Source: Flavobacteriaceae bacterium (GTDB lineage: Bacteria > Bacteroidota > Bacteroidia > Flavobacteriales > Flavobacteriaceae). From it: a DNA stretch of 64,000 bases. The notes below the pieces were generated by a model. It was not told the DNA's origin. It did no database searches and saw only the letters and a program-made list of their open reading frames with translations. The translations under genes and the position numbers were made by a program. Positions 1 to 64,000 of the stretch are shown here, piece after piece (within the stretch, counting starts at the first letter, position 1; every line of letters starts with the position of its first letter). The DNA lies in NCBI GenBank assembly GCA_013215095.1, contig JABSPM010000097.1:1-64000 (forward strand), written 5' to 3'.

Positions 1-126
1 TGTTTTGATTCCCTAGAAAAGGTCAAAGATTGGCTACATGAATTTGTGAAAAACATGGATGAAAATCTAATTAAATCAATAACTAGCAATTATCATTATA
101 TAAACGCTTTTATGCGAAATAATTAA
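1..126 (+). CDS. C-terminal fragment of a probable IS630-type transposase (cut by window edge)
   Basis: An open frame enters from the left edge and stops with TAA at 124-126, giving about 41 residues ending in INAFMRNN. The pattern of a charged helix (EKVKDWLHEFVKNM) followed by LIKSITSNYHYI resembles the extreme C-terminus of IS630/Tc1-type DDE transposases, which end in a helix and a short 'lksit..yYi' segment. The catalytic part lies outside the window, so the call rests on tail similarity only. A short palindromic repeat and an inverted repeat follow within 300 bp, which fits a mobile-element neighbourhood. It could also be an unrelated small protein. Confidence 0.4.
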   Translation, partial: CFDSLEKVKDWLHEFVKNMDENLIKSITSNYHYINAFMRNN

Positions 127-223
127 ATTCAAATCGTATAACCCTAGCCCTGGCGTGCTTTTGTAAAGCGTTTTTAATTTGTAAAGTGTGACTAATATGA
201 AATACAACAGCTGACTTTCGCCT

Positions 224-269
224 ATACCATCTCTACGCCTAATGTGTAATTTAACAGAAGAACTGGTAT
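224..269. repeat. Compact inverted-repeat element, minimal form of the 36198-36355 repeat
   Basis: The 46-bp stretch starts ATACCATCTCTACGCCTAA and ends TTAACAGAAGAACTGGTAT. The two ends are imperfect reverse complements (ATACCA..TCT.CT against ATACCA..TCT.CT), so the element folds on itself with almost no centre. The right half, 29 bases, is identical to the right end of the 158-bp element near 36.3 kb, and the left half matches that element's left end except at a few positions. This is direct sequence evidence of a dispersed repeat family. It looks like two terminal inverted repeats joined without an interior. Confidence 0.75.
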
Positions 270-314
270 TCTATCAAATGATATAGGGTTACAGCAATTT
301 CCAGTATATCGTTA

Positions 315-392
315 TAGACCTCTTGCCCATATGTTATGGCTGCGTTAAAATAAGGATGTAACCAACTGTGCTTTTAGTAAGGTAGAGGTCTA
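315..392. repeat. 9-bp inverted repeat flanking a 60-bp spacer
   Basis: TAGACCTCT at 315-323 is perfectly reverse-complemented by AGAGGTCTA at 384-392. The spacer holds no open frame. It lies between the transposase tail and the thioesterase gene and could be a mobile-element footprint or a long hairpin. The rest of the 127-426 gap holds only this and the 224-269 element. Confidence 0.35.
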
Positions 393-426
393 CATGCAAA
401 ACCCTCAAGGGGTCAGCATTTGATTA

Positions 427-936
427 TTACTCAAACAAAGCCTTTAACTCCGTTGCCTCTTCGGCTTTCATTTTTCCAGCTAAAACTAAACTCAATTGTT
501 TACGTCTTAAGGCGCCATCAAAACGTTTCTGTTCTTGTTCTGTTTCTGGAAGTATCTCAGGGACGCTTACAGGGCGTCCTGTCTCATCAACAGCAACAAA
601 GGTATATATAGCTTCATTGGCCTTAGAACGCTCGCCAGACTCCCTGTCTTCAATCCAAACGTCAAGGTATATTTCCATTGATGATTTAAACGCACGAGAA
701 ACTTTAGCTTCTAGAGTTACTACACTTCCAACAGGAACAGCTCTGTTAAAAGCCACATGGTTTACAGATGCAGTCACAACAATTCTACGAGAGTGACGTC
801 TTGCTGCAATACTAGCAGCACGATCCATACGCGCTAAGAGTTCTCCTCCAAAAAGGTTGTTTAATGGGTTAGTTTCACTTGGTAAAACCAAATCCGTCAT
901 GGTTGTCTTTGAATCTTTTGGGTGTTTTGCGTTCAT
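427..936 (-). CDS. Acyl-CoA thioesterase, hotdog fold (YciA/BFIT type)
   Basis: This 169-residue protein hydrolyses acyl-CoA thioesters in the cytoplasm. The diagnostic block LPSETNPLNNLFGGELLARMD near residues 18-38 carries the N-x(4)-GG motif and the Asp that begins the central hotdog helix. ASVNHVAFNRAVPVGSVV and the strand TLEAKVSRAFKSSMEIYLDV follow, and the C-terminal tail is charged. Length fits the single-hotdog hexameric family. The gene stands alone on the minus strand with its own promoter at 956-963. Substrate chain length cannot be read from sequence. Confidence 0.85.
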   Translation of the reverse strand: MNAKHPKDSKTTMTDLVLPSETNPLNNLFGGELLARMDRAASIAARRHSRRIVVTASVNHVAFNRAVPVGSVVTLEAKVSRAFKSSMEIYLDVWIEDRESGERSKANEAIYTFVAVDETGRPVSVPEILPETEQEQKRFDGALRRKQLSLVLAGKMKAEEATELKALFE

Positions 937-955
937 AACTTTTGCAATTTGTTTG

Positions 956-963
956 CAAAGTTA
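956..963 (-). promoter_or_regulatory. -7 element TAACTTTG upstream of the thioesterase gene
   Basis: On the minus strand the 8-mer TAACTTTG matches the Bacteroidota primary-sigma -7 consensus TAnnTTTG exactly, about 20 bases ahead of the ATG at 936. A clear TTTG -33 box at the right distance is not seen. Confidence 0.5.
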
Positions 964-1151
964 GACTTATTTAGGCAGTAATAAAACCAATTTAGAGTGT
1001 ACTTGCTCGCTTTTGTGAGATTCGTAATTACAAGGATTATATGCTGCTAAAACTCTATAAAGCAGATTGAAAATTTATCAGAATTATAGTTTCAGAATGT
1101 GTTTTTTAGCAAATTCAATCCAATTTTAAAAGCAATAGGATTTAGAATCCA

Positions 1152-2114
1152 TTAATTTAAGGTCTTGATTAATAACCAAGCGTCTTTATTATGTGTTTTT
1201 TTGATATTTTTTAAGGCTTGTTCTGCTTCGCTACGTGTATCGTAACTTGCGTAAACGACTTGATGTAGACCATAAGAGTTTATGCCTATTTTTTTGGCAT
1301 AATACCCCAAGTTTTGTAGCTCTTTGAGTTTTTTGTCGCTGTTTTCTTCTAAGCGAAATGCTCCAGCTACAATATGATAGTTGCCACTTTGTTTTGTGAT
1401 GTTAAGCCTTACTGCTGGTAGTGGATTTTCAATTACAAAAGTCGCTTCTTGCAGTTTATGATTTAAAGCGGCTTGTACATCTGCTTCTGCTGTTTGATTG
1501 TGTGCCTCAATTGCCCTATTATAGCGTTGTGTGATACCATATCCTCCAAGTGTTAACGCTAACACAGCAACAGCTGCATACTTGAGGTAATGACGATATG
1601 ATTTATGGGGTTGCGTTGCTTCAGCAATAGGTATAATCGTTTCTTTAGGAGCTTGTACCACATCCTCTAATGGCGCAGAGACTTTATCTGAAAGTCTTGC
1701 AATTGGAGGAGATGTATAAGGACTTAATCCAAAAGCATCTGTTAAATAGTTTAAATGATAAGAGGGTTCAAACGTGAGTTTGCCATCTTTATTTAAACAT
1801 AAATCACCAATATTTTTGAAATTTAAGGTTTCACCTTGCGCCAAATGCAATTTGAGACTTTTGGTTTTTTTAGCAATTTTTGCAACAGCTGCTTCAAAAG
1901 GAATTTTTTCTACATTAGCAATATAATGTGCCAATAAGCCATCATTATTTTGAAGTTGTTCATTAAATGATAATACTTTTTTAGGAGGATAAAATGCATT
2001 CGTGCTCTCATGAACTTTGGCTGAAACGTTTTGTGTTAAAAACGCACCAAATTGAGGGATAATCACGCATTCATATCTATATAATAAATCGCTTATGTAT
2101 CTTTCAAATTGCAT
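1152..2114 (-). CDS. HU-CCDC81 and SPOR domain protein
   Basis: 320 residues. The N-terminal part (about 1-125) is the CCDC81-like prokaryotic HU domain seen in Bacteroidota (YISDLLYRYECVIIPQFGAF, later FNEQLQNNDGLL). A linker leads to one membrane segment at about 178-193 (YAAVAVLALTLGGYGI), and the C-terminus (about 240-318) is a SPOR domain (YHIVAGAFRLEENSDKKLKE), a fold that binds denuded peptidoglycan at the division site. The layout suggests a protein anchored in the inner membrane with the SPOR domain in the periplasm. The cytoplasmic HU part may bind DNA or protein. It is divergent from dprA, the usual neighbour in flavobacteria. Confidence 0.85.
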   Translation of the reverse strand: MQFERYISDLLYRYECVIIPQFGAFLTQNVSAKVHESTNAFYPPKKVLSFNEQLQNNDGLLAHYIANVEKIPFEAAVAKIAKKTKSLKLHLAQGETLNFKNIGDLCLNKDGKLTFEPSYHLNYLTDAFGLSPYTSPPIARLSDKVSAPLEDVVQAPKETIIPIAEATQPHKSYRHYLKYAAVAVLALTLGGYGITQRYNRAIEAHNQTAEADVQAALNHKLQEATFVIENPLPAVRLNITKQSGNYHIVAGAFRLEENSDKKLKELQNLGYYAKKIGINSYGLHQVVYASYDTRSEAEQALKNIKKTHNKDAWLLIKTLN

Positions 2115-2218
2115 AAAAACAAAATTAGTAATTTTTTAATCCATAAAAAATATCACATAAAGTAGTTATTAACATTGCAAAATTTAGTTTCTTGTAAGGT
2201 GTAAATCAAAGTAATGCA

Positions 2219-3319
2219 ATGACAGAAAATGAACTTTTATATGCTTTAGCGCTTCAGAATATCCCAAAAATAGGTGAAATTACGGCTAAAAAGTTGATTC
2301 AACATTGCGGATCTCCAGAAGCGGTAATCAAAGAAAAGAAAGAAAACCTGCTGAAAATTTCCGGTATTGGTCTGGCGGCACTACAAGGAATAAAGAATAA
2401 GATTTATCTTGAAAATGCAGTCGTCGAACTTCGGTTTATAAAAGAAAATGCCATTGGGGTACATTATTTTATGGAAGACCGCTATCCAGAACGGTTGAAA
2501 CATTGTGTAGACGGGCCTATATTATTATTTCAATCGGGTCAAATAAATATACAATCCCAACCTATGATTAGCATTGTAGGAACACGAAAAATTACGACTC
2601 AAGGGATAGCGTTTTGTGAAAATTTGGTGGAAAAATTGGCAATTTACAATCCAATTATAGTCTCGGGTTTCGCTTATGGAACGGATATTACAGCGCAACG
2701 TGCTGCGGTTAAACATAATTTACAAACAATAGGATGTTTGGCGCATGGATTAAACCAAATTTATCCTAAGGTACACAAAAAATATGTAGCAGACATAGAA
2801 CAGCATGGTGGCTTTTTTACCGATTTTTGGAGTACAGATTATTTTGATCGTAAAAATTTCTTGAAACGCAATCGTATTATAGCTGGACTAAGTGAGGCTA
2901 CAATTGTTATAGAGTCTGCAGGAAAGGGCGGAAGTTTAGTCACTGCCGAAATTGCCAATTCCTATAATCGCGAGGTTTTTGCAGTACCAGGTCGCACGAC
3001 AGATACGCAAAGTGTTGGCTGTTTAAACCTAATTAAGCACCAAAAAGCACACGTACTTTCACAGCCAGAAGATGTGCCTTATATACTCAATTGGAAGCTG
3101 GAAAATAAGCAAAAACCTATACAAAAACAGCTGTTTGTAGTGCTAGATGCTAATGAAAAAGTCATTTACAATTTCCTTAAAGATAATGGTAAGGAGTTGC
3201 TAGATATTATTGCTTTAAAATGTGGTATGCCAACGTTTCGAGTTGCATCTATCTTATTAAATATGGAGCTCAAGGGCGTAGTAAGACCATTACCGGGCAA
3301 GCAGTTTGAGGTCATCTAG
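2219..3319 (+). CDS. dprA: DNA-processing protein DprA
   Basis: 366 residues, full length. DprA binds incoming single-stranded DNA and loads RecA during natural transformation. The order is an N-terminal helix-hairpin-helix/SAM-like region (IPKIGEITAKKLI, ISGIGLAALQGI), then the Rossmann-type DprA fold with SIVGTRKITTQG, VSGFAYGTDITAQRAA and RNRIIAGLSEATIVIESAGKGGSLVTA, and a C-terminal winged helix after about residue 300. Its stop codon overlaps that of the convergent trpS in the tetranucleotide CTAG. RecA lies only 4.5 kb away. Confidence 0.95.
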   Translation: MTENELLYALALQNIPKIGEITAKKLIQHCGSPEAVIKEKKENLLKISGIGLAALQGIKNKIYLENAVVELRFIKENAIGVHYFMEDRYPERLKHCVDGPILLFQSGQINIQSQPMISIVGTRKITTQGIAFCENLVEKLAIYNPIIVSGFAYGTDITAQRAAVKHNLQTIGCLAHGLNQIYPKVHKKYVADIEQHGGFFTDFWSTDYFDRKNFLKRNRIIAGLSEATIVIESAGKGGSLVTAEIANSYNREVFAVPGRTTDTQSVGCLNLIKHQKAHVLSQPEDVPYILNWKLENKQKPIQKQLFVVLDANEKVIYNFLKDNGKELLDIIALKCGMPTFRVASILLNMELKGVVRPLPGKQFEVI

Positions 3320-4284
3320 TAGCCAGTATTGTCACGTACACGTTTTAAAACCGTATTGGCTACTTTAGAAGCTTTCTCAGCCCCAATAGCTAAAATACGA
3401 TCTAATTCTTCTAAGTGGTCTATGTAGTAGTTGTATCGCGCTCTAATATCCGCATACTTGTCTAAGATTAATTCATATAAGGCTTGCTTCGCATGGCCGT
3501 ATCCATAGCCACCTTGCTCATAATTGACTTTCATTGCTGCAATTTGTTCGGCATTGGCAACGAGTTTATATAATGCAAAACAGTTACAAGTAGTCCAGTC
3601 TTTTGGTGCTTCAAGAGGCGTGCTATCTGTTTGGATTTTCATGATTTGCTTGCGTAACTTCTTATCTGGTAAAAATAAATTGATCGCATTGTTTCTACTT
3701 TTACTCATTTTTTCGCCATCAGTTCCAGGAACTAATTTGGTGTGTTCTTGAAGTTTTGCTTCTGGGATAACGAAAGTTTCGCCCATTTTCGCATGAAAGC
3801 GAGATGCAACATCTCTTGTAAACTCTAAATGTTGCAGTTGATCTTTTCCTACAGGAACAACTTCGGCATCATATAATAAAATATCTGCTGCCATAAGCAT
3901 TGGATAGGTAAATAAGCCCGCATTAACATCTTCTAAACGATCTGCTTTGTCTTTAAAACTATGCGCAAGTTCTAATCGAGAAAACGGAAAGAAACAGTTT
4001 AAGTACCACGTCAATTCTGTAACTTGTGGTACGTCACTTTGGCGGTAGAATACGGTGTTTTCAATATCTAAACCACATGCCAACCAAGTAGCAGCCGTAG
4101 AATAGGTGTTTTGACGTAAGGTTTCAGGGTCTTTAATTTGCGTTAATGAATGTAAATCTGCAATAAACAAAAACGATTCGTTTACCGTAGATGTACTCAT
4201 CTCAATTGCTGGAAAAATGGCACCTAGTAAATTTCCTAGATGTGGGGTTCCTGTACTTTGTACGCCAGTTAGTATTCTTGCCAT
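3316..4284 (-). CDS. trpS: Tryptophan-tRNA ligase
   Basis: 322-residue class I aminoacyl-tRNA synthetase charging tRNA-Trp in the cytoplasm. The HIGH-type motif is H15-L-G-N18 and the KMSKS loop is intact at residues 192-196. GQ-type substrate-binding segments (LFIADLHSLTQI, MLMAADILLYDAEVVPVGKDQ) are present. Length matches the compact bacterial TrpRS. The 3' end overlaps dprA by the shared CTAG, so the two transcripts run into each other. Confidence 0.96.
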   Translation of the reverse strand: MARILTGVQSTGTPHLGNLLGAIFPAIEMSTSTVNESFLFIADLHSLTQIKDPETLRQNTYSTAATWLACGLDIENTVFYRQSDVPQVTELTWYLNCFFPFSRLELAHSFKDKADRLEDVNAGLFTYPMLMAADILLYDAEVVPVGKDQLQHLEFTRDVASRFHAKMGETFVIPEAKLQEHTKLVPGTDGEKMSKSRNNAINLFLPDKKLRKQIMKIQTDSTPLEAPKDWTTCNCFALYKLVANAEQIAAMKVNYEQGGYGYGHAKQALYELILDKYADIRARYNYYIDHLEELDRILAIGAEKASKVANTVLKRVRDNTGY

Positions 4285-4339
4285 AGGTCTATCCTGCCAA
4301 AGCAGGCTGCGTTTGTATTAAACTTTTGTTTTATGGAAG

Positions 4340-4371
4340 CAAAGGTAAATGTTTTAGTAGAATAGCTCAAT
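4340..4371 (-). promoter_or_regulatory. Promoter of trpS
   Basis: Reading the minus strand, ATTG at 4371-4368 is followed after 20 bases by TACCTTTG (4347-4340), a perfect TAnnTTTG -7 element. The spacing fits the flavobacterial -33/-7 model. The ATG of trpS is at 4284, so the leader would be about 50 nt. Confidence 0.55.
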
Positions 4372-4390
4372 TATTTTAGTAGTTTTGGCA

Positions 4391-5128
4391 ATGATGAAAT
4401 GCTTAAAGTATCCTTTTTGGTTGATTTATAGAGTGTGGTTCTACATTTTGGTGGTCCTACTTATTATTGTGTTATTTCCATTTTTAGTGTTTTCTATTTC
4501 TAATGAGCGCTGGTATCCTTTCTTTTTTCGGTTGGCACGTATATGGGCAAAGTGTATTTTAATTGGAATGGGATTCCGAATTAAATTAGAGCAAGAGCAA
4601 ACTATCGAAAGAGATAAGAGCTATATGTTCATTGCCAATCATACTTCTATGATAGATATTATGTTGATGTTGGCTTGTGTAAAGCATCATCCTTTTGTTT
4701 TTGTTGGAAAGAAAGAACTGGCAAAAATTCCGTTATTTGGTTTTTTTTATAAGCGGGCGTGTATCTTAGTCGATCGCAGTAGCGCACAAAGTAGAAAAGC
4801 GGTGTTTTTGCGAGCACAAAAACGTTTGCAACAAGGGTTAAGTATTTGCATTTTTCCAGAAGGCTTGGTTCCGGAAGAGGAGGTGCAACTCGCAAAATTT
4901 AAAGACGGCGCTTTTCGTTTAGCGATTAATCATCAAATTTCTATTGTACCTATGACATTTTATGATAATAAAAAGCGTTTTTCTTATACGTTCTTTAGTG
5001 GTGGACCTGGAAGCCTACGTGTTAAGATACACAAGTTTTTAGACACTAGTGGTTGTACAATAGAACAAACATCAAGTTTAAATAAATGCGCAAGAGACCT
5101 CATATTAAGTGAGTTGAATAAAGGGTAA
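4391..5128 (+). CDS. plsC: 1-acyl-sn-glycerol-3-phosphate acyltransferase
   Basis: 245 residues from the ATG at 4391 (a TTG two codons upstream and the next ATG at 4394 are alternatives). PlsC makes phosphatidic acid at the inner membrane. A long hydrophobic N-terminus (about 8-37) is followed by the catalytic HX4D motif N83-H84-T-S-M-I-D89. The substrate-binding KIPLFGFFYKRACILVDRSS region comes next, then F155-P-E-G158, of the FPEG type. The gene ends in a strong hairpin shared with the convergent beta-barrel gene. Confidence 0.9.
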   Translation: MMKCLKYPFWLIYRVWFYILVVLLIIVLFPFLVFSISNERWYPFFFRLARIWAKCILIGMGFRIKLEQEQTIERDKSYMFIANHTSMIDIMLMLACVKHHPFVFVGKKELAKIPLFGFFYKRACILVDRSSAQSRKAVFLRAQKRLQQGLSICIFPEGLVPEEEVQLAKFKDGAFRLAINHQISIVPMTFYDNKKRFSYTFFSGGPGSLRVKIHKFLDTSGCTIEQTSSLNKCARDLILSELNKG

Positions 5129-5140
5129 TGGTATAACATA

Positions 5141-5170
5141 AAAAACCACTCCTGGCACAGAGTGGTTTTT
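5141..5170. terminator. Bidirectional intrinsic terminator between plsC and the beta-barrel gene
   Basis: AAAAACCACTC at 5141-5151 pairs perfectly with GAGTGGTTTTT at 5160-5170 around an 8-base loop. The A-run on the left and T-run on the right let it work in both directions between convergent genes. Confidence 0.85.
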
Positions 5171-5231
5171 CAACACCTTTTATAAGCCAAAGGCAAATAA
5201 AAGGCAGACTTAACAAAACTAAACTAAAATT

Positions 5232-6776
5232 TTAAAATTTAAAGCTAAATCCGGAGTAAAGTCCCATAAAATAGGGCCTAAAATTACCAGATGTATCATT
5301 AAATGTATTTAATTGATATTTAAAGGCTGGCTCTAGATTTAAATTGAATTTTTGTGATAATTTAAAGTCTATTTCAAAACCTAAATTAGCACTGAAACTG
5401 GTGTTATTTATATTCGTGGCTTTTCCAATGTAGGTGCTTTGTCCATCTAATGTAGAGTAGATTTCATTTTTATTTAATAGTAAAGCACTAAACCCACCAA
5501 TAACACTAATATCAATTTTTCTTTCAATGAACTTATATTCCAATTCTAAAGGCATCTCAATAAAACCTAATTCTTGATCGATAGCACCTTGGATTCGGTT
5601 CGAAAGTACCTCAGGAATTTGCTGAAATGCAAAATCATTATTACTTATAAATGAAATGTCTTTGGCAGTATCAGAAAAAGCAATGTTTCTAAAGGTGTTT
5701 TCTGTGGTGGTTGAACTTGAAACATTGTTGTAAATAAAAACATCGTTTGTACTATAGCCAAGCTCAACTTTATTTATACCGGCCCTAATGCTTAATTTAT
5801 CATTTAAGACATAACTTCCTTTAATACCGTAGCTCATGTTAATTTTTCCAGATTTAGTATTGCTATTAAATTGGGAATGTATGGAGGAGCCTTCGCTTAA
5901 AGAATTAAAATAAACTGGGGCTATATTAGAATTGAGCGTCCAACGTGTTTCGGGCGCTGTATTTTCGTTTGCTCTTTCTTTATCCTCAGAGCTTTTTTCC
6001 AAAGCAGCAATTTCTTCTGTAATAGATAAAGTCGCATTAGGAGCTGTTGTAGTTGCTTCGGAATCTTTTTCTTTGGCCTTGTTTTCGGTTTTGTTTTGAG
6101 ATGCATTTAAAGTCTCAGCAACCATAGTGTTAGAAGCGTTAGGCGTTTTGTTTTTTAATAATTCTTTGTGATTTTTATTTAATAAAGACGCATTTTCTGT
6201 TTTAGGATTAGACGCAATATCGATTTTAGAAGGTATTGGGTTTTTGGGTGATAAGCTTGTGTTTTGTTTTAAGGCGTTACTTTTTTCAGCACTAGCATTT
6301 GTCTGTGTATTAGCACTATGCTTTTGAGGTACAGAAACCGTTGAAGAGGTGTTAATTCCTGTGTTGAAGAGAGGAGAATGCTGATTGTTGTCAGTTTTTC
6401 CAATATCGGTTGTATGGCTTACACTATTAGCCTGCTTACTCGTATTGTGTTGTTCCAATTTTGTGTGAGTACCTATAGTAATAGCATTGTTTTTGGGTGG
6501 TTCTTGAACTTCATTTTGAGAGGAAGTCTCTACATTAGTGTTTTTGTTAGGCAAAGCGTTTTCTGTGTTGAAAACACGATATCCAAGAGTAATAAATAGT
6601 AGCAAACTTGCAGCAATACCAGATCGTTTTAGCCATAGCGGTATGATCGTGTTTCGATCGTCCTCCTTGTGTTCTAATTCCTCTCGAATAGCATGCCATA
6701 CAGAGCTATTTGGCGTTGCTTCAAAGTTACGAAGCTTCTCCTGAAAGAGTCTATCTATATGTTTTTTATCGTTCAT
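5232..6776 (-). CDS. Trans-envelope protein: cytoplasmic head, inner-membrane segment, outer-membrane beta-barrel
   Basis: 514 residues with an unusual plan. Residues 1-50 are charged and cytoplasmic-looking (LFQEKLRNFEATPNSSVW). Residues about 51-68 are one membrane helix (SGIAASLLLFITLGYRVF). Residues 70-280 form an Asn/Ser/Thr/Lys-rich linker, and 285-514 look like an outer-membrane barrel, with alternating strands and the typical terminal Phe (GLYSGFSFKF). The ATG overlaps the stop of the ECF sigma gene by four bases, so the two are co-translated. I infer an anti-sigma-like head linked to an envelope sensor. Similar sigma-neighbour proteins occur in Flavobacteriaceae, but the anti-sigma role is not shown by a known motif. 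Confidence 0.7.
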   Translation of the reverse strand: MNDKKHIDRLFQEKLRNFEATPNSSVWHAIREELEHKEDDRNTIIPLWLKRSGIAASLLLFITLGYRVFNTENALPNKNTNVETSSQNEVQEPPKNNAITIGTHTKLEQHNTSKQANSVSHTTDIGKTDNNQHSPLFNTGINTSSTVSVPQKHSANTQTNASAEKSNALKQNTSLSPKNPIPSKIDIASNPKTENASLLNKNHKELLKNKTPNASNTMVAETLNASQNKTENKAKEKDSEATTTAPNATLSITEEIAALEKSSEDKERANENTAPETRWTLNSNIAPVYFNSLSEGSSIHSQFNSNTKSGKINMSYGIKGSYVLNDKLSIRAGINKVELGYSTNDVFIYNNVSSSTTTENTFRNIAFSDTAKDISFISNNDFAFQQIPEVLSNRIQGAIDQELGFIEMPLELEYKFIERKIDISVIGGFSALLLNKNEIYSTLDGQSTYIGKATNINNTSFSANLGFEIDFKLSQKFNLNLEPAFKYQLNTFNDTSGNFRPYFMGLYSGFSFKF

Positions 6777-7318
6777 AGGGTTTTCGAGTTTAAGCTCGAC
6801 TTGTATAATTCTACTTTATTTTTTAAAATCAATCTTGCTCTAGCAAGATTAGATTTTGACGTTCCTATTGTTATGTTAAGCATTTCGGCTATTTCTTTAT
6901 GCGCATAACCATCTAATGCATACAAATTGAATACTAATCGGTACCGGTCTGGTAGCTCTTGGATGCATTCTAGTAAGAAATCAATGCCAATGGTATCATT
7001 GTCAATTTCTATAGAGACATCTTCAATTTGTTCTTCGTTGATAATATCAAAAACACCTTTTGTTTTTCTATATCGCTGAAGCGCTGTATTGATTGCAATA
7101 CGTTTGAGCCAACCTTCCAAAGCTCCTTTGTTCTTATATTGATCAATTTTTTTAAATATAGTCAAAAAGGAATCTTGCAGATTGTCTTCAGCTTCTGCAT
7201 AATTCCTAGAATACTTTAAGCATATTGCAAATATTTTACTTGCATAGCGTTCATAGAGTTCGCTTTGTGCTTTGGTATCATTGTTTTTACACTTTTGTAT
7301 GAGTTGTTCTAAACTCAA
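6773..7318 (-). CDS. ECF-type RNA polymerase sigma factor
   Basis: 181 residues. Region 2 spans about residues 20-90 (LYERYASKIFAICLKYSRNYAEAEDNLQDSFL), and region 4 spans about 118-170, with the helix-turn-helix YAHKEIAEMLNITIGTSKSNLARAR. Regions 1 and 3 are absent, as in ECF factors. It is the middle gene of a three-gene unit, lipoprotein / sigma / barrel, with a 14-nt gap upstream and a 4-nt overlap downstream. The two-box promoter at 7777-7806 probably drives the unit and may be read by this sigma itself. Confidence 0.93.
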   Translation of the reverse strand: MSLEQLIQKCKNNDTKAQSELYERYASKIFAICLKYSRNYAEAEDNLQDSFLTIFKKIDQYKNKGALEGWLKRIAINTALQRYRKTKGVFDIINEEQIEDVSIEIDNDTIGIDFLLECIQELPDRYRLVFNLYALDGYAHKEIAEMLNITIGTSKSNLARARLILKNKVELYKSSLNSKTL

Positions 7319-7332
7319 ATTTTAGTTCAGTT

Positions 7333-7755
7333 TTAGTTGACTATTGGCACTTCATATATTAAATATTGTGCTTCTCCTTGTTCGTCTTCTCCTTGCCAAA
7401 TTTTAAAACTATAAGCTCCATTTTCCTTAGAGCAATGAAACTCAAATGAATTTGTCACAAGTGTTTCATCTAATGTTTGGCAATAATTGTTATCTAATTT
7501 TTTGTTTAGAACCGCTAGTGTTCTCTCATCCTCGTTGACGTTATAATACAAGTCATGAAATAAATGACAGCTCGTTGGCTGCATATAGCTATAAGCTATC
7601 GAATAAGTTTCATTAAAGAAAAAAGAATCGGGCAGTTCAATGCTTTCTATGGGGAGTAATTCAATGGTGTAATCATCCGACGTAGAATAATCATCTATAC
7701 TGCAAGAAGATACCGAGCTTAATACCAATACGATTATAAGTATAAATCTTTTCAT
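7333..7755 (-). CDS. Small lipoprotein, first gene of the ECF sigma operon
   Basis: 140 residues. A lipoprotein signal peptide ends at the lipobox SVSSC, with Cys at residue 18. The next residues, SIDDYS, are acidic, which in Bacteroidota can direct a lipoprotein to the cell surface. No domain is recognised. Four cysteines remain in the mature part. Its place ahead of the sigma factor, 14 nt apart, and the ECF-like promoter 22 nt before its ATG suggest it belongs to the regulon and may take part in sensing. That role is inferred from context. Confidence 0.75.
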   Translation of the reverse strand: MKRFILIIVLVLSSVSSCSIDDYSTSDDYTIELLPIESIELPDSFFFNETYSIAYSYMQPTSCHLFHDLYYNVNEDERTLAVLNKKLDNNYCQTLDETLVTNSFEFHCSKENGAYSFKIWQGEDEQGEAQYLIYEVPIVN

Positions 7756-7776
7756 AGTTCAAAACATCCTACATTT

Positions 7777-7806
7777 AAGATGCAAAACCCTAATAAAGGT
7801 TGCGTT
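7777..7806 (-). promoter_or_regulatory. Two-box ECF-type promoter of the lipoprotein-sigma-barrel operon
   Basis: On the minus strand AACGCAACCTTT is followed by 11 bases and GCATCTT, ending 22 nt before the lipoprotein ATG. The same two boxes with the same 11-bp spacing recur at 8915-8944 on the other strand. Neither resembles TTTG/TAnnTTTG. The match in sequence and spacing is seen directly. Recognition by the operon's own ECF sigma is inferred. Confidence 0.65.
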
Positions 7807-7813
7807 AAAAAAA

Positions 7814-7840
7814 CAAAAAATCCCGAAACGTGTCGGGATT
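7814..7840 (-). terminator. recA terminator
   Basis: AATCCCGA (7819-7826) pairs with TCGGGATT (7833-7840) around a 6-base loop. On the minus strand a T-rich run follows, just past the recA stop at 7846. Confidence 0.85.
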
Positions 7841-7845
7841 GTTAT

Positions 7846-8847
7846 TTATTTTTCTGAAATTATCTTTTTAATTTTCTCTTCTAGTTCATCCATTAAATCC
7901 GGATTATCCTTAATTATGGTTTTGACAGCGTCTCTTCCTTGTCCTAGTTTGGTGGTGTCATAGCTAAACCACGAGCCACTTTTCTTTACAATCTCATTAT
8001 CTACGGCAACATCCAAAATTTCACCGACTTTAGAAATGCCTTCTCCATACATAATGTCGAATTCTGCTGTTTTAAACGGTGGGGATACTTTGTTTTTAAC
8101 CACTTTAACACGAGTTTTATTTCCCATGACATCGCCAGAACTGCTTTTAATTTGGGTTGAACGACGAATATCTAACCTTACGGAAGCATAAAATTTTAAT
8201 GCATTACCACCTGTTGTAGTTTCGGGATTGCCAAACATCACGCCAATTTTTTCACGTAGCTGATTAATAAAAATCATGGTACAGTTGGTTTTACTAATTG
8301 ATGCGGTTAATTTTCTTAAGGCTTGAGACATCAAACGTGCATGAAGTCCCATTTTAGAATCTCCCATTTCACCCTCAATTTCACTTTTTGGAGTTAATGC
8401 AGCAACAGAATCTACAACGATGATATCAATAGCGCCAGAACGTACTAAGTTGTCGGCAATTTCTAAGGCTTGCTCTCCATGATCGGGTTGAGAAATGATT
8501 AAATTATCTATATCAACACCTAATTTTTCGGCATAGAATCTATCAAAGGCATGTTCTGCATCTATAAAAGCGGCAATACCACCAGCTTTTTGTGCCTCTG
8601 CAATAGCATGTAGTGTTAATGTGGTTTTACCTGAAGACTCAGGGCCATAAATTTCTATGACTCTACCTCTTGGATAACCACCAACACCTAAGGCAATATC
8701 CAAACCAAGCGAACCCGAAGAAATCGCCTCAATATCTTGTACTGCGGCATCACTCATTTTCATTACGGTACCTTTGCCGTAAGCCTTATCTAACTTGTCT
8801 AAAGTTAATTTTAGCGCTTTTAATTTTGCGTCTTTTTCACTGCTCAT
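7846..8847 (-). CDS. recA: Recombinase RecA
   Basis: 333 residues. RecA forms the ATP-dependent filament for homologous recombination and SOS induction. Walker A G68-P-E-S-S-G-K-T75 is intact. The Walker B strand [19 protein letters not shown], loop L1 region [18 protein letters not shown] and L2 region [23 protein letters not shown] are all present. The C-terminal acidic tail is short, as usual in Bacteroidota. It is a single-gene unit with its own terminator. Confidence 0.98.
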
Positions 8848-8914
8848 ATCTTCATGTATTTCTAGATCTTACAAATGCTAAAATAAGATTTCTTTAGCCA
8901 TCTTACAATTTTAT

Positions 8915-8944
8915 AACGCAACCTTTTTATACTTTTTGCATCTT
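8915..8944 (+). promoter_or_regulatory. Second two-box ECF-type promoter, orphan, reading rightward
   Basis: AACGCAACCTTT, 11 bases, then GCATCTT: the same boxes and spacing as at 7777-7806. It points away from recA into 8950-9217, where no gene of normal size exists before a strong terminator. The coincidence of promoter and terminator marks a short transcription unit. Confidence 0.6.
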
Positions 8945-8954
8945 CATAAAACAA

Positions 8955-9032
8955 ATGGGAAAATGGGATAAGCTAAGAAAAAGAGATTATGGCGTAGGGC
9001 TATGTGTTCAAAAGTTTTCCGACCCGAACTAA
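8955..9032 (+). CDS. Possible 25-residue micropeptide
   Basis: ATG at 8955 opens a frame starting MGKWDKLRKRDYG and ending FSDPN. It begins 10 nt after the GCATCTT box, so it would be nearly leaderless. It is basic in the first half. No family is recognised, and a frame this short is expected by chance. It is listed because it is the first frame of a bounded transcript. Confidence 0.2.
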   Translation: MGKWDKLRKRDYGVGLCVQKFSDPN

Positions 9033-9036
9033 GTCT

Positions 9037-9123
9037 ATGAAATTTTTTAAAAAAATAGTATTTAACAATATTAATGGAATTGCAGTTTCTATTAGCGGAA
9101 ATTGCAAGTCTGATGGTGGTTAG
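9037..9123 (+). CDS. Possible 28-residue micropeptide
   Basis: The frame starts MKFFKKIVFNNING and ends GNCKSDGG before TAG at 9121-9123. It has a basic start, a hydrophobic middle (GIAVSIS), one Cys and a terminal Gly-Gly. It lies four bases after the previous small frame, within the promoter-terminator unit. No homologue is recognised, and a chance frame is possible. Confidence 0.3.
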   Translation: MKFFKKIVFNNINGIAVSISGNCKSDGG

Positions 9124-9181
9124 CTCGTGAGTAATAATTTTGAAAACAAAAGAATTATTGTATAACGAGTTAGTCTAAGAA

Positions 9182-9217
9182 AAAGCGCTTTAATCCACTA
9201 TTAAAGTGCTTTTTTTT
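9182..9217 (+). terminator. Intrinsic terminator of the short transcript upstream of trhO
   Basis: AAAGCGCTTTAAT (9182-9194) pairs with ATTAAAGTGCTTT (9200-9212) with one G-T pair around a CCACT loop, followed by a T-run to 9217. Confidence 0.85.
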
Positions 9218-9250
9218 ACGTTGTAAATTAGCATTAACCCCTAAAAATAG

Positions 9251-9258
9251 TACCTTTG
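9251..9258 (+). promoter_or_regulatory. -7 element TACCTTTG of trhO
   Basis: A perfect TAnnTTTG match lies 33 bases before the trhO ATG. A well-spaced TTTG -33 box is not evident. Confidence 0.5.
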
Positions 9259-9291
9259 CGGCAATCTTTTAACCTTAAAAATTAGTATAGC

Positions 9292-10323
9292 ATGCAACTG
9301 TACAATAAATTAAGTGCTAAAGAAAGAGCAGAATTAATCGATAAAGCAGGAAAATATCGTTTAACACTTTCTTTTTATCAATATGCACATATTCAATCGC
9401 CTAAACAACTTCGAGATGAGCTTTTTGTGGTTTGGAATGGCCTAGATGTATTAGGGCGAATTTATATCGCACATGAGGGTATAAATGCCCAATTATCGCT
9501 TCCGGCAGAACGTTTTGAAGCTTTTAAAACGCATCTAGATGCTATCGATTTTTTAAATGGTATTCGTTTAAATATTGCGGTGGAGCAAGACAATAAATCC
9601 TTTTTAAAACTTAAAGTAAAAGTTAGAGAAAAGATTGTTGCAGATGGTTTAAATGATGATACCTTTGATGTTACAGATAAAGGGGTTCATCTTAATGCTA
9701 AAGATTTTAATACCTATATCGAAGATGAAAATACGGTTTTGGTAGATATGCGTAATCATTATGAAAGTGAGATTGGTCATTTTAAGAATGCCATAACTCC
9801 AGATGTTGATACATTTAGAGACTCTTTAGATATTATAGAAGAAAATCTTAAAGCACACAAAGAAGATAAAAACCTTGTGATGTATTGTACAGGTGGAATT
9901 CGTTGCGAAAAAGCTAGTGCGTATTTTAAGCATAAAGGGTTTAAAAACGTATTTCAATTAGAAGGCGGCATAATTGAGTACACAAGACAAATAAAAGAAG
10001 CGGATTTAGAGAATAAATTCTTGGGACAAAATTTTGTATTCGATCAGCGTAGGTCAGAACGTATTAGCGATGATGTTATAGCTAATTGTCATCAATGTGG
10101 TACTGCTTTTGATGTGCATACCAATTGTGCTAATGAGGCTTGTCATTTGTTGTTTATTCAGTGTGAGTCATGCAAAGCACGTATGGAAAATTGTTGTTCA
10201 GAAGCCTGTATGGAAATAAACAGGCTGCCTTACGAAGAACAAAAAGCACTTCGAAAGGGTAAAGGGAATAGCAATAAAATTTTCAAAAAAGGAAGATCAA
10301 CACATTTACGACAAAAGTTATAG
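9292..10323 (+). CDS. trhO: tRNA uridine(34) hydroxylase, rhodanese family
   Basis: 343 residues. TrhO (YceA) uses molecular oxygen to form 5-hydroxyuridine at tRNA position 34. The N-terminal acylphosphatase-like domain carries IAHEGINAQLSLP. The rhodanese domain (about 128-235) has the active loop Y198-C199-T-G-G-I-R-C205. The C-terminus contains a Cys cluster (CHQCGTAF, CESCKARMENCCSEAC) that probably binds metal. Length and domain order match the family. The gene is monocistronic. Confidence 0.93.
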   Translation: MQLYNKLSAKERAELIDKAGKYRLTLSFYQYAHIQSPKQLRDELFVVWNGLDVLGRIYIAHEGINAQLSLPAERFEAFKTHLDAIDFLNGIRLNIAVEQDNKSFLKLKVKVREKIVADGLNDDTFDVTDKGVHLNAKDFNTYIEDENTVLVDMRNHYESEIGHFKNAITPDVDTFRDSLDIIEENLKAHKEDKNLVMYCTGGIRCEKASAYFKHKGFKNVFQLEGGIIEYTRQIKEADLENKFLGQNFVFDQRRSERISDDVIANCHQCGTAFDVHTNCANEACHLLFIQCESCKARMENCCSEACMEINRLPYEEQKALRKGKGNSNKIFKKGRSTHLRQKL

Positions 10324-10454
10324 GTAACAAGCATAACAGTAGTTGGTTATAAATGTTTTTTAGGTATGACCATGATACTAAAGATATTTTGCTATTAAGT
10401 TTTAATGTAGTACCGTTAGAATAAAATTATTATTTTACGGTATTATTTTCTTTT

Positions 10455-12104
10455 ATTAGGAGATATAGCATTGTTATTATAATTAATATTTTTCTTTTTT
10501 TTCAAGCATGCGGCAATAAAAAGAAGTTTAATTCTATTCCCATTCAAAATGACACACTTTCTGAGATAAAGTTATCTGATGATGAATTAAAAATGTGGTG
10601 GTTTAAAGATATAGAGTTAGATTCTATATCTGGACTCAGTATAAATAGAGCTTATGATAGTATTTTAACTAATTTAGGTAATGGCAAACAAGTTATTGTC
10701 GCCTTAATTGATATGCCTTTAGATATAGAACATGAGGATTTACAACAAAATATTTGGGTAAACCCAGACGAGACTCCTAATAATCAAATTGATGATGATA
10801 ACAATGGATATGTTGACGATATCAATGGTTGGAACTTTATCTCTAGTCGTGATGGAAAAACCGCCAAGTTTGTAAACTATGAATACACTAGAATACTTAA
10901 GAAATATTCTGATAGTTTTAAGAATAATACTATTCAAGATTCAATTTTACACCACACCATCGTTAATGCTAACAAAAAATATAAAGAGAGATTAAAATAT
11001 GCTGAAAAAGATACTGCTTTCATAAATGTAGAAGAAAGGGATAAGAAAATCGCAGCAAAAACACTATCAAAATTTTTTAAGGGAAATAATTATTCAATTA
11101 AAGATTTAGATAGCCTTAAAAAATTACATACTAATGATTCATTACTGAAGCTTCATATAGAATGGATGAAGCATTTTATAAACTATAAATATACTGATGA
11201 ATATTTTGCAATGTATAAGTTGAAAGCCAAGGAGCGCTTCAATAAATTATTAAATGTTAATTATAATGATCGTACTATCATTGGTGATAATTCAGATGAT
11301 ATAAATGACAAAGACTATGGAAGTCCAATTATAGGTGCTGAAAGTGGTTTTTTTGACCACAGCACCAAAATGGCAGGATTTATAGCTGCACGAAGAGATA
11401 ACGCTATAGGTATTGAAGGTGTTTCAGATAATATAAAAATTATGCCTATTTGTATTTCAGCTTTTGGCGATGAGCACGATAAGGATATTGCTTTAGCTAT
11501 TCGTTATGCCGTAGATAATGGTGCTAAAGTTGTTAATATGAGTTATGGCAAGGAGTTTTCTTTATATAAAGAGTGGGTTTTCGACGCAATCAAATATGCA
11601 GAAGAAAAAGATGTTTTGATAATTAAATCTGCGGGAAACAATCGTAAAAACATAAAAGACATTGAAGTTTACCCTAATGATAACGATTATCAAAGTTCAG
11701 ATGAGATTACTGATAATTTTTTAATGGTTGGAGCTACAAGTTATAATGCTAATAAAAAATTAATCCCTATCTTTTCAAATTACGGTGCAATCCAAGTAGA
11801 TGTTTTCGCACCAGGACATAAAGTGTATTCTACTGTAGTTTCCATTAAGAAATATGATTTTTCGAATGGCGGAACATCAACTTCTTGTGCGTTGACTTCT
11901 GGTGTAGCGGCTTTGATACGCTCATACTACCCAAAATTAACTGCTTCACAAGTTAAACATATCCTTATGGATAGTGGTCTAGAGTATACTTTTAATGTTA
12001 AAGTTGGAGATACGTTACTGTCTTTTAACGCCTTATCTAAATCTGGAAAAGTAGTTAATGCCTATAATGCTTTAATTATGGCTGACAGTTTTTCAAAAAA
12101 TTAG
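10455..12104 (+). CDS. Subtilisin-like S8 serine peptidase, lipoprotein, with a non-ATG start
   Basis: The frame is open from 10425, and the first in-frame ATG is only at 10593. Ahead of that ATG the frame encodes a textbook lipoprotein signal: RRYSIVIIINIFLFFQAC then GNKKK. The natural start is therefore ATT at 10455 (549 residues) or a mutated ATG. In that numbering the S8 triad is complete: D86 (VALID), H302 (FFDHSTKMAG) and S475 (GGTSTSCALTSG), with oxyanion N395 (SAGNN). About 200 residues separate Asp from His, a long insert typical of flavobacterial S8 lipoproteins. It is probably an envelope protease. The missing start codon may silence it. Confidence 0.75.
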   Translation: MRRYSIVIIINIFLFFQACGNKKKFNSIPIQNDTLSEIKLSDDELKMWWFKDIELDSISGLSINRAYDSILTNLGNGKQVIVALIDMPLDIEHEDLQQNIWVNPDETPNNQIDDDNNGYVDDINGWNFISSRDGKTAKFVNYEYTRILKKYSDSFKNNTIQDSILHHTIVNANKKYKERLKYAEKDTAFINVEERDKKIAAKTLSKFFKGNNYSIKDLDSLKKLHTNDSLLKLHIEWMKHFINYKYTDEYFAMYKLKAKERFNKLLNVNYNDRTIIGDNSDDINDKDYGSPIIGAESGFFDHSTKMAGFIAARRDNAIGIEGVSDNIKIMPICISAFGDEHDKDIALAIRYAVDNGAKVVNMSYGKEFSLYKEWVFDAIKYAEEKDVLIIKSAGNNRKNIKDIEVYPNDNDYQSSDEITDNFLMVGATSYNANKKLIPIFSNYGAIQVDVFAPGHKVYSTVVSIKKYDFSNGGTSTSCALTSGVAALIRSYYPKLTASQVKHILMDSGLEYTFNVKVGDTLLSFNALSKSGKVVNAYNALIMADSFSKN

Positions 12105-12152
12105 AGGTTATCGACCTATTTCTCTATCGAAACCTTTATCTCTGTATAAATA

Positions 12153-12323
12153 TCAAAGTTTTTGTGTTACCCATTTTTTTTTAGAAGAATGTAATGTAAT
12201 TCTTCCTATTATTTTATTATTGAGTATCAAGTTCTCAATAGACTTAAGGTCTTCATCAAGATATGGATGTTTCATTATAATGTCAATATTATTCAAAAAA
12301 CCTAAATCAGCCTGCCTTAGCAT
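12153..12323 (-). CDS. 56-residue hypothetical protein or gene remnant
   Basis: The frame from ATG at 12323 to TGA at 12153-12155 starts MLRQADLGFLNNIDIIMKH and ends KKKWVTQKL. It has a soluble, charged composition that looks protein-like (LDEDLKSIENLILNNKIIGR). It sits directly behind the broken prolyl oligopeptidase on the same strand, and no family is recognised. It may be the tail of a larger lost gene in this degraded island. The rest of the gap 12105-12374 shows nothing else. Confidence 0.35.
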   Translation of the reverse strand: MLRQADLGFLNNIDIIMKHPYLDEDLKSIENLILNNKIIGRITLHSSKKKWVTQKL

Positions 12324-12374
12324 TATAATCGTATTGGTGATAAAATGGAAATCGTATGCTCAAAACACTTCATA

Positions 12375-14545
12375 CTAATTTTTTAACTGATAGTCTGGAT
12401 GTCCTGTTTGCCATAAAGAGAAAGATAAAATATTTGCTAACTCATTGGTCTTTTTATCTGTATTAGCATCGAATCCATGTCCTCCTTCAAAATCCACATT
12501 AAATAAAACCAAATTACTTGATTTGCTATTTTGAAGTTTAGCAGCAAACTTTCCTGGTTGCCAAATAACAACTCTTGAATCATTAATTCCTCCTGTTAAA
12601 TAAACAGCAGGGTATTTTACATCATTGTTATATGCTGATAAGCATCCATCTCTAAAAGTGCTTTAAATTCAATAGAATCTTTAATGGAACCAAAGTCTTT
12701 AGATAAATTTTTCCCATTAGGCGCAAATTCAGACCGTAATGTGTTTAAGACACCAACTCTTATGATAGCTGCCGCATATAAATCGGGACGTTCTGTTATT
12801 GGCCGCCCTATAAGAATACCGCCAGCACTTGCTCCTGAAATACTTATATATCTAGGTGATGTATAGTTTTCTTTTATTAAGTACTCAGTGCAAGCTATAA
12901 AATCTTTCCATGAATTTGGTTTAGTAGTTTTATGACCATCTTTATGCCAAGCATTTCCTTTTTCTCCTCCACCTCTAACATGAGCAACAGCATAAATACC
13001 GCCTTCATTAATCCAGTGTAACAAATAACTATTTAAAGCAGGTCTAAAAGAATAGCCTAAAGCACCGTAACCTGTCATAAACATTCTATTTCCTCCTTTT
13101 TTTTCTATCCCTTTTTTGTAGATAATCGATAAAGGAACCTTTGTCCCATCGTGGGAGGCTACTTCTAGTTCTTCAATAACAACATCAGCCATGATTGCTT
13201 TATATCCGTTTTTCTTTACTAATTGATGTTCAACAAATTTTTGCAAATCATAATTATACTTATACATCTCTTTTTCTGAACCCCACCCTCTTATCTCCAT
13301 CCATAAATCTGAGTAAATATATCCTTTTGATGATACGTTGATATTACCAGCCTTTTTTGGAATTGGAATATTTGTAATTATACCTTTATAATCTAACTTG
13401 TATAATTTTGCTTCAACCCCATTCTTTGTTTTTACAAAATAAAGACCATTATTAGTTAATGTCAAATCTGTTATTACTGATTTTTCGTCATGAGGAACTA
13501 TGACTTTAGGATTCTTAAAATTGGGACTAATTAAAGACGTTTTACATATTTTAAAATTTTTAGCTTCATTAGCAGTTAAAAAAATGATGTCATCACCATC
13601 TACATAAAAACGTCTAATCAAATCTTTCTCTTTAAAGAGTGGTTTCCAAATAATTTTATCGTTATCTATGGTATTGGTTGGTGCGTAATAATAGTCCGCA
13701 TAATAACTAGCTCCAGAAACACTTGCAAACATGTATGTGCTTTTTTCATCTTTAAAAGAAATCTCTGGAAAGTCTTCTTCTTTAATATCAATTTCAGAAT
13801 TATTTTTTTTAGAAAAAAGGTCTATGTCACTTGATACATTTTGCCCAACCCTATGTATTCGTGTTTCAAGATTTAGTAAATAATTACTGTTTTTTTTATC
13901 TATAACAGGCAAGTATTCATATGTGAATCTTAAATTATCTGGATGCCATCTAATTCCACCTAAAGCAGAAGGCCAACAGTTTTTAATTACTTCATTATGT
14001 AATTTATTAGCTGCAATGTCATAAATTAGAATATCGCCAATCTCTAAATCATTTTTGGTAATTGCAATAGCAACTTTAGTTCCATTCCAATTAGGAGAAA
14101 TATAATTTATACTGTATCCTTCTTTATAATTTCCAGGATTAAATAATAATTGTTCGTCTTTGTTAAATCCATCTCTGAAATATAATTGTTCAACTTTTCC
14201 ATCCTCAGATTTCAAATAAAAATACTTATCATTATTAGTTATATTAAGGTGAGATATTTTAAATGTGTTTTTTTTATTTAAAGAGTCTTGAAGTTTGATG
14301 ATTTTTTTTCGACCATTAATTTTTGAAATTTTTTGCTTTGTATAATATGCTTGATTTTTATACCAATCTAGAACAACAGAATCCTCAAGGTTTTCCATAT
14401 AACGATAATCATCAGTTATAACTTTTCCATGAATGGTGTCTGATACTGGTTTTTGGCTCAGTTTTTTTTGAGAGTCATTAATTTCTTTATGTTTACATTG
14501 AAAAATAAAAAAAATGAATACTAGAAATAATAGTTTTTTTATCAT
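12375..14545 (-). pseudogene. Prolyl oligopeptidase (S9 family) lipoprotein, single frameshift
   Basis: The frame from 14545 encodes 642 residues and stops at 12617. Homology continues without a gap in the next frame to a natural stop at 12375-12377, giving about 723 residues once one lost base near 12625-12632 is restored (between YQHI and NDVKYPA). The first part has a lipoprotein signal (IFFIFQC), a beta-propeller and the nucleophile S573 in GASAGG. The Asp (GGINDSRV) and His (EGGHGFD) of the triad lie after the shift. As read, the enzyme lacks two catalytic residues. It would cleave proline-containing peptides in the envelope. It could be a true lesion or a sequencing error. Confidence 0.85.
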
Positions 14546-14561
14546 GAAATTGTAAAATAAG

Positions 14562-14588
14562 GTGACTACCGATTATGTCAGTAATCAC
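14562..14588 (-). promoter_or_regulatory. Hairpin between the small peptide gene and the S9 peptidase
   Basis: GTGACTAC (14562-14569) pairs with GTAATCAC (14581-14588) with one G-T pair and an 11-base loop. It lies between two same-strand genes and could be an attenuator or an mRNA-stability hairpin. There is no clean T-run. Confidence 0.35.
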
Positions 14589-14612
14589 TTTATCATTTTT
14601 AAGTTAAACAAA

Positions 14613-14749
14613 TCAAATGTCTTCTAGATTTTGAGTAGGTCTTGTCTTTGGTGGGTCATCATCCAAATTATTACCTCCAAAAATGTATTGAGGATTTTTG
14701 CAATTTGAAATTTGTTAATGGCTAACTTTTGATTTTGTTTTTTTTTCAT
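14613..14749 (-). pseudogene. GG-leader-type small peptide (about 45 residues), frameshifted in an A-run
   Basis: From ATG at 14749 the frame reads MKKKQNQKLAINKFQIAK, then leaves the coding frame. One base over it reads NPQYIFGGNNLDDDPPKTRP and ends TQNLEDI before TGA at 14613-14615. Adding one A to the five-A run at about 14697-14701 joins them. The basic leader, a GG within a YIFGG context, and a short Asp/Pro-rich tail look like the double-glycine leader peptides common in flavobacteria. It lies 67 nt ahead of the S9 peptidase on the same strand. The family and the function are unknown to me. Confidence 0.5.
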
Positions 14750-14815
14750 GATAAATATTTAATAATTTTTGCTCAGACAATATATTGATTAATATCTGTA
14801 TAAATAGCTTTGTAT

Positions 14816-14841
14816 TTGTTGATATTTATAAATATCAACAA
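14816..14841. repeat. Perfect 26-bp palindrome upstream of the small peptide gene
   Basis: The left half TTGTTGATATTTA is followed at once by its exact reverse complement TAAATATCAACAA. There is no loop, so a dimeric regulator operator is more likely than an RNA hairpin. It lies 67-92 bases ahead of the peptide ATG on the minus strand. Confidence 0.6.
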
Positions 14842-15207
14842 CAAAGTAGATTAGAAATTACTTAAATCAACGCCTTTTTCTTTCAGTTTAAAAAGAAACC
14901 GTTATGGGCTACGCTGTCATTTTCTATGCTATATAAAGAAAAAAATCAGCATTTATTTTTACGGTACTTACAAATGGAAAAAGGTATTACCTAGACATAT
15001 TATAAATAGTGTTTTGAGCGAAAGATATTTTTTATTTTGAATGTACTGTCTTTTAAAGGGTTTGTGGTGAGTTTCTAGTGAATTATTTTTGATGCAATTT
15101 TTCAAAACCCCAGCGATCTATTTAAATAATATTATCTTTACGCTTTCAATCAATTATTAATTTTCATTCGCAAAGGGTTATTAATTAGCGAATTCAATAT
15201 AAAATAT
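14842..15207. other. Gene-free stretch upstream of ricT
   Basis: Stop codons break all frames. On the minus strand a short run ending LKEKGVDLSNF (about 14860-14895) reads like the tail of a decayed gene, but no upstream part can be followed. No clear promoter for ricT is visible. Otherwise nothing is seen. Confidence 0.3.
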
Positions 15208-16380
15208 ATGGCTTGCAACAGTTGTTCAACTGGTAAAGAAGGTCAGCCAAAAGGATGTAAAAACAATGGAGCGTGTAGTTCTGATGGATGTAACAAACTA
15301 ACTGTCTTTGACTGGCTTTCAAATATGACGCTGCCCAATGGAGAGGCACCATTTAATTGCGTGGAAGTGCGCTTTAAAAACGGAAGAAAACACTATTATA
15401 AAAACTTAGAAAATTTAGCATTAAATATAGGAGATGTTGTAGCTACGCAATCGCAGTATGGTCATGATATCGGTATTGTTACTCTTACAGGAGAGCTTGT
15501 AAGAATACAAATGAAGCGTAAAAAAATTAATATAGAAGACCACGAAATTGTAAAAAAAATATACAGAAAGGCAAACCAAAGAGATATCAATATATGGCAG
15601 GAAGCAAGAGCTAAAGAAGAACCTATGAAGGTTAGAGCACGTCAAGTTGCCATAGATTTGAAGTTGCAAATGAAAATCTCTGACATAGAATTTCAAGGTG
15701 ATGCCAGTAAAGCGACGTTCTATTATACCGCAGAGGATCGTGTAGATTTTAGAGAGCTTATAAAGGTTTATGCGCGAGAATTTAAAACACGTATAGAAAT
15801 GCGCCAAGTCGGTTTTCGTCAAGAAGCGGCAAGACTTGGAGGTGTTGGATCTTGTGGTAGAGAATTGTGCTGCTCTACTTGGTTAACCGATTTTAGGTCT
15901 GTGAGTACATCTGCAGCACGTTACCAACAATTGTCGTTAAACCCACAAAAACTTGCAGGACAATGTGGTAAACTAAAATGCTGTTTAAACTACGAATTAG
16001 ATACCTATCTAGAGGCATTAAAAGGATTCCCAAAAACCGATGTAAAACTAAGAACAGAAAAAGGAACTGGAGTATGTCAAAAAACAGACATTTTCAAAGG
16101 TGTTATGTGGTATGCTTATGAGGGGGAATGGATGAATTGGCATAAGTTAACAACAGAACAAGCCAATGTTATTGTAGCTCTAAACTCAAAAAATAAGAAA
16201 GCTTCAAGCTTAGAAGACTATGCTGATGATGAACTTGTAGAAGAAACTAAAGTAGAGTTCGAAAACGTCGTAGGGCAAGATAGCTTAACACGTTTTGATA
16301 ATCCAAAACGCGGAAACAAACGTAAAACTAATAGAAGCCGTAATAATAAACGTAAAAGAACTCCCAAAAATGCAAAATAA
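15208..16380 (+). CDS. ricT: PSP1 domain protein RicT (YaaT) homologue
   Basis: 390 residues. In Bacillus, RicT is part of the RicAFT (Y) complex that carries iron-sulfur clusters and promotes RNA processing. The PSP1 C-terminal domain includes MRQVGFRQEAARLGGVGSCG. Two Cys signatures, CGRELCC and CGKLKCCLNYE, follow. The N-terminus has an added Cys cluster (CNSCSTG, CKNNGACSSDGC), and the C-terminus is a very basic tail (KRGNKRKTNRSRNNKRKR) that may touch RNA. It overlaps gldH by 11 bases. Confidence 0.88.
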   Translation: MACNSCSTGKEGQPKGCKNNGACSSDGCNKLTVFDWLSNMTLPNGEAPFNCVEVRFKNGRKHYYKNLENLALNIGDVVATQSQYGHDIGIVTLTGELVRIQMKRKKINIEDHEIVKKIYRKANQRDINIWQEARAKEEPMKVRARQVAIDLKLQMKISDIEFQGDASKATFYYTAEDRVDFRELIKVYAREFKTRIEMRQVGFRQEAARLGGVGSCGRELCCSTWLTDFRSVSTSAARYQQLSLNPQKLAGQCGKLKCCLNYELDTYLEALKGFPKTDVKLRTEKGTGVCQKTDIFKGVMWYAYEGEWMNWHKLTTEQANVIVALNSKNKKASSLEDYADDELVEETKVEFENVVGQDSLTRFDNPKRGNKRKTNRSRNNKRKRTPKNAK

Positions 16381-16858
16381 GCAGATCTGGTTTTTAATGC
16401 TGTTGTGTTTCGGAATATTAGCTTGTGATTCTAATCAGATATTTGATGAGTATCGCACGGTTTCAAACAGTTGGCATAAAGAGACTGTTATGGAATTTGC
16501 CATAACACCTATGGATAGTATTACGCCTTGTAATTTGTTTGTTAATCTTAGAAATGACAGTAATTATAAGTATAGCAATTTGTTTCTTATTGTAGAAATG
16601 AACTATCCTAACGAAAAAGTAACTCGAGATACCTTAGAGTATGATATGGCAATGCCAGATGGTACATTTCTTGGAACAGGGTTTACAGATGTCAAAGAAA
16701 ATAAGTTGTGGTTTAAGGAAGGTATGGTTTTTAATGAACAAGGAACGTATACCATTAAAATCCAACATGCGATGAGGCAAAATGGTGCTACCCATGGAAT
16801 TGTCGATTTAGAGGGCATAACAGATGTCGGTTTTAGAATTGAGAAAACAGCTAATTAA
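16370..16858 (+). CDS. gldH: Gliding motility lipoprotein GldH
   Basis: 162 residues from ATG at 16370, inside the 3' end of ricT. An in-frame ATG further upstream would bury the signal peptide. The signal MQNKQIWFLMLLCFGILAC ends in a lipobox with Cys19. The body carries the GldH pattern YRTVSNSWHKE, FVNLRNDSNYKYSNLFLIV and DVKENKLWFKEGMVF. GldH is needed for gliding in Flavobacterium johnsoniae and for type IX secretion-linked functions. The order ricT-gldH-class A PBP is common in the family. Confidence 0.92.
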   Translation: MQNKQIWFLMLLCFGILACDSNQIFDEYRTVSNSWHKETVMEFAITPMDSITPCNLFVNLRNDSNYKYSNLFLIVEMNYPNEKVTRDTLEYDMAMPDGTFLGTGFTDVKENKLWFKEGMVFNEQGTYTIKIQHAMRQNGATHGIVDLEGITDVGFRIEKTAN

Positions 16859-16867
16859 TACCTATTT

Positions 16868-19213
16868 ATGGCTACAAAAAAGAAAACAGAAGCATTAGAT
16901 TTTACAAAATATATTCGTTGGTTTTGGATCATGTTCATAACTGGGATTTTGGCTGTCATTTTGATATTCCTTTCCGCTTCTTGGGGTTATTTTGGTGATA
17001 TGCCAGATCATACCATTTTAGAAAACCCTAAAACCAATCTTGCGAGCGAAATCATTTCCTCAGATCATAAAACACTTGGAAAATTCTATTTTGAAGATAA
17101 CCGTACACCTATAGATTATAGCGAATTGCCACAGCATCTCGTAGATGCATTAATTGCCACAGAGGATGCGCGTTTTCATGATCATGCAGGAATCGATGCT
17201 GTAGGAACATTAAGGGCCTTTGCTTTTTTGGGAAGTAGAGGTGGAGCAAGTACGATATCTCAACAATTATCCAGACAATTATTCGTAGGAAAACATTCTG
17301 AAAACACTTTTGGCAGAATTGTTCAAAAAATTAAAGAATGGGTTATCGCAATTCGTCTAGAACAGCAATACACCAAAGAAGAAATTATAGCGCAATATTT
17401 TAATATTTATGATTTTGGAAACAATGCAGATGGCATTCGTTCTGCGGCTCGAATTTACTTCGGAAAAGAGCCCATGGCATTAAATGTTAAAGAATCCGCT
17501 ATGCTGGTTGGCATGTTTAAAAATTCATCCTTATACAACCCAAGGCCGCATAAAAATCCAATAGGCGTCAAGAATCGAAGAAATGTGGTTTTGTCACAGA
17601 TGGAAAAATATGGTTATATTACTGAAACAACTAAAGATTCTCTTCAAAAAACACCCTTAGATTTAAATTATTCGCCAGAGTCTCATCGCGAGGGTATTGC
17701 AACTTATTTTAGAGCTTATCTACAAAATTTTATGAAAGATTGGGCCGCTGATGAAGCTAATAGAAAACCCGATGGTGAGAAGTACAATATTTATAGAGAT
17801 GGCCTTAAAATTTATGTCACTTTAGATTCGAGAATGCAAAAGTATGCCGAAGAAGCAGTAGCACAGCATATGTCAAAGTTACAAGCTGAATTTTTTCATC
17901 AAAACACACCCGATCGCAATCCAACCGCACCTTTCTTAGATTTGAATAAAAAACAAATATACAATTTAATGCAACGTGCCATGAAGCGCTCCGAGCGCTG
18001 GCGAAAAATGAAATATGATCTTAAAAAATCGGATAAAGAGATTATTGCATCATTTAATGAGCCAACCAAAATGCGCGTTTTTGCTTGGAATAAGAAAGGT
18101 CTAGAGTTTGATACCATAATGACACCAATGGATTCCATGCGTTATTATAAGACTTTCTTGCGTCCAGCAATGATGTCCATGGAGCCACAGACAGGTCATG
18201 TTAAGGCTTGGGTTGGCGGTATGAATTATAAGCATTTCCAATACGACATGGTAAAGCAAGGAAAACGTCAAATTGGCTCTACTTTTAAACCATTTGTATA
18301 TGCTACGGCAATTGATCAATTACACATGTCACCATGTGATACATTGCCAGATATTCCATACTGTATAGAAAAAAATAAATATGGAAACCCTGATGAATGG
18401 TGTCCAAAAAATTCAACACCAGATTATGGGGGCTCTAGAACTTTAAAAAATGCCTTAGCCAATTCTGTAAATACCATTACAGCACAATTGATTGATAAGG
18501 TTGGGCCGCAACCCGTAATTGACCTCGCTAAAAGTTTAGGCGTACAACAAGATATTTTAGCAGTACCATCAATTGCACTTGGAACACCAGATTTGAGTGT
18601 ATATGAAATGGTAGCTGCTTATTCTTCTTTTGCTAATAAAGGGGTTTATACAAAACCAGTATTAATTACACGTATAGAAGATAAAAACGGAACCATCCTC
18701 TACCAAGTTGCACCAGAAACAAAAGATGTTTTGAGTGCAGAAACAGCTTATGTTACGATTAAGTTAATGGAAGGTGTTACAGAAAGCGGTTCTGGAAGAC
18801 GATTAAGAACCGTAGGGGCAGATACATATAGGGCAGATTATAGAGAAATTATGACAGGTTATCCTTATAAATTTGACAATCCTATTGCTGGAAAAACAGG
18901 AACAACACAAAACCAGAGTGATGGTTGGTTTATGGGAATGGTGCCAAACTTGGTAACTGGAGTTTGGGTTGGTGGCGAGGATAGAGCCACCCATTTTAAG
19001 TCTATTACTTATGGTCAAGGTGCTGCAATGGCATTACCTATTTGGGGTATTTATATGCGAAGCTGCTATGATGATAAAAACCTTAATATCTCTAAAAAAC
19101 ACTTTGAAGAACCAGAAGATTTATCTATTGAAGTAGATTGTTTAAAGTATCTCAATGAAGGTAAAGAAGACTATATAGATGAAAAGGTCGATGAACCTGA
19201 AATTGATTTCTAA
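16868..19213 (+). CDS. Class A penicillin-binding protein 1A (transglycosylase/transpeptidase)
   Basis: 781 residues. An N-terminal cytoplasmic tail and one membrane helix (about 18-41) anchor it in the inner membrane. The GT51 glycosyltransferase follows, with catalytic E99 (ATEDARF) and the [14 protein letters not shown] motif. The transpeptidase has S471-T-F-K (GSTFKPF), S533-V-N535 and K676-T-G678. All polymerising and cross-linking residues are intact. It lies 9 nt behind gldH and probably shares its transcript. A terminator follows. Confidence 0.95.
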
Positions 19214-19220
19214 AAAAACA

Positions 19221-19248
19221 AAAGCCATTCTTTTCAGAATGGTTTTTT
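19221..19248 (+). terminator. Terminator after the class A PBP gene
   Basis: CCATTCT (19225-19231) pairs with AGAATGG (19236-19242) around TTTC, extended by A/T pairs and followed by a T-run. Confidence 0.85.
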
Positions 19249-19284
19249 TATTTCGTAAATTTCTTTCGAAAAAAATATAAGTAT

Positions 19285-19986
19285 ATGATAAATAAAAAGG
19301 TAGACAATATTCAGCAAGCATTAAAGGGGGTTGAAGACAATATGACCTTAATGCTTGGAGGTTTTGGGTTATGTGGTATTCCAGAAAATGCTATAGCAGA
19401 ACTTGTAAAAAGAAACGTTAAGGGCCTAAAATGTATTTCTAATAACGCTGGGGTGGACGACTTTGGTTTAGGACTACTTTTACAAGGAAAACAAATTGAT
19501 AAGATGACCTCTTCATATGTGGGAGAGAATGATGAATTTGAACGTCAGATGTTAAGTGGAGATTTGGAAGTAGAGTTGATACCACAAGGAACATTGGCGG
19601 AACGTTGCAGAGCTGCCCAAGCTGGTTTCCCTGCGTTTTATACCCCAGCAGGTTATGGAACCGAAGTGGCAGAGGGTAAGGAGACTAGAGCGTTTAACGG
19701 AAAAATGTATGTACTAGAACATGCATTTGATGCAGATTTTGCATTTGTAAAAGCTTGGAAAGGTGATTCAGCAGGAAATTTGGTTTTTAAAGGAACTGCG
19801 AGAAACTTTAATCCAAATATGTGCGGTGCAGCAAAAATAACCGTTGCCGAAGTTGAAGAGTTGGTGCCAGTAGGAGCCTTAGACCCCAATGAAATTCATA
19901 TTCCTGGGATTTTTGTCCAACGCATCTTCCAAGGTGAAAATTATGAAAAGAGAATTGAGCAACGAACAGTAAGAAAAAGAGATTAA
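19285..19986 (+). CDS. scoA: 3-oxoacid CoA-transferase, subunit A
   Basis: 233 residues. With subunit B it moves CoA from succinyl-CoA to acetoacetate-type 3-oxoacids. [10 protein letters not shown] at about residues 25-34 is the CoA-transferase family I signature. [30 protein letters not shown] and [22 protein letters not shown] follow. Subunit B starts two bases after the stop, so the two are made together. Other acyl acceptors cannot be excluded. Confidence 0.92.
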
Positions 19987-19988
19987 TT

Positions 19989-20642
19989 ATGTTAGATAAA
20001 AATGGAATTGCAAAACGTATAGCAAAAGAAGTACAAGATGGATATTATGTGAATTTAGGCATAGGAATTCCAACCTTAGTTGCCAATTTTGTTAGAGACG
20101 ATATCGAAGTAGAATTTCAAAGTGAAAATGGTGTGCTTGGAATGGGACCATTTCCTTTTGAAGGCGAAGAGGATGCTGATATAATTAATGCTGGAAAACA
20201 AACCATAACAACCTTAGATGGTGCAAGTTTCTTTGACTCTGCAACAAGCTTCTCAATGATTAGGGGAAAGCATGTAGATTTAACCATTCTCGGCGCGATG
20301 GAAGTTGCAGAAAATGGGGATATTGCCAATTGGAAAATCCCTGGACGCATGGTTAAAGGAATGGGCGGTGCAATGGATTTAGTGGCAAGTGCTGAAAATA
20401 TTATTGTGGCAATGATGCATACCAATAAGCGAGGAGAATCTAAATTGCTAAAATCATGTTCACTTCCATTAACTGGCGTGAATTGCGTTAAAAAAATTGT
20501 AACAAATCTTGCTGTGCTTGAGGTTACTGGAGATGGTTTTAAATTGTTGGAACGTGCCCCAGACGTAACTGTTGAAGCAATTCAAAAGGCGACCGAAGGA
20601 AACTTAATAATAGAAGGTGATATCCCAGAAATGGTCATTTAA
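19989..20642 (+). CDS. scoB: 3-oxoacid CoA-transferase, subunit B
   Basis: 217 residues. The catalytic Glu that forms the CoA thioester is E46 in QSENGVLGMGP. GYYVNLGIGIPTLVANF near residues 18-34 is the subunit B N-terminal signature. GGAMDLVASA and CSLPLTGVNCVKKIVT are also typical. The pair ends with a strong terminator, so the operon is just scoAB. Confidence 0.93.
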   Translation: MLDKNGIAKRIAKEVQDGYYVNLGIGIPTLVANFVRDDIEVEFQSENGVLGMGPFPFEGEEDADIINAGKQTITTLDGASFFDSATSFSMIRGKHVDLTILGAMEVAENGDIANWKIPGRMVKGMGGAMDLVASAENIIVAMMHTNKRGESKLLKSCSLPLTGVNCVKKIVTNLAVLEVTGDGFKLLERAPDVTVEAIQKATEGNLIIEGDIPEMVI

Positions 20643-20684
20643 CCTAGATATCTCAAGAGAGTATTTAATGTAATATGGTATAAC

Positions 20685-20710
20685 AAACCCCTTGCCTATG
20701 CAAGGGGTTT
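20685..20710. terminator. Terminator after scoAB
   Basis: AAACCCCTTGC (20685-20695) pairs perfectly with GCAAGGGGTTT (20700-20710) around CTAT. It sits between convergent genes, but only short A and T runs flank it. Confidence 0.8.
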
Positions 20711-20794
20711 ATTGTGCTTTTGGATGTATCTGTATCTAAAGAAAACGAAAGATGATATAGTGTTTTATTTTCTTAGGTGGATATTTAATGGTGT

Positions 20795-21280
20795 TTAGTC
20801 TTCTACGTGTGGAATTCGTAAGACTTGACCTGGGTAAATTAAATTAGGGTCTTTTAGCATTGGCTTGTTTGCATCAAAAATTACAGGGTACTTCATTGCA
20901 TTGCCATAATATTTCTTAGCAATTTTACCAAGAGTATCGCCACTTGCTACAGTATGAAACTGAGCTTCTGGCTCTACATGTTCTACAGTCATTTGGTCGT
21001 CAACCGTTGCAATTCCTTCAGAGTTTCCAACAACCAAAACTACTTTTTCTTTAGTAGCTTGGTCATATGCCATTCCTGTTATAGTAGCTTTGTCGTCATC
21101 AATATGTACATTTAGGCCTTCTACTTGTAATTGTAAATCATTGATGGTTTCTTCTAATCTAGACGCAGCTAATTCTTCAGCTTTTAATTCTGCTGCTTCA
21201 GCTTCTGCAGCTTTTTCTTCTTCAGTTTTACCGCCAAAAATTTTTGCTCCTGCATTTTTAATAAATGAAAATAATCCCAT
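20795..21280 (-). CDS. BON and LysM domain protein (YgaU/Kbp type)
   Basis: 161 residues. A short start (MGLFSFIKNAGAKIFGGK) and an Ala/Glu-rich helix (about 18-45) precede a BON domain (about 48-98: VEGLNVHIDDDKATITGMA). A C-terminal LysM domain follows (about 108-157: HTVASGDTLGKIAKKYYG to LIYPGQVLRIP). The layout matches E. coli YgaU/Kbp, a cytoplasmic potassium-binding protein. No signal peptide is visible, which supports a cytoplasmic place. Confidence 0.88.
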   Translation of the reverse strand: MGLFSFIKNAGAKIFGGKTEEEKAAEAEAAELKAEELAASRLEETINDLQLQVEGLNVHIDDDKATITGMAYDQATKEKVVLVVGNSEGIATVDDQMTVEHVEPEAQFHTVASGDTLGKIAKKYYGNAMKYPVIFDANKPMLKDPNLIYPGQVLRIPHVED

Positions 21281-21441
21281 GAGATTGTGTTTTGTTTAGG
21301 GTTAATAAATAGCTTTTGTGAAAGTATTTAAAATAAATTTAATACCAATAAGTAGGTTAAGTTTCGAGTTTTGGGAAACGTCGTCTCATAAATTAAGACA
21401 CCAGTTTTCTCAAAAAGTCACATTATTTTTTAAAATTACAT

Positions 21442-21484
21442 AAAAAAAGAAACTGCTTAAGAAAGATATTCTTAAACAGTTTCT
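21442..21484 (-). terminator. Terminator of the 21520-22452 lipoprotein gene
   Basis: AGAAACTG (21448-21455) pairs with CAGTTTCT (21477-21484), with inner pairing of TTAAGAA-type sequence. On the minus strand a run of seven T follows. Confidence 0.75.
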
Positions 21485-21519
21485 AAAACTAAAATAACCA
21501 ACCAAAAGTTTTTATACGT

Positions 21520-22452
21520 TTATCGCGCTCTAGGCGTTCTTGGATTTTCTGTTTTCTTAGAATCTTGTATTCTAAGTTTATCTCCAGAATTTTTACTGCT
21601 ATCAATCGTAGCATCATCGTTCATGAAATATTGAATGTATCCTCGTCCTGTGAACTGATACAATGTTCCTGATGAAAGATGGTATAGTTCTATCAATTCA
21701 TCATTAATAACGTTTAATTCGAAAGATTCATTGTCCGAGTAGTTATAATCTAATGTTAAATTTTTGAGATAGTTGTTTCCATTGATGTCATTTACAGCAT
21801 AAATACCTGTATAATCCCAGTAGATGTTATGAATATTTCCAGTATTTACATCTTGAGAACTTCTAAATGTAGAATTAGTTCCTCCAGCTAAGAACTGTAA
21901 GTAGTTTTCGTTATCAAAGGCATTAATGGCGCCCGTGTCACTTGTATAGGTTTTTTCCCAAGCAACGTATTCTTGCAAAAAATAATGAATATTATCATAG
22001 AATACAAAGTCATAATCAAAATTATGTCTTTGATAGCCATGTAAAAAATATGAGGTATCATTATACGGATTGTATAATTCTATAGTATTAGCATCTATTT
22101 GATACACATCAAAGCTATATAAGCCATCCAAATCATGGTTCACGTCCAAAACCATTTCATAAGCATCAAAAACACCTATGGAAATGCCATAACCATTACC
22201 TTCAGACCCAATACCAACCAAATTGTTATTGGCATAAACAATACTATTTCTAAACGAAATTGTAAAGGCTTTTTGCAAAAAAGGCGTTTGTCCATTACCA
22301 ACAGTTTGATTGATGTCTACATACCATAGTTCATAGGAACGTAATAATTCATTTAAGCTAATAGCATTATTGTCATCATCTAGGTTATCTACATAGCAGG
22401 ATGACAATAATGTTAATAGTGTAAATATCGAAAGCAATTTTATACGCCTCAT
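21520..22452 (-). CDS. Lipoprotein of a Flavobacteriaceae-specific family
   Basis: 310 residues. The signal ends in the lipobox TLLSSC, with Cys at residue 19, followed by YVDNLDDDN. The acidic run is a possible surface-export signal. The body is rich in Tyr/Asn/Asp and in short beta segments (LRSYELWYVDINQT, GYGISIGVFDAYEMVLDV, YIQYFMNDD). Relatives are often labelled nicotinic acid mononucleotide adenylyltransferase in databases. No nucleotide-binding motif such as the HxGH of NadD is present, so that name should not be used. The function is unknown. Confidence 0.75.
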   Translation of the reverse strand: MRRIKLLSIFTLLTLLSSCYVDNLDDDNNAISLNELLRSYELWYVDINQTVGNGQTPFLQKAFTISFRNSIVYANNNLVGIGSEGNGYGISIGVFDAYEMVLDVNHDLDGLYSFDVYQIDANTIELYNPYNDTSYFLHGYQRHNFDYDFVFYDNIHYFLQEYVAWEKTYTSDTGAINAFDNENYLQFLAGGTNSTFRSSQDVNTGNIHNIYWDYTGIYAVNDINGNNYLKNLTLDYNYSDNESFELNVINDELIELYHLSSGTLYQFTGRGYIQYFMNDDATIDSSKNSGDKLRIQDSKKTENPRTPRAR

Positions 22453-22549
22453 AAGTCTCGATTTTTAGGTTGCTATATTCTTATGTTCAAATTACGTGCC
22501 AAGAATCAAATTCCTGAGGCTATACCTGTTTTAAACGTTATATTTTATG

Positions 22550-22557
22550 TACTTTTG
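22550..22557 (+). promoter_or_regulatory. -7 element TACTTTTG of gpsA
   Basis: A perfect TAnnTTTG match lies 26 bases before the gpsA ATG. No good -33 TTTG is found. Confidence 0.45.
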
Positions 22558-22583
22558 AATACTCTAAAATTTAAATTATTTAT

Positions 22584-23585
22584 ATGGCATCAAACTATAA
22601 ATATGCTGTTTTTGGTGGTGGAAGTTGGGCTACTGCAATTGTAAAAATGCTATGCGAAAACTTAAATGAAGTGGGCTGGTACATGCGAAGTGAATCTACA
22701 AAATCACATTTGATAGAAGCGCAGCATAACCCAAATTATTTAAGTTCGGTAGAGTTTGACCTTAAGCAACTAAGGCTAAGTAATGACATTAATGAAATGG
22801 CTCAATATGCAGATGTTTTAATTTTTGTGATTCCTTCAGCTTTTATACATAAAGAACTAGAAAAATTGAATGTAGATATTACCAATAAGACGGTGGTTTC
22901 TGCAGTAAAAGGGATTATTCCAGAGTCAGGATTATTAGTTGGCGAGCATTTTCATGATATCTACAACATTACATTTGAAAATATTGCTGTAATTGCTGGG
23001 CCTTGTCATGCCGAAGAGGTTGCTTTAGAACGTTTATCTTACTTAACAATTTCATGTGTGGATGCCCATAAAGCGCAAGATATTGCCAATCAGCTTTCAA
23101 GTAATTATATTAGAACTAAAATCAGTGACGATGTCATAGGTACCGAATATGCTGTAATGCTAAAAAACATCTACGCTATTGCTGCCGGAATTGCCCATGG
23201 ATTGGGTTATGGAGACAATTTTCAAAGTGTTTTGATGAGTAATGCTATTAGAGAAATGAAACGCTTTATAAAAAAAATGCATAAGATGAAACGCAATATT
23301 AATAACTCTGCTTATTTGGGCGATTTATTGGTAACGGGTTACTCTGTTTTTTCTAGAAATCGTATGTTTGGAAATATGATAGGTAAGGGTTACACCGTAA
23401 AATCTGCACAAATGGAAATGAATATGGTTGCAGAGGGGTATTATGCCACTAAGAGCGCTTATTTACTTAACGAAAAGAATAAAAAGAAAACGCGTCTTCC
23501 AATTGTTAATGCTGTATATGGTATTTTATATAACGGTAAAGACCCGAAGAAGGTGTTTAATAAATTGACAGAAAAGTTAGATTAA
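22584..23585 (+). CDS. gpsA: Glycerol-3-phosphate dehydrogenase (NAD(P)+)
   Basis: 333 residues. GpsA reduces dihydroxyacetone phosphate to sn-glycerol-3-phosphate for phospholipid synthesis, feeding the PlsC step encoded at 4.4 kb. The Rossmann motif is FGGGSWATA at about residues 10-18. VIAGPCHAEEVA and the substrate lysine region EYAVMLKNIYAIAAGIAHGLG follow, then GDLLVTGYSVFSRNRMFG. Length is normal and the gene is alone. Confidence 0.95.
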   Translation: MASNYKYAVFGGGSWATAIVKMLCENLNEVGWYMRSESTKSHLIEAQHNPNYLSSVEFDLKQLRLSNDINEMAQYADVLIFVIPSAFIHKELEKLNVDITNKTVVSAVKGIIPESGLLVGEHFHDIYNITFENIAVIAGPCHAEEVALERLSYLTISCVDAHKAQDIANQLSSNYIRTKISDDVIGTEYAVMLKNIYAIAAGIAHGLGYGDNFQSVLMSNAIREMKRFIKKMHKMKRNINNSAYLGDLLVTGYSVFSRNRMFGNMIGKGYTVKSAQMEMNMVAEGYYATKSAYLLNEKNKKKTRLPIVNAVYGILYNGKDPKKVFNKLTEKLD

Positions 23586-23663
23586 GATGACGTGTATTAA
23601 AGGAACAAAAATTTTTAAAATGAGAAGCTGTCTTTAAAGATTAAGGTCATAGCATTGATTTTT

Positions 23664-26012
23664 TTAGTCTGAAATTTCAATAAAACGTTTCGTTTCATTT
23701 CCAAACTCATCTACAACCGTAATTGTATGTTTGCCGGTACTAGGTTGAATAGCCATGTCATGAATGGCTTTCGTGCTTCCAATAAAAGTGTCATTGAGAT
23801 ACCAAAATACAGTTGTTTCTGGTTTAAAATGTGCTAACTTAAAGACCAATTCTTGGGTGCTACCATCAAAATCTTTGGGTAAAAAAACTGTCTCTGATGC
23901 TTTGGGATATATAAATTGCATGCTTTTATTTTCGGTTGTTTCACAGTTATTCCTATATGGAGGTAAAGGCTTGTAAAATGGATTTTTAGACCTGTAATAA
24001 AAGCTCATTAATGGTGGTAAGACAAACCAAGACTTGTGCTTTATGTCAGAAATAGATGCACAAGAGCTATTGACTTGGTACTGTTCTGAAGGGTCTAAAT
24101 GCACTAATTTATGATAAGGGCAAGCTTTGGTTTTTAAGCCACTAATTTGGATAAATTGACGCGATGTGTCGTCACAAATGGAAGAAGCTCTATGACCACT
24201 TTTGTTGCAAAGGTCAACCTCTTGCATTTCATCAAAAGGTTTGTTAAACCATGTGCTATATGGTAAGATATTAAAGACATCAAATAAAACTGGTGCAGCA
24301 GCTTGCAAACCAACAAGTCCAGGGCGTCCTTCGCCATCCGCATTTCCAACCCAAACGCCAACTACATAATTTTTGGTCACGCCAATAGCCCATGCATCTC
24401 TAAATCCAAAGCTAGTACCTGTTTTCCAAGCAATGGGTTTAGAAGCATCAAAATAGTCCCAATTTTGTTCGTTTTCAGGTCGGTTGACCGATTTCATGCT
24501 TTCAAAAGTGAGATAAATAGAAGCGGCATCAAAAATGGTCTTTTCTGTTTCTAGTGTCCCAAAATCTACGCTTGTATCTGCTAAAAAAGAAGGCTCTAAG
24601 AATTCATTAGAATAATACTGACTCGAGTGTTCGTCAAAGTGATTAAGAGTACCAGCCATAGCTGCATAACTTTTACATAAGTCCCAAAGATTACTTTCTG
24701 CACCTCCAAGAATTAAGGATAAACCATAATGATTGGCATTATATTTTAGGTCTTTTAATTTTAATTGTTGAAGGTAATGGTAAAATCTATTGAGCCCAAA
24801 TTGTTGTAATAGTCGCACCGAGGGTACATTTAAAGAGCGTGCTAAAGCACGTTTTGCAGTAACCGCACCATCATAGCGTTTATTATAATTTTGGGGATTA
24901 TAATTGCCAAACTTACTTGGCACATCTGGTACTAATGTGTTTGGCAATAATTCACCAGCATCTAGCATAGCAGCATATAAAAAGGGTTTAAAAATGCTCC
25001 CTGTACTTCTGGGTTTATTGATAATATCTACCGCATTTTGATGTTTGCTGTCCGTTGGAGTGTTGCCGACATAAGCTACTATTTTTCTTGTATGCACATC
25101 CAAAACTAAAACGGCCATATTATAAATTTCATTCTGTTGTAATTGTTTATAATGTGTTTTTACAATCGTATTGGTTTCTTTTTGAACATGAGTTTGTAGA
25201 GATGTTATAATGCGTTTGCCATTATTAGTTTGTGCGACATGTTGCAATAGATGTGGAGCAATTTGAGGCAAGGGGTAAGGTTTTTGAGGTAGTTCTTCAA
25301 GAATAGATAGCGCATAGGTTAATGAATCAATGTGTTTTTTTTCTAAGAGTTTTTCTAATAATTTATTTCGTTTTTCTAAAAGACGTTTTTGATTTTTGCC
25401 AGGATAAATCAAACTTGGCGCGTTGGGTAATACTGCTAATGTTGCACTTTCTGCCCAGGATAGGGCATTGGCATTGCGATTAAAATAACGCCACGCCGCA
25501 GCATCCAAACCAACGACATTTCCGCCAAAAGGCGCATTGCTACTATAGTATGATAGGATTTTTTCTTTAGAGTATTTCAATTCTAAACGGGTAGCAAGAA
25601 TAAGTTCTTTGAGTTTCTCAATATAAGTTCTTGCTTGGCCTTTTCTAGATAATCGGATGGTTTGCTGTGTCAGTGTGCTTCCACCGCGCTTAACTTTACC
25701 AGAGGATACATTAGATTTTAGGGCTTTTATAATAGAAATTGGATTAAAGCCAGGATGTCTATAAAAATATTCATCTTCAAAAAGAATTATACATTCCTTG
25801 AATTTATTTGGAATACTGTCGTTATGAGGAAATCGCCATTGTCCATCTTTAGCGATATAAGCGCCTAACAATTCACCACTATTACTTTTAATAATAGTTG
25901 CTGTTGGATCTATAAATAATTGCTTTGGTAAACAGAAATAATAAGCGATTAGCAGCATGAGAATTACTGCTGATTTTATTTTGTGTTGTTTTATGTAGTT
26001 TATTATTTTCAT
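23664..26012 (-). CDS. pbpC: Penicillin-binding protein 1C
   Basis: 782 residues from ATG at 26012, where MKIINYIKQHKIKSAVILML opens a normal anchor. An ATG nine codons upstream is less likely. The GT51 domain carries LFEDEYFYRHPG and GGSTLTQQTIRL. The transpeptidase has GSIFKPFLYAA, SLNVPS and KTGTSFGFRDAW. The C-terminal BiPBP domain (after about residue 690, WFVLPPLMSFYY onward) is diagnostic of PBP1C. In E. coli pbpC is paired with the alpha-2-macroglobulin gene yfhM. Here the same partner lies 1.5 kb upstream on the same strand, with one gene between. Confidence 0.94.
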   Translation of the reverse strand: MKIINYIKQHKIKSAVILMLLIAYYFCLPKQLFIDPTATIIKSNSGELLGAYIAKDGQWRFPHNDSIPNKFKECIILFEDEYFYRHPGFNPISIIKALKSNVSSGKVKRGGSTLTQQTIRLSRKGQARTYIEKLKELILATRLELKYSKEKILSYYSSNAPFGGNVVGLDAAAWRYFNRNANALSWAESATLAVLPNAPSLIYPGKNQKRLLEKRNKLLEKLLEKKHIDSLTYALSILEELPQKPYPLPQIAPHLLQHVAQTNNGKRIITSLQTHVQKETNTIVKTHYKQLQQNEIYNMAVLVLDVHTRKIVAYVGNTPTDSKHQNAVDIINKPRSTGSIFKPFLYAAMLDAGELLPNTLVPDVPSKFGNYNPQNYNKRYDGAVTAKRALARSLNVPSVRLLQQFGLNRFYHYLQQLKLKDLKYNANHYGLSLILGGAESNLWDLCKSYAAMAGTLNHFDEHSSQYYSNEFLEPSFLADTSVDFGTLETEKTIFDAASIYLTFESMKSVNRPENEQNWDYFDASKPIAWKTGTSFGFRDAWAIGVTKNYVVGVWVGNADGEGRPGLVGLQAAAPVLFDVFNILPYSTWFNKPFDEMQEVDLCNKSGHRASSICDDTSRQFIQISGLKTKACPYHKLVHLDPSEQYQVNSSCASISDIKHKSWFVLPPLMSFYYRSKNPFYKPLPPYRNNCETTENKSMQFIYPKASETVFLPKDFDGSTQELVFKLAHFKPETTVFWYLNDTFIGSTKAIHDMAIQPSTGKHTITVVDEFGNETKRFIEISD

Positions 26013-26039
26013 GAGCTTTTCTCTACATTTTGATGCCAT

Positions 26040-26398
26040 AGCTTCTATGTTAAAGGAATGTAGTGGTCTATATGTTGATAGTACGCATTCTTTACAAAAG
26101 GCGTGGGTTCTAAATTAATACAATTAGAATTCGAGCTGGTTAAAATCATTACAAATTCAATCGAAAGTTTCAAAAGATTTATTTGTGTCTAAAATAAGTG
26201 ATGTTAAACGCCAATACTTATAATTTTCTTTGGCTAATGCCTTTTTTATGGTTTTAGAGATGTTGTATGATACTAATGCATTTACGTGTTCTAATAAGCT
26301 CACAGTAATTTTTACAGATGTCTTATGGATGTAAAAATTACTATGAGGTATCTCTTATTCCCAATACTTAGGAGCGTTTGGTTTTAAAATGTTTATTT
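26040..26398. other. Intergenic region with a perfect 13-bp hairpin
   Basis: No gene is seen. AGTAATTTTTACA (26304-26316) pairs perfectly with TGTAAAAATTACT (26330-26342) around a 13-base loop, about 57 bases beyond the stop of the minus-strand SH3-like gene. It may act as that gene's terminator, although the stem is A/T-rich and there is no T-run beyond it. Confidence 0.45.
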
Positions 26399-27289
26399 TT
26401 AACGCTGAGCATAAACACTAGTACTTTGATGCACGGGTACTTCAAAGATGATAATTTTTTCCGTTTTGTAGCCGTCAATATCGGTCATAACAATTCGTAA
26501 ATAGTGTTTACTCACTTTGATACTTACGGGATACTCATTAATAGATGTAATAGTTTTGATACTTTCACTCCAAGACACTCCACAGTCTTCTTTAACTACA
26601 GATTTTAAGGCTTCTATATCAACTTCTATAAATCGACTAGCGTCCTCTTTTGATATTGGTAATCCTTCAAAATGATGGTTATTGCGTACTGTTTTTAATG
26701 GTTTCCAACTAGAGTAATAGTGCTGCCATTGTATCATGTCACAGTGTGATTTATCATCAGAAATCGCAATACTGTTTTCATGTTTTTGAAATACTTTTAT
26801 ACTTCTAAATTCCTGATGGTGCTTTACTTTTACGATTTTACCTTCCAAAGTTTCACCATCTTTCAATTTGTACATAGTAACTGTGTTAAATTCTGGATTA
26901 ATAGCGTCTTTTATTTGAGATTTTTCGGTTAGACCTTCGATAGTTACAGTAAATTCATCGTATTTTGATTTGAACTGTTTCTGTAATTTTTCTTGGGTAA
27001 GAAAACCATTAAATACGTAGCCTTCAAAAGTGTCATAGGCATCTATACTTCTTACTTTTACCCATTCGCCTGATAGTTTTTTACCATTATTGATAACATC
27101 TAAATTCAAATTGGTATGCTCTACGACTTCCAAAACGGTACCAAAATCTAATAGGTTTAAACGCATGGCGCTACGATTGGGTTGTGCTCTAATGGCTAAA
27201 CCATTTTCTGCGTTAACATATTGAATATCTTGGGCTATTGTGCTATTGAGTGCTATAATTACTAATACTATACTTAATACATTTTTCAT
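26399..27289 (-). CDS. Exported SH3-like domain protein
   Basis: 296 residues. The signal peptide MKNVLSIVLVIIALNSTIAQ ends near residue 20 with no lipobox. Residues about 24-97 look like a bacterial SH3 domain (YVNAENGLAIRAQPNRSAMR, GEWVKVRSID, GYVFNGFL). The rest is not recognised. It lies between pbpC and the alpha-2-macroglobulin gene on the same strand, so a periplasmic envelope role is likely. A peptidoglycan link is inferred from context only. Confidence 0.75.
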   Translation of the reverse strand: MKNVLSIVLVIIALNSTIAQDIQYVNAENGLAIRAQPNRSAMRLNLLDFGTVLEVVEHTNLNLDVINNGKKLSGEWVKVRSIDAYDTFEGYVFNGFLTQEKLQKQFKSKYDEFTVTIEGLTEKSQIKDAINPEFNTVTMYKLKDGETLEGKIVKVKHHQEFRSIKVFQKHENSIAISDDKSHCDMIQWQHYYSSWKPLKTVRNNHHFEGLPISKEDASRFIEVDIEALKSVVKEDCGVSWSESIKTITSINEYPVSIKVSKHYLRIVMTDIDGYKTEKIIIFEVPVHQSTSVYAQR

Positions 27290-27466
27290 AATGTTTAGGG
27301 TGTTTAATGCCTGTCCGCATTATTTTCGGAGGATAACCAAGACCTTAAGTATGTCCTTTATATATAACGTGTTTACAACGGTATGCTAATAGATGTTATA
27401 CTGTTTAGAGGATTAAAATGTCATGATTAATGTTCTATTCGATACAGAACAGGCTGTGATTTAAAA

Positions 27467-30400
27467 TTATTTAATTACTTCTATCCATTGACCTTTTGTT
27501 CTTACAAAATAATCATTGTCATACATCGCTTCGGTTTGTGTTCCTGGCAGGTAATACTTGCCAAGATAGGAAGCGTTAAGCAGTACGTTGAATGTTCTTG
27601 TACTGCCATTCTTCGTGCTTTTCTGCAAATTGAAATAGAAATGAACGCGGTCATCCCTAATATCTGTATAATCAGCTTGATGCGTGGTGGCATTTCCAAA
27701 TGCAGTAAATCGCGTATTTACTATTTCCCATCCGGAAGGGAATATTTGAGTTAATGCAACATCATTTATCGGTTCATTTTTTAGGTTGGATACTTGTATA
27801 GTTGCCATAAAATCTTGGCCTTGTTTTAGTTGTTTTATGTTTAGGGTATTGCCTTGGGTATCTTTGAAACTTACGCTAACATTAAGGCCGCGTTGTTCTG
27901 CGAGTTCTTCTCCTAGTGGTAATTTTCCAGAGGTCAATACTTTAATATAAACAAGGTTATTTCTAAGGTTGTTTACAGTTAACGTATTGGAACCATCCTT
28001 AATAGAAAGCGCTCTATGTGAAATTGTATTTCTGGTATTGATGTCTTCTGGGGTTCTATTGTTGGATGCAAATTTTAATTGCAATGCTTTACCGCCATTA
28101 GCTTTAACCATTTTTGCCATAGCCAACAAACTATAAGCTGTAGATTGGGTGCTCATCCACTGTTTAGACGATAGACGTTTTGCTATTAATTCTGAAATAG
28201 CTCTAGTGCGTTCATCTTTTAACAAGACCATAGTCTCTAGAGCCATAGCTCTATTTCTGTCTATATTTCCATAGGTATAATAATCGGTGTTATTAGATTC
28301 AAACGCCATGTTTGCAGTTTTTGAAATGGCTTTTGCTGCCTCTGGTTGTCCTGCCAATGCGTAAGCAGCAGCTAAACGCCATTTGGCATCGTTAGATAAT
28401 TTGCTGTGTTCTTTTAAGCGATTCATAGCGCCTAAATCTGGTTGTTCTGCTAAGGCTAAAGTATATAATCTATAGGCTTGAGCCACATCGCTTCTATTGT
28501 TAAATTCTGATCTCCAATCTTTTGCTGCCTGTTTTTGATATTGTATCCAATTGCTTTTGAATGTCAAAGGCAATATAAATCCTTTTTTCTCAGCTTCTAT
28601 CATAAAATGTCCAGCATATGAGGTTCCCCAGTCATTTATGCTAGATTGGCCACTCCAATAAGACAAGCCTCCGTTTGGTTTTTGAAAATGTGCCAACTTG
28701 TTTATGGCTGCTTTAATGTTCGTTTCTGTTTTTTTGGATTTGTCAAAAGTAAGGTCGAATATTTCATCCAGAAATAGTTGTGGAAAAACGCTTGATGTGG
28801 TTTGCTCTACGCAACCGTGAGGGTAACGGATTAAGTAGTGTAAGCGACCTGTAAAATCCATTGGAGGTAAGGTAGAGAATTCTATTTCTGCACTATGACT
28901 TCCTGGGACGCCAAAGGTTGTAATATCAATAGTTTGAGACGCATTTGGCTGAACTACAAAATCTGTAGCTTGTGTACTAAACGGATTTGGGTTTTCTACG
29001 TCAATTACTACCTTGTAAGATGCAGTTTCTCCATTGCCTTTTGCTATAACTTCAACAGTATTAGTACCTTTTCCTTTGCTAACATCCAATTCAAAATAAG
29101 CCATTTGCTCATCTGGTTTTGTAAAGGTTAATTGCTGTGTTTGGCTTCCAATTATAGAAATGCCATCGCTTAATTTTAAATTTAGCTTTACATTTTTCAC
29201 CTTGTTTTCCATGGCAAATACAGTTACAGGAAGGGTCACTTTTTCTCCTGGACTGAGTTTACGTGGTAGAGTTGCTAAAACCATTAAAGGTTGTTTTACA
29301 GGCGTGGTTTTAGCTATACTTCCGTAAGCGGCATTTGCATTGTTTCCTGCAACGACCATGGTACGAACCGAACCAATGTATTTTGGAATTTTAATGTCGT
29401 GTGCTTTGGTTTCTCCAGCTTTTAATTGGAAAGGGCCTAAGAACTTTACTATGGGTTTAAAACGGTTTGCTTTTTTCTTTTTTCCAGCAGTCGCATTACC
29501 ATCTCCACCAATTTCAAAGACTTGCTCAACACTTCCAGTATAAGCGCCTATAACATCATCAAAAATATCCCAAGTTTTTACTCCAAGGGCTTCACGAGCA
29601 TAAAATGAGTTCCAGCCATTTGGTGTCTTAAAACGTGTTAAGTCTAACAGACCTTCATCCACTAAAGCCAAGGTATAGGTCATAGCTTTATTGTCCTTTT
29701 CGCTTACTTTTACAGTGATGTTTTGTTCAGGACGTAAAACGTTTGGCATTGAGATTTGTGGTTGCAATATGGTGTTTTTATCTTCAACCATTATAGGAAT
29801 TACACCGTATAATCGAATAGGTAAGTCGTTTTCCGAAATAGCATGAGGTTGTAATAAAGAGATGTTAATAAAGACATTCGGGGTCATTTCTTCAGTAATA
29901 GCAATGTTTGCTGTGGTTTGTCCTTTCTTTGTTTTTATCCATTTTGTAGATAAGACTTCAGTACCATTTTCAATACTAATCAATGCGCGACCTTCTGTTC
30001 CGGAAGGGAAAGTAATCTTAGCGTCGTCGCCAACGTTATAGGTTGTTTTGTCAGAAGCAAAAACCAACATTTTAGCAGCATCCTTATCACTTTCTGTATT
30101 GCGTTTCCACCAATTTCTATAGAAGTAAGCTGTACGTCCTGTTGCGTGACCACTTTTTGGGTCATAGACACGAATTAGATAACGACCACTGGCATGCTCA
30201 GGAACATTTACTTTAAAACTTGCTTCACCTTTATTATTTGTATTCACTTTTGTACTCATAAAAGGGGTACGATAGCTAGATGATTGGTAGGATGCCAAAT
30301 CATCATAAGACGAGCTCCACCACCAACGCCATTGTATTCTATAGACCTTAACTTCTATATGCTCTCTTTTTATGGGTTTTCCATTTGCATCTACTACAAC

Positions 30401-33058
30401 AATGTCAAAGGTTTTGTCTTGATCTGTATAAAAGGAGCCGTAGGCGCGCTCTTTTGGCGAGCGCAATCCAACAAAGGACTTATAAGGTGCATATGTTTTA
30501 TTGAAAACATCGATAGAAAAATTACCTCCATTTTCAAAAGCTCTAGTTAAAAAGGATACATTTAACAGTCCAGGAGCATTAGTTCCAATATTTAATTTTT
30601 TGTTCACTTTTGCTGAACCTTCTGCGTTTACGTTTCCTTCAAAAATAGTCAATTCTTCAGTGTTAAAATTTCTTGTAGGGTCATTGAAAATGTACTTAGG
30701 ATAGGTCTTAAATCCTGTAGGTGCTTTGGTAAATTTTGCTTTGATTTCAGCTTTTACATGTTTCGCAGGTGCGCCATGTAACCAATTTACTTGTAGTGTG
30801 CTTTGCAATGGTTTAACGTTTGATAGTACTGGGTCTTCAAAATCGATTTTTAACTTTAGACGATTAGGTTTAATCGCTTCAACCTTTAAGGTTTTATAAA
30901 ATGTTGCACCGCCTACAGAGACTTTTGCTTTCCAGTTTCCTGTTTTATCTTCAGGGGAGGTTGGTACTGAAAATCTATAGAAATTATGCACACCATTACT
31001 TGTGATATCTCTATAGGCTAACTTTCCATTGGCATCTGTTACTTCCATTTTTACAGGATGACCTTGTGGTAGTTTATTGGCATTATCATTCAGCATAAAC
31101 GTTAAATGTAATGAATCTCCAGGTCGCCAAACACCACGCTCTCCATAGAGGTAGCCTTTTAGTCCTCTTTGCAGTGTTTTGCCAGAGACATCAAATTTAC
31201 TTAGTGATAGTGAGTTTCCATCATTTAGCTTAATGTAAGTGACTTGATTTCCTTTTGTGACAGCTGCAAAATAAGCGGTCTTATCTGCATCAATTATTGC
31301 TAATCCATCGTTGTTGGTTGAAGATGTTGTAATTGACTGTTGCTGGTAATTAAAGAGCTCTATAGTTGCATTGGTTACGGGATTTGTTGTGATAATATCT
31401 GTCAAAGCAAAGTAGTAAGATTTGTTGTTGCCACGCTTTGCAATTACACCGATGTTAGAAGCGATGAGGTTGCTTGATACGATACGGTCTTCGTTGTAAT
31501 AAGCATCGTGACAAGGATTGTCGCGTTCTCTCCAGTTATAGGTGTATTGTCTGTATCTATAGGTTACATTATCCCAATAATCTTCTTCTCTTAGGTCTTC
31601 ATCTTCTGTGGTACTTGCTATATAGGTATTATGATTATAGTTATCATAGTAATAGTCGTCTTCATAGTAGTATTCATTAGCGTCATCATTATAGCTTTCT
31701 TCGCTGTCATTGCTTTTGCAGTTGTAAATAGAATAGTCTTTTTTGAAACTTAATTCTACACGATATATCGCGCCAGGGTCTGCCTTAAAATATTGGGATA
31801 AATCGATGCTGTAGACTTTCCATTTTCCAGTGTTTTGGGAAGCATCTTGAATTAAAGTAATCGTCTTTTTAGCAATGCGACGGCCTACGCGTCTAATGCT
31901 TTGTTCTCTATTACTTCCGAGTTCGTTATCTTGAAGAAATTGCAGTACATTGTTTTCAAATATCTTGATGATACGTATATCAACAGCTTTGAGGTTAACT
32001 GCTTCAAAATTAAAGTTTAAATCTTGAGAGTTAGGAAGAATTCCAGCACTGGTGATGTGTCTAACATTGGGAGGTAATTCTTCAAAAGAAATACGTTCTT
32101 CAAATGCAGTGCGCAGTTTAAAATTGTCCATATTTTTGATGCCCTGATAGATGTTTATTTCGACATTACCAACCACACGATTTTGAGGATAGACCTTTAA
32201 AACATTACCATCAACAATAAACTTTGGATTCACTACATTTTTGATGTACACCAAACCATTGAAGTTCTGTTGTTTTTTTAAAGGGTCTGAGAAGTTTATA
32301 GATAAATACTGTTCAGGCGATTGATGGACATTAATATCTACAATTTTGAAATTATTAATTCCAGGAATTAATACCTCATTTTTTCCTTTGTTATTCGCAT
32401 TAATAGTATTGCCATTCCAAGAAACTTGGATTTTTGAATCTTCTATTTTTCTATTAATACTATCAATTCTAAATTCGAAATGTTTTGCCACATCAACATC
32501 TTTTTTCCAGGTGATATTTAATATTTTATCATCTTGAGATGCTTTTAGTAGTTGTTTAACATCTTCAAATTTAGTAGCATCTGCCAATTTGATAAGACCT
32601 TCTAGATATTGCCATTCTTTACTGTAGGATTGTAAATTATTGGTAGCGACAGTGAAGTTCGGTTTAATGGTTTTAAACTTAAACGTATAGCTGCTAAATT
32701 CATTTGGAATACTTGGGTGTAATTTGTTAAGTTTCAGACTTACGATATACTCTGTGTCTGGTTGAAGCGGTTCCAAAGGAACAAATGAAAATCCGCGTGT
32801 GTGTTTTGGGATAAGTTTGCCATCTACTTTTGGAGAGATAGAAAAGAAATTATCGTGAATGTCTGCATTAGCAGTCCAACGTTCAACAGGTTGCACTAAT
32901 CCCACATCTACCGTTGTTAAAATTGACACACGTCCAGAGGTGCTATAACTTACAAAATCTTTAAATTTAAAAAGATTGTCAGTTTCTGTTATCTTTTTTT
33001 TGCAGCCAATACAAAGGCTAATAAAGAAAACGAAAAAGATTAAATTTTTAATAGGCAT
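27467..33058 (-). CDS. Bacterial alpha-2-macroglobulin (YfhM-like) lipoprotein
   Basis: 1863 residues, the largest gene here. The lipoprotein signal ends at FISLCIGC, with Cys at residue 19, so it is membrane-anchored. MG domains follow, then the bait-type region and the thioester domain with C1416-V-E-Q1419 (HGCVEQTTS), intact, which would form the Cys-Gln thioester that traps proteases. Helical toroid repeats (NKLAHFQKPNGGLSYW, SVAYSLLAMAK-like) and a C-terminal receptor-like domain complete it. An odd Tyr/Asp/Asn/Glu-rich insert lies near residues 450-530. It probably shields the periplasm from foreign proteases, with PBP1C repairing the wall. Confidence 0.93.
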   Translation of the reverse strand: MPIKNLIFFVFFISLCIGCKKKITETDNLFKFKDFVSYSTSGRVSILTTVDVGLVQPVERWTANADIHDNFFSISPKVDGKLIPKHTRGFSFVPLEPLQPDTEYIVSLKLNKLHPSIPNEFSSYTFKFKTIKPNFTVATNNLQSYSKEWQYLEGLIKLADATKFEDVKQLLKASQDDKILNITWKKDVDVAKHFEFRIDSINRKIEDSKIQVSWNGNTINANNKGKNEVLIPGINNFKIVDINVHQSPEQYLSINFSDPLKKQQNFNGLVYIKNVVNPKFIVDGNVLKVYPQNRVVGNVEINIYQGIKNMDNFKLRTAFEERISFEELPPNVRHITSAGILPNSQDLNFNFEAVNLKAVDIRIIKIFENNVLQFLQDNELGSNREQSIRRVGRRIAKKTITLIQDASQNTGKWKVYSIDLSQYFKADPGAIYRVELSFKKDYSIYNCKSNDSEESYNDDANEYYYEDDYYYDNYNHNTYIASTTEDEDLREEDYWDNVTYRYRQYTYNWRERDNPCHDAYYNEDRIVSSNLIASNIGVIAKRGNNKSYYFALTDIITTNPVTNATIELFNYQQQSITTSSTNNDGLAIIDADKTAYFAAVTKGNQVTYIKLNDGNSLSLSKFDVSGKTLQRGLKGYLYGERGVWRPGDSLHLTFMLNDNANKLPQGHPVKMEVTDANGKLAYRDITSNGVHNFYRFSVPTSPEDKTGNWKAKVSVGGATFYKTLKVEAIKPNRLKLKIDFEDPVLSNVKPLQSTLQVNWLHGAPAKHVKAEIKAKFTKAPTGFKTYPKYIFNDPTRNFNTEELTIFEGNVNAEGSAKVNKKLNIGTNAPGLLNVSFLTRAFENGGNFSIDVFNKTYAPYKSFVGLRSPKERAYGSFYTDQDKTFDIVVVDANGKPIKREHIEVKVYRIQWRWWWSSSYDDLASYQSSSYRTPFMSTKVNTNNKGEASFKVNVPEHASGRYLIRVYDPKSGHATGRTAYFYRNWWKRNTESDKDAAKMLVFASDKTTYNVGDDAKITFPSGTEGRALISIENGTEVLSTKWIKTKKGQTTANIAITEEMTPNVFINISLLQPHAISENDLPIRLYGVIPIMVEDKNTILQPQISMPNVLRPEQNITVKVSEKDNKAMTYTLALVDEGLLDLTRFKTPNGWNSFYAREALGVKTWDIFDDVIGAYTGSVEQVFEIGGDGNATAGKKKKANRFKPIVKFLGPFQLKAGETKAHDIKIPKYIGSVRTMVVAGNNANAAYGSIAKTTPVKQPLMVLATLPRKLSPGEKVTLPVTVFAMENKVKNVKLNLKLSDGISIIGSQTQQLTFTKPDEQMAYFELDVSKGKGTNTVEVIAKGNGETASYKVVIDVENPNPFSTQATDFVVQPNASQTIDITTFGVPGSHSAEIEFSTLPPMDFTGRLHYLIRYPHGCVEQTTSSVFPQLFLDEIFDLTFDKSKKTETNIKAAINKLAHFQKPNGGLSYWSGQSSINDWGTSYAGHFMIEAEKKGFILPLTFKSNWIQYQKQAAKDWRSEFNNRSDVAQAYRLYTLALAEQPDLGAMNRLKEHSKLSNDAKWRLAAAYALAGQPEAAKAISKTANMAFESNNTDYYTYGNIDRNRAMALETMVLLKDERTRAISELIAKRLSSKQWMSTQSTAYSLLAMAKMVKANGGKALQLKFASNNRTPEDINTRNTISHRALSIKDGSNTLTVNNLRNNLVYIKVLTSGKLPLGEELAEQRGLNVSVSFKDTQGNTLNIKQLKQGQDFMATIQVSNLKNEPINDVALTQIFPSGWEIVNTRFTAFGNATTHQADYTDIRDDRVHFYFNLQKSTKNGSTRTFNVLLNASYLGKYYLPGTQTEAMYDNDYFVRTKGQWIEVIK

Positions 33059-33234
33059 AGGTTGATGTTGTTTTAATGAATTATAGCAATGAACACCTGT
33101 AGGTTCTTTCTTGTTAATAGATACGTCGTGGAATTATAGCTTAGATGTTACTTAGTTGTTAAACTCATCTTAAATAGTTAAAAATCTCTCTTCGATTAAG
33201 TGTTACACATTGAATATACTTAAATGGTACTCTC

Positions 33235-34293
33235 TTATTTTTCATAAATTTCCACAACCAAATTCCCTTTGTCATTCATACTAGCACGATACATGCCTTT
33301 GGTGTTAAATTCAAAGACCATATTGCCGTTTTTGTCTACAGCAACAATGCCGCCAGTACCACCAAGTTTTCCCATTTTATCATGAATGACTACTCTCGCA
33401 GCCTCTTCTAAACTCACACCTTTATATGCCATCATTGCAGAAATATCATGTGCCACTTGGGCTCTAATAAAATATTCGCCCCAACCTGTACTGGATACGG
33501 CACAAGTAGCATTATTGGCATAAGTTCCAGAACCAATAATTGGAGAATCGCCAATGCGTCCCCAACGTTTATTGGTCATACCACCAGTTGAGGTTCCTGC
33601 AGCTAAGTTGCCATCTTTATCTAGAGCAGCACAGCCAACAGTTCCAAATTTAGAGTCTTTGATGTCTGCATCATAGAACGCAGTCTTCTTTTCATCATGG
33701 TTCAATGCTGTTTTTTTAGAACTCTTAATTTTTTGTAGTGATTCAAAACGTCTATTTGTATAAAAATATTTGGGGTCTACAATGTCTAAACCATGTTCGG
33801 CTGCAAAGGTTTCAGCACCTTTCCCAGAGAGCATTACATGAGGTGATTGTTCCATGATAGCACGTGCTAAATTAATGGGGTTTTTAACGGTTTGTGTGCC
33901 CGCAGAAGCACCAGCGTTTAATGTTTTACCATTCATAATAGAAGCATCCATTTCGTTAGTTTCTTCATGAGTAAACACCGCACCTTTCCCAGCGTTGAAT
34001 AATGGTGAATTTTCCATCACATTAATCGTTTTGGTCACAGCGTCTAAGCTTGTGCCTCCATTTTTCAATATCTGATAACCTGTTCTGATAGCTTCTTCAA
34101 GTTTTGCTCTATATTCGGCTTCTTTTGCAGGTGTCATATTTTGCCTTAAAATTGTACCTGCGCCACCATGAATGACGATGGAAAATTCTGGTTTTTCTAG
34201 AACTGCTGTTGATGCTTTATTAGTCGATTTGCTGCGCTCACTACAGCAAAAATATAATAATGAAATCGCGATAAATAGGACAGTTTTTTTCAT
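33235..34293 (-). CDS. Isoaspartyl peptidase / L-asparaginase (Ntn hydrolase), lipoprotein
   Basis: 352 residues from ATG at 34293, where MKKTVLFIAISLLYFCC opens a lipoprotein signal. Longer frames upstream would bury it and run into the aldehyde dehydrogenase start. The proenzyme self-cleaves before T218 (KFGTVGCAALD). GGAGTI, NAGKGAVF, EMDASIMNG and GTSTGGMTNKRWGR-type motifs mark the plant-type asparaginase family. It removes isoaspartyl residues or hydrolyses asparagine in the periplasm. It is divergent from the aldehyde dehydrogenase gene. Confidence 0.92.
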   Translation of the reverse strand: MKKTVLFIAISLLYFCCSERSKSTNKASTAVLEKPEFSIVIHGGAGTILRQNMTPAKEAEYRAKLEEAIRTGYQILKNGGTSLDAVTKTINVMENSPLFNAGKGAVFTHEETNEMDASIMNGKTLNAGASAGTQTVKNPINLARAIMEQSPHVMLSGKGAETFAAEHGLDIVDPKYFYTNRRFESLQKIKSSKKTALNHDEKKTAFYDADIKDSKFGTVGCAALDKDGNLAAGTSTGGMTNKRWGRIGDSPIIGSGTYANNATCAVSSTGWGEYFIRAQVAHDISAMMAYKGVSLEEAARVVIHDKMGKLGGTGGIVAVDKNGNMVFEFNTKGMYRASMNDKGNLVVEIYEK

Positions 34294-34409
34294 GATAAAT
34301 GCAATGTGTGTTTTATGTGTTTTAAAGATAGGGTTTTTAAGAATTATTATTGAATAAGAAATTATTATCTTCGCGAACAAATTAATTGTAAAACAAAAAA
34401 CAACTATAT

Positions 34410-35963
34410 ATGGAAGCAGTTGCAACTGATTTCGGAATTCAAGAAGCGCTTAAACAATTAGGGCTTAAAGATGTAAATGATGGAAGCTCTACAGGTTCTG
34501 AGTGGTTTTCTAATGGTGAACTAATTGAATCATACTCCCCAGTAGATGGAAAGTTAATAGGTGCAGTGAAAGGGTCTACAAGAGAAGATTATGACCGTGT
34601 GATGGAAACAGCTACTGCAGCGTTTAAAACTTGGAGAGATGTTCCTGCACCACAACGTGGAGAAATTGTACGTCAATTTGGAAACAAATTAAGAGATTTA
34701 AAAGAGCCATTAGGTAAGCTGGTGTCTTATGAGATGGGGAAATCTCTTCAAGAAGGTTATGGTGAGGTTCAAGAAATGATTGATATCTGTGACTTTGCTG
34801 TTGGTTTATCTAGACAGTTAAACGGACAAACGATTCCTTCTGAACGTCCTGGTCACGTAATGAGAGAGCAATGGCACCCAATTGGTGTAGTAGGAATTAT
34901 TTCTGCATTCAATTTCCCAGTTGCTGTATGGTCTTGGAACACAGCTTTGGCATGGATTTGTGGTGATGTTTGCGTATGGAAAGCATCTGAAAAAGCACCC
35001 TTATGTTCTGTCGCTTGTCAAAATATAATCGCTGAGATTTTAAAAGAAAACAACTTGCCAGAGGGTATTTCTTGTATCGTTAATGGTGACTATAAAGTTG
35101 GAGAATATATGACTACTGATGCGCGCATTCCTTTAGTGTCTGCAACAGGATCTACAAGAATGGGACGTATTGTTGGTAAAACAGTAGCAGAGCGTTTTGG
35201 TAAGTCATTATTAGAATTAGGTGGAAACAATGCTATCATCATTACACCTTCTGCAGATCTTAAAGTTGTTGTTCCTGGTGCTGTATTTGGTGCTGTTGGA
35301 ACTTGTGGACAACGTTGTACATCTACACGTCGTCTTATCATTCACGATTCAGTTTATGATAAAGTCAGAGATGCAATTGTTGGTGCTTATGGGCAGTTAA
35401 CTATTGGAAATCCTTTAGATGAAAAGAATCATATTGGACCATTAATTGACAAAGATGCTGTAGATACGTATTTAGCTGCGATTGAAAAAGCAAAAGCTGA
35501 AGGTGGTAATGTATTGGTTGAAGGTGGTGTATTGCAAGGTGAAGGTTATGAGTCTGGATGTTATGTGAAGCCAGCCATTATAGAAGCTGAGAACCATTAC
35601 GAAATTGTACAACATGAAACATTTGCGCCAGTATTATACCTAATTAAGTATTCTGGTGAAGTAGAAAATGCAATCGATATCCAAAATGGAGTAGCACAAG
35701 GATTATCTTCTGCAATCATGACGGAAAGCATGAAAGAAGCTCAAAAATTCTTATCATATGCTGGTTCGGATTGCGGTATTGCTAATGTAAACATAGGAAC
35801 TTCTGGTGCTGAAATTGGAGGTGCATTTGGTGGTGAAAAAGAAACTGGTGGTGGACGTGAGTCTGGATCTGATGCTTGGAAAGTATATATGAGAAGACAA
35901 ACGAATACAATCAATTATTCTGATGAGTTGCCTTTGGCTCAAGGGATTAAATTTGACCTATAA
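34410..35963 (+). CDS. Aldehyde dehydrogenase, ALDH7 (antiquitin, aminoadipate semialdehyde) type
   Basis: 517 residues. It oxidises an aldehyde with NAD+, in ALDH7 typically alpha-aminoadipate semialdehyde of lysine breakdown. Catalytic C303 (GTCGQRCTSTRR) and the general base E269 (LLELGGNNA) are intact. The CGQRCTSTRRL and PSERPGHVMREQWHP signatures favour ALDH7. No other lysine-catabolism gene lies nearby. The only candidate promoter is TATCTTCG at 34366-34373, one base off TAnnTTTG. Confidence 0.92.
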   Translation: MEAVATDFGIQEALKQLGLKDVNDGSSTGSEWFSNGELIESYSPVDGKLIGAVKGSTREDYDRVMETATAAFKTWRDVPAPQRGEIVRQFGNKLRDLKEPLGKLVSYEMGKSLQEGYGEVQEMIDICDFAVGLSRQLNGQTIPSERPGHVMREQWHPIGVVGIISAFNFPVAVWSWNTALAWICGDVCVWKASEKAPLCSVACQNIIAEILKENNLPEGISCIVNGDYKVGEYMTTDARIPLVSATGSTRMGRIVGKTVAERFGKSLLELGGNNAIIITPSADLKVVVPGAVFGAVGTCGQRCTSTRRLIIHDSVYDKVRDAIVGAYGQLTIGNPLDEKNHIGPLIDKDAVDTYLAAIEKAKAEGGNVLVEGGVLQGEGYESGCYVKPAIIEAENHYEIVQHETFAPVLYLIKYSGEVENAIDIQNGVAQGLSSAIMTESMKEAQKFLSYAGSDCGIANVNIGTSGAEIGGAFGGEKETGGGRESGSDAWKVYMRRQTNTINYSDELPLAQGIKFDL

Positions 35964-36094
35964 TAGGTGTTTTCAAAATAAAGATAGTGCCATTTTCCAT
36001 ATGGAAGACTATAAAATAAATATATGATTTTTCTTAAATAAAAAGAAAAGTATTTTTTATTCAAGTCATTTTAAATATAAAATGGTAAAAAATG

Positions 36095-36125
36095 AGCCGC
36101 ATTCAAGTAATGCGGCTTTTTTTTT
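36095..36125 (+). terminator. Terminator of the aldehyde dehydrogenase gene
   Basis: AGCCGCATT (36095-36103) pairs with AATGCGGCT (36109-36117) around CAAGT, with a T-run to about 36125. Confidence 0.85.
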
Positions 36126-36197
36126 GTCTAAAATTCACATGTGTTTTGGAGTACTATTTAAGCGTTAGAGTTAAGTTCTAATGTTTTTAAATGAATT

Positions 36198-36355
36198 ATA
36201 CCATCTCTACTCCTAAATTACTCAATTAAAATGCGCTTTTTTGCGTTATCTTTCAAAATAAAAAAAACTCTTAACTAAGGCTATGAGTGATTTTTCTTTT
36301 TACGTAATAAAAAATATCATTTTCCTTATGTGTAATTTAACAGAAGAACTGGTAT
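36198..36355. repeat. MITE-like element with imperfect terminal inverted repeats
   Basis: 158 bp. The left end ATACCATCTCTACTCCTAAA aligns with the reverse complement of the right end (ATACCAGTTCTTCTGTTAAA), sharing ATACCA, TCT, CT and the block TAAATTAC. The interior is A/T-rich and has no gene. The right end is identical over 29 bases to the 224-269 element. The small size, inverted ends and repetition fit a non-autonomous mobile element or a dispersed structured RNA. No transposase with matching ends is seen here. Confidence 0.7.
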
Positions 36356-36370
36356 TATAAGGTTCAAATG

Positions 36371-37510
36371 TTAACTGTATTTTACTTTTCTAAGAATGCG
36401 CATAGCTTCTTTAAATTGCTTATATACTTCTGTTTTATAAGCTTTTATAAAAGGTTTCGCTTCTGTGAGTTTGTTCATAGCATCATGAAAACAATTAAAA
36501 TAGCAAATCAAATACGTCATAGGTAGATTTTTAAGAGTTATATGTTCTTGTGTATTGAGGGTGCTGTCGTTTTTTAGTTTTTCTACAATGGCATTATTAG
36601 CATTATAGATGTGATGCAGTACTTTTTTGTCATATTGTGGCGGTTGAAATAAGAGTTTTGATGTTATCGTATAATTGGCATTATTGGTAAAATGGATTTG
36701 TGTTGCTTCAAGTGGTATATAGGTTTTGGAGCCTTGTAATCCTAAGTTGACGTATTCGATTATTTTAAAAGAATCCGAAGTGTATTCAATAGAAACTTCA
36801 TCGAGATTGGAGAAAAACAAGCGCACTTGTTCGTTGACCAGCTCAATATCCACTCTAGAGTAAAATATATCATCTTTTGTCGCTTTCTTTTTTCCGGACC
36901 AGCAAAGCACAAAATATTCTTTAAACACCTTGTATTGTGGGGTGTAATCTTTACGTTTTCGCATAAAGTCAAAAACGCTATCTAAGGTATGTTTAATGTT
37001 GTTTTTTGCATGGTTTTCAATAGATTTTACCAAATTTGCGTTTACATCTTTGATCGTAATATTAACGCCTTTTGGCATGCTAATACTACCCTCTCTTACG
37101 AAAACCGTTCCGCTATAATATTTCCAAATATTTTTTCTAAGCGATGTAATGCTGTTGTTGCCTTTGGGTCTAATGGTTACCAAGCCAATGACCTTGTCGT
37201 CGGGTAAATGAGGGAAAGGGATATTCTCATATTGTACTAAGGGAGGATTGGTTAAATACGCGTTGATAAGGTTTTGGATTTTGCTGTCATCAAAGAAATC
37301 TACACCAATAATTGTGTTTGTTTCATCTTGTACACCGATAACGATAAATGAGTTGTTTTGTGGATTACTATTACTTAAGGCGCAAACGTGCTTTAAGAAC
37401 TTCGCTTTACCTTCCTTCTCGCTAATATTTATTTTTCGCTTTTTATCATAAAAGCTATTCTCATCATTATGAGCCAGCAAGTTTTTGATAAGTAAGCGTT
37501 TGTTAATCAT
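36371..37510 (-). CDS. AlbA_2 (Schlafen-like) domain protein
   Basis: 379 residues. Residues about 15-150 match the divergent AlbA_2 fold: EKEGKAKFLKHVCALSNS, SFIVIGVQDETNTIIGVDFF, and the strand VIGLVTIRPKG. These proteins are linked to nucleic-acid or nucleotide binding and often sit near defence or regulatory loci. The C-terminal half (after about 180) is not recognised. It is the last gene of a three-gene unit, overlapping the HD hydrolase by four bases, and lies next to the MITE-like repeat. Confidence 0.75.
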   Translation of the reverse strand: MINKRLLIKNLLAHNDENSFYDKKRKINISEKEGKAKFLKHVCALSNSNPQNNSFIVIGVQDETNTIIGVDFFDDSKIQNLINAYLTNPPLVQYENIPFPHLPDDKVIGLVTIRPKGNNSITSLRKNIWKYYSGTVFVREGSISMPKGVNITIKDVNANLVKSIENHAKNNIKHTLDSVFDFMRKRKDYTPQYKVFKEYFVLCWSGKKKATKDDIFYSRVDIELVNEQVRLFFSNLDEVSIEYTSDSFKIIEYVNLGLQGSKTYIPLEATQIHFTNNANYTITSKLLFQPPQYDKKVLHHIYNANNAIVEKLKNDSTLNTQEHITLKNLPMTYLICYFNCFHDAMNKLTEAKPFIKAYKTEVYKQFKEAMRILRKVKYS

Positions 37511-38133
37511 AGTAGCTCCAACTCTCTAGTGATATTTTTTCGGGCTTGTGTTTCAAGTTTTTGTTTAAAATGCGATGTAAAATACAAAGAATCTCTATCT
37601 AAAAAGTGTTTTAGCACTTGTTTTCGACCTTTATTATAGATAAATTTTGGGTAGCGTTTATATTCTTTTCTAATATCAGAACAATAGTTTTGATAGCTGT
37701 CCCAATCTGTTCCTAATATTGCTAAATCAATATCCAATAAAAAGGCATTGTCTGAGCGTTTTTTGCGAGCAAGTATGGTGTGTTTCTTTGTAGATAAAAT
37801 TAGGGTTTGGATGTATTCAATTTGGCTGGCTTTAAGATTTAATTTTTGCAAACTATTTCTAGCTAAAGCAGCACTTTGTTCTTCGTTATTCTGTTTTGAG
37901 GCTTTGTAAATAATGTCGTGATACCATATGGAATATTGAAATGCTGTCTTGTGAAGAATGCATGTTTCAACTTCGTCATAAGCTTGGAACATATGATAGA
38001 GATGTTTTAAGTTATGGTAATGTCTGGATGTTTCCGAATACTGAGTTTCAATTACATTCCATAATTGAGAAGTTAATTCAGAATCTTTGTTGTTACAAAG
38101 TTGTGACCATCTATGTTTTAACTCGGTTATCAT
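37507..38133 (-). CDS. HD-superfamily metal-dependent phosphohydrolase
   Basis: 208 residues. The predicted metal-ligand motifs are HYHNLKHLYHM near residues 38-48 and WYHDIIYKAS near 69-78, with EEQSA following. This matches the small 'predicted metal-dependent HD phosphohydrolase' family. The substrate is unknown, probably a nucleotide. It overlaps both neighbours by four bases (ATGA type), so translation is coupled to the SDR and AlbA_2 proteins. Confidence 0.85.
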   Translation of the reverse strand: MITELKHRWSQLCNNKDSELTSQLWNVIETQYSETSRHYHNLKHLYHMFQAYDEVETCILHKTAFQYSIWYHDIIYKASKQNNEEQSAALARNSLQKLNLKASQIEYIQTLILSTKKHTILARKKRSDNAFLLDIDLAILGTDWDSYQNYCSDIRKEYKRYPKFIYNKGRKQVLKHFLDRDSLYFTSHFKQKLETQARKNITRELELL

Positions 38134-38885
38134 ACGTCTTTTTTAACAGTAACACTATTAGCTTGAGCTGTAGGAAATACCAGCAAATCTGCAATGTTTA
38201 CATGCGCTGGACGTGAAATAGCAAACTGTATAATTTCAGCAATATCTTCTGGTTGGAGGGCTTTGTAGCCTTTATACACATTATCTGCTACAGCATCTCC
38301 TTTAAAACGAACTTTAGAAAACTCAGTTTCTACCAAGCCTGGATTTATAGCTGTAACTTTAATGCCGTAAGGGTTTAAGTCAATTCGCATTCCATCCGTA
38401 ATAGCTAAAACGGCATGTTTACTGGCGCAGTAAACATTTCCTTTTGGGTAAACCTCCTTGCCAGCTGAAGAGCCAATATTGATGATGTGTCCAGAACCAC
38501 GTTTTGTCATTTGTGGAATAATTGCTTTGCTCACATAGAGCAGGCCTTTGACATTGATATCTAGCATCGCATCCCAATCATCTATGTTGCCATCTTGAAT
38601 AGGGTCAAGTCCATGTGCATTTCCTGCATTGTTAATTAGAATGTCTATAGTCTTGAACGCCTCAGGAAGGTTGTTTTGAATAGTCTTAAATACTGCAGTT
38701 TTATCTCTAACATCAAAGTTTAAAATATGTACATTGGTATGGCGTTCAAGGGCTTTTTGTATAGTTTCTAAGCGCTCTTGACGTCTGCCGCAAAGAATTA
38801 AATTAATGCCGTGTTTGGCAAATTCATGTGCTGTAGCTCGTCCTATACCGCTTGTTGCTCCAGTGATTAATGCTGTTTGTTTCAT
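38130..38885 (-). CDS. Short-chain dehydrogenase/reductase (YdfG-like)
   Basis: 251 residues. The NAD(P)-binding motif T8-G-A-T-S-G-I-G14, NNAG near 86-89, the catalytic Ser at 139-140, and Y152-C-A-S-K156 are intact. CGRRQERLE after the second strand favours NADP. The pattern resembles 3-hydroxy acid/serine dehydrogenases of the YdfG type. It leads the operon with the HD and AlbA_2 genes. No pathway link among the three is evident. Confidence 0.9.
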   Translation of the reverse strand: MKQTALITGATSGIGRATAHEFAKHGINLILCGRRQERLETIQKALERHTNVHILNFDVRDKTAVFKTIQNNLPEAFKTIDILINNAGNAHGLDPIQDGNIDDWDAMLDINVKGLLYVSKAIIPQMTKRGSGHIINIGSSAGKEVYPKGNVYCASKHAVLAITDGMRIDLNPYGIKVTAINPGLVETEFSKVRFKGDAVADNVYKGYKALQPEDIAEIIQFAISRPAHVNIADLLVFPTAQANSVTVKKDV

Positions 38886-39523
38886 GTGTCTTAAAGAGGT
38901 GTTGTTAGGTTTTTAATGTATGGTTTTATAGTTGTTTGAGTTGTGTTAATTTTTGTGTTTCAAGGGGGTAAAGTAGCGCAAGCCATATTGAAGTTGCTAA
39001 ACTATTGAATATTATTAAATTTAGGTATTGGTCTTATAAGGTTTGGTATGAATGTAATTATAACATACATTACTGCATAAATCAAGGATAATAGTATAAA
39101 ACGAATATTAAATTGTTGTATGTGTCATAGGTTGTCATTGTATTACGATGTAAATATAATACTTATGCTGTTTTTTAGGGTGCTTTAGCACGTTGAGTGT
39201 TTGTGCGTCGCTTAGGAGCACGATGCGCAAAAACAAGGCTCTTAATAGGATGTTGCATAGCCATATAGATTGAAGCCTTGGACTTAGTTTTTGTGCGTTT
39301 TTAGGTTAAAAATTAAACATTATAGTCTTTCTTTAAATTTAGAAAAATTCTACATATATCTTGAGCTTATACTCTTAATAATCTAAAATAGTAAAGAAAA
39401 TTCTAAAGAGCTGTCAATGTGCTATAATTTTTAACCAATTATTAACAGTAGCGCATTAATTATTTTGACAATTTGCATTGCGAAAAAAATGCAAGTTATA
39501 TTCACATAGAAAATAATTAACAG
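38886..39523. other. 638-bp gene-free region with a structured block
   Basis: No convincing frame. At 39180-39191 GTGC-TTTA-GCAC forms a small hairpin. At 39200-39231 TTTGTGCGTCG pairs with CGATGCGCAAA (two G-T pairs) around CTTAGGAGCA. These stems are more GC-rich than the surroundings and may be a decayed repeat or a structured RNA. The right end holds the moxR promoter. Confidence 0.4.
39472..39504 (+). promoter_or_regulatory. Probable promoter of the Bat operon
   Basis: TTTG at 39472-39475, 21 bases, then TATATTCA at 39497-39504 (TAnnTTTG with two mismatches), 19 nt before the moxR ATG. It is the only candidate ahead of the eight-gene unit. Confidence 0.4.
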
Positions 39524-40528
39524 ATGATTGAAGAGAGTAGTACAGTTGATATTAAGTCCATTAATGATAAAATAGAAAAGGAGAGTGCTTTTGTAGATTT
39601 ATTAACCTTAGAAATGAATAAGGTAATTGTGGGGCAAAAACACATGGTGGAGCGTTTGCTTATAGGATTATTAGGTCAAGGACACATTTTATTAGAAGGT
39701 GTTCCTGGATTGGCAAAAACCTTAGCTATTAATACCTTATCACAAGCAGTGGCGGGTAGTTTTAGTAGAGTTCAGTTTACGCCAGATCTTTTGCCAGCAG
39801 ATGTTGTTGGAACCCTTATCTATAATATGAAGGAAAATGATTTCTCAATTAAAAAAGGTCCAATTTTCGCCAACTTTGTGCTTGCAGATGAGATTAACAG
39901 AGCCCCAGCAAAAGTACAGTCGGCATTGTTAGAAGCCATGCAGGAGAAGCAAGTGACTATTGGAGATGAAACCTTTATTTTAGATAAGCCGTTTTTGGTA
40001 ATGGCAACTCAAAACCCTGTAGAACAAGAAGGAACATACCCTTTGCCAGAAGCTCAGGTTGACCGTTTTATGTTAAAAACAGTTATTGATTATCCAAAAT
40101 TAGACGAGGAGCAATTAATTATCAGAGCTAATCTAAGAGGAGCTTTTGAGAAAGTCAACCAAGTGGTTACCGTAGATCAAATATTGAGCGCCCAAAAAGC
40201 CGTTCGTGAAGTTTATATGGACGAAAAGATAGAAAAATACATTTTAGATATCATTTTCGCAACACGCTATCCAGAAAAATATGGATTGGGAGACCTAAAA
40301 CCATTGATTTCTTTTGGAGCATCTCCTCGTGGAAGTATCAATTTGGCAACAGCCGCCAAATGTTATGCTTTTATTAAGCATAGAGGTTATGTGATTCCAG
40401 AAGATGTTAGAGCAATTGTTCATGATGTTTTGCGTCATAGAATTGGTATTACCTATGAAGCTGAAGCAGAAAATATAACCTCCGAAGAAATTATCAATAA
40501 AATTGTTAATGTTATTGAAGTACCATAG
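39524..40528 (+). CDS. MoxR-family AAA+ ATPase
   Basis: 334 residues. Walker A G59-V-P-G-L-A-K-T66, Walker B FVLADEINRAPAKVQSALLEAMQE, sensor ATQNPVEQEGTYPLPEAQVDRF and the C-terminal AAA lid are complete. MoxR ATPases act as chaperones for VWA-domain proteins, and here five of the seven downstream genes encode VWA, TPR or BatD-type Bat proteins. It opens the Bat operon. Gaps to the next genes are short. Confidence 0.94.
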   Translation: MIEESSTVDIKSINDKIEKESAFVDLLTLEMNKVIVGQKHMVERLLIGLLGQGHILLEGVPGLAKTLAINTLSQAVAGSFSRVQFTPDLLPADVVGTLIYNMKENDFSIKKGPIFANFVLADEINRAPAKVQSALLEAMQEKQVTIGDETFILDKPFLVMATQNPVEQEGTYPLPEAQVDRFMLKTVIDYPKLDEEQLIIRANLRGAFEKVNQVVTVDQILSAQKAVREVYMDEKIEKYILDIIFATRYPEKYGLGDLKPLISFGASPRGSINLATAAKCYAFIKHRGYVIPEDVRAIVHDVLRHRIGITYEAEAENITSEEIINKIVNVIEVP

Positions 40529-40647
40529 TTGTGTTATTTTTGTTTAGGAGACAGAATTTTAAGAACTAAACAAGAATCTCATAATATATTTGTCAAGAAT
40601 TTTACCAGATAAATTTCGTTATAGTTGCGAAATGACAAAACAAAACA

Positions 40648-41514
40648 ATGGATACTAAAGAATTACTAAAGAAAGTACGTAAAATTGAGATTAAGACTCG
40701 CCGTTTGTCTGATCATATCTTTGGAGGCGAATACCATTCGACCTTTAAAGGGCGAGGCATGACCTTTTCTGAAGTACGCCAATATCAGTTTGGAGATGAT
40801 GTAAGAAATATAGATTGGAATGTAACCGCGCGTTATAACGAACCTTATATAAAAGTATTTGAGGAAGAACGCGAGTTGACAATGATGTTAATGGCTGATG
40901 TTTCTGGGTCTAAGCTTTTTGGAACAGCCGATCAGTTTAAAAACGAAATTGTTACCGAAATTGCTGCAACACTTGCATTTTCTGCAACCCAAAATAATGA
41001 CAAGATTGGCTTGATTTTATTCTCTGACGAGGTGGAGCTATATATTCCACCAAAAAAGGGACGCTCTCATGTACTTCGTATTATTAGAGAATTGATAGAG
41101 TTTGAACCTAAAAGCAAATTGACAAATATTGCTGAAGCTTTAAAATTTCTATCCAATGTAATGAAAAAGAAAGCCATTGTTTTTGTGCTTTCAGATTTTA
41201 TTGCAGAGGATTACCAGCATACTTTAAAAATTGCTTCTGGACGCCATGATGTAACTGGAATTCGTGTGTATGATAAGCATGAAGCCCAAATTCCAAATTT
41301 AGGCATGGTGCAAATGCTTGATGAAGAAACTGGAGAATCAGTCCTTGTAAATACCTCATCTAAACAAGTGCGTCATAATTATGCGAAGTATTATCAAGAA
41401 AAAGTGGATTACTATAAAGAAAGTTTTACCAAATCTGGAGCAGGAGTTATGGATTGTCGTGTAGACGAAAGTTATGTAAAGAAATTATTAGGCTATTTTA
41501 AAAGAAGAGGATAA
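40648..41514 (+). CDS. DUF58 (VWA-like) protein of the Bat operon
   Basis: 288 residues. The DUF58 signature GRGMTFSEVRQYQFGDDVRNIDWNVTARY lies at residues about 36-63, here cited in part. The MIDAS-like D84-V-S-G-S88 is intact, so a divalent metal is probably bound. There is no signal peptide, so it is cytoplasmic or peripheral. It follows moxR, its usual partner. Confidence 0.92.
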   Translation: MDTKELLKKVRKIEIKTRRLSDHIFGGEYHSTFKGRGMTFSEVRQYQFGDDVRNIDWNVTARYNEPYIKVFEEERELTMMLMADVSGSKLFGTADQFKNEIVTEIAATLAFSATQNNDKIGLILFSDEVELYIPPKKGRSHVLRIIRELIEFEPKSKLTNIAEALKFLSNVMKKKAIVFVLSDFIAEDYQHTLKIASGRHDVTGIRVYDKHEAQIPNLGMVQMLDEETGESVLVNTSSKQVRHNYAKYYQEKVDYYKESFTKSGAGVMDCRVDESYVKKLLGYFKRRG

Positions 41515-41527
41515 AGTAAGTTTAACA

Positions 41528-43249
41528 ATGACATTGTACGAATTAAATATAAAGCTAATACATAAGATGCGTGCGTTTAAACCATGCGCCTTAGAGGTTA
41601 TGTGTCTTATTGCCTTTTGCTTTGTGCCAAATACGGCTATAGCACAAGTTACAACATCTATAGATTCTACAGCCATAAAGATTGGTGAGAAAATCACCTA
41701 TGAAATAGTCGTTGCCGCAGATACTACCGACTTGGTGTTGTTTCCAGAGGGTCAAACTTTTCAGCCGCTTGAGGTTATAGAATCTTATAAAGTTGATACG
41801 ACCAAAAAAGATGCAAAGTATCACTTGATAAAAAAATACGGGTTAACCCAATTTGATTCTGGGAGATATGTCATTCCAAAACAACGCGTGCAAATTGGTG
41901 ACCAAGCTTTTTTTACAGATTCTCTTCTGGTAGAAGTTAAAAATGTTGTTGTAGACACAACCAAGCAAAAGCTTTATGATATAAAGCCTATTATTAGTGT
42001 CAAAAAAAGCCCAAGTCAATTATGGTTATATATTCTTATTGGAATCGCTATTGCAGTACTTATAGCATTTTTATTGTATTGGTTAATATGGCGCGAAAAA
42101 CCATTAACCGAAGAAGAAAAAATAGCGCAATTGCCGCCTTATGATCGTGCAAAATTAGCCTTAAAAACATTAGATGAAGCTGAGTATTTAAAACAAGAAA
42201 ACATCAAAGGATATTATTCGGATTTGACCTTGATTATTAGAAAATATCTTGATGAAAAGGTATATGACCGCTCCTTAGAAAGTACAACTAGCGAATTAAT
42301 TAAGCATTTAGAATTACTAAAACAAGGCAATCAAATAGACTTGTCTAAAGAGACCATTAAAAATATTGAGTCCATTCTTAAGCGTGCAGATTTGGTAAAG
42401 TTCGCAAAATCGAAACCCGATTATCAATTGGCTAAGTTAGATAGAACTACAATTGATGTAGAGATTGATGAGGTTAAAGCATCCTTACCAGAACCTACCG
42501 AAGAAGAACTTTTAGCTGATGAGCAGTACCAAGAGGAACTCCAGCGTAAAAATAAGAGAAAGAAAGTTTTAATAACTATAGGAGTTGCTGTTTTTTTGCT
42601 CTTAGTAACGCTTTTTGGATTTGGTTTAAAATATGGATTCACTTACGTAAAAGATACTATTTTAGGACATGAAAGTAAGACGCTTTTAGAAACCAAAGAA
42701 TGGATAACAAGTGAATACGGAGCACCAGGAATAACCATTACGACCCCTAAAGTGTTGAAGCGTATTGAAGTTCCTGTGCCCGATGAATTTAAGGATAAAG
42801 TTAAGGTAACAACTTTTGCTTATGGAGGTATCAATAGTACTATCGATATTTTGGTAATGCAAAGTAAGTTTAACGTCCCAACCCCAAACGGATCAGGTTA
42901 TGATGCCAAAGGAGGCGAGGAACAGTTCAAGATAAATTTAGCGGAAGTCGCAGAACAACAGCTCTTAGAAATGGAGAAAAAAGGGGCGCAAAATATTATT
43001 TCTCAAAATGAAAAATTCGTCACACCAAATGGTCAAGAAGGTTTGAAAACCTTTGGTACAGCAGAATTTAAAATACCAGTTACGGATAAAATTGAAAACG
43101 GAAATTATATTATTTTAGGATTCACTTCTGGAAATATTTTGCAAAATGTCATTTTGATATGGAAAACAAATGACACCTATGCAGAGGCTATTGTAGAGCG
43201 TATGATGAATTCAATAGAATTATTAAAACTTGAAGAAGACGACCAGTAA
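41528..43249 (+). CDS. BatD-like three-segment membrane protein of the Bat operon
   Basis: 573 residues. A signal peptide ends near TAIAQ40; ATG at 41567 (residue 14) is an alternative start. A short beta domain (about 41-150) resembles the BatD oxygen-tolerance fold (IDSTAIKIGEKITYEIVV). Membrane helices follow at about 165-188 and 340-365, with a charged cytoplasmic region between them (ESTTSELIKHLELLKQ, a DUF4381/BatD-tail pattern). The last 200 residues are unrecognised. ATG of batA overlaps its stop by one base. Confidence 0.8.
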   Translation: MTLYELNIKLIHKMRAFKPCALEVMCLIAFCFVPNTAIAQVTTSIDSTAIKIGEKITYEIVVAADTTDLVLFPEGQTFQPLEVIESYKVDTTKKDAKYHLIKKYGLTQFDSGRYVIPKQRVQIGDQAFFTDSLLVEVKNVVVDTTKQKLYDIKPIISVKKSPSQLWLYILIGIAIAVLIAFLLYWLIWREKPLTEEEKIAQLPPYDRAKLALKTLDEAEYLKQENIKGYYSDLTLIIRKYLDEKVYDRSLESTTSELIKHLELLKQGNQIDLSKETIKNIESILKRADLVKFAKSKPDYQLAKLDRTTIDVEIDEVKASLPEPTEEELLADEQYQEELQRKNKRKKVLITIGVAVFLLLVTLFGFGLKYGFTYVKDTILGHESKTLLETKEWITSEYGAPGITITTPKVLKRIEVPVPDEFKDKVKVTTFAYGGINSTIDILVMQSKFNVPTPNGSGYDAKGGEEQFKINLAEVAEQQLLEMEKKGAQNIISQNEKFVTPNGQEGLKTFGTAEFKIPVTDKIENGNYIILGFTSGNILQNVILIWKTNDTYAEAIVERMMNSIELLKLEEDDQ

Positions 43250-44253
43250 TGTTAGAAGGAATAGAGTTTGCAAATAAAGAATTATTTTGGTTATTTTTAG
43301 TATTGCCTATAGCCGTTTTGTGGTATATTTTAAGCTATAAAAAACAGACTGCCGAGTTAAGCATATCTACTATAAAAGGGTTTAAATTAGGGTATTCTTG
43401 GATGCCAAAATTAAGACATATATTGTTTGTGTTGCGTTTAGTGGCTTTGGCTCTACTTATTACCGCAATAGCAAGACCACAAACAGTAGATGTAAGCACG
43501 AAAACAAAAATCACAAAAGGTATAGATATAGCAATGGCTATTGATGTTTCGGCAAGTATGTTGGCAAAAGATTTAAAACCAAACCGTTTAGAAGCTTTAA
43601 AAGGTGTAGCTGCAGAGTTTATCAAAGGACGACCAAATGACCGAATTGGATTGGTAGAATATGCAGGTGAGAGTTATACGAAGACACCAATAACAAGTGA
43701 TAAAAGTATTGTATTGCGCGCTTTAAAAGAAATTCGCTATAACACAATTATTGAAGGCGGAACTGCTATAGGAATGGGACTGGCCACAGCAGTTAATAGA
43801 ATTAAAGACAGTAAAGCCAAGAGTAAAGTAATTATACTATTGACAGACGGTGTAAACAACTCCGGATTCATAGATCCAAATACTGCAAGTGAATTGGCTT
43901 TAGAATATGGTATTAAAGTTTATACCATAGGTTTAGGTACAAACGGAATGGCCTTATCTCCAATAGGAATTGGAAGAGATGGCAAATTTCAGTATGGACG
44001 CATGCCCGTAGAAATCGACGAAGATCTGTTAAAGAATATTGCCGAAATCACAGGAGGACAATATTTTAGAGCTACCAATAACAAAAAGTTAAAGGAAATA
44101 TATACAGAAATCAATAAACTCGAAAAGACAGAAATAGAAGAACTTAAATTCTATAATTATGAAGAAAAGTACAGGCCATTAATTTTGTTAGCTGGATTGC
44201 TACTGTTACTTGAGTTAACGTTGCGTTTTACTGTATTTAGAAGTTTTATTTAA
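43249..44253 (+). CDS. batA: VWA-domain aerotolerance protein BatA
   Basis: 334 residues. Two N-terminal membrane helices (about 11-30 and 57-76) and one at the C-terminus flank a VWA domain. The MIDAS D99-V-S-A-S103, T (EGGTAIGMG) and D (LLTDGVNNSG) are intact. Bat proteins of Bacteroides fragilis and Leptospira support aerotolerance or envelope stress resistance. It lies just before batB, which has the same plan. Confidence 0.92.
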   Translation: MLEGIEFANKELFWLFLVLPIAVLWYILSYKKQTAELSISTIKGFKLGYSWMPKLRHILFVLRLVALALLITAIARPQTVDVSTKTKITKGIDIAMAIDVSASMLAKDLKPNRLEALKGVAAEFIKGRPNDRIGLVEYAGESYTKTPITSDKSIVLRALKEIRYNTIIEGGTAIGMGLATAVNRIKDSKAKSKVIILLTDGVNNSGFIDPNTASELALEYGIKVYTIGLGTNGMALSPIGIGRDGKFQYGRMPVEIDEDLLKNIAEITGGQYFRATNNKKLKEIYTEINKLEKTEIEELKFYNYEEKYRPLILLAGLLLLLELTLRFTVFRSFI

Positions 44254-44328
44254 CATATAAAAAAAACAAAAAAGAATATTAAATGTAGTTTGCAAATAAA
44301 GCAAGCACGAAAAATAAACTAATAATAA

Positions 44329-45366
44329 GTGTATCAATTAGAAGAAAAAATATGGTTTTGGTTCTTGCTCGTAATTCCGGCAATTGGATTACTGTTTTTG
44401 ATACTTCAATTATGGAGGCATCAAGCACAAAAGAAATTTGCAAGCAACACACTTTTAAATAAGTTAAGCCCTAGTCGTTCCGTTTTTAAATCAATATTAA
44501 AATTAATTATACTAAGTTTAGCATTTGCTTGCCTAACCATTGCTTTGGTTAATCCAAAAATAGGTACCAAGCTTGAAACTTTAAAAAGTGAAGGCGTAGA
44601 TGTTGTGTTTGCCGTAGATGTTTCTAAGAGTATGCTAGCAGAAGATATAGCACCCAACCGTTTAGAAAAATCTAAGCAATTGGTTACGCAAATTATTAAT
44701 AATCTCGCAAGTGATCGCATAGGGATTATCGCTTACGCAGAAAAAGCATTTCCGCAGTTGCCAATTACTACTGATTACAGTTCGGCAAAAATGTTCTTGC
44801 AAAGTATGAATACCGACATGTTATCCTCTCAAGGTACTGCAATTGATGAGGCCATTCAATTGGCAAGAACCTATTATGATGACGAAGAGCAAACCAATAA
44901 AGTCCTTATTATTCTTTCAGATGGCGAAGATCATAATGATATAGCTGTAGATATTGCAGAAGCCGCCGCAGAAGAAGGGATTAAGATTTTTACCATTGGG
45001 GTCGGAGACGCTAAAGGAGGACCAATACCAATAAAGCGAAATAATATCGTTCTAAACTACAAGAAAGACAGCAAAGGAGAGACAGTTATTACGAGGTTGA
45101 ATGAAGCAACTTTAATGAAAATAGCAGATGGAGCTAATGGCAAATATATCAACGGAAAGTACACCAAAGACGTGGTTGAAGCGATTAAAGAGATTCTGAG
45201 TAAAATGGATAAGACCGAATTTGAGGCGAAACAATTTGCAGAGTATAAGAATCAATTTCAATGGTTTTTGGGATTTGGAATTTTCTTTTTGTTGATCGAT
45301 GTATTCTTGTTGGAACGCAAAACGGCATGGTTAAGACGTCTTAATTTATTTAATGAAAACCTTTAA
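44329..45366 (+). CDS. batB: VWA-domain aerotolerance protein BatB
   Basis: 345 residues starting with GTG at 44329, because MYQLEEKIWFW is the normal BatB start and no upstream ATG is in frame. Membrane helices lie at about 9-27, 57-74 and 315-332. The VWA MIDAS is D97-V-S-K-S101, then SSQGTAIDEAI and ILSDGEDHND. It is a probable partner of BatA in a membrane complex served by MoxR. Confidence 0.92.
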   Translation: MYQLEEKIWFWFLLVIPAIGLLFLILQLWRHQAQKKFASNTLLNKLSPSRSVFKSILKLIILSLAFACLTIALVNPKIGTKLETLKSEGVDVVFAVDVSKSMLAEDIAPNRLEKSKQLVTQIINNLASDRIGIIAYAEKAFPQLPITTDYSSAKMFLQSMNTDMLSSQGTAIDEAIQLARTYYDDEEQTNKVLIILSDGEDHNDIAVDIAEAAAEEGIKIFTIGVGDAKGGPIPIKRNNIVLNYKKDSKGETVITRLNEATLMKIADGANGKYINGKYTKDVVEAIKEILSKMDKTEFEAKQFAEYKNQFQWFLGFGIFFLLIDVFLLERKTAWLRRLNLFNENL

Positions 45367-45429
45367 AAGAAAGTTTTAAGATAATTTTAATTTAAAACGA
45401 AATAAGAATTTATAATTTAGAGTCAAGTA

Positions 45430-46269
45430 ATGAGACAGATACTACTTATAGCATTTACATTTCTTAGTGCATTGAGCTTTTCTCAAAAAGAGCTTGAGGA
45501 TAAAGCATTAGAGCGATCTAATGCTTATATTTACGATGCTAATGAAAAGGTGAATAACGACTTTGTAAGTGCAGAAATGGCATATCGTAAAGCTGTGTCT
45601 GCTAAGCCTACCAATGCTCCTGGTAGTTACAATCTGGGTAATGCCTATTACAAATCTGGTTTATATGACGAAGCCTTAATTAGGCACTTAGAAGCTGTGA
45701 AAACAGCAGGAAATAAGACAGATAGACATAAAGCTTTTCATAATATTGGTAATATTTTAATGCAGCAAGAGCAATGCAAAAAGGCCGTTGAAGCGTTTAA
45801 AAATGCCTTACGAAACAACCCAAGTGATGACGAAACACGCTATAATTTGGCATTAGCCAAAGAATGTGCCAATAAAGATGGCGAGGGTGATGATGGAGAA
45901 AATGATCAAAAAGAGGATGATAAGGAAGACCAAAAGAAAGATGAAAAGGATCAGGATAAAGAGGATAAGGATGAAGGCGATGAAAATAAAGATGAAGAAA
46001 ACAAAGACCAAGGCGATGATGATCAGGATAAGAAAGATGGTGATGACAAGGACGATGAAAACGGAAAACCAAAAGATGACAAGGACGACAAAAAAGATGG
46101 TCAGCCAAAGGACGACAAGCAGAAGAAGCAACCACAACCAGGAAAGCTATCGCCTCAGCAAGTCAAAAATTTGTTAGAAGCCATGAATAATGAAGAGAAA
46201 AAAGTTCAGGATAAAATCAATGCCAAAAAAGTAAAAGGTACTAAAGTTAAAACTGAAAAGGATTGGTAA
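45430..46269 (+). CDS. batC: TPR protein BatC with a long acidic tail
   Basis: 279 residues. The signal MRQILLIAFTFLSALSFSQ is followed by TPR repeats (about 48-140: APGSYNLGNAYYKSGLYDEA, HNIGNILMQQEQCKKAVEAF, DETRYNLALAKEC). Residues about 147-235 are almost only D, E, K, G, N and Q, and a basic Pro/Gln segment (KKQPQPGKLSPQQVKNLLEA) ends it. BatC-type TPR proteins likely bind the extra-cytoplasmic parts of BatA/B. The low-complexity tail makes false frames in other strands. Confidence 0.9.
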   Translation: MRQILLIAFTFLSALSFSQKELEDKALERSNAYIYDANEKVNNDFVSAEMAYRKAVSAKPTNAPGSYNLGNAYYKSGLYDEALIRHLEAVKTAGNKTDRHKAFHNIGNILMQQEQCKKAVEAFKNALRNNPSDDETRYNLALAKECANKDGEGDDGENDQKEDDKEDQKKDEKDQDKEDKDEGDENKDEENKDQGDDDQDKKDGDDKDDENGKPKDDKDDKKDGQPKDDKQKKQPQPGKLSPQQVKNLLEAMNNEEKKVQDKINAKKVKGTKVKTEKDW

Positions 46270-46337
46270 TTACCTCTGAAGTAGGCTGTAGATTCTAACT
46301 TTGAATGATAATATTGTAAATTAATACTATAAAAATT

Positions 46338-46368
46338 TTGTCACGCTGAATGGGTTTCAGCATATGAT
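46338..46368. repeat. Small hairpin resembling a dispersed Bacteroidota intergenic repeat
   Basis: GCTGAA (46345-46350) and TTCAGC (46356-46361) around TGGGT, within TCACGCTGAA..GTTTCAGCAT. This resembles the abundant 'GTCA-GCTGAA-TTTCAGCAT' repeat found between genes in this phylum. It lies just ahead of batD. Confidence 0.45.
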
Positions 46369-46373
46369 AAACC

Positions 46374-48152
46374 ATGAATATAACCAAACACATCACCCTA
46401 TTACTTTTAGTTTTTGCTACCAGTTTAGCAACAGCACAAGTAAGTTTTGAAGCCAAATTAAGCAAGAAAACACTTGGTGTTAATGAGCGCTTACGAATAG
46501 ACTTTGTAATGAATAAGGATGGCGATAACTTCAATGCACCAAGTTTTGATAATTTTACGGTGGTTGGCGGCCCAAATCAATCTATTAGTACATCTTGGGT
46601 TAATGGCAAACGATCCTTTAAAAAAACCTATAGTTTTTTTTTAAAACCCAAAAAACGCGGCACATTTACTATTGAGCAAGGGACTATAGAAATTGCAGGT
46701 CAAACCTATAAAACCTCTCCGGTTAAGGTAAAAGTGACAGCTGCTGTAGATAAGCCAAAAGACCCTAACGATCCAAGCTTTATTGCAGATCAAAGCATTC
46801 ATTTAGTGGCTGAAGTTTCTAATACAAATCCTTATCTCAATGAAGCCATAACGGTGGTGTATAAGCTCTATGTGTCTCCAAATACAGGTGTAGATAATTG
46901 GAGAGAAATTGATATACCACGCTATAATGATTTTTGGAGTCAAAGCATTGATGTCAAAGGATTGCAAGTCCAAAACGGAACTTACAAAGGCGAAGAGTAT
47001 AGATATGTGGTGCTTAGAAAAACCGTGCTCTATCCACAAAAGACAGGGAAACTTAACATAGAGCCTTTGACTTTAGATATTTCGGTGCAGGTACCAGGCA
47101 GTCAACGCGATATTTTTGGACGACGCGTGATGCGTTCAGCGAGTAAAACTGTTGCAGCAGGAAATAGAACAATTACCGTAAAGCCATTACCTGAAGAAAA
47201 TAAACCAGTTGGTTTTACAGGAGCTGTTGGAGATTTCGATTTTACAATGACTTCTAATAAAAATCAATTGAAAGCATCTGAGGCTTTACAAATAAAGCTA
47301 GAGGTTACAGGAAAAGGGAATTTGAAACTGTTTAATGTTCCAGAGTTAACTCTTCCAAGCGCTTTAGAAGTATATGAGCCAGAACATAAAGAAAGCGTAA
47401 GAACTACGCTTTCAGGAATGCAGGGTTCAATTTCAGATACTTATACCGTAGTGCCAAATTATCAAGGCAAATATCCAATTCCAGAGGTACGATTTTCTTA
47501 TTTTGACCTTAAATCTAAACGCTATAAAACCATCACATCGAAAGACCTTGTTGTTAATGTAACTGAAGGTCCAAATAGTGCATCTGTACCAATATCTGCA
47601 GAAGGAAGTACAAATGCTACTAAACAGCAAGTTAGAAGTAATGGCAATCAATTTGCCTCGTTTAAAACTACGTCAAATTTTGATAGTATAGCCAGTGAGA
47701 ACTTCTTTAAATCAGCATTGTTTTGGTGGCTGTTAGCTTTACCGTTTTTAACTATTCCTATTGCTATTTTTATTCGAAAACACAGCGACCAACGCGCTGC
47801 GGATGTTGTTGGTAACCGCAGGCGACAAACCCAAAAATTAGCACGAAAATATTTGAGCGAAGCTAAAAAAGTCATCGGAAATAAAGATACCTTTTACAAT
47901 GCATTGGAACGTGCCTTGCACAATTATTTAAAATCAAAATTAAAGATAGAAACAAGTGATTTTAATAAGGATAAAATACAAGAATTATTGAGGAAAAAAT
48001 CTGTAGATGATAATACTATAACGGCATTTAATGCTCTGCTTAAAAGTTGTGAATTAGCAAGATATACGCCATTTTCTAATGTAGAAATGCAGCAAGACTA
48101 CGATAAAGCAGGACATGTAATTTCAACCTTGGATAAACAAATTAAACGATAA
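46374..48152 (+). CDS. batD: Aerotolerance protein BatD
   Basis: 592 residues. The signal MNITKHITLLLLVFATSLATAQ is followed by several Ig-like beta domains (LSKKTLGVNERLRIDFVM, FTVVGGPNQSISTSWVNGKR, then VGDFDFTMTSNKNQLKASEA). One membrane helix (about 445-463) and a cytoplasmic helical tail (LARKYLSEAKKVIGN) complete it. The layout is the full-length oxygen-tolerance BatD. Its stop overlaps the batE ATG by one base. Confidence 0.92.
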   Translation: MNITKHITLLLLVFATSLATAQVSFEAKLSKKTLGVNERLRIDFVMNKDGDNFNAPSFDNFTVVGGPNQSISTSWVNGKRSFKKTYSFFLKPKKRGTFTIEQGTIEIAGQTYKTSPVKVKVTAAVDKPKDPNDPSFIADQSIHLVAEVSNTNPYLNEAITVVYKLYVSPNTGVDNWREIDIPRYNDFWSQSIDVKGLQVQNGTYKGEEYRYVVLRKTVLYPQKTGKLNIEPLTLDISVQVPGSQRDIFGRRVMRSASKTVAAGNRTITVKPLPEENKPVGFTGAVGDFDFTMTSNKNQLKASEALQIKLEVTGKGNLKLFNVPELTLPSALEVYEPEHKESVRTTLSGMQGSISDTYTVVPNYQGKYPIPEVRFSYFDLKSKRYKTITSKDLVVNVTEGPNSASVPISAEGSTNATKQQVRSNGNQFASFKTTSNFDSIASENFFKSALFWWLLALPFLTIPIAIFIRKHSDQRAADVVGNRRRQTQKLARKYLSEAKKVIGNKDTFYNALERALHNYLKSKLKIETSDFNKDKIQELLRKKSVDDNTITAFNALLKSCELARYTPFSNVEMQQDYDKAGHVISTLDKQIKR

Positions 48153-48907
48153 TGAAAAGCTTAGTTTATATATTACTTTTTATGAGTGCTATTGTTTTTG
48201 GTCAGAGCAATACATTATTTGAACAAGGAAATCGGTTGTATAATGAAGGTAAGTATCAAGATGCTATAAATAGTTATAAGATGATTTTGGAGCATGGAGA
48301 ACATTCTGCTGAGTTGTATTATAATCTTGCAAATGCACATTATAAGCTTAATCATATAGGACCTAGTATTTATTATTACGAAAAAGCATTACAGCTAAAT
48401 CCTCATGACCCAGAAATTCTAAACAACGCAAGTTTTGCTAGAAAAATGACTGTAGATGCTATTGAGGTTATTCCAGAAGTTGGACTTACGCGCATAATAA
48501 AAAACATAACAAACAGCTATAGTTTTGATACTTGGGCAATTATGACGGTGACTTTTGTCTTTGTTTTTGTAATACTCTTTTTGTGCTATTACTTTTCTTA
48601 TGGGAGCAATAGTAAGCGCATATTATTTGTGTCTAGCTTGGTGTCAATCGTACTGGCGCTTATGACTTTAGGTTTTGCCTTTAAAAAATTTGATTTAGAT
48701 AAAATCGACCAGCCAGCTATTGTTTTTGCTAAAGAATCTAGAATCATGACAGAACCAAACCTTAGAAGTGAAGAAGCGTTTAGACTGCACGAAGGGACTA
48801 AAGTACAGATCTTAGAAACTCTTGAAGGTTGGAAAAAAATTAAACTATCTAACGGTGAAATGGGTTGGATAACAGAAGATGATATTAGACGAGTTCGAAA
48901 TTTTTAA
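48152..48907 (+). CDS. batE: Aerotolerance protein BatE, TPR and SH3-like
   Basis: 251 residues. The signal MKSLVYILLFMSAIVFGQ, TPR repeats (about 24-100: EQGNRLYNEGKYQDAINSYK, LYYNLANAHYKLN), two membrane helices (about 128-150 and 158-178) and a C-terminal SH3-like domain (RIMTEPNLRSEEAFRL, GWKKIKLSNGEMGWI) are in BatE order. It is the last gene of the operon. Confidence 0.9.
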   Translation: MKSLVYILLFMSAIVFGQSNTLFEQGNRLYNEGKYQDAINSYKMILEHGEHSAELYYNLANAHYKLNHIGPSIYYYEKALQLNPHDPEILNNASFARKMTVDAIEVIPEVGLTRIIKNITNSYSFDTWAIMTVTFVFVFVILFLCYYFSYGSNSKRILFVSSLVSIVLALMTLGFAFKKFDLDKIDQPAIVFAKESRIMTEPNLRSEEAFRLHEGTKVQILETLEGWKKIKLSNGEMGWITEDDIRRVRNF

Positions 48908-48940
48908 TTGTTATTTAACAGGAATTTAAAGCGCAAATGT

Positions 48941-48948
48941 TATATTTG
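48941..48948 (+). promoter_or_regulatory. -7 element TATATTTG of the 48971 gene
   Basis: A perfect TAnnTTTG match 22 bases before the ATG. It marks a new transcript separate from the Bat operon. Confidence 0.5.
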
Positions 48949-48970
48949 TTAGTATAACCTTATAAATTCT

Positions 48971-49258
48971 ATGCATAAACGACTGTTTTCTATATTTTTT
49001 TCGATTATTTTTTTAGCAGTCGTAGCACTCCCTACTATTGATCAAGTCTTGTTAGATGGATTTGATATGGAAATAGAAATTAGCATCGATGAAGAAGAAT
49101 CTAAAGATAAAAAAACACTGGAATTCAAGATGCTAATGCATCGTGAAGACTACAGTGCTCATATAGCGCTTCATACTAGTAATATTGATGATTTTTATCA
49201 CAACAGTTATGCAGATCTGCATTTAGAATGCTTTTGTCCTCCACCTGAATATTGTTAG
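48971..49258 (+). CDS. Small exported or membrane-anchored protein
   Basis: 95 residues. A hydrophobic start (about 4-22: RLFSIFFSIIFLAVVALP) is followed by an acidic middle (EIEISIDEEESKDKK) and an odd tail, CFCPPPEYC, with three Cys. No family is recognised. It begins a same-strand cluster with the DUF2490, SulP and carbonic anhydrase genes and has its own promoter. A link to anion transport is a guess from position only. Confidence 0.65.
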   Translation: MHKRLFSIFFSIIFLAVVALPTIDQVLLDGFDMEIEISIDEEESKDKKTLEFKMLMHREDYSAHIALHTSNIDDFYHNSYADLHLECFCPPPEYC

Positions 49259-49323
49259 TATTTTTTAGTTATATAGCTTTTAGTTAAGCTTAAAAATTAT
49301 ACTTAAATTATTTACATTCAACA

Positions 49324-49986
49324 ATGAAATACAAGATTTTAATCTTAAGCATATTATGTGCTTGTCCTTTTATAAATACAGCCCAATCCAGTGATTTTGG
49401 TAACTGGATCATTTATTTTGGAAATAAACAAATCAATAATAAATGGAATTGGCACCACGAAGTACAGTATAGAAACTATGATGCAATTGGTGATTTAGAA
49501 CAATTGTTATTGCGCACTGGTTTTGGATATAACTTAACAGAAAACAACAATAATATTCTCTTAGGTTACGGTTACATTGCCTCAGAAAATTATAGTGCAG
49601 GTACTACCGATAAACATGCAGTAAACGAGCATCGTATTTATCAACAATTTACAACCAAACAATCTGTAGGAAAATTAAAATTATCCCATCGTTATCGGTT
49701 TGAACAACGTTTTGTAGAGGACGATTTTAAGATGCGTTTGCGATATTTTTTAAGCCTTAAATTACCATTTAATACAAACGAAGAAGGTGATTATAAATGG
49801 TATGCTTCGACTTATAATGAGATTTTTTTAAATACCGAATCTAGTGTGTTTGATAGAAATCGATTATATGGCGGCTTAGGGTATAAACTGAACAAATCCA
49901 TTCGTTTTGAATTGGGGTACATGAATCAGTTTTTTGAAAATTCTGGACGTGATCAGCTGAATATAATCACCTTCGTTAATTTTTAA
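49324..49986 (+). CDS. DUF2490 outer-membrane beta-barrel protein
   Basis: 220 residues. The signal peptide ends near INTAQ20. The mature part has regularly spaced strands (WNWHHEVQYRNYDAIGDLEQ, LRTGFGYNLTENN, LKLSHRYRFEQRF) and ends in aromatic/hydrophobic residues (NIITFVNF), as in outer-membrane barrels. DUF2490 proteins have no fixed function. It lies 15 nt ahead of the SulP gene, suggesting co-transcription and a possible outer-membrane route for the same anion. Confidence 0.8.
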   Translation: MKYKILILSILCACPFINTAQSSDFGNWIIYFGNKQINNKWNWHHEVQYRNYDAIGDLEQLLLRTGFGYNLTENNNNILLGYGYIASENYSAGTTDKHAVNEHRIYQQFTTKQSVGKLKLSHRYRFEQRFVEDDFKMRLRYFLSLKLPFNTNEEGDYKWYASTYNEIFLNTESSVFDRNRLYGGLGYKLNKSIRFELGYMNQFFENSGRDQLNIITFVNF

Positions 49987-50001
49987 ACTTTTTAAACCAT
50001 T

Positions 50002-51873
50002 ATGCGTATGAAGAATCTTTTTTCGAATATTAAGGGTGATGCTCTAGGGGGTATTACCGCAGGAATCGTGGCCTTACCATTAGCCTTAGCCTTTGGTGTT
50101 TCATCAGGACTTGGACCAAGTGCGGGATTATATGGCGCTATTTTTATTGCATTCTTCGCTGCACTTTTTGGAGGAACAAACACACAAATTTCAGGACCTA
50201 CGGCACCTATGACCGCTGTAAGTATGGTTATTATTGCCGGTATTATTGCTGCTAACGATGGTGTTATAGAAAAAGCATTACCTGCTATATTAACTGTATT
50301 TCTACTTGCCGGATTAATGCAAGTTGGTCTAGGAGTAATGGGTTTGGGAAAATATATTAGATATATACCATATCCTGTAGTTTCTGGATTTATGACTGCT
50401 ATTGGTGTCATCATTTTGATTACACAAATTTTACCAGCACTTGGATATTATCCAAAGGAGGATGAAGTGTTTGTAAATCAGTTTAAACCCAAAGCAGAAG
50501 AGGTCATTTTAGATAATATATTGAAAGAAGAAGCTGGTGAGGGTATATTGGTTTTAGAAGATTTTAGAGAAACAATTAAACGTGCTGAGAAAATCACTCA
50601 AGACGATATTTTAAAAGAATCACAGACCTTGGCTGCTAAGGAAGCCTCAGGAGTTTTGGGAGCGATTAAAGTATTGCCAAACGCCTTAAAAAACTTCAAG
50701 TGGTTAGAGCTTATTTTGGCTTTAGGCACGATATTTATCATTTATAGTTTTAAACGTATTACGACCAAAATTCCAAGTACGTTGGTCGCATTAATTGTAA
50801 TGTCTGCAATAGCTATATTGGGAGGGTTAGATTATAAACCAATCCCTGAAATACCTAATGGTTTGCCAGAATTTCAAACAGGTATTTTTACTAATTTTAG
50901 CATAAGTAGTCTTACGCCTTATGTGTTTACAGCCTTAACTTTAGCCTTATTAGGAGCAATTGACTCCTTATTAACCTCTGTTGTTGCAGATAATATGACT
51001 AAAACTAAACACAAACCAAATAAAGAACTGGTGGGTCAAGGGATTGGAAATAGTATTGCGGCATTGTTTGGAGGAATTCCTGGAGCAGGTGCAACCATTC
51101 GTACTGTGGTAAATATCAACTCAGGAGGTAAAACCAAACTTTCAGGGATGATAGCTGGGGTATTGTTATTTTTTATTTTATTGGCTTTAGCTCCTTTAGC
51201 GTCTCAGATTCCAGAGGCGGTTTTAGCAGGAATCCTTATCACTGTAGGTATTGGTGTAATGGATTATAAAGGCTTAAAAGCGATACCATCATTACCAAAA
51301 GATATCAAATTAGGGCCTATAAGATTAAGTTCGGAAGTCTTAGTGATGCTTATTGTATTGGTGCTATCAACATTTTGGGATTTGGTCTATGCTGTAGGTG
51401 TTGGATTAATTATCGCTTCGTTAATGTTTTTGAAGAAGATAGGTGATCTTACGGCTGAGCGTTCAGATGTTAAAAACCTTAGTGAAGAAAAGTGGAAGGA
51501 TGAGGTTAATTTTCCAAGTAACTTAAAGGAAGAGGTGTTTATTAAACACATTAAAGGACCTTTATTTTTTGGTTCTACTAGCGAGTTTAAGGCGCTTTCA
51601 CAACAAATACCAGCTACTGCAACAAATGTAATCATTCGGTTAGATCGCATGCAGTATATGGATCAATCCGGATTATATGCTATGGAAGATGTAATTCAAG
51701 ATTTAAAAACTAAAAATGTCGATGTTCTATTTGTAGGCCTATTAAAACAGCCAAGATATATGATGGAACGTATTGATATTATTCCAGATTTTATTCCAGA
51801 ACAGCGTATATTCGAAACGTTCGATGACTGTCTGTTTTGGATTAAAGACAATGTAAAAGACGAAATTAATTAA
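50002..51873 (+). CDS. SulP-family anion transporter with STAS domain
   Basis: 623 residues. About 11-12 membrane helices open with GITAGIVALPLALAFGVSSG. The FGGTNTQISGPTAPM and VVADNMTKTKHKPNKELVGQ signatures are typical of SulP. A cytoplasmic STAS domain fills the last 110 residues (VIIRLDRMQYMDQSGLYAME). A carbonic anhydrase starts 16 nt later, as in BicA-like bicarbonate systems. Sulfate transport remains possible. Confidence 0.92.
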   Translation: MRMKNLFSNIKGDALGGITAGIVALPLALAFGVSSGLGPSAGLYGAIFIAFFAALFGGTNTQISGPTAPMTAVSMVIIAGIIAANDGVIEKALPAILTVFLLAGLMQVGLGVMGLGKYIRYIPYPVVSGFMTAIGVIILITQILPALGYYPKEDEVFVNQFKPKAEEVILDNILKEEAGEGILVLEDFRETIKRAEKITQDDILKESQTLAAKEASGVLGAIKVLPNALKNFKWLELILALGTIFIIYSFKRITTKIPSTLVALIVMSAIAILGGLDYKPIPEIPNGLPEFQTGIFTNFSISSLTPYVFTALTLALLGAIDSLLTSVVADNMTKTKHKPNKELVGQGIGNSIAALFGGIPGAGATIRTVVNINSGGKTKLSGMIAGVLLFFILLALAPLASQIPEAVLAGILITVGIGVMDYKGLKAIPSLPKDIKLGPIRLSSEVLVMLIVLVLSTFWDLVYAVGVGLIIASLMFLKKIGDLTAERSDVKNLSEEKWKDEVNFPSNLKEEVFIKHIKGPLFFGSTSEFKALSQQIPATATNVIIRLDRMQYMDQSGLYAMEDVIQDLKTKNVDVLFVGLLKQPRYMMERIDIIPDFIPEQRIFETFDDCLFWIKDNVKDEIN

Positions 51874-51889
51874 ACTTAAATCAAATAAT

Positions 51890-52522
51890 ATGGTGAAAAA
51901 TATTGCAATTACAAAAGAAACTCAAGATACATTAACACCACAATCTGTATTGGCAGATTTATTAGAAGGAAATAACAGATTTACTTCAGGCGCAAGCCAA
52001 CAGTTAGATAACTCTGCATTAGTAGAACAAACAGTTGGTGGACAATTTCCAAAAGCAGTAGTATTATCTTGTATAGATTCCAGAGTACCAGTAGAAACAG
52101 TACTGGATCAGGCTATTGGAGATATCTTTGTAGCGCGAGTTGCTGGAAACTTTGAAAACACCGATATTCTGGGAAGTATGGAGTATTCTTGTAAAGTAGC
52201 TGGGAGTAAGTTAGTTTTAGTTCTAGGGCACGAAGCTTGTGGTGCTGTAAAGGCAGCCTGTGACGGTGTTGAGCTAGGGAATATTACAGCAATGTTAAAC
52301 AATATTTTACCTGCTGTAAAACAATCTGCAGAGCAGATAGAGGGAGAAACGAATTCTTCAAACGGTGAATTTGTGGCTAAAACTGTTGAAAACAATGTAA
52401 GATTAACTATGGATCGTATCAGAGAAAAAAGTCCAATTCTTAAAGAAATGGAAGATCAAGGAGCGATCAAAATAGTTGGAGGTGTTTACATGTTGTCTTC
52501 AGGAAAAGTTGAAATGCTATAG
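51890..52522 (+). CDS. Beta-class carbonic anhydrase
   Basis: 210 residues. It interconverts CO2 and bicarbonate. Zinc ligands and catalytic pair are C61, D63, R65, H114 and C117 (LSCIDSRVP, LGHEACGAV). No signal peptide is present, so it is cytoplasmic. It follows the SulP transporter directly, which supports supply of imported bicarbonate to carboxylases or pH balance. Confidence 0.95.
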   Translation: MVKNIAITKETQDTLTPQSVLADLLEGNNRFTSGASQQLDNSALVEQTVGGQFPKAVVLSCIDSRVPVETVLDQAIGDIFVARVAGNFENTDILGSMEYSCKVAGSKLVLVLGHEACGAVKAACDGVELGNITAMLNNILPAVKQSAEQIEGETNSSNGEFVAKTVENNVRLTMDRIREKSPILKEMEDQGAIKIVGGVYMLSSGKVEML

Positions 52523-52542
52523 TATATTTTTAAAATATAAAT

Positions 52543-52566
52543 AACGCTGAAAGTTTGCGTTGTTTT
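52543..52566 (+). terminator. Weak terminator after the carbonic anhydrase gene
   Basis: AACGC pairs with GCGTT around TGAAAGTTT, followed by GTTTTA. The stem is short. Confidence 0.35.
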
Positions 52567-52612
52567 ATGTTGGTGTCAACGAATAAATACATCAAAATAA
52601 GCCTATTTTAAG

Positions 52613-52620
52613 TATATTTG
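52613..52620 (+). promoter_or_regulatory. -7 element TATATTTG of the AraC gene
   Basis: A perfect TAnnTTTG match with a 62-base leader. The -33 element is unclear. Confidence 0.45.
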
Positions 52621-52682
52621 CATAAAAGTAATAGAGGTTGAAATTATTATTTCAGCCTCTATTAGTTAAAAAATAACGATAT

Positions 52683-53534
52683 ATGTTTGAAGAAGTTCGT
52701 GTTCAAGATGGGTTTAATGTAGTAAAGTTGGATAATCAGACCTCTGAAATATTAAAATATGCTAAAGAGATTGATAATACACATATCCAATTACACTTTT
52801 GTACGCATCAATTAGGGCAATTGCATTATGGGCCTAGATATGCTATTGATGTCAAAGAAAACACGTCGTTATTACTATATAATCCAAACCAAAATTTACC
52901 CATAAATTTAACATTACAGCCAAAAGGAAAGTATGTTATTTTTATTGTAGCTATAAAGGTTTTTCATTCGTTTTTTTCTCAAGTAGCAGAGCTAATTCAC
53001 TTTTTGGATGAAGAAAATAAGGATAAAAAATACTACGTAGATAAAGTGTTGACACCCTCTGAGATCTTAGTGCTTAATCAACTTTTCACAGATCAAGCTA
53101 ATAACACTTTGCCAATGCTTTATACCAAAGCTAAGGTTTATGAGCTGCTTAGTTTGTATTTTAGCAAAACGCAAGAGAATAATCAAAGTTGTCCGTTTTT
53201 GGATACAGAGGAAAATGTAGAAAAGATTAAAAAAGCAAAACAAATTGTGATAAGTAATATAGCCGAACCTCCATCGTTGCAGGAGTTGGCGGACGAAGTG
53301 GGTTTGTCTTTGTCAAAGCTTAAAGAAGGCTTTAAGCATATTTATGGTGAATCGGTGTTTAACTTTTTATTAGACTATAAATTAGAGTATGCAAGAAAAA
53401 TGCTATTAACTAAACAGTACAATGTTTCTGAAATTAGTTTGCAAGTTGGTTATAGCACAGCTAGTCATTTTATTTCAGCGTTTAAAAAGAAATATGGGAC
53501 AACACCAAAGCAATACTTAATGAGTGTCTCTTAG
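52683..53534 (+). CDS. AraC-family transcriptional regulator
   Basis: 283 residues. The C-terminal 100 residues hold both helix-turn-helix units (PPSLQELADEVGLSLSKLKE and NVSEISLQVGYSTASHFISA), then the AraC end motif FKKKYGTTPKQYL. The N-terminal 180 residues are a sensing domain with no clear family. It stands alone. Its stop overlaps the convergent cvpA stop (TTAG). The target genes are unknown. Confidence 0.92.
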   Translation: MFEEVRVQDGFNVVKLDNQTSEILKYAKEIDNTHIQLHFCTHQLGQLHYGPRYAIDVKENTSLLLYNPNQNLPINLTLQPKGKYVIFIVAIKVFHSFFSQVAELIHFLDEENKDKKYYVDKVLTPSEILVLNQLFTDQANNTLPMLYTKAKVYELLSLYFSKTQENNQSCPFLDTEENVEKIKKAKQIVISNIAEPPSLQELADEVGLSLSKLKEGFKHIYGESVFNFLLDYKLEYARKMLLTKQYNVSEISLQVGYSTASHFISAFKKKYGTTPKQYLMSVS

Positions 53535-54073
53535 TCGTTTTCTTTAGTGCTGTTTTGGTTGGTTTGAGTAGTATCATCATTGGACGAGCCCAAGAAATTA
53601 GGCAATACCATAGGAGCTATGGATTTTACAGGCTTATAAAGTACAGCACCTTCGAGGTCTTCCTGTGATACAAAAGGAAGTGTAGCATTCATTTCAGCAA
53701 AAATCATAAGTATAATACTTAGTATCATTGCTATTTTAAGTCCTCCAAAAGCGCCACCTAATACTTTGTTAAGCAAACCTAATGCAGCAAAATTTGCGAG
53801 TTTTGTTAACGCTTTCCCTGCTAGTGAAATGACTAAAACAATAATGATAAAGGTAATGGCAAAGGCAATGATATTAATGGTTTTTTCATTCCAATCTACA
53901 TGCTCCATTAAAAATTCGGCAGCAAAATTACTAAAGTGAATTGCGCCATATACGCCAGCAATAAGGGCAATTAACGATGCGACTTCGACAAATAAGCCTT
54001 TCATTAATCCGCGTATAAAACCAAATAAAATTAATGCCCCCAAAATAATATCAATAACAGTCATGTCAGCCAA
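53531..54073 (-). CDS. CvpA family membrane protein
   Basis: 180 residues. It has about four membrane helices (VIDIILGALILFGFIRGLMK, VASLIALIAGVYGAIHF, AFAITFIIIVLVISLA and KIAMILSIILMIFAEM), with the CvpA Gly-rich loop LNKVLGGAFGGLK. The tail is hydrophilic (SSNDDTTQTNQNST). CvpA homologues are linked to envelope homeostasis and colicin V production in E. coli. It is divergent from the 54205 gene. Confidence 0.88.
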   Translation of the reverse strand: MADMTVIDIILGALILFGFIRGLMKGLFVEVASLIALIAGVYGAIHFSNFAAEFLMEHVDWNEKTINIIAFAITFIIIVLVISLAGKALTKLANFAALGLLNKVLGGAFGGLKIAMILSIILMIFAEMNATLPFVSQEDLEGAVLYKPVKSIAPMVLPNFLGSSNDDTTQTNQNSTKEND

Positions 54074-54162
54074 AATTTAATGTGCATCTAAATTAATAAT
54101 TTTGAGTAAAGCTGCGCAATGAAGTTGGGTAAATTTGTTTTCTAGCAATATATATACCTAAT

Positions 54163-54196
54163 TTTGTAGAAGGTATTTGAGAAGTCCTTACATTTG
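54163..54196 (+). promoter_or_regulatory. Promoter of the 54205 gene
   Basis: TTTG (54163-54166), 22 bases, then TACATTTG (54189-54196), a good -33/-7 pair of the Bacteroidota type. The ATG follows 8 nt later, so the mRNA would be nearly leaderless. Confidence 0.6.
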
Positions 54197-54204
54197 TAGC
54201 ATTT

Positions 54205-54561
54205 ATGGCAAGAGATCAACAATTAAAAGAACGCTGGAATGCAATCGTAGCTAAATTATCCCATAAATTTGCAGATGGCGAAATTTTGGATTTGGATGGG
54301 ATTATTTATCTTATTGGTGTTCAGGAGCTGGGGCAATTACATAGGAGATTCAAAAAAGACGAAAAAGTAAATCTTATGCATATTGCTATTTGTAGATTAT
54401 TGGAGCCTTATGGGTATTATGAGTTTGATTTTTTCGATGATCAAGGCTGGCCACATTACAAAGTTAAAGCAGAACTTCCAAATCTAAAGGCAGGTGAACA
54501 AAGTGTCTTAATGAAGGAAGCAGTGGTTAATTACTTCTTAGAAAAAGAGTTTATTTCTTAG
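54205..54561 (+). CDS. Conserved small cytoplasmic protein of unknown function
   Basis: 118 residues, acidic/basic mixed, with no signal peptide or membrane helix. LDGIIYLIGVQELGQLHRRF and GYYEFDFFDDQGWPHYKVKA read as a compact soluble domain. Proteins like this lie near pheS in related flavobacteria. No function is known to me. It lacks any catalytic motif I can name. Confidence 0.75.
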   Translation: MARDQQLKERWNAIVAKLSHKFADGEILDLDGIIYLIGVQELGQLHRRFKKDEKVNLMHIAICRLLEPYGYYEFDFFDDQGWPHYKVKAELPNLKAGEQSVLMKEAVVNYFLEKEFIS

Positions 54562-54775
54562 TCTTATAAATTGGTTTTGATGCATTGGACGTTAAGAGGC
54601 GAGTTTTACAAAGTTCTCTAACAATCAAATGGTATTTTTTTAGAGTAGCAGTGAGTTGGGTGTGTTAAGCCGATGTACTTGTGCTAACTAAGATTTGTAA
54701 AGCAATAGTAATGACTCCCAAATTTATTTTGAAAAGACTCTTTTTATTAAAAAGCAGTTTTTTATATAAAATCAT

Positions 54776-54783
54776 TAAATTTG
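54776..54783 (+). promoter_or_regulatory. -7 element TAAATTTG of pheS
   Basis: A perfect TAnnTTTG match 22 bases before the ATG at 54806. Confidence 0.5.
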
Positions 54784-54805
54784 CGACCTAATTTTGAAGG
54801 ATATC

Positions 54806-55825
54806 ATGATAGATAAGATCAAAGACCTTATAGCAGAAGCAGAGGCATTTACAGCACAGTCTAAAGATGAGATTGAAGCATTCCGAATAAAATTCTTGGG
54901 TTCTAAAGGCTTACTCAAAGAATTTTACGGCGAGATAAAAAATGTTGCAAATGAACAGAAGAAAGAATTTGGGCAAATTGTAAATCAGCTAAAGAACACA
55001 GCTCAAGACAAGGTTAATGCTTTAAAGGAAGAGTTAGAATCTAAAGAAGAAGATAAGGGCGTTTATGGCGATTTGTCTCGTCCTGGTGTACCGTTACAAT
55101 TAGGTGCGCGTCACCCTATTTCAATTGTAAAGAATCAAATTATCGATATCTTTTCTAGAATAGGATTTAATGTAAGCGAAGGGCCAGAAATTGAAGATGA
55201 TTGGCATAATTTTACAGCTTTAAATTTACCAGAGTATCATCCAGCACGTGACATGCAAGACACGTTTTTTATTCAAACTAATCCTGATATTTTATTACGA
55301 ACACATACGAGTTCTGTTCAGGTGCGATACATGGAAGATAACCAACCTCCTATACGCACAATTTCTCCAGGTCGTGTTTATAGAAATGAAGCAATATCTG
55401 CTCGTTCACACTGTTTTTTTCACCAAGTTGAAGGACTGTATATTGATAATAATGTGAGTTTTGCAGATTTAAAACAAACACTTCAATATTTTACAACAGA
55501 AATGTTTGGGAAATCTAAGATTAGATTGCGTCCGTCTTATTTTCCATTTACGGAGCCAAGTGCAGAGATTGATGTATATTGGGGTCTAGAAACGGAGTCC
55601 GACTATAAAATTACAAAAGGTACTGGATGGTTAGAAATTGGAGGCTGTGGTATGGTAGATCCAAATGTTTTAAAGAATTGTAATATTGATTCCAATGAAT
55701 ATTCGGGATTTGCATTTGGCGTTGGCGTGGATCGTATAGCTATGTTGTTGTATCAAATTAGTGATATACGTTTGTTAAGCGAAAATGACGTACGTTTCTT
55801 AGAACAGTTTAAATCAGCTTTATAG
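54806..55825 (+). CDS. pheS: Phenylalanine-tRNA ligase alpha subunit
   Basis: 339 residues from ATG at 54806. A TTG four codons upstream is less likely. The N-terminal coiled coil (about 1-90) is followed by the class II core: motif 1 RHPISIVKNQIIDIFSRIGF, motif 2 RTISPGRVYRNEAISARSHCF and motif 3 SGFAFGVGVDRIAMLLY. The beta subunit gene pheT is not in the window, which is common in Bacteroidota. A 19-bp hairpin follows. Confidence 0.96.
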   Translation: MIDKIKDLIAEAEAFTAQSKDEIEAFRIKFLGSKGLLKEFYGEIKNVANEQKKEFGQIVNQLKNTAQDKVNALKEELESKEEDKGVYGDLSRPGVPLQLGARHPISIVKNQIIDIFSRIGFNVSEGPEIEDDWHNFTALNLPEYHPARDMQDTFFIQTNPDILLRTHTSSVQVRYMEDNQPPIRTISPGRVYRNEAISARSHCFFHQVEGLYIDNNVSFADLKQTLQYFTTEMFGKSKIRLRPSYFPFTEPSAEIDVYWGLETESDYKITKGTGWLEIGGCGMVDPNVLKNCNIDSNEYSGFAFGVGVDRIAMLLYQISDIRLLSENDVRFLEQFKSAL

Positions 55826-55836
55826 TCACAAGTCAT

Positions 55837-55879
55837 AATAACCAAAACCCATTGCGATACGCAATGGGTTTTGGTTATT
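55837..55879. terminator. Perfect 19-bp hairpin between pheS and the CocE-type hydrolase
   Basis: The arm at 55837-55855 (including ACCAAAACCCATTGC) is exactly complementary to 55861-55879 around GATAC. It lies between convergent genes. It has no long T-run, but the strong stem makes termination in both directions likely. Confidence 0.8.
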
Positions 55880-55980
55880 ATACCTTGATCCATTTGAGTG
55901 ACTTGAATACAACGCTCTTTTCTCCTTACGCTACTTTTACGGATGATTGTATTAGATACACTCAAACGAGATGAGAGACG

Positions 55981-57879
55981 CTAGTCTTTCAGTTTTAATG
56001 GATGTCTAGTATGTGATGTGTTACCAATTTCGATAACTGAGTTGCCATGAACACTAATTGTTGCTTTGATAAAATCATCTTCATTAGCTTCGAAAATATT
56101 AGCGACGTAGTTCTGTGGATTTCTATCAATGTAAGGAAACCAAGTACTATGAATTTGTATCATGATACGATGTCCTTTTTTAAAGGTATGTAAAATATCT
56201 TGTAAAGGCACATTGACATCTGTGATTGTATTTGGTGTAAATGGCTGAGGATGTTCATAGCTGTTTCTAAAGCGTCCTCTAAAGACTTCAGAGCGCACCA
56301 ATTGTTGATAACCAGCCATTACAATATTCTTTTGATTATGCTTATAGTTTGGGTGGTTATCTGGGTAAACATCAATTAATTTTACTACAAAATCAGCATC
56401 AGTACTTGAAATGGATACTTTGAGTTTTGCTAAAATCTCTCCAGCTAAAACAGTGTCCTCAGTAAGAATATCAGATTCAAAGGTGAGCACATCTGGTCGC
56501 ATGGAGGCATGGCGCTGATCATCGGTCATAAATTTGCGAGGTGTAAAAGTTAGACCTTCGATCTGCGATCGATATGGAACAGGCTTGTTTGGATCGCTTG
56601 TATAATCAAATTTAGCCTTAGAATTAAAAGGGTGATTAATGCCAAGTCGTCCATCTTCTCCGAAGTACAGTTGTGTGTTTGGAGTGTCTTTCGGTGGCCA
56701 TTGTGTAAATGTTTGCCATGTGTTTTTTCCTGTGTCAAACATTAAAGCTTCTGCGAAATTTTCTTCGCCTTTTCCTTTTAAGTAATGGGCAAAGAATTGA
56801 CGTTCCACATCACGCTGGTAATAGGTAGAAATACTATCTCCAAAATAGATGTGATTGTGCGTGGTTTGTCCACGTTCTTTTGCCCAACCACCATGATCCC
56901 ATGGTCCCATAACAATAGTGTTTTTTGCTTTTGGACTCGATTTTTCAATAGACTTGTAGATGTTTAATGGTCCATATAAATCCTCAGCATCAAACCATCC
57001 TCCAACAGTCATTACGGCATGATCTACATTTTTTAGATGTGGCAAAATATTGCGTTTTTGCCAAAATGCATCATAGTTGGGATGCTCAACAATTTCTTTC
57101 CAAAAGAAGTTGTCGTGATGATATTTCTCAGTAATGTTTTTTAAAGGACCTTGATTTAAGTAAAATTTATAACCATCTTTTGGAGCGTCTTTATAAAAAC
57201 GCATAATTTTATCTGTATACCAAGGTGTTTTGGTTAAGCTATCCTTTTGGTAGCCAAACACTGCAAAGGCAGCCGTGTAGGATTGTAAAAAGGTACCATG
57301 ATGATGAAAGTCATCAAAAAAGAAATCAGAAATTGGCGCTTGAGGCGATGAAGCTCTTAATGCTGGGTGCGCATCTGGAATTGCAGCTGCGGTATAAAAT
57401 CCAGGATACGAAATTCCCAGCATTCCTACTTTCTTGTTGTTATTTGCTAAGTTTTTAATCAACCAGTCAATAGTATCGTAAGTATCTGAACTCTCATCAA
57501 TATCCATTTTGTTTTTGACATTATTTCCAGGAATATTTGGTGTCATTGTGGTAAACAATCCTTCCGACATATAGCGCCCACGTACATCTTGGAATACAAT
57601 AATGTAGTTGTCTTTTACCAAGTATGATGATGGATATTTAAAGTCATAATTAGCTCTACGAGACGCATTATAACACGTACGGCTTAAGAGAATAGGATGT
57701 TTCTCCGATTGGTCTTTTGGTGTATAAACAATAGTAAATAGTTTTGCGCCATCTCGCATAGGAATGAAGTACTCGCTTTTGGTGTAATTGTTTTTGATGT
57801 ATAGCGAGTCTAGCGTTTGTGCTTGAAAGCTATGAGAAAATCCAATATAACAGAGTAAAAGTAGTAATTTAAATTTCAT
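55981..57879 (-). CDS. CocE/NonD family hydrolase (X-Pro dipeptidyl-peptidase fold), exported
   Basis: 632 residues. The signal MKFKLLLLLCYIGFSHSFQA leads to an alpha/beta hydrolase with the nucleophile S157 (LGISYPGF). The likely acid lies in GGWFDAEDLYGP and the base in MGPWDHGGW. QDVRGRYMSEG is the S15 family signature. The C-terminal jelly-roll domain (after about 400) is present. Relatives include cocaine esterase and glutaryl-7-ACA acylase. The natural substrate is unknown. Confidence 0.92.
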   Translation of the reverse strand: MKFKLLLLLCYIGFSHSFQAQTLDSLYIKNNYTKSEYFIPMRDGAKLFTIVYTPKDQSEKHPILLSRTCYNASRRANYDFKYPSSYLVKDNYIIVFQDVRGRYMSEGLFTTMTPNIPGNNVKNKMDIDESSDTYDTIDWLIKNLANNNKKVGMLGISYPGFYTAAAIPDAHPALRASSPQAPISDFFFDDFHHHGTFLQSYTAAFAVFGYQKDSLTKTPWYTDKIMRFYKDAPKDGYKFYLNQGPLKNITEKYHHDNFFWKEIVEHPNYDAFWQKRNILPHLKNVDHAVMTVGGWFDAEDLYGPLNIYKSIEKSSPKAKNTIVMGPWDHGGWAKERGQTTHNHIYFGDSISTYYQRDVERQFFAHYLKGKGEENFAEALMFDTGKNTWQTFTQWPPKDTPNTQLYFGEDGRLGINHPFNSKAKFDYTSDPNKPVPYRSQIEGLTFTPRKFMTDDQRHASMRPDVLTFESDILTEDTVLAGEILAKLKVSISSTDADFVVKLIDVYPDNHPNYKHNQKNIVMAGYQQLVRSEVFRGRFRNSYEHPQPFTPNTITDVNVPLQDILHTFKKGHRIMIQIHSTWFPYIDRNPQNYVANIFEANEDDFIKATISVHGNSVIEIGNTSHTRHPLKLKD

Positions 57880-57958
57880 GATATGATATATTATTACGTG
57901 CCTAAAATAAGGATTTCAGAACTGATTTAAAAACTGTATTTTTAGCCCAGATTTAAAA

Positions 57959-58363
57959 ATGTATAGAGTGAAAGAAGATATTGATTTTCCAGAAGTAAAA
58001 GATGTCTATGTTGCGGTTGTTAAAACGAAAAACAAAAGCTATGAAACGGAAGATTGGACAGCTTATATTATCAATGATAAAATTGTAGATTTGGAGGTTG
58101 TGATAATTGTGACTAAAGGCTATTCTCAAGAAAAAATCACTACTACTATGCGTCATAAAATTGCAAAGTTACCCGCAAAGAGTTATGCTAAAATAGAACT
58201 GATGCAAGAAGAAGTATTTGCATTAAATAATGTATTTAAAGTTAGTTTTTTTGAGAATAATCGTATGTTTGACAAGACGTATTTGTTTAGAAAAAATACC
58301 ATTAATGATAAGGCGCTCCAGTCGATTCCATTAATGCAAGTCAAAGGGGTTTTGGTTAAATAG
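57959..58363 (+). CDS. Conserved hypothetical protein
   Basis: 134 residues with no signal or membrane segment. The body alternates short strands (VKDVYVAVVKTKNKSYE, DLEVVIIVTKGYSQEKIT) and a helix. Relatives in Flavobacteriaceae are sometimes labelled phenylalanyl-tRNA synthetase alpha subunit, probably by neighbourhood transfer from pheS. No synthetase motif is present, so that name is wrong. It starts 79 bases from the divergent hydrolase. Confidence 0.7.
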   Translation: MYRVKEDIDFPEVKDVYVAVVKTKNKSYETEDWTAYIINDKIVDLEVVIIVTKGYSQEKITTTMRHKIAKLPAKSYAKIELMQEEVFALNNVFKVSFFENNRMFDKTYLFRKNTINDKALQSIPLMQVKGVLVK

Positions 58364-58738
58364 TAATGTCAAAACAAATGAGTGCAAATAGCTGGTAATA
58401 GCATCGGGATAATTGCAGAACATTTGGTGCCTTTCGCTTGCGGTATTGCTCCCTTTTTAGGTGTTAAGACATAAATTAATAGTGAATCTAAGACGTCAAT
58501 TTGAATACAAATAAAGAGCTTCCTGAATTTTTGGAACGGGAACATAATATAAAAGTGTTAGAGGTAAAAAGGATAAAGAAAAATAGGCATTTCAAACCAA
58601 TTTGAGATTTAAAACGACACTAAGGCAGTTTTTAAAATTATAAAAACAAAATACCTTATAATATTTTGGAAATATAAATGTTAATTAAATAAACTAATAA
58701 TTTCAGTAAGTTTGTACTAATCTTTAGAAATAAATGTT
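58364..58738. other. 375-bp gap with two small gene remnants and the porZ promoter
   Basis: At about 58383-58472 one frame (from a GTG) reads QIAGNSIGIIAEHLVPFACG then IAPFLGVKT, too ordered for random sequence but without a usable start region. At 58501-58605 another short frame reads NTNKELPEFLEREHNIKVLE and on to TGA. Neither is recognised. Both may be decayed genes. The -7 element TAAGTTTG at 58707-58714 serves porZ. Confidence 0.35.
58707..58714 (+). promoter_or_regulatory. -7 element TAAGTTTG of the porZ-recO unit
   Basis: A perfect TAnnTTTG match 24 bases before the GTG start of porZ. Confidence 0.5.
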
Positions 58739-61099
58739 GTGAAAAATTATATTTGTTTACTTATTGTACTAGTGTCATTAAATTTTTATGCGCAAGATTT
58801 TTCATCCAATTGGCAATCTCATTTTTCATATAATAGTATTACAGATGTCTCACAAAGCCAAAATAAAGTTTATGTAGCATCAGATAATGTGGTGTTTATT
58901 TATGACGTAAATACTAGAGAAATTGAAAAATTAACAAGTGTAGAGGGGCTTTCGGCTGAAATTATTTCAGCTATACATTATAGTGAAGCGTATGAAGCGC
59001 TAATTATTGGTTATGAAAATGGGTTAATAAATGTCTATCAAGATGGTGAAGTATTGACAGTAGTAGATATTTTGGATAAGCAAACGATCCCTCCAAATAG
59101 CAAAAGGATAAACCAATTTAATGAATATGATAATGTGGTGTATATTGCTACAGATTATGGTATTTCAGTCTATAACATGGAGCGTTTAGAATTTGGAGAC
59201 ACTTATTTTATTGGAAATGGTGGTAGTCAGATCGTAGTAAAACAAACAGCGGTTTTTAATGGTCACATCTATGCAGCTTGTAATATAGGAAATGGGGTGA
59301 TAAGGGCTGAGGTTGATAATGCGAATTTAATCGATTTTAATAATTGGACGCAAATATTTACAGGGGGATTTGTGGGTGTCCAAAGCATTGGAAGCAAACT
59401 TTATGTTTTGGATGTGAGTAATAATATGCATGAACTACAAAATAACAATACATTAAATAACGTGGCGTCTTATGCTTCATTGCCAGTAGGTTTAAAAACA
59501 AGTAATGATAGGGTTATTGTAGTAACGACATCAAATGTCTATGTCTATTCTGAAGATTTCTCTTTATTAGAGCAATTAGGGGAATTACCAGATTATGATT
59601 CAGATTATAGTTCAGCAACCGTAATTGGAAACGCTATTTATGTAGGTACAACAAATAACTTATCTGAAGGAAAACCTGGTTTTGGGATTTTAAAGGTTAA
59701 CACCAATAATAGCGAAGATGTAGAGGCCATAGTTCCAGATGGACCTTTGTTAAATGAAATTGTATCGGTTACAGCTTTAAACGATCAATTATGGATGACA
59801 TTTGGAGGGTTTTCATATACCTATAATTTCAGCGCAGGTAATAGAAGAACTGGTTTGAGTCATTGGAAAAATGAACAATGGGTAAATATTCCGTATGATA
59901 CATTAAACGTGGCTTTGATGCCAGAAAATCCGTATTATTTGTCGGATGTTTCAATTAACCCATTTAACCCATCACAGGTATTTGTCGCTTCTTTTTGGTC
60001 TGGATTTATAGAATTAAATAATACTGAGGTAACTCAAATTTACAATGAAGATAATAGCCTAATAGGTGAGCTTGATGGTACTTATAACCAATCGATTTAT
60101 TCTAAATTTGATTCGGAAGGTACACTTTGGGCAGTGACAGGACGTGTAGAAAAACCACTAACGAGTTTTAGAGATGGTCAATGGCAAGCTTATGATTTTT
60201 CCGAGGCCATAGACGATCCAACTTCAAATTTTGGTTTTGCTGGCATTGAAATATTATTAGATCAAGAACGTGTTTTTTTAGGGGCTTATAATAGGGGATT
60301 AATTGGTTACAATTTAGCTACAGGTGAAGTCAAAGCAATTTATGATGAAGTAGTTGCCAATTTGCCGTCTACAGGGGTTTATTCTTTAGCTTTAGACCGT
60401 TCTAATCATTTATGGATTGGGACCAATAAAGGATTAAGGGTGTTGTATAATACATCTAATTTTTTTGAAAGTGATAATGTAAGAACGGAGGCTATTATTT
60501 TTCTTGAAGATGGTATTCCTAAAGAATTATTAGAGCAACAGTTTGTGTCAGATATTGAAGTTGATGGTTCAAACAATAAGTGGGTAGCAACTATTGGAGC
60601 AGGAGCGTTTTACTTTTCTTCAGATGGTCAAGAAACCATTTATCAATTTACTACAGACACTTCGCCTTTACCTTCTAATAATATTAGTGATATCGCATTG
60701 GATAGTCAAAATGGTATAGTATATTTTGCTACAGATAAAGGGATGGTTTCATTTAAAGCAGGGAGTTCAAATCCTCAAGAAACATTAGAAAATGCCCATG
60801 TCTTTCCAAATCCAGTAAGACCAGATTTCGATATAGTAGAGAATAAGATTAAAATTAAAGACATTAGTGAGAACTGTAATATCAAAATTACAGATATAGA
60901 AGGTAATTTGGTGGCGGAGGCACAATCTAACACCAATTTAAGATTTAGAGGTTATAATCTTGAGGTTGATGGCGGAACGGTGTATTGGAATGGAAAGAAT
61001 ATGGCAAATAATGTAGTTGCTAGTGGTGTATATTTAGTGATGCTTACAGATTTAGATACCCAAGAAACTAAGGTTCTCAAACTTATGATTGTTAGGTAA
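58739..61099 (+). CDS. porZ: Type IX secretion system protein PorZ
   Basis: 786 residues with a GTG start. MKNYICLLIVLVSLNFYAQ is a clean signal peptide, and no in-frame ATG fits. Beta-propeller repeats fill residues about 20-680 (VYVASDNVVFIYDVNTREIE, VVYIATDYGISVYN, SLALDRSNHLWIGTNKGLRV). The end, VVASGVYLVMLTDLDTQETK then VLKLMIVR, is a CTD-like Ig domain. PorZ anchors A-LPS-linked attachment of secreted proteins at the outer membrane. Its stop overlaps recO by one base, the usual order in this family. Confidence 0.9.
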   Translation: MKNYICLLIVLVSLNFYAQDFSSNWQSHFSYNSITDVSQSQNKVYVASDNVVFIYDVNTREIEKLTSVEGLSAEIISAIHYSEAYEALIIGYENGLINVYQDGEVLTVVDILDKQTIPPNSKRINQFNEYDNVVYIATDYGISVYNMERLEFGDTYFIGNGGSQIVVKQTAVFNGHIYAACNIGNGVIRAEVDNANLIDFNNWTQIFTGGFVGVQSIGSKLYVLDVSNNMHELQNNNTLNNVASYASLPVGLKTSNDRVIVVTTSNVYVYSEDFSLLEQLGELPDYDSDYSSATVIGNAIYVGTTNNLSEGKPGFGILKVNTNNSEDVEAIVPDGPLLNEIVSVTALNDQLWMTFGGFSYTYNFSAGNRRTGLSHWKNEQWVNIPYDTLNVALMPENPYYLSDVSINPFNPSQVFVASFWSGFIELNNTEVTQIYNEDNSLIGELDGTYNQSIYSKFDSEGTLWAVTGRVEKPLTSFRDGQWQAYDFSEAIDDPTSNFGFAGIEILLDQERVFLGAYNRGLIGYNLATGEVKAIYDEVVANLPSTGVYSLALDRSNHLWIGTNKGLRVLYNTSNFFESDNVRTEAIIFLEDGIPKELLEQQFVSDIEVDGSNNKWVATIGAGAFYFSSDGQETIYQFTTDTSPLPSNNISDIALDSQNGIVYFATDKGMVSFKAGSSNPQETLENAHVFPNPVRPDFDIVENKIKIKDISENCNIKITDIEGNLVAEAQSNTNLRFRGYNLEVDGGTVYWNGKNMANNVVASGVYLVMLTDLDTQETKVLKLMIVR

Positions 61100-61821
61100 T
61101 GTTGGTTTCCACCAAAGCAATAGTCTTGTCAAAACTAAAGTACAAGGATCACGATTTAATTGTTAAATGCTATACACAGCAATTGGGTATACAATCTTTT
61201 TTAATAAAAAATGTACTTAAATCAAAAAAAGGAAAATTTAACATAGCCTATTTTCAAGTCTTATCATTATTAGATTTGAATTACGATTATAGGTCCAATG
61301 CATCACTACAGTATTTAAAAGAACTAAAACTTAACTATAATTATAGTACGCTACATACAAATATTAATAAGACTTCAATTGCATTGTTTCTTTCAGAAGT
61401 GCTTTCACGTATTTTAAAGGAAGAAGAAGAGAATTCTGAACTTTATCGGTTTTTAGAGACGTCTTTTTTATGGTTGGATCAATCTGATAGTGACAATAGT
61501 TTTCATCTTATATTTTTAATGGAATTGACCAAGTATTTAGGGTTCTATCCTGCCGAAGTGCAAGATCATGCACTATATTTTGATTTGGAAGCAGGAGAGT
61601 TTAGCACTACCGAAAAGGGAAATTACTGTATTTCGGGTAAAACTTTAACATATCTAAAACAGCTGTTAGGTATAAAATTTGATGTAAACAAGAAACTTCA
61701 AATGAGTTTAGCACAAAAACGAGAGCTTTTAAATATGATATTACTCTATTTTAAATTACATTTGGACGGTTTTAAAAAGCCAAAATCTTTAGAGGTTTTA
61801 AATCAGATATATAGTAGTTAA
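61099..61821 (+). CDS. recO: DNA repair protein RecO
   Basis: 240 residues. The N-terminal OB-fold opens with STKAIVLSKLKYKDHDLIVK, followed by the RecO helical domain with FLSEVLSRILKEEEENSELY. RecO works with RecR and RecF to load RecA on SSB-coated gaps. Zinc cysteines of some RecO are absent. Both neighbours overlap by one base, so porZ, recO and the receptor are translationally linked. Confidence 0.93.
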   Translation: MLVSTKAIVLSKLKYKDHDLIVKCYTQQLGIQSFLIKNVLKSKKGKFNIAYFQVLSLLDLNYDYRSNASLQYLKELKLNYNYSTLHTNINKTSIALFLSEVLSRILKEEEENSELYRFLETSFLWLDQSDSDNSFHLIFLMELTKYLGFYPAEVQDHALYFDLEAGEFSTTEKGNYCISGKTLTYLKQLLGIKFDVNKKLQMSLAQKRELLNMILLYFKLHLDGFKKPKSLEVLNQIYSS

Positions 61822-64000
61822 TGAGGTCTTATTTAAGTTATTTATTTATCCTTTTTTCTGTGGCAGTATTTGCCCAAAAAATCAAAATAGTATCTAATAC
61901 AACTAATGCGCCTATTTTTGGCGTTGCGGTTTATAATGACGATAAGTCTAAAACTGGAATTTCTGATTTGGATGGTATGGTACTATTGGATGGTTTTTCA
62001 AATCATGATAACATTACATTTAAACATATTTCATTTCAATTAATAACTCTAAAGAAAGGAGAGATTCCCAGTGTTCTTAGGTTAGTTCCTAATGCTCAAG
62101 ATTTGAAAGAAATTGTAATTTCTGCATCTAAGTTTGAACAAAGCAAACAAGAAGTACCTCAAAAAATTGTGAGTATAAAATCGGAAGATATTTTATTTCA
62201 AAATCCACAAACGAGTGCAGATTTATTACAAAATTCTGGTCAAGTGTTTGTTCAAAAAAGTCAATTGGGAGGAGGTAGTCCTATGATTAGAGGCTTTTCT
62301 ACAAATCGTTTATTGATTTCTGTAGATGGTGTGCGTATGAATAATGCTATTTTTAGAGGAGGCAATTTGCAAAACGTTATTTCTATAGATCCTTTTTCTG
62401 TTCAAAATACAGAAGTCATTCTAGGAGCAGGTTCTGTAATTTACGGGAGTGATGCGATTGGTGGTGTGATGAATTTTTATACACAAAAACCAAGGTTGTC
62501 TAATACGGATTCTTTGGAGGTAAAAACAAATGTTTTAGGACGATATGCAACAGCTAATACAGAGAAGACAGCTCATGTAGATGTTAATCTTGGACTTAGT
62601 GATTGGGCATTTTATACCAGCTTAACTTATAGTGATTTTGAAGACTTAAAAATGGGTAAGTATGGACCTGATGATTATTTAAGACCAGAGTTTGTAATTA
62701 CTCAAGATGGTGTAGATCAAGTTGTTCAAAATGACGATCCAAGATTACAACGCTTCACGGCTTATAATCAAGTTAATTTACTTCAGAAAATTCACTATAA
62801 GTCTGATCATAGTTTAAGCTTTGATTTGGGTGTGCACTATTCTACAACCTCAGATTATCCGAGATATGATCGTTTAATTAGATATACAGATGATGGTGCT
62901 TTGCGTTCTGCGGAGTGGTCTTATGGGCCGCAACGATGGTTTTTAGGAAATTTTCAGTTGACCAAATTAAGTAGTCGTTCCAATTTTTATAATAAAATTA
63001 AATTCACTATGGCATATCAAAACTTTCAGGAAAGTCGCATAGATAGAAATTTTGGTTCTGTTACACGTCGTATTAGAGCAGAGCGTGTAGATGTTATTTC
63101 TGCTAACTTAGATTTGGAGAAGAGAATTTCAGAAAAATCTAAAGTCTTTTATGGCGCAGAATATATTTATAATAAGGTGGGTTCAGAAGGTAAAGAAGTT
63201 GATATTAGCGATGGTACATCCCAGAAAACAGCTTCTAGATATCCCAATGGTGCATCATGGCAATCTATAGCTGCTTATTTAAGCTATAAATATAAGCCAA
63301 ATAACAAATTTACAGTACAAACGGGAGCGCGTTATAATCATATTGTGATTAAGGCAGATTTATCAGAGAATAATACTTTTTATAATTTTCCATATAATGA
63401 TGCAAATTTAAATACAGGAGCTTTAACAGGAACGGCAGGTTTAAGTTGGGTGGTTAATAAAATTATGCAATGGAAATTAAATGCAACCACAGCATTTCGG
63501 GCCCCAAATATCGATGATGTAGGTAAGGTTTTTGATTCCGAACCTGGGTCAGTGGTAGTGCCAAATGCAGATCTTAAACCAGAGTATGCTTACGGTGGAG
63601 AATTGGCATTAGACTTAAATTTTGAATCCATAGTAAAGTTAGATATAGCAACGTATTATACCTATTTGCATAATGCATTAGTACGACGTGATTTTACTAT
63701 TGATGGCGAATCTCAAATACTATATGATGGTGAAATAAGTAATGTACAGGCAATTCAAAACGCGTCTAAAGCTTGGATTTATGGTTTTGAATTGGGTGCT
63801 GAGGTTAATGTCTCTAAACATGTGCAATTCAGAACACAATATAGTGTGGTTGGAGGAACAGAAGAGGACGATTCGGGTGCAGAGGTTCCTGTAAGACACG
63901 TAGCTCCAGCGTTTGGTAATGCCCATTTGATCTGGAAAAGAAAGCAGTGGAAGTTTGATGCTTATGTTAATTTTAATGGCGAATTGTCCAATGCTAATTT
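61821..64000 (+). CDS. TonB-dependent outer-membrane receptor (runs off the window)
   Basis: From ATG at 61821, overlapping the recO stop by one base, the frame stays open to the edge (726 codons). It has a signal MRSYLSYLFILFSVAVFAQK and a CarboxypepD_reg-like domain (about 22-95). The plug (about 115-225) shows LLISVDGVRMNN, EVILGAGSVIYGSDAIGGVM, and barrel strands follow. The C-terminal part is missing. It would import a large ligand such as a siderophore or vitamin complex. The ligand is not readable. No regulator is seen beside it. Confidence 0.92.
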   Translation, partial: MRSYLSYLFILFSVAVFAQKIKIVSNTTNAPIFGVAVYNDDKSKTGISDLDGMVLLDGFSNHDNITFKHISFQLITLKKGEIPSVLRLVPNAQDLKEIVISASKFEQSKQEVPQKIVSIKSEDILFQNPQTSADLLQNSGQVFVQKSQLGGGSPMIRGFSTNRLLISVDGVRMNNAIFRGGNLQNVISIDPFSVQNTEVILGAGSVIYGSDAIGGVMNFYTQKPRLSNTDSLEVKTNVLGRYATANTEKTAHVDVNLGLSDWAFYTSLTYSDFEDLKMGKYGPDDYLRPEFVITQDGVDQVVQNDDPRLQRFTAYNQVNLLQKIHYKSDHSLSFDLGVHYSTTSDYPRYDRLIRYTDDGALRSAEWSYGPQRWFLGNFQLTKLSSRSNFYNKIKFTMAYQNFQESRIDRNFGSVTRRIRAERVDVISANLDLEKRISEKSKVFYGAEYIYNKVGSEGKEVDISDGTSQKTASRYPNGASWQSIAAYLSYKYKPNNKFTVQTGARYNHIVIKADLSENNTFYNFPYNDANLNTGALTGTAGLSWVVNKIMQWKLNATTAFRAPNIDDVGKVFDSEPGSVVVPNADLKPEYAYGGELALDLNFESIVKLDIATYYTYLHNALVRRDFTIDGESQILYDGEISNVQAIQNASKAWIYGFELGAEVNVSKHVQFRTQYSVVGGTEEDDSGAEVPVRHVAPAFGNAHLIWKRKQWKFDAYVNFNGELSNAN

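Follow-up and report, generated by a model that had tools for sequence, protein, structure and literature searches.

A candidate micropeptide-encoding small RNA gene beside recA in Flavobacteriaceae, with a promoter matching that of the neighbouring ECF sigma factor operon

MicA, RybB and MicL are sigmaE-dependent small RNAs, and SgrS/SgrT and RNAIII are dual-function RNAs; to our knowledge, few bifunctional RNAs are known in the phylum Bacteroidota. Streptococcal SHP pheromones are short basic-hydrophobic peptides with a GG end. The Dma/Das systems of Bacteroides comprise dual membrane-spanning anti-sigma factors with ECF21 sigma factors, and in the accessible text of the respective study the Dma proteins are described as consisting of an N-terminal domain, a membrane helix, a long disordered tether, and an outer-membrane barrel (PMC13088901). 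For Bacteroides Dma2, the same text states that the operon-neighbour genes tested did not account for the phenotype (PMC13088901). In F. psychrophilum, the accessible part of a transcription start site study describes the RNA Rfp11 as conserved and strongly folded and lists an ECF-type SM6 promoter for it (PMC9723704).

Switches of the Dma type link the Bacteroidota outer membrane directly to transcription. The window (the whole analysed stretch of DNA, 64,000 nucleotides) likewise holds an ECF sigma factor beside an anti-sigma factor that, as modelled, follows the Dma plan, and the sigma gene is part of a three-gene operon including a protein of unknown function, as reported for Dma2 in the accessible text (PMC13088901). 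The unit at 8915-9218 is probably a small gene under this neighbouring sigma factor, yielding a structured, terminated RNA of about 270 nt and a 28-residue peptide with a presumed role in the envelope. Sequence support for this model comprises the promoter match, the location next to recA together with the sigma operon, selection at the codon level, a covarying hairpin, and the terminator. The locus is composed of the following features:

5232-6776, minus strand: Dma-like anti-sigma factor with outer-membrane barrel, as judged from a structural model
6773-7318, minus strand: ECF sigma factor, likely the activator (PF04542/PF08281, TIGR02937)
7333-7755, minus strand: lipoprotein of 140 aa, all-strand domain in the model, no Pfam family
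7777-7806, minus strand: matching promoter of the lipoprotein-sigma-anti-sigma operon, same boxes and spacing, upstream of the lipoprotein gene
7846-8847, minus strand: the gene that we take, from its sequence, to be recA, between the two promoters
8915-8944, plus strand: ECF-type promoter AACGCAACCTTT-N11-GCATCTT, boxes at 8915-8926 and 8938-8944, 11 bases apart
8951-9036, plus strand: predicted 5' leader, its start near 8951 deduced from the -10 box
9037-9123, plus strand: micropeptide gene MKFFKKIVFNNINGIAVSISGNCKSDGG, 28 aa plus stop, second of two short frames
9070-9117, plus strand: RNA hairpin inside the reading frame, from the fold and from covariation on 52 sequences
9118-9175, plus strand: RNA hairpin from the last Gly codon, containing the stop codon (GGTTAGCTCG .. 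CGAGTTAGTC), from the fold
9176-9218, plus strand: intrinsic terminator, one long 43-base hairpin with a U run at its end
9292-10323, plus strand: presumably trhO (yceA), the next gene downstream

The earlier note on this DNA had proposed an orphan ECF-type promoter matching that of the adjacent operon, followed by two tiny frames (8955-9032 and 9037-9123) and a strong terminator. Boxes, 11-bp spacing, match, both frames, and terminator were all confirmed; "orphan" is a misnomer, since two such promoters flank recA and this one matches that of the sigma operon. Throughout the genome of origin (3.07 Mb), the exact promoter pattern was found at two places, 8915-8944 and 7777-7806 (minus strand), and its reversed control at none. 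Allowing up to three mismatches added two weaker sites, versus one match of the control. Among 85 related regions, 20 of which had been retrieved by a promoter pattern, 84 had a distance of 15 bases from CGCAACC to CATC. In the leader, most relatives have TGGGAAA..TTGCTATGAAA in common; the window copy has GCTAAGAAA there. The terminator region (9178-9219) folds alone at -16.0 kcal/mol and is kept in relatives with changes on both sides of the stem; a simple consensus terminator scanner did not call the hairpin at 9176-9218. The predicted 270-nt transcript folds better than all of 200 shuffles (z = -4.74). On the other side of recA, an inverted repeat of eight pairs with T-rich tails on both sides (7819-7840) is likely a two-way terminator between recA and the lipoprotein operon.

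Relatives of the unit were collected by several routes. When 40 genomes, own genome included, were searched with a 331-base region, 15 had matches at E ≤ 0.001, of which several were weak; the strong ones adjoin recA and have the second frame in common, not the first. A degenerate N-C-K-x-D-G-G-stop pattern matched once each in 28 of 397 genomes of the same family, with 0 matches of the reversed pattern in these 397, and the promoter was located 121-343 bases upstream of the motif in all 28. Scanning the named GTDB collection yielded 88 matching stretches, of which 64 were confirmed as relatives; they come from Gelidibacter, Psychroserpens, Bizionia, Lacinutrix, Xanthomarina, Flavivirga and others, their recA is 86-92% identical to that of the window, and two Algicola MAGs group with Psychroserpens in the recA tree. 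The promoter is present in 64/64 of these loci and recA lies on the 5' side in 64/64, no more than 395 bases away in 63. The sigma operon follows beyond recA in 62 (the sequences of L072 and L082 end short) and is further away from recA in L107. Since trhO is adjacent in 59 of the 64 and not in L077, L083, L110, L111 and L112, the unit is tied to recA and the sigma operon. The promoter-terminator pair that the earlier note had placed between recA and trhO is conserved in relatives. In Tamlana nanhaiensis (L082), about 4.5 kb separate recA from the peptide unit, with promoter and trhO retained; in the recA-trhO interval of L166 (G223), a further small lipoprotein gene, preceded by a separate CGCAACCTTT..ACATCT promoter, lies between recA and the RNA unit.

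The encoded peptide, which the window has in common with many marine flavobacteria, mostly has 28-31 aa and the form M[KR]FFKK...[KR]xDGG, with a basic start, a moderately hydrophobic middle, and a polar tail ending in xDGG. The window frame is intact, keeping MKFFKK and ending in NCKSDGG; it is two codons shorter than the 30-codon majority and its GCTATGA motif is missing from the usual place. Because the sets of 28 and 64 loci were found via the NCKxDGG motif, conservation of that stretch is partly forced, and peptides found by promoter and position were fewer and variable there. Selection was assessed on the frames of 90 nt (63 of 77 distinct ones), for which pN/pS was 0.41 overall. In codons 2-21, a stretch not forced by the search, pN/pS was 0.64, and no stops occurred in these codons versus a mean of 6.9 after column shuffling. 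The value for codons 22-30 was 0.10 at a pS of 0.64; most members had been selected for the motif there, with synonymous choice left free. These values indicate purifying selection on the micropeptide codons across the family, part of which may serve the in-frame hairpin. Twenty stretches were retrieved by promoter alone, being picked among the matches listed because they had a divergent promoter pair and no strict motif match; eight hold a peptide of the same form, all eight outside the strict pattern; 20 of 60 recA loci carry the peptide by an automatic rule demanding a DGG end. Codon conservation, which the earlier note had left to be checked for either small frame, was borne out by pN/pS and stops for the second frame. 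The first frame (8955-9032) was rejected as the gene because it is not retained as a frame: a start is at its place in 60 of 85 regions (window included), with a median length of 10.5 codons and at least 20 codons in 10. In L096, L097, L106 and L082, GCTATGAAA just 5' of the peptide begins an upstream frame of 4 codons; its stop and the start of the peptide overlap as ATGA, which suggests translational coupling.

RNA-level constraint was evaluated on an alignment (A3) of 52 of the 65 peptide loci (64 named loci and the window). The in-frame hairpin was paired in 95.3% of cells and had 49 two-sided changes, compared with 8.7 ± 4.4 in shuffled alignments and at most 8 with the partner slid; one of five measures (further pair types) was not above shuffles, 59 of 500 being as high. 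Codon selection together with this covarying hairpin places the frame under both protein and RNA constraint. For the hairpin around the stop codon, the stem base was paired in 97.8% of cells with little variation there, and the covariation score was not above shuffles, giving no covariation support.

The peptide is shorter than the frames that are usually annotated. Pfam and NCBIfam gave no family for the window peptide and, for 28 members, nothing better than weak matches at E 0.076 or above. The peptide sequences lend weak support to membrane targeting: net charge of the first eight residues is +2 to +3, and the best 19-residue hydropathy is 0.84 for the window peptide, with a median of 1.21 and a maximum of 1.89 over 72 peptides. 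The most diverged peptides retain the basic start and [KR]xDGG, not the cysteine. The NC-KxD tail resembles a lipobox; a lipoprotein or Sec-exported peptide was rejected as the lipobox cysteine is not invariant, being replaced by Phe in L161 and L164 and absent from NGSSRVDGG in L224.

Within the sigma operon, the anti-sigma factor was modelled with AlphaFold2 from 27 sequences (mean pLDDT 61.6, about 60 in the N-terminal part). The model has N-terminal helices (4-39), a helix at 47-69, low pLDDT at 70-250, and a barrel at 279-513 that matches OmpA/OmpW-type barrels. Reading helix 47-69 as a membrane helix and 70-250 as a 180-residue disordered tether, the modelled protein is built like the Bacteroides Dma proteins. 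We read the lipoprotein domain, as modelled, as an Ig-like sandwich; a PDB sequence search up to E 1 returned nothing for it, and the best fold match (E 0.0033) had a low TM-score. A link of this lipoprotein to NigD was dismissed, as 28 members gave a lipid attachment site (3 members) and scattered weak matches (best E 0.0062). The promoter before the lipoprotein gene has GCATCT in 54 of 63 related loci and is present in 63/63 by a looser rule.

Sigma factor and second promoter go together: with a lenient promoter rule, the 29 recA loci of a sample taken evenly from the family (the window genome counted in; 2 of 31 genomes had no recA match) comprised 17 with both, five with the sigma only, one with the promoter only (L172), and six with neither (Fisher p 0.0055). 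Twenty further promoter copies in 10 relatives were picked, among the matches listed, for lying elsewhere in the genome. Sixteen of them lie 16-53 bases before exported proteins, 12 of these being lipoproteins by eye; of the other four, two have a membrane protein 300-380 bases downstream and two are followed by no clear gene. As 16 of 20 start exported proteins, the promoter belongs to an envelope regulon.

Some loci have the unit without the peptide: where the sigma is adjacent and the second promoter present, which holds for 42 of the surveyed loci, the peptide is absent from 21 (23 by the automatic DGG-end rule). L218, L219 and L225, missed by that rule, were scored as peptide-bearing by eye (frames ending in LEGG, IDGG and LDDG; GTG start in L219), L216 passed it with a frame of just 21 aa, L183 was let through by the promoter rule despite a poor site, and L199, a second recA record of one genome, was removed before counting. 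The second batch of 30 genomes had been picked for carrying the promoter pattern, hence only the first batch (31 genomes) is unselected. By eye, most peptide-less copies still have a short terminated RNA. GCTATGA is present in 27 of the 34 distinct copies without the peptide and in 64 of the 88 with it, versus 47 of 2420 control segments, and [CT]TA[AG]CTC in 19 of 34, 45 of 88 and 133 of 2420, respectively, the significance of both enrichments being inflated by kinship. As the shared motif is kept in most peptide-less copies, a function of the RNA itself is favoured; half of the surveyed loci lacking the peptide, the unit is regarded as a small ECF-controlled RNA gene that appears peptide-coding in the window and is possibly bifunctional.

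If the RNA were mainly regulatory or bifunctional, a sigma-dependent sRNA would pair with mRNAs via the conserved motifs, and the peptide would be an addition found in some members of the family; we consider this competing account less likely than not to be right. Both motifs recur in distant genera: in L188, L191, L226 and L229 the same position is taken by another RNA, which has CTAACTC close to its 5' end and TGCTATGAA later, so that the motif order is swapped, around other hairpins. Against this reading, the consensus fold of 13 peptide-less RNAs was the terminator alone, and Rfam gave no match near the gathering score (best 28.4 bits versus a cut-off of 100, over the terminator region). 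Moreover, a target screen that looked for GAGTTAGTC, which is complementary to the second motif, no more than 24 bases from ATG gave 36 matches, some nested, in eight peptide-less genomes, versus 20 in the reversed control; among 30 loci inspected, no gene recurred between genera, the sole repeat being one place in two genomes of one genus. The farther-reaching version, in which a family-wide bifunctional flavobacterial RNA is the main trans target of a Dma-type switch, carries two mRNA-regulating motifs and, in part of the family, encodes a peptide of 28-31 aa that acts back through its xDGG tail on the barrel anti-sigma factor or another envelope partner, is speculative and rather unlikely as a whole.

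The remaining explanations were given little weight. A decayed gene with promoter and terminator as remnants, the main alternative of the earlier note, applies to some relatives, with clear decay in G008 (L004/L178), G235 (L165), G379 (L169) and L119 (counted in the 64, with a broken frame), and presence or absence of the peptide changes at least 11 times on a quick recA tree of 87 rows, three changes being forced by starred branches; the peptide has thus been lost or gained repeatedly. For the window copy itself decay is improbable, given the intact frame and the selection measurable across the family. It is similarly improbable that the peptide is a type I toxin damaging membranes from a structured mRNA: size, N-terminal charge and mRNA structure would fit, but there is no strongly hydrophobic helix and the constrained part is the polar tail. 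Slightly less credit still is given to a long 5' leader, with the promoter serving the sulfurtransferase gene trhO, which is next in most loci; a strong terminator separates the two, and five loci keep the unit without adjacent trhO. The F. psychrophilum map does have an ECF-type SM6 promoter upstream of yceA, but its -10 box is given as CGT in the accessible text, unlike GCATCT (PMC9723704).

Under the preferred reading of a small sigma-controlled gene for RNA and peptide, the regulatory or micropeptide element suspected beforehand is supported by the conserved promoter, terminator, and second frame. By analogy with the Dma work, the barrel of the Dma-like anti-sigma factor would sense a change in the envelope, upon which sigma would be released. 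Freed sigma would then transcribe its own operon (lipoprotein, sigma, anti-sigma) and the micropeptide gene, steps that are backed by the promoter sequences. The peptide may go to or across the inner membrane; acting by way of its conserved tail, it would most likely be a small effector in the envelope or a partner in feedback. Pairing may be a further role of the RNA, as peptide-less relatives keep parts of it. With this locus come a new family of micropeptides and a candidate bifunctional RNA, and since the sigma beside the Dma-like protein has one exact promoter copy besides that of its own operon, the output of the switch is testable by few clean mutants.

Compared with known systems, the unit resembles the sigmaE-dependent sRNAs in being, at sequence level, a short terminated RNA and a prime target of an envelope ECF sigma factor, and differs in encoding a conserved peptide and in that no target mRNA was found in the screen of eight genomes. 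With SgrS/SgrT and RNAIII it shares a small structured RNA with an embedded short frame; it differs in its ECF control and its peptide, and its pairing role is putative. Like the SHP pheromones, the peptide is short and basic-hydrophobic with GG at the end, whereas its tail is polar. In contrast to the window, no micropeptide or small RNA target is mentioned for Dma/Das in the accessible text (PMC13088901). Rfp11, compared by description only, is likewise a folded RNA with an ECF-type promoter, and the SM6 start before yceA or Rfp11 could be the counterpart of the window unit in F. psychrophilum, as far as the accessible text goes (PMC9723704). A literature search over titles and beginnings of abstracts, with supplements outside its range, returned no paper describing this gene. 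The micropeptide is what is new here, within a known kind of gene, the envelope-sigma-controlled small RNA gene.
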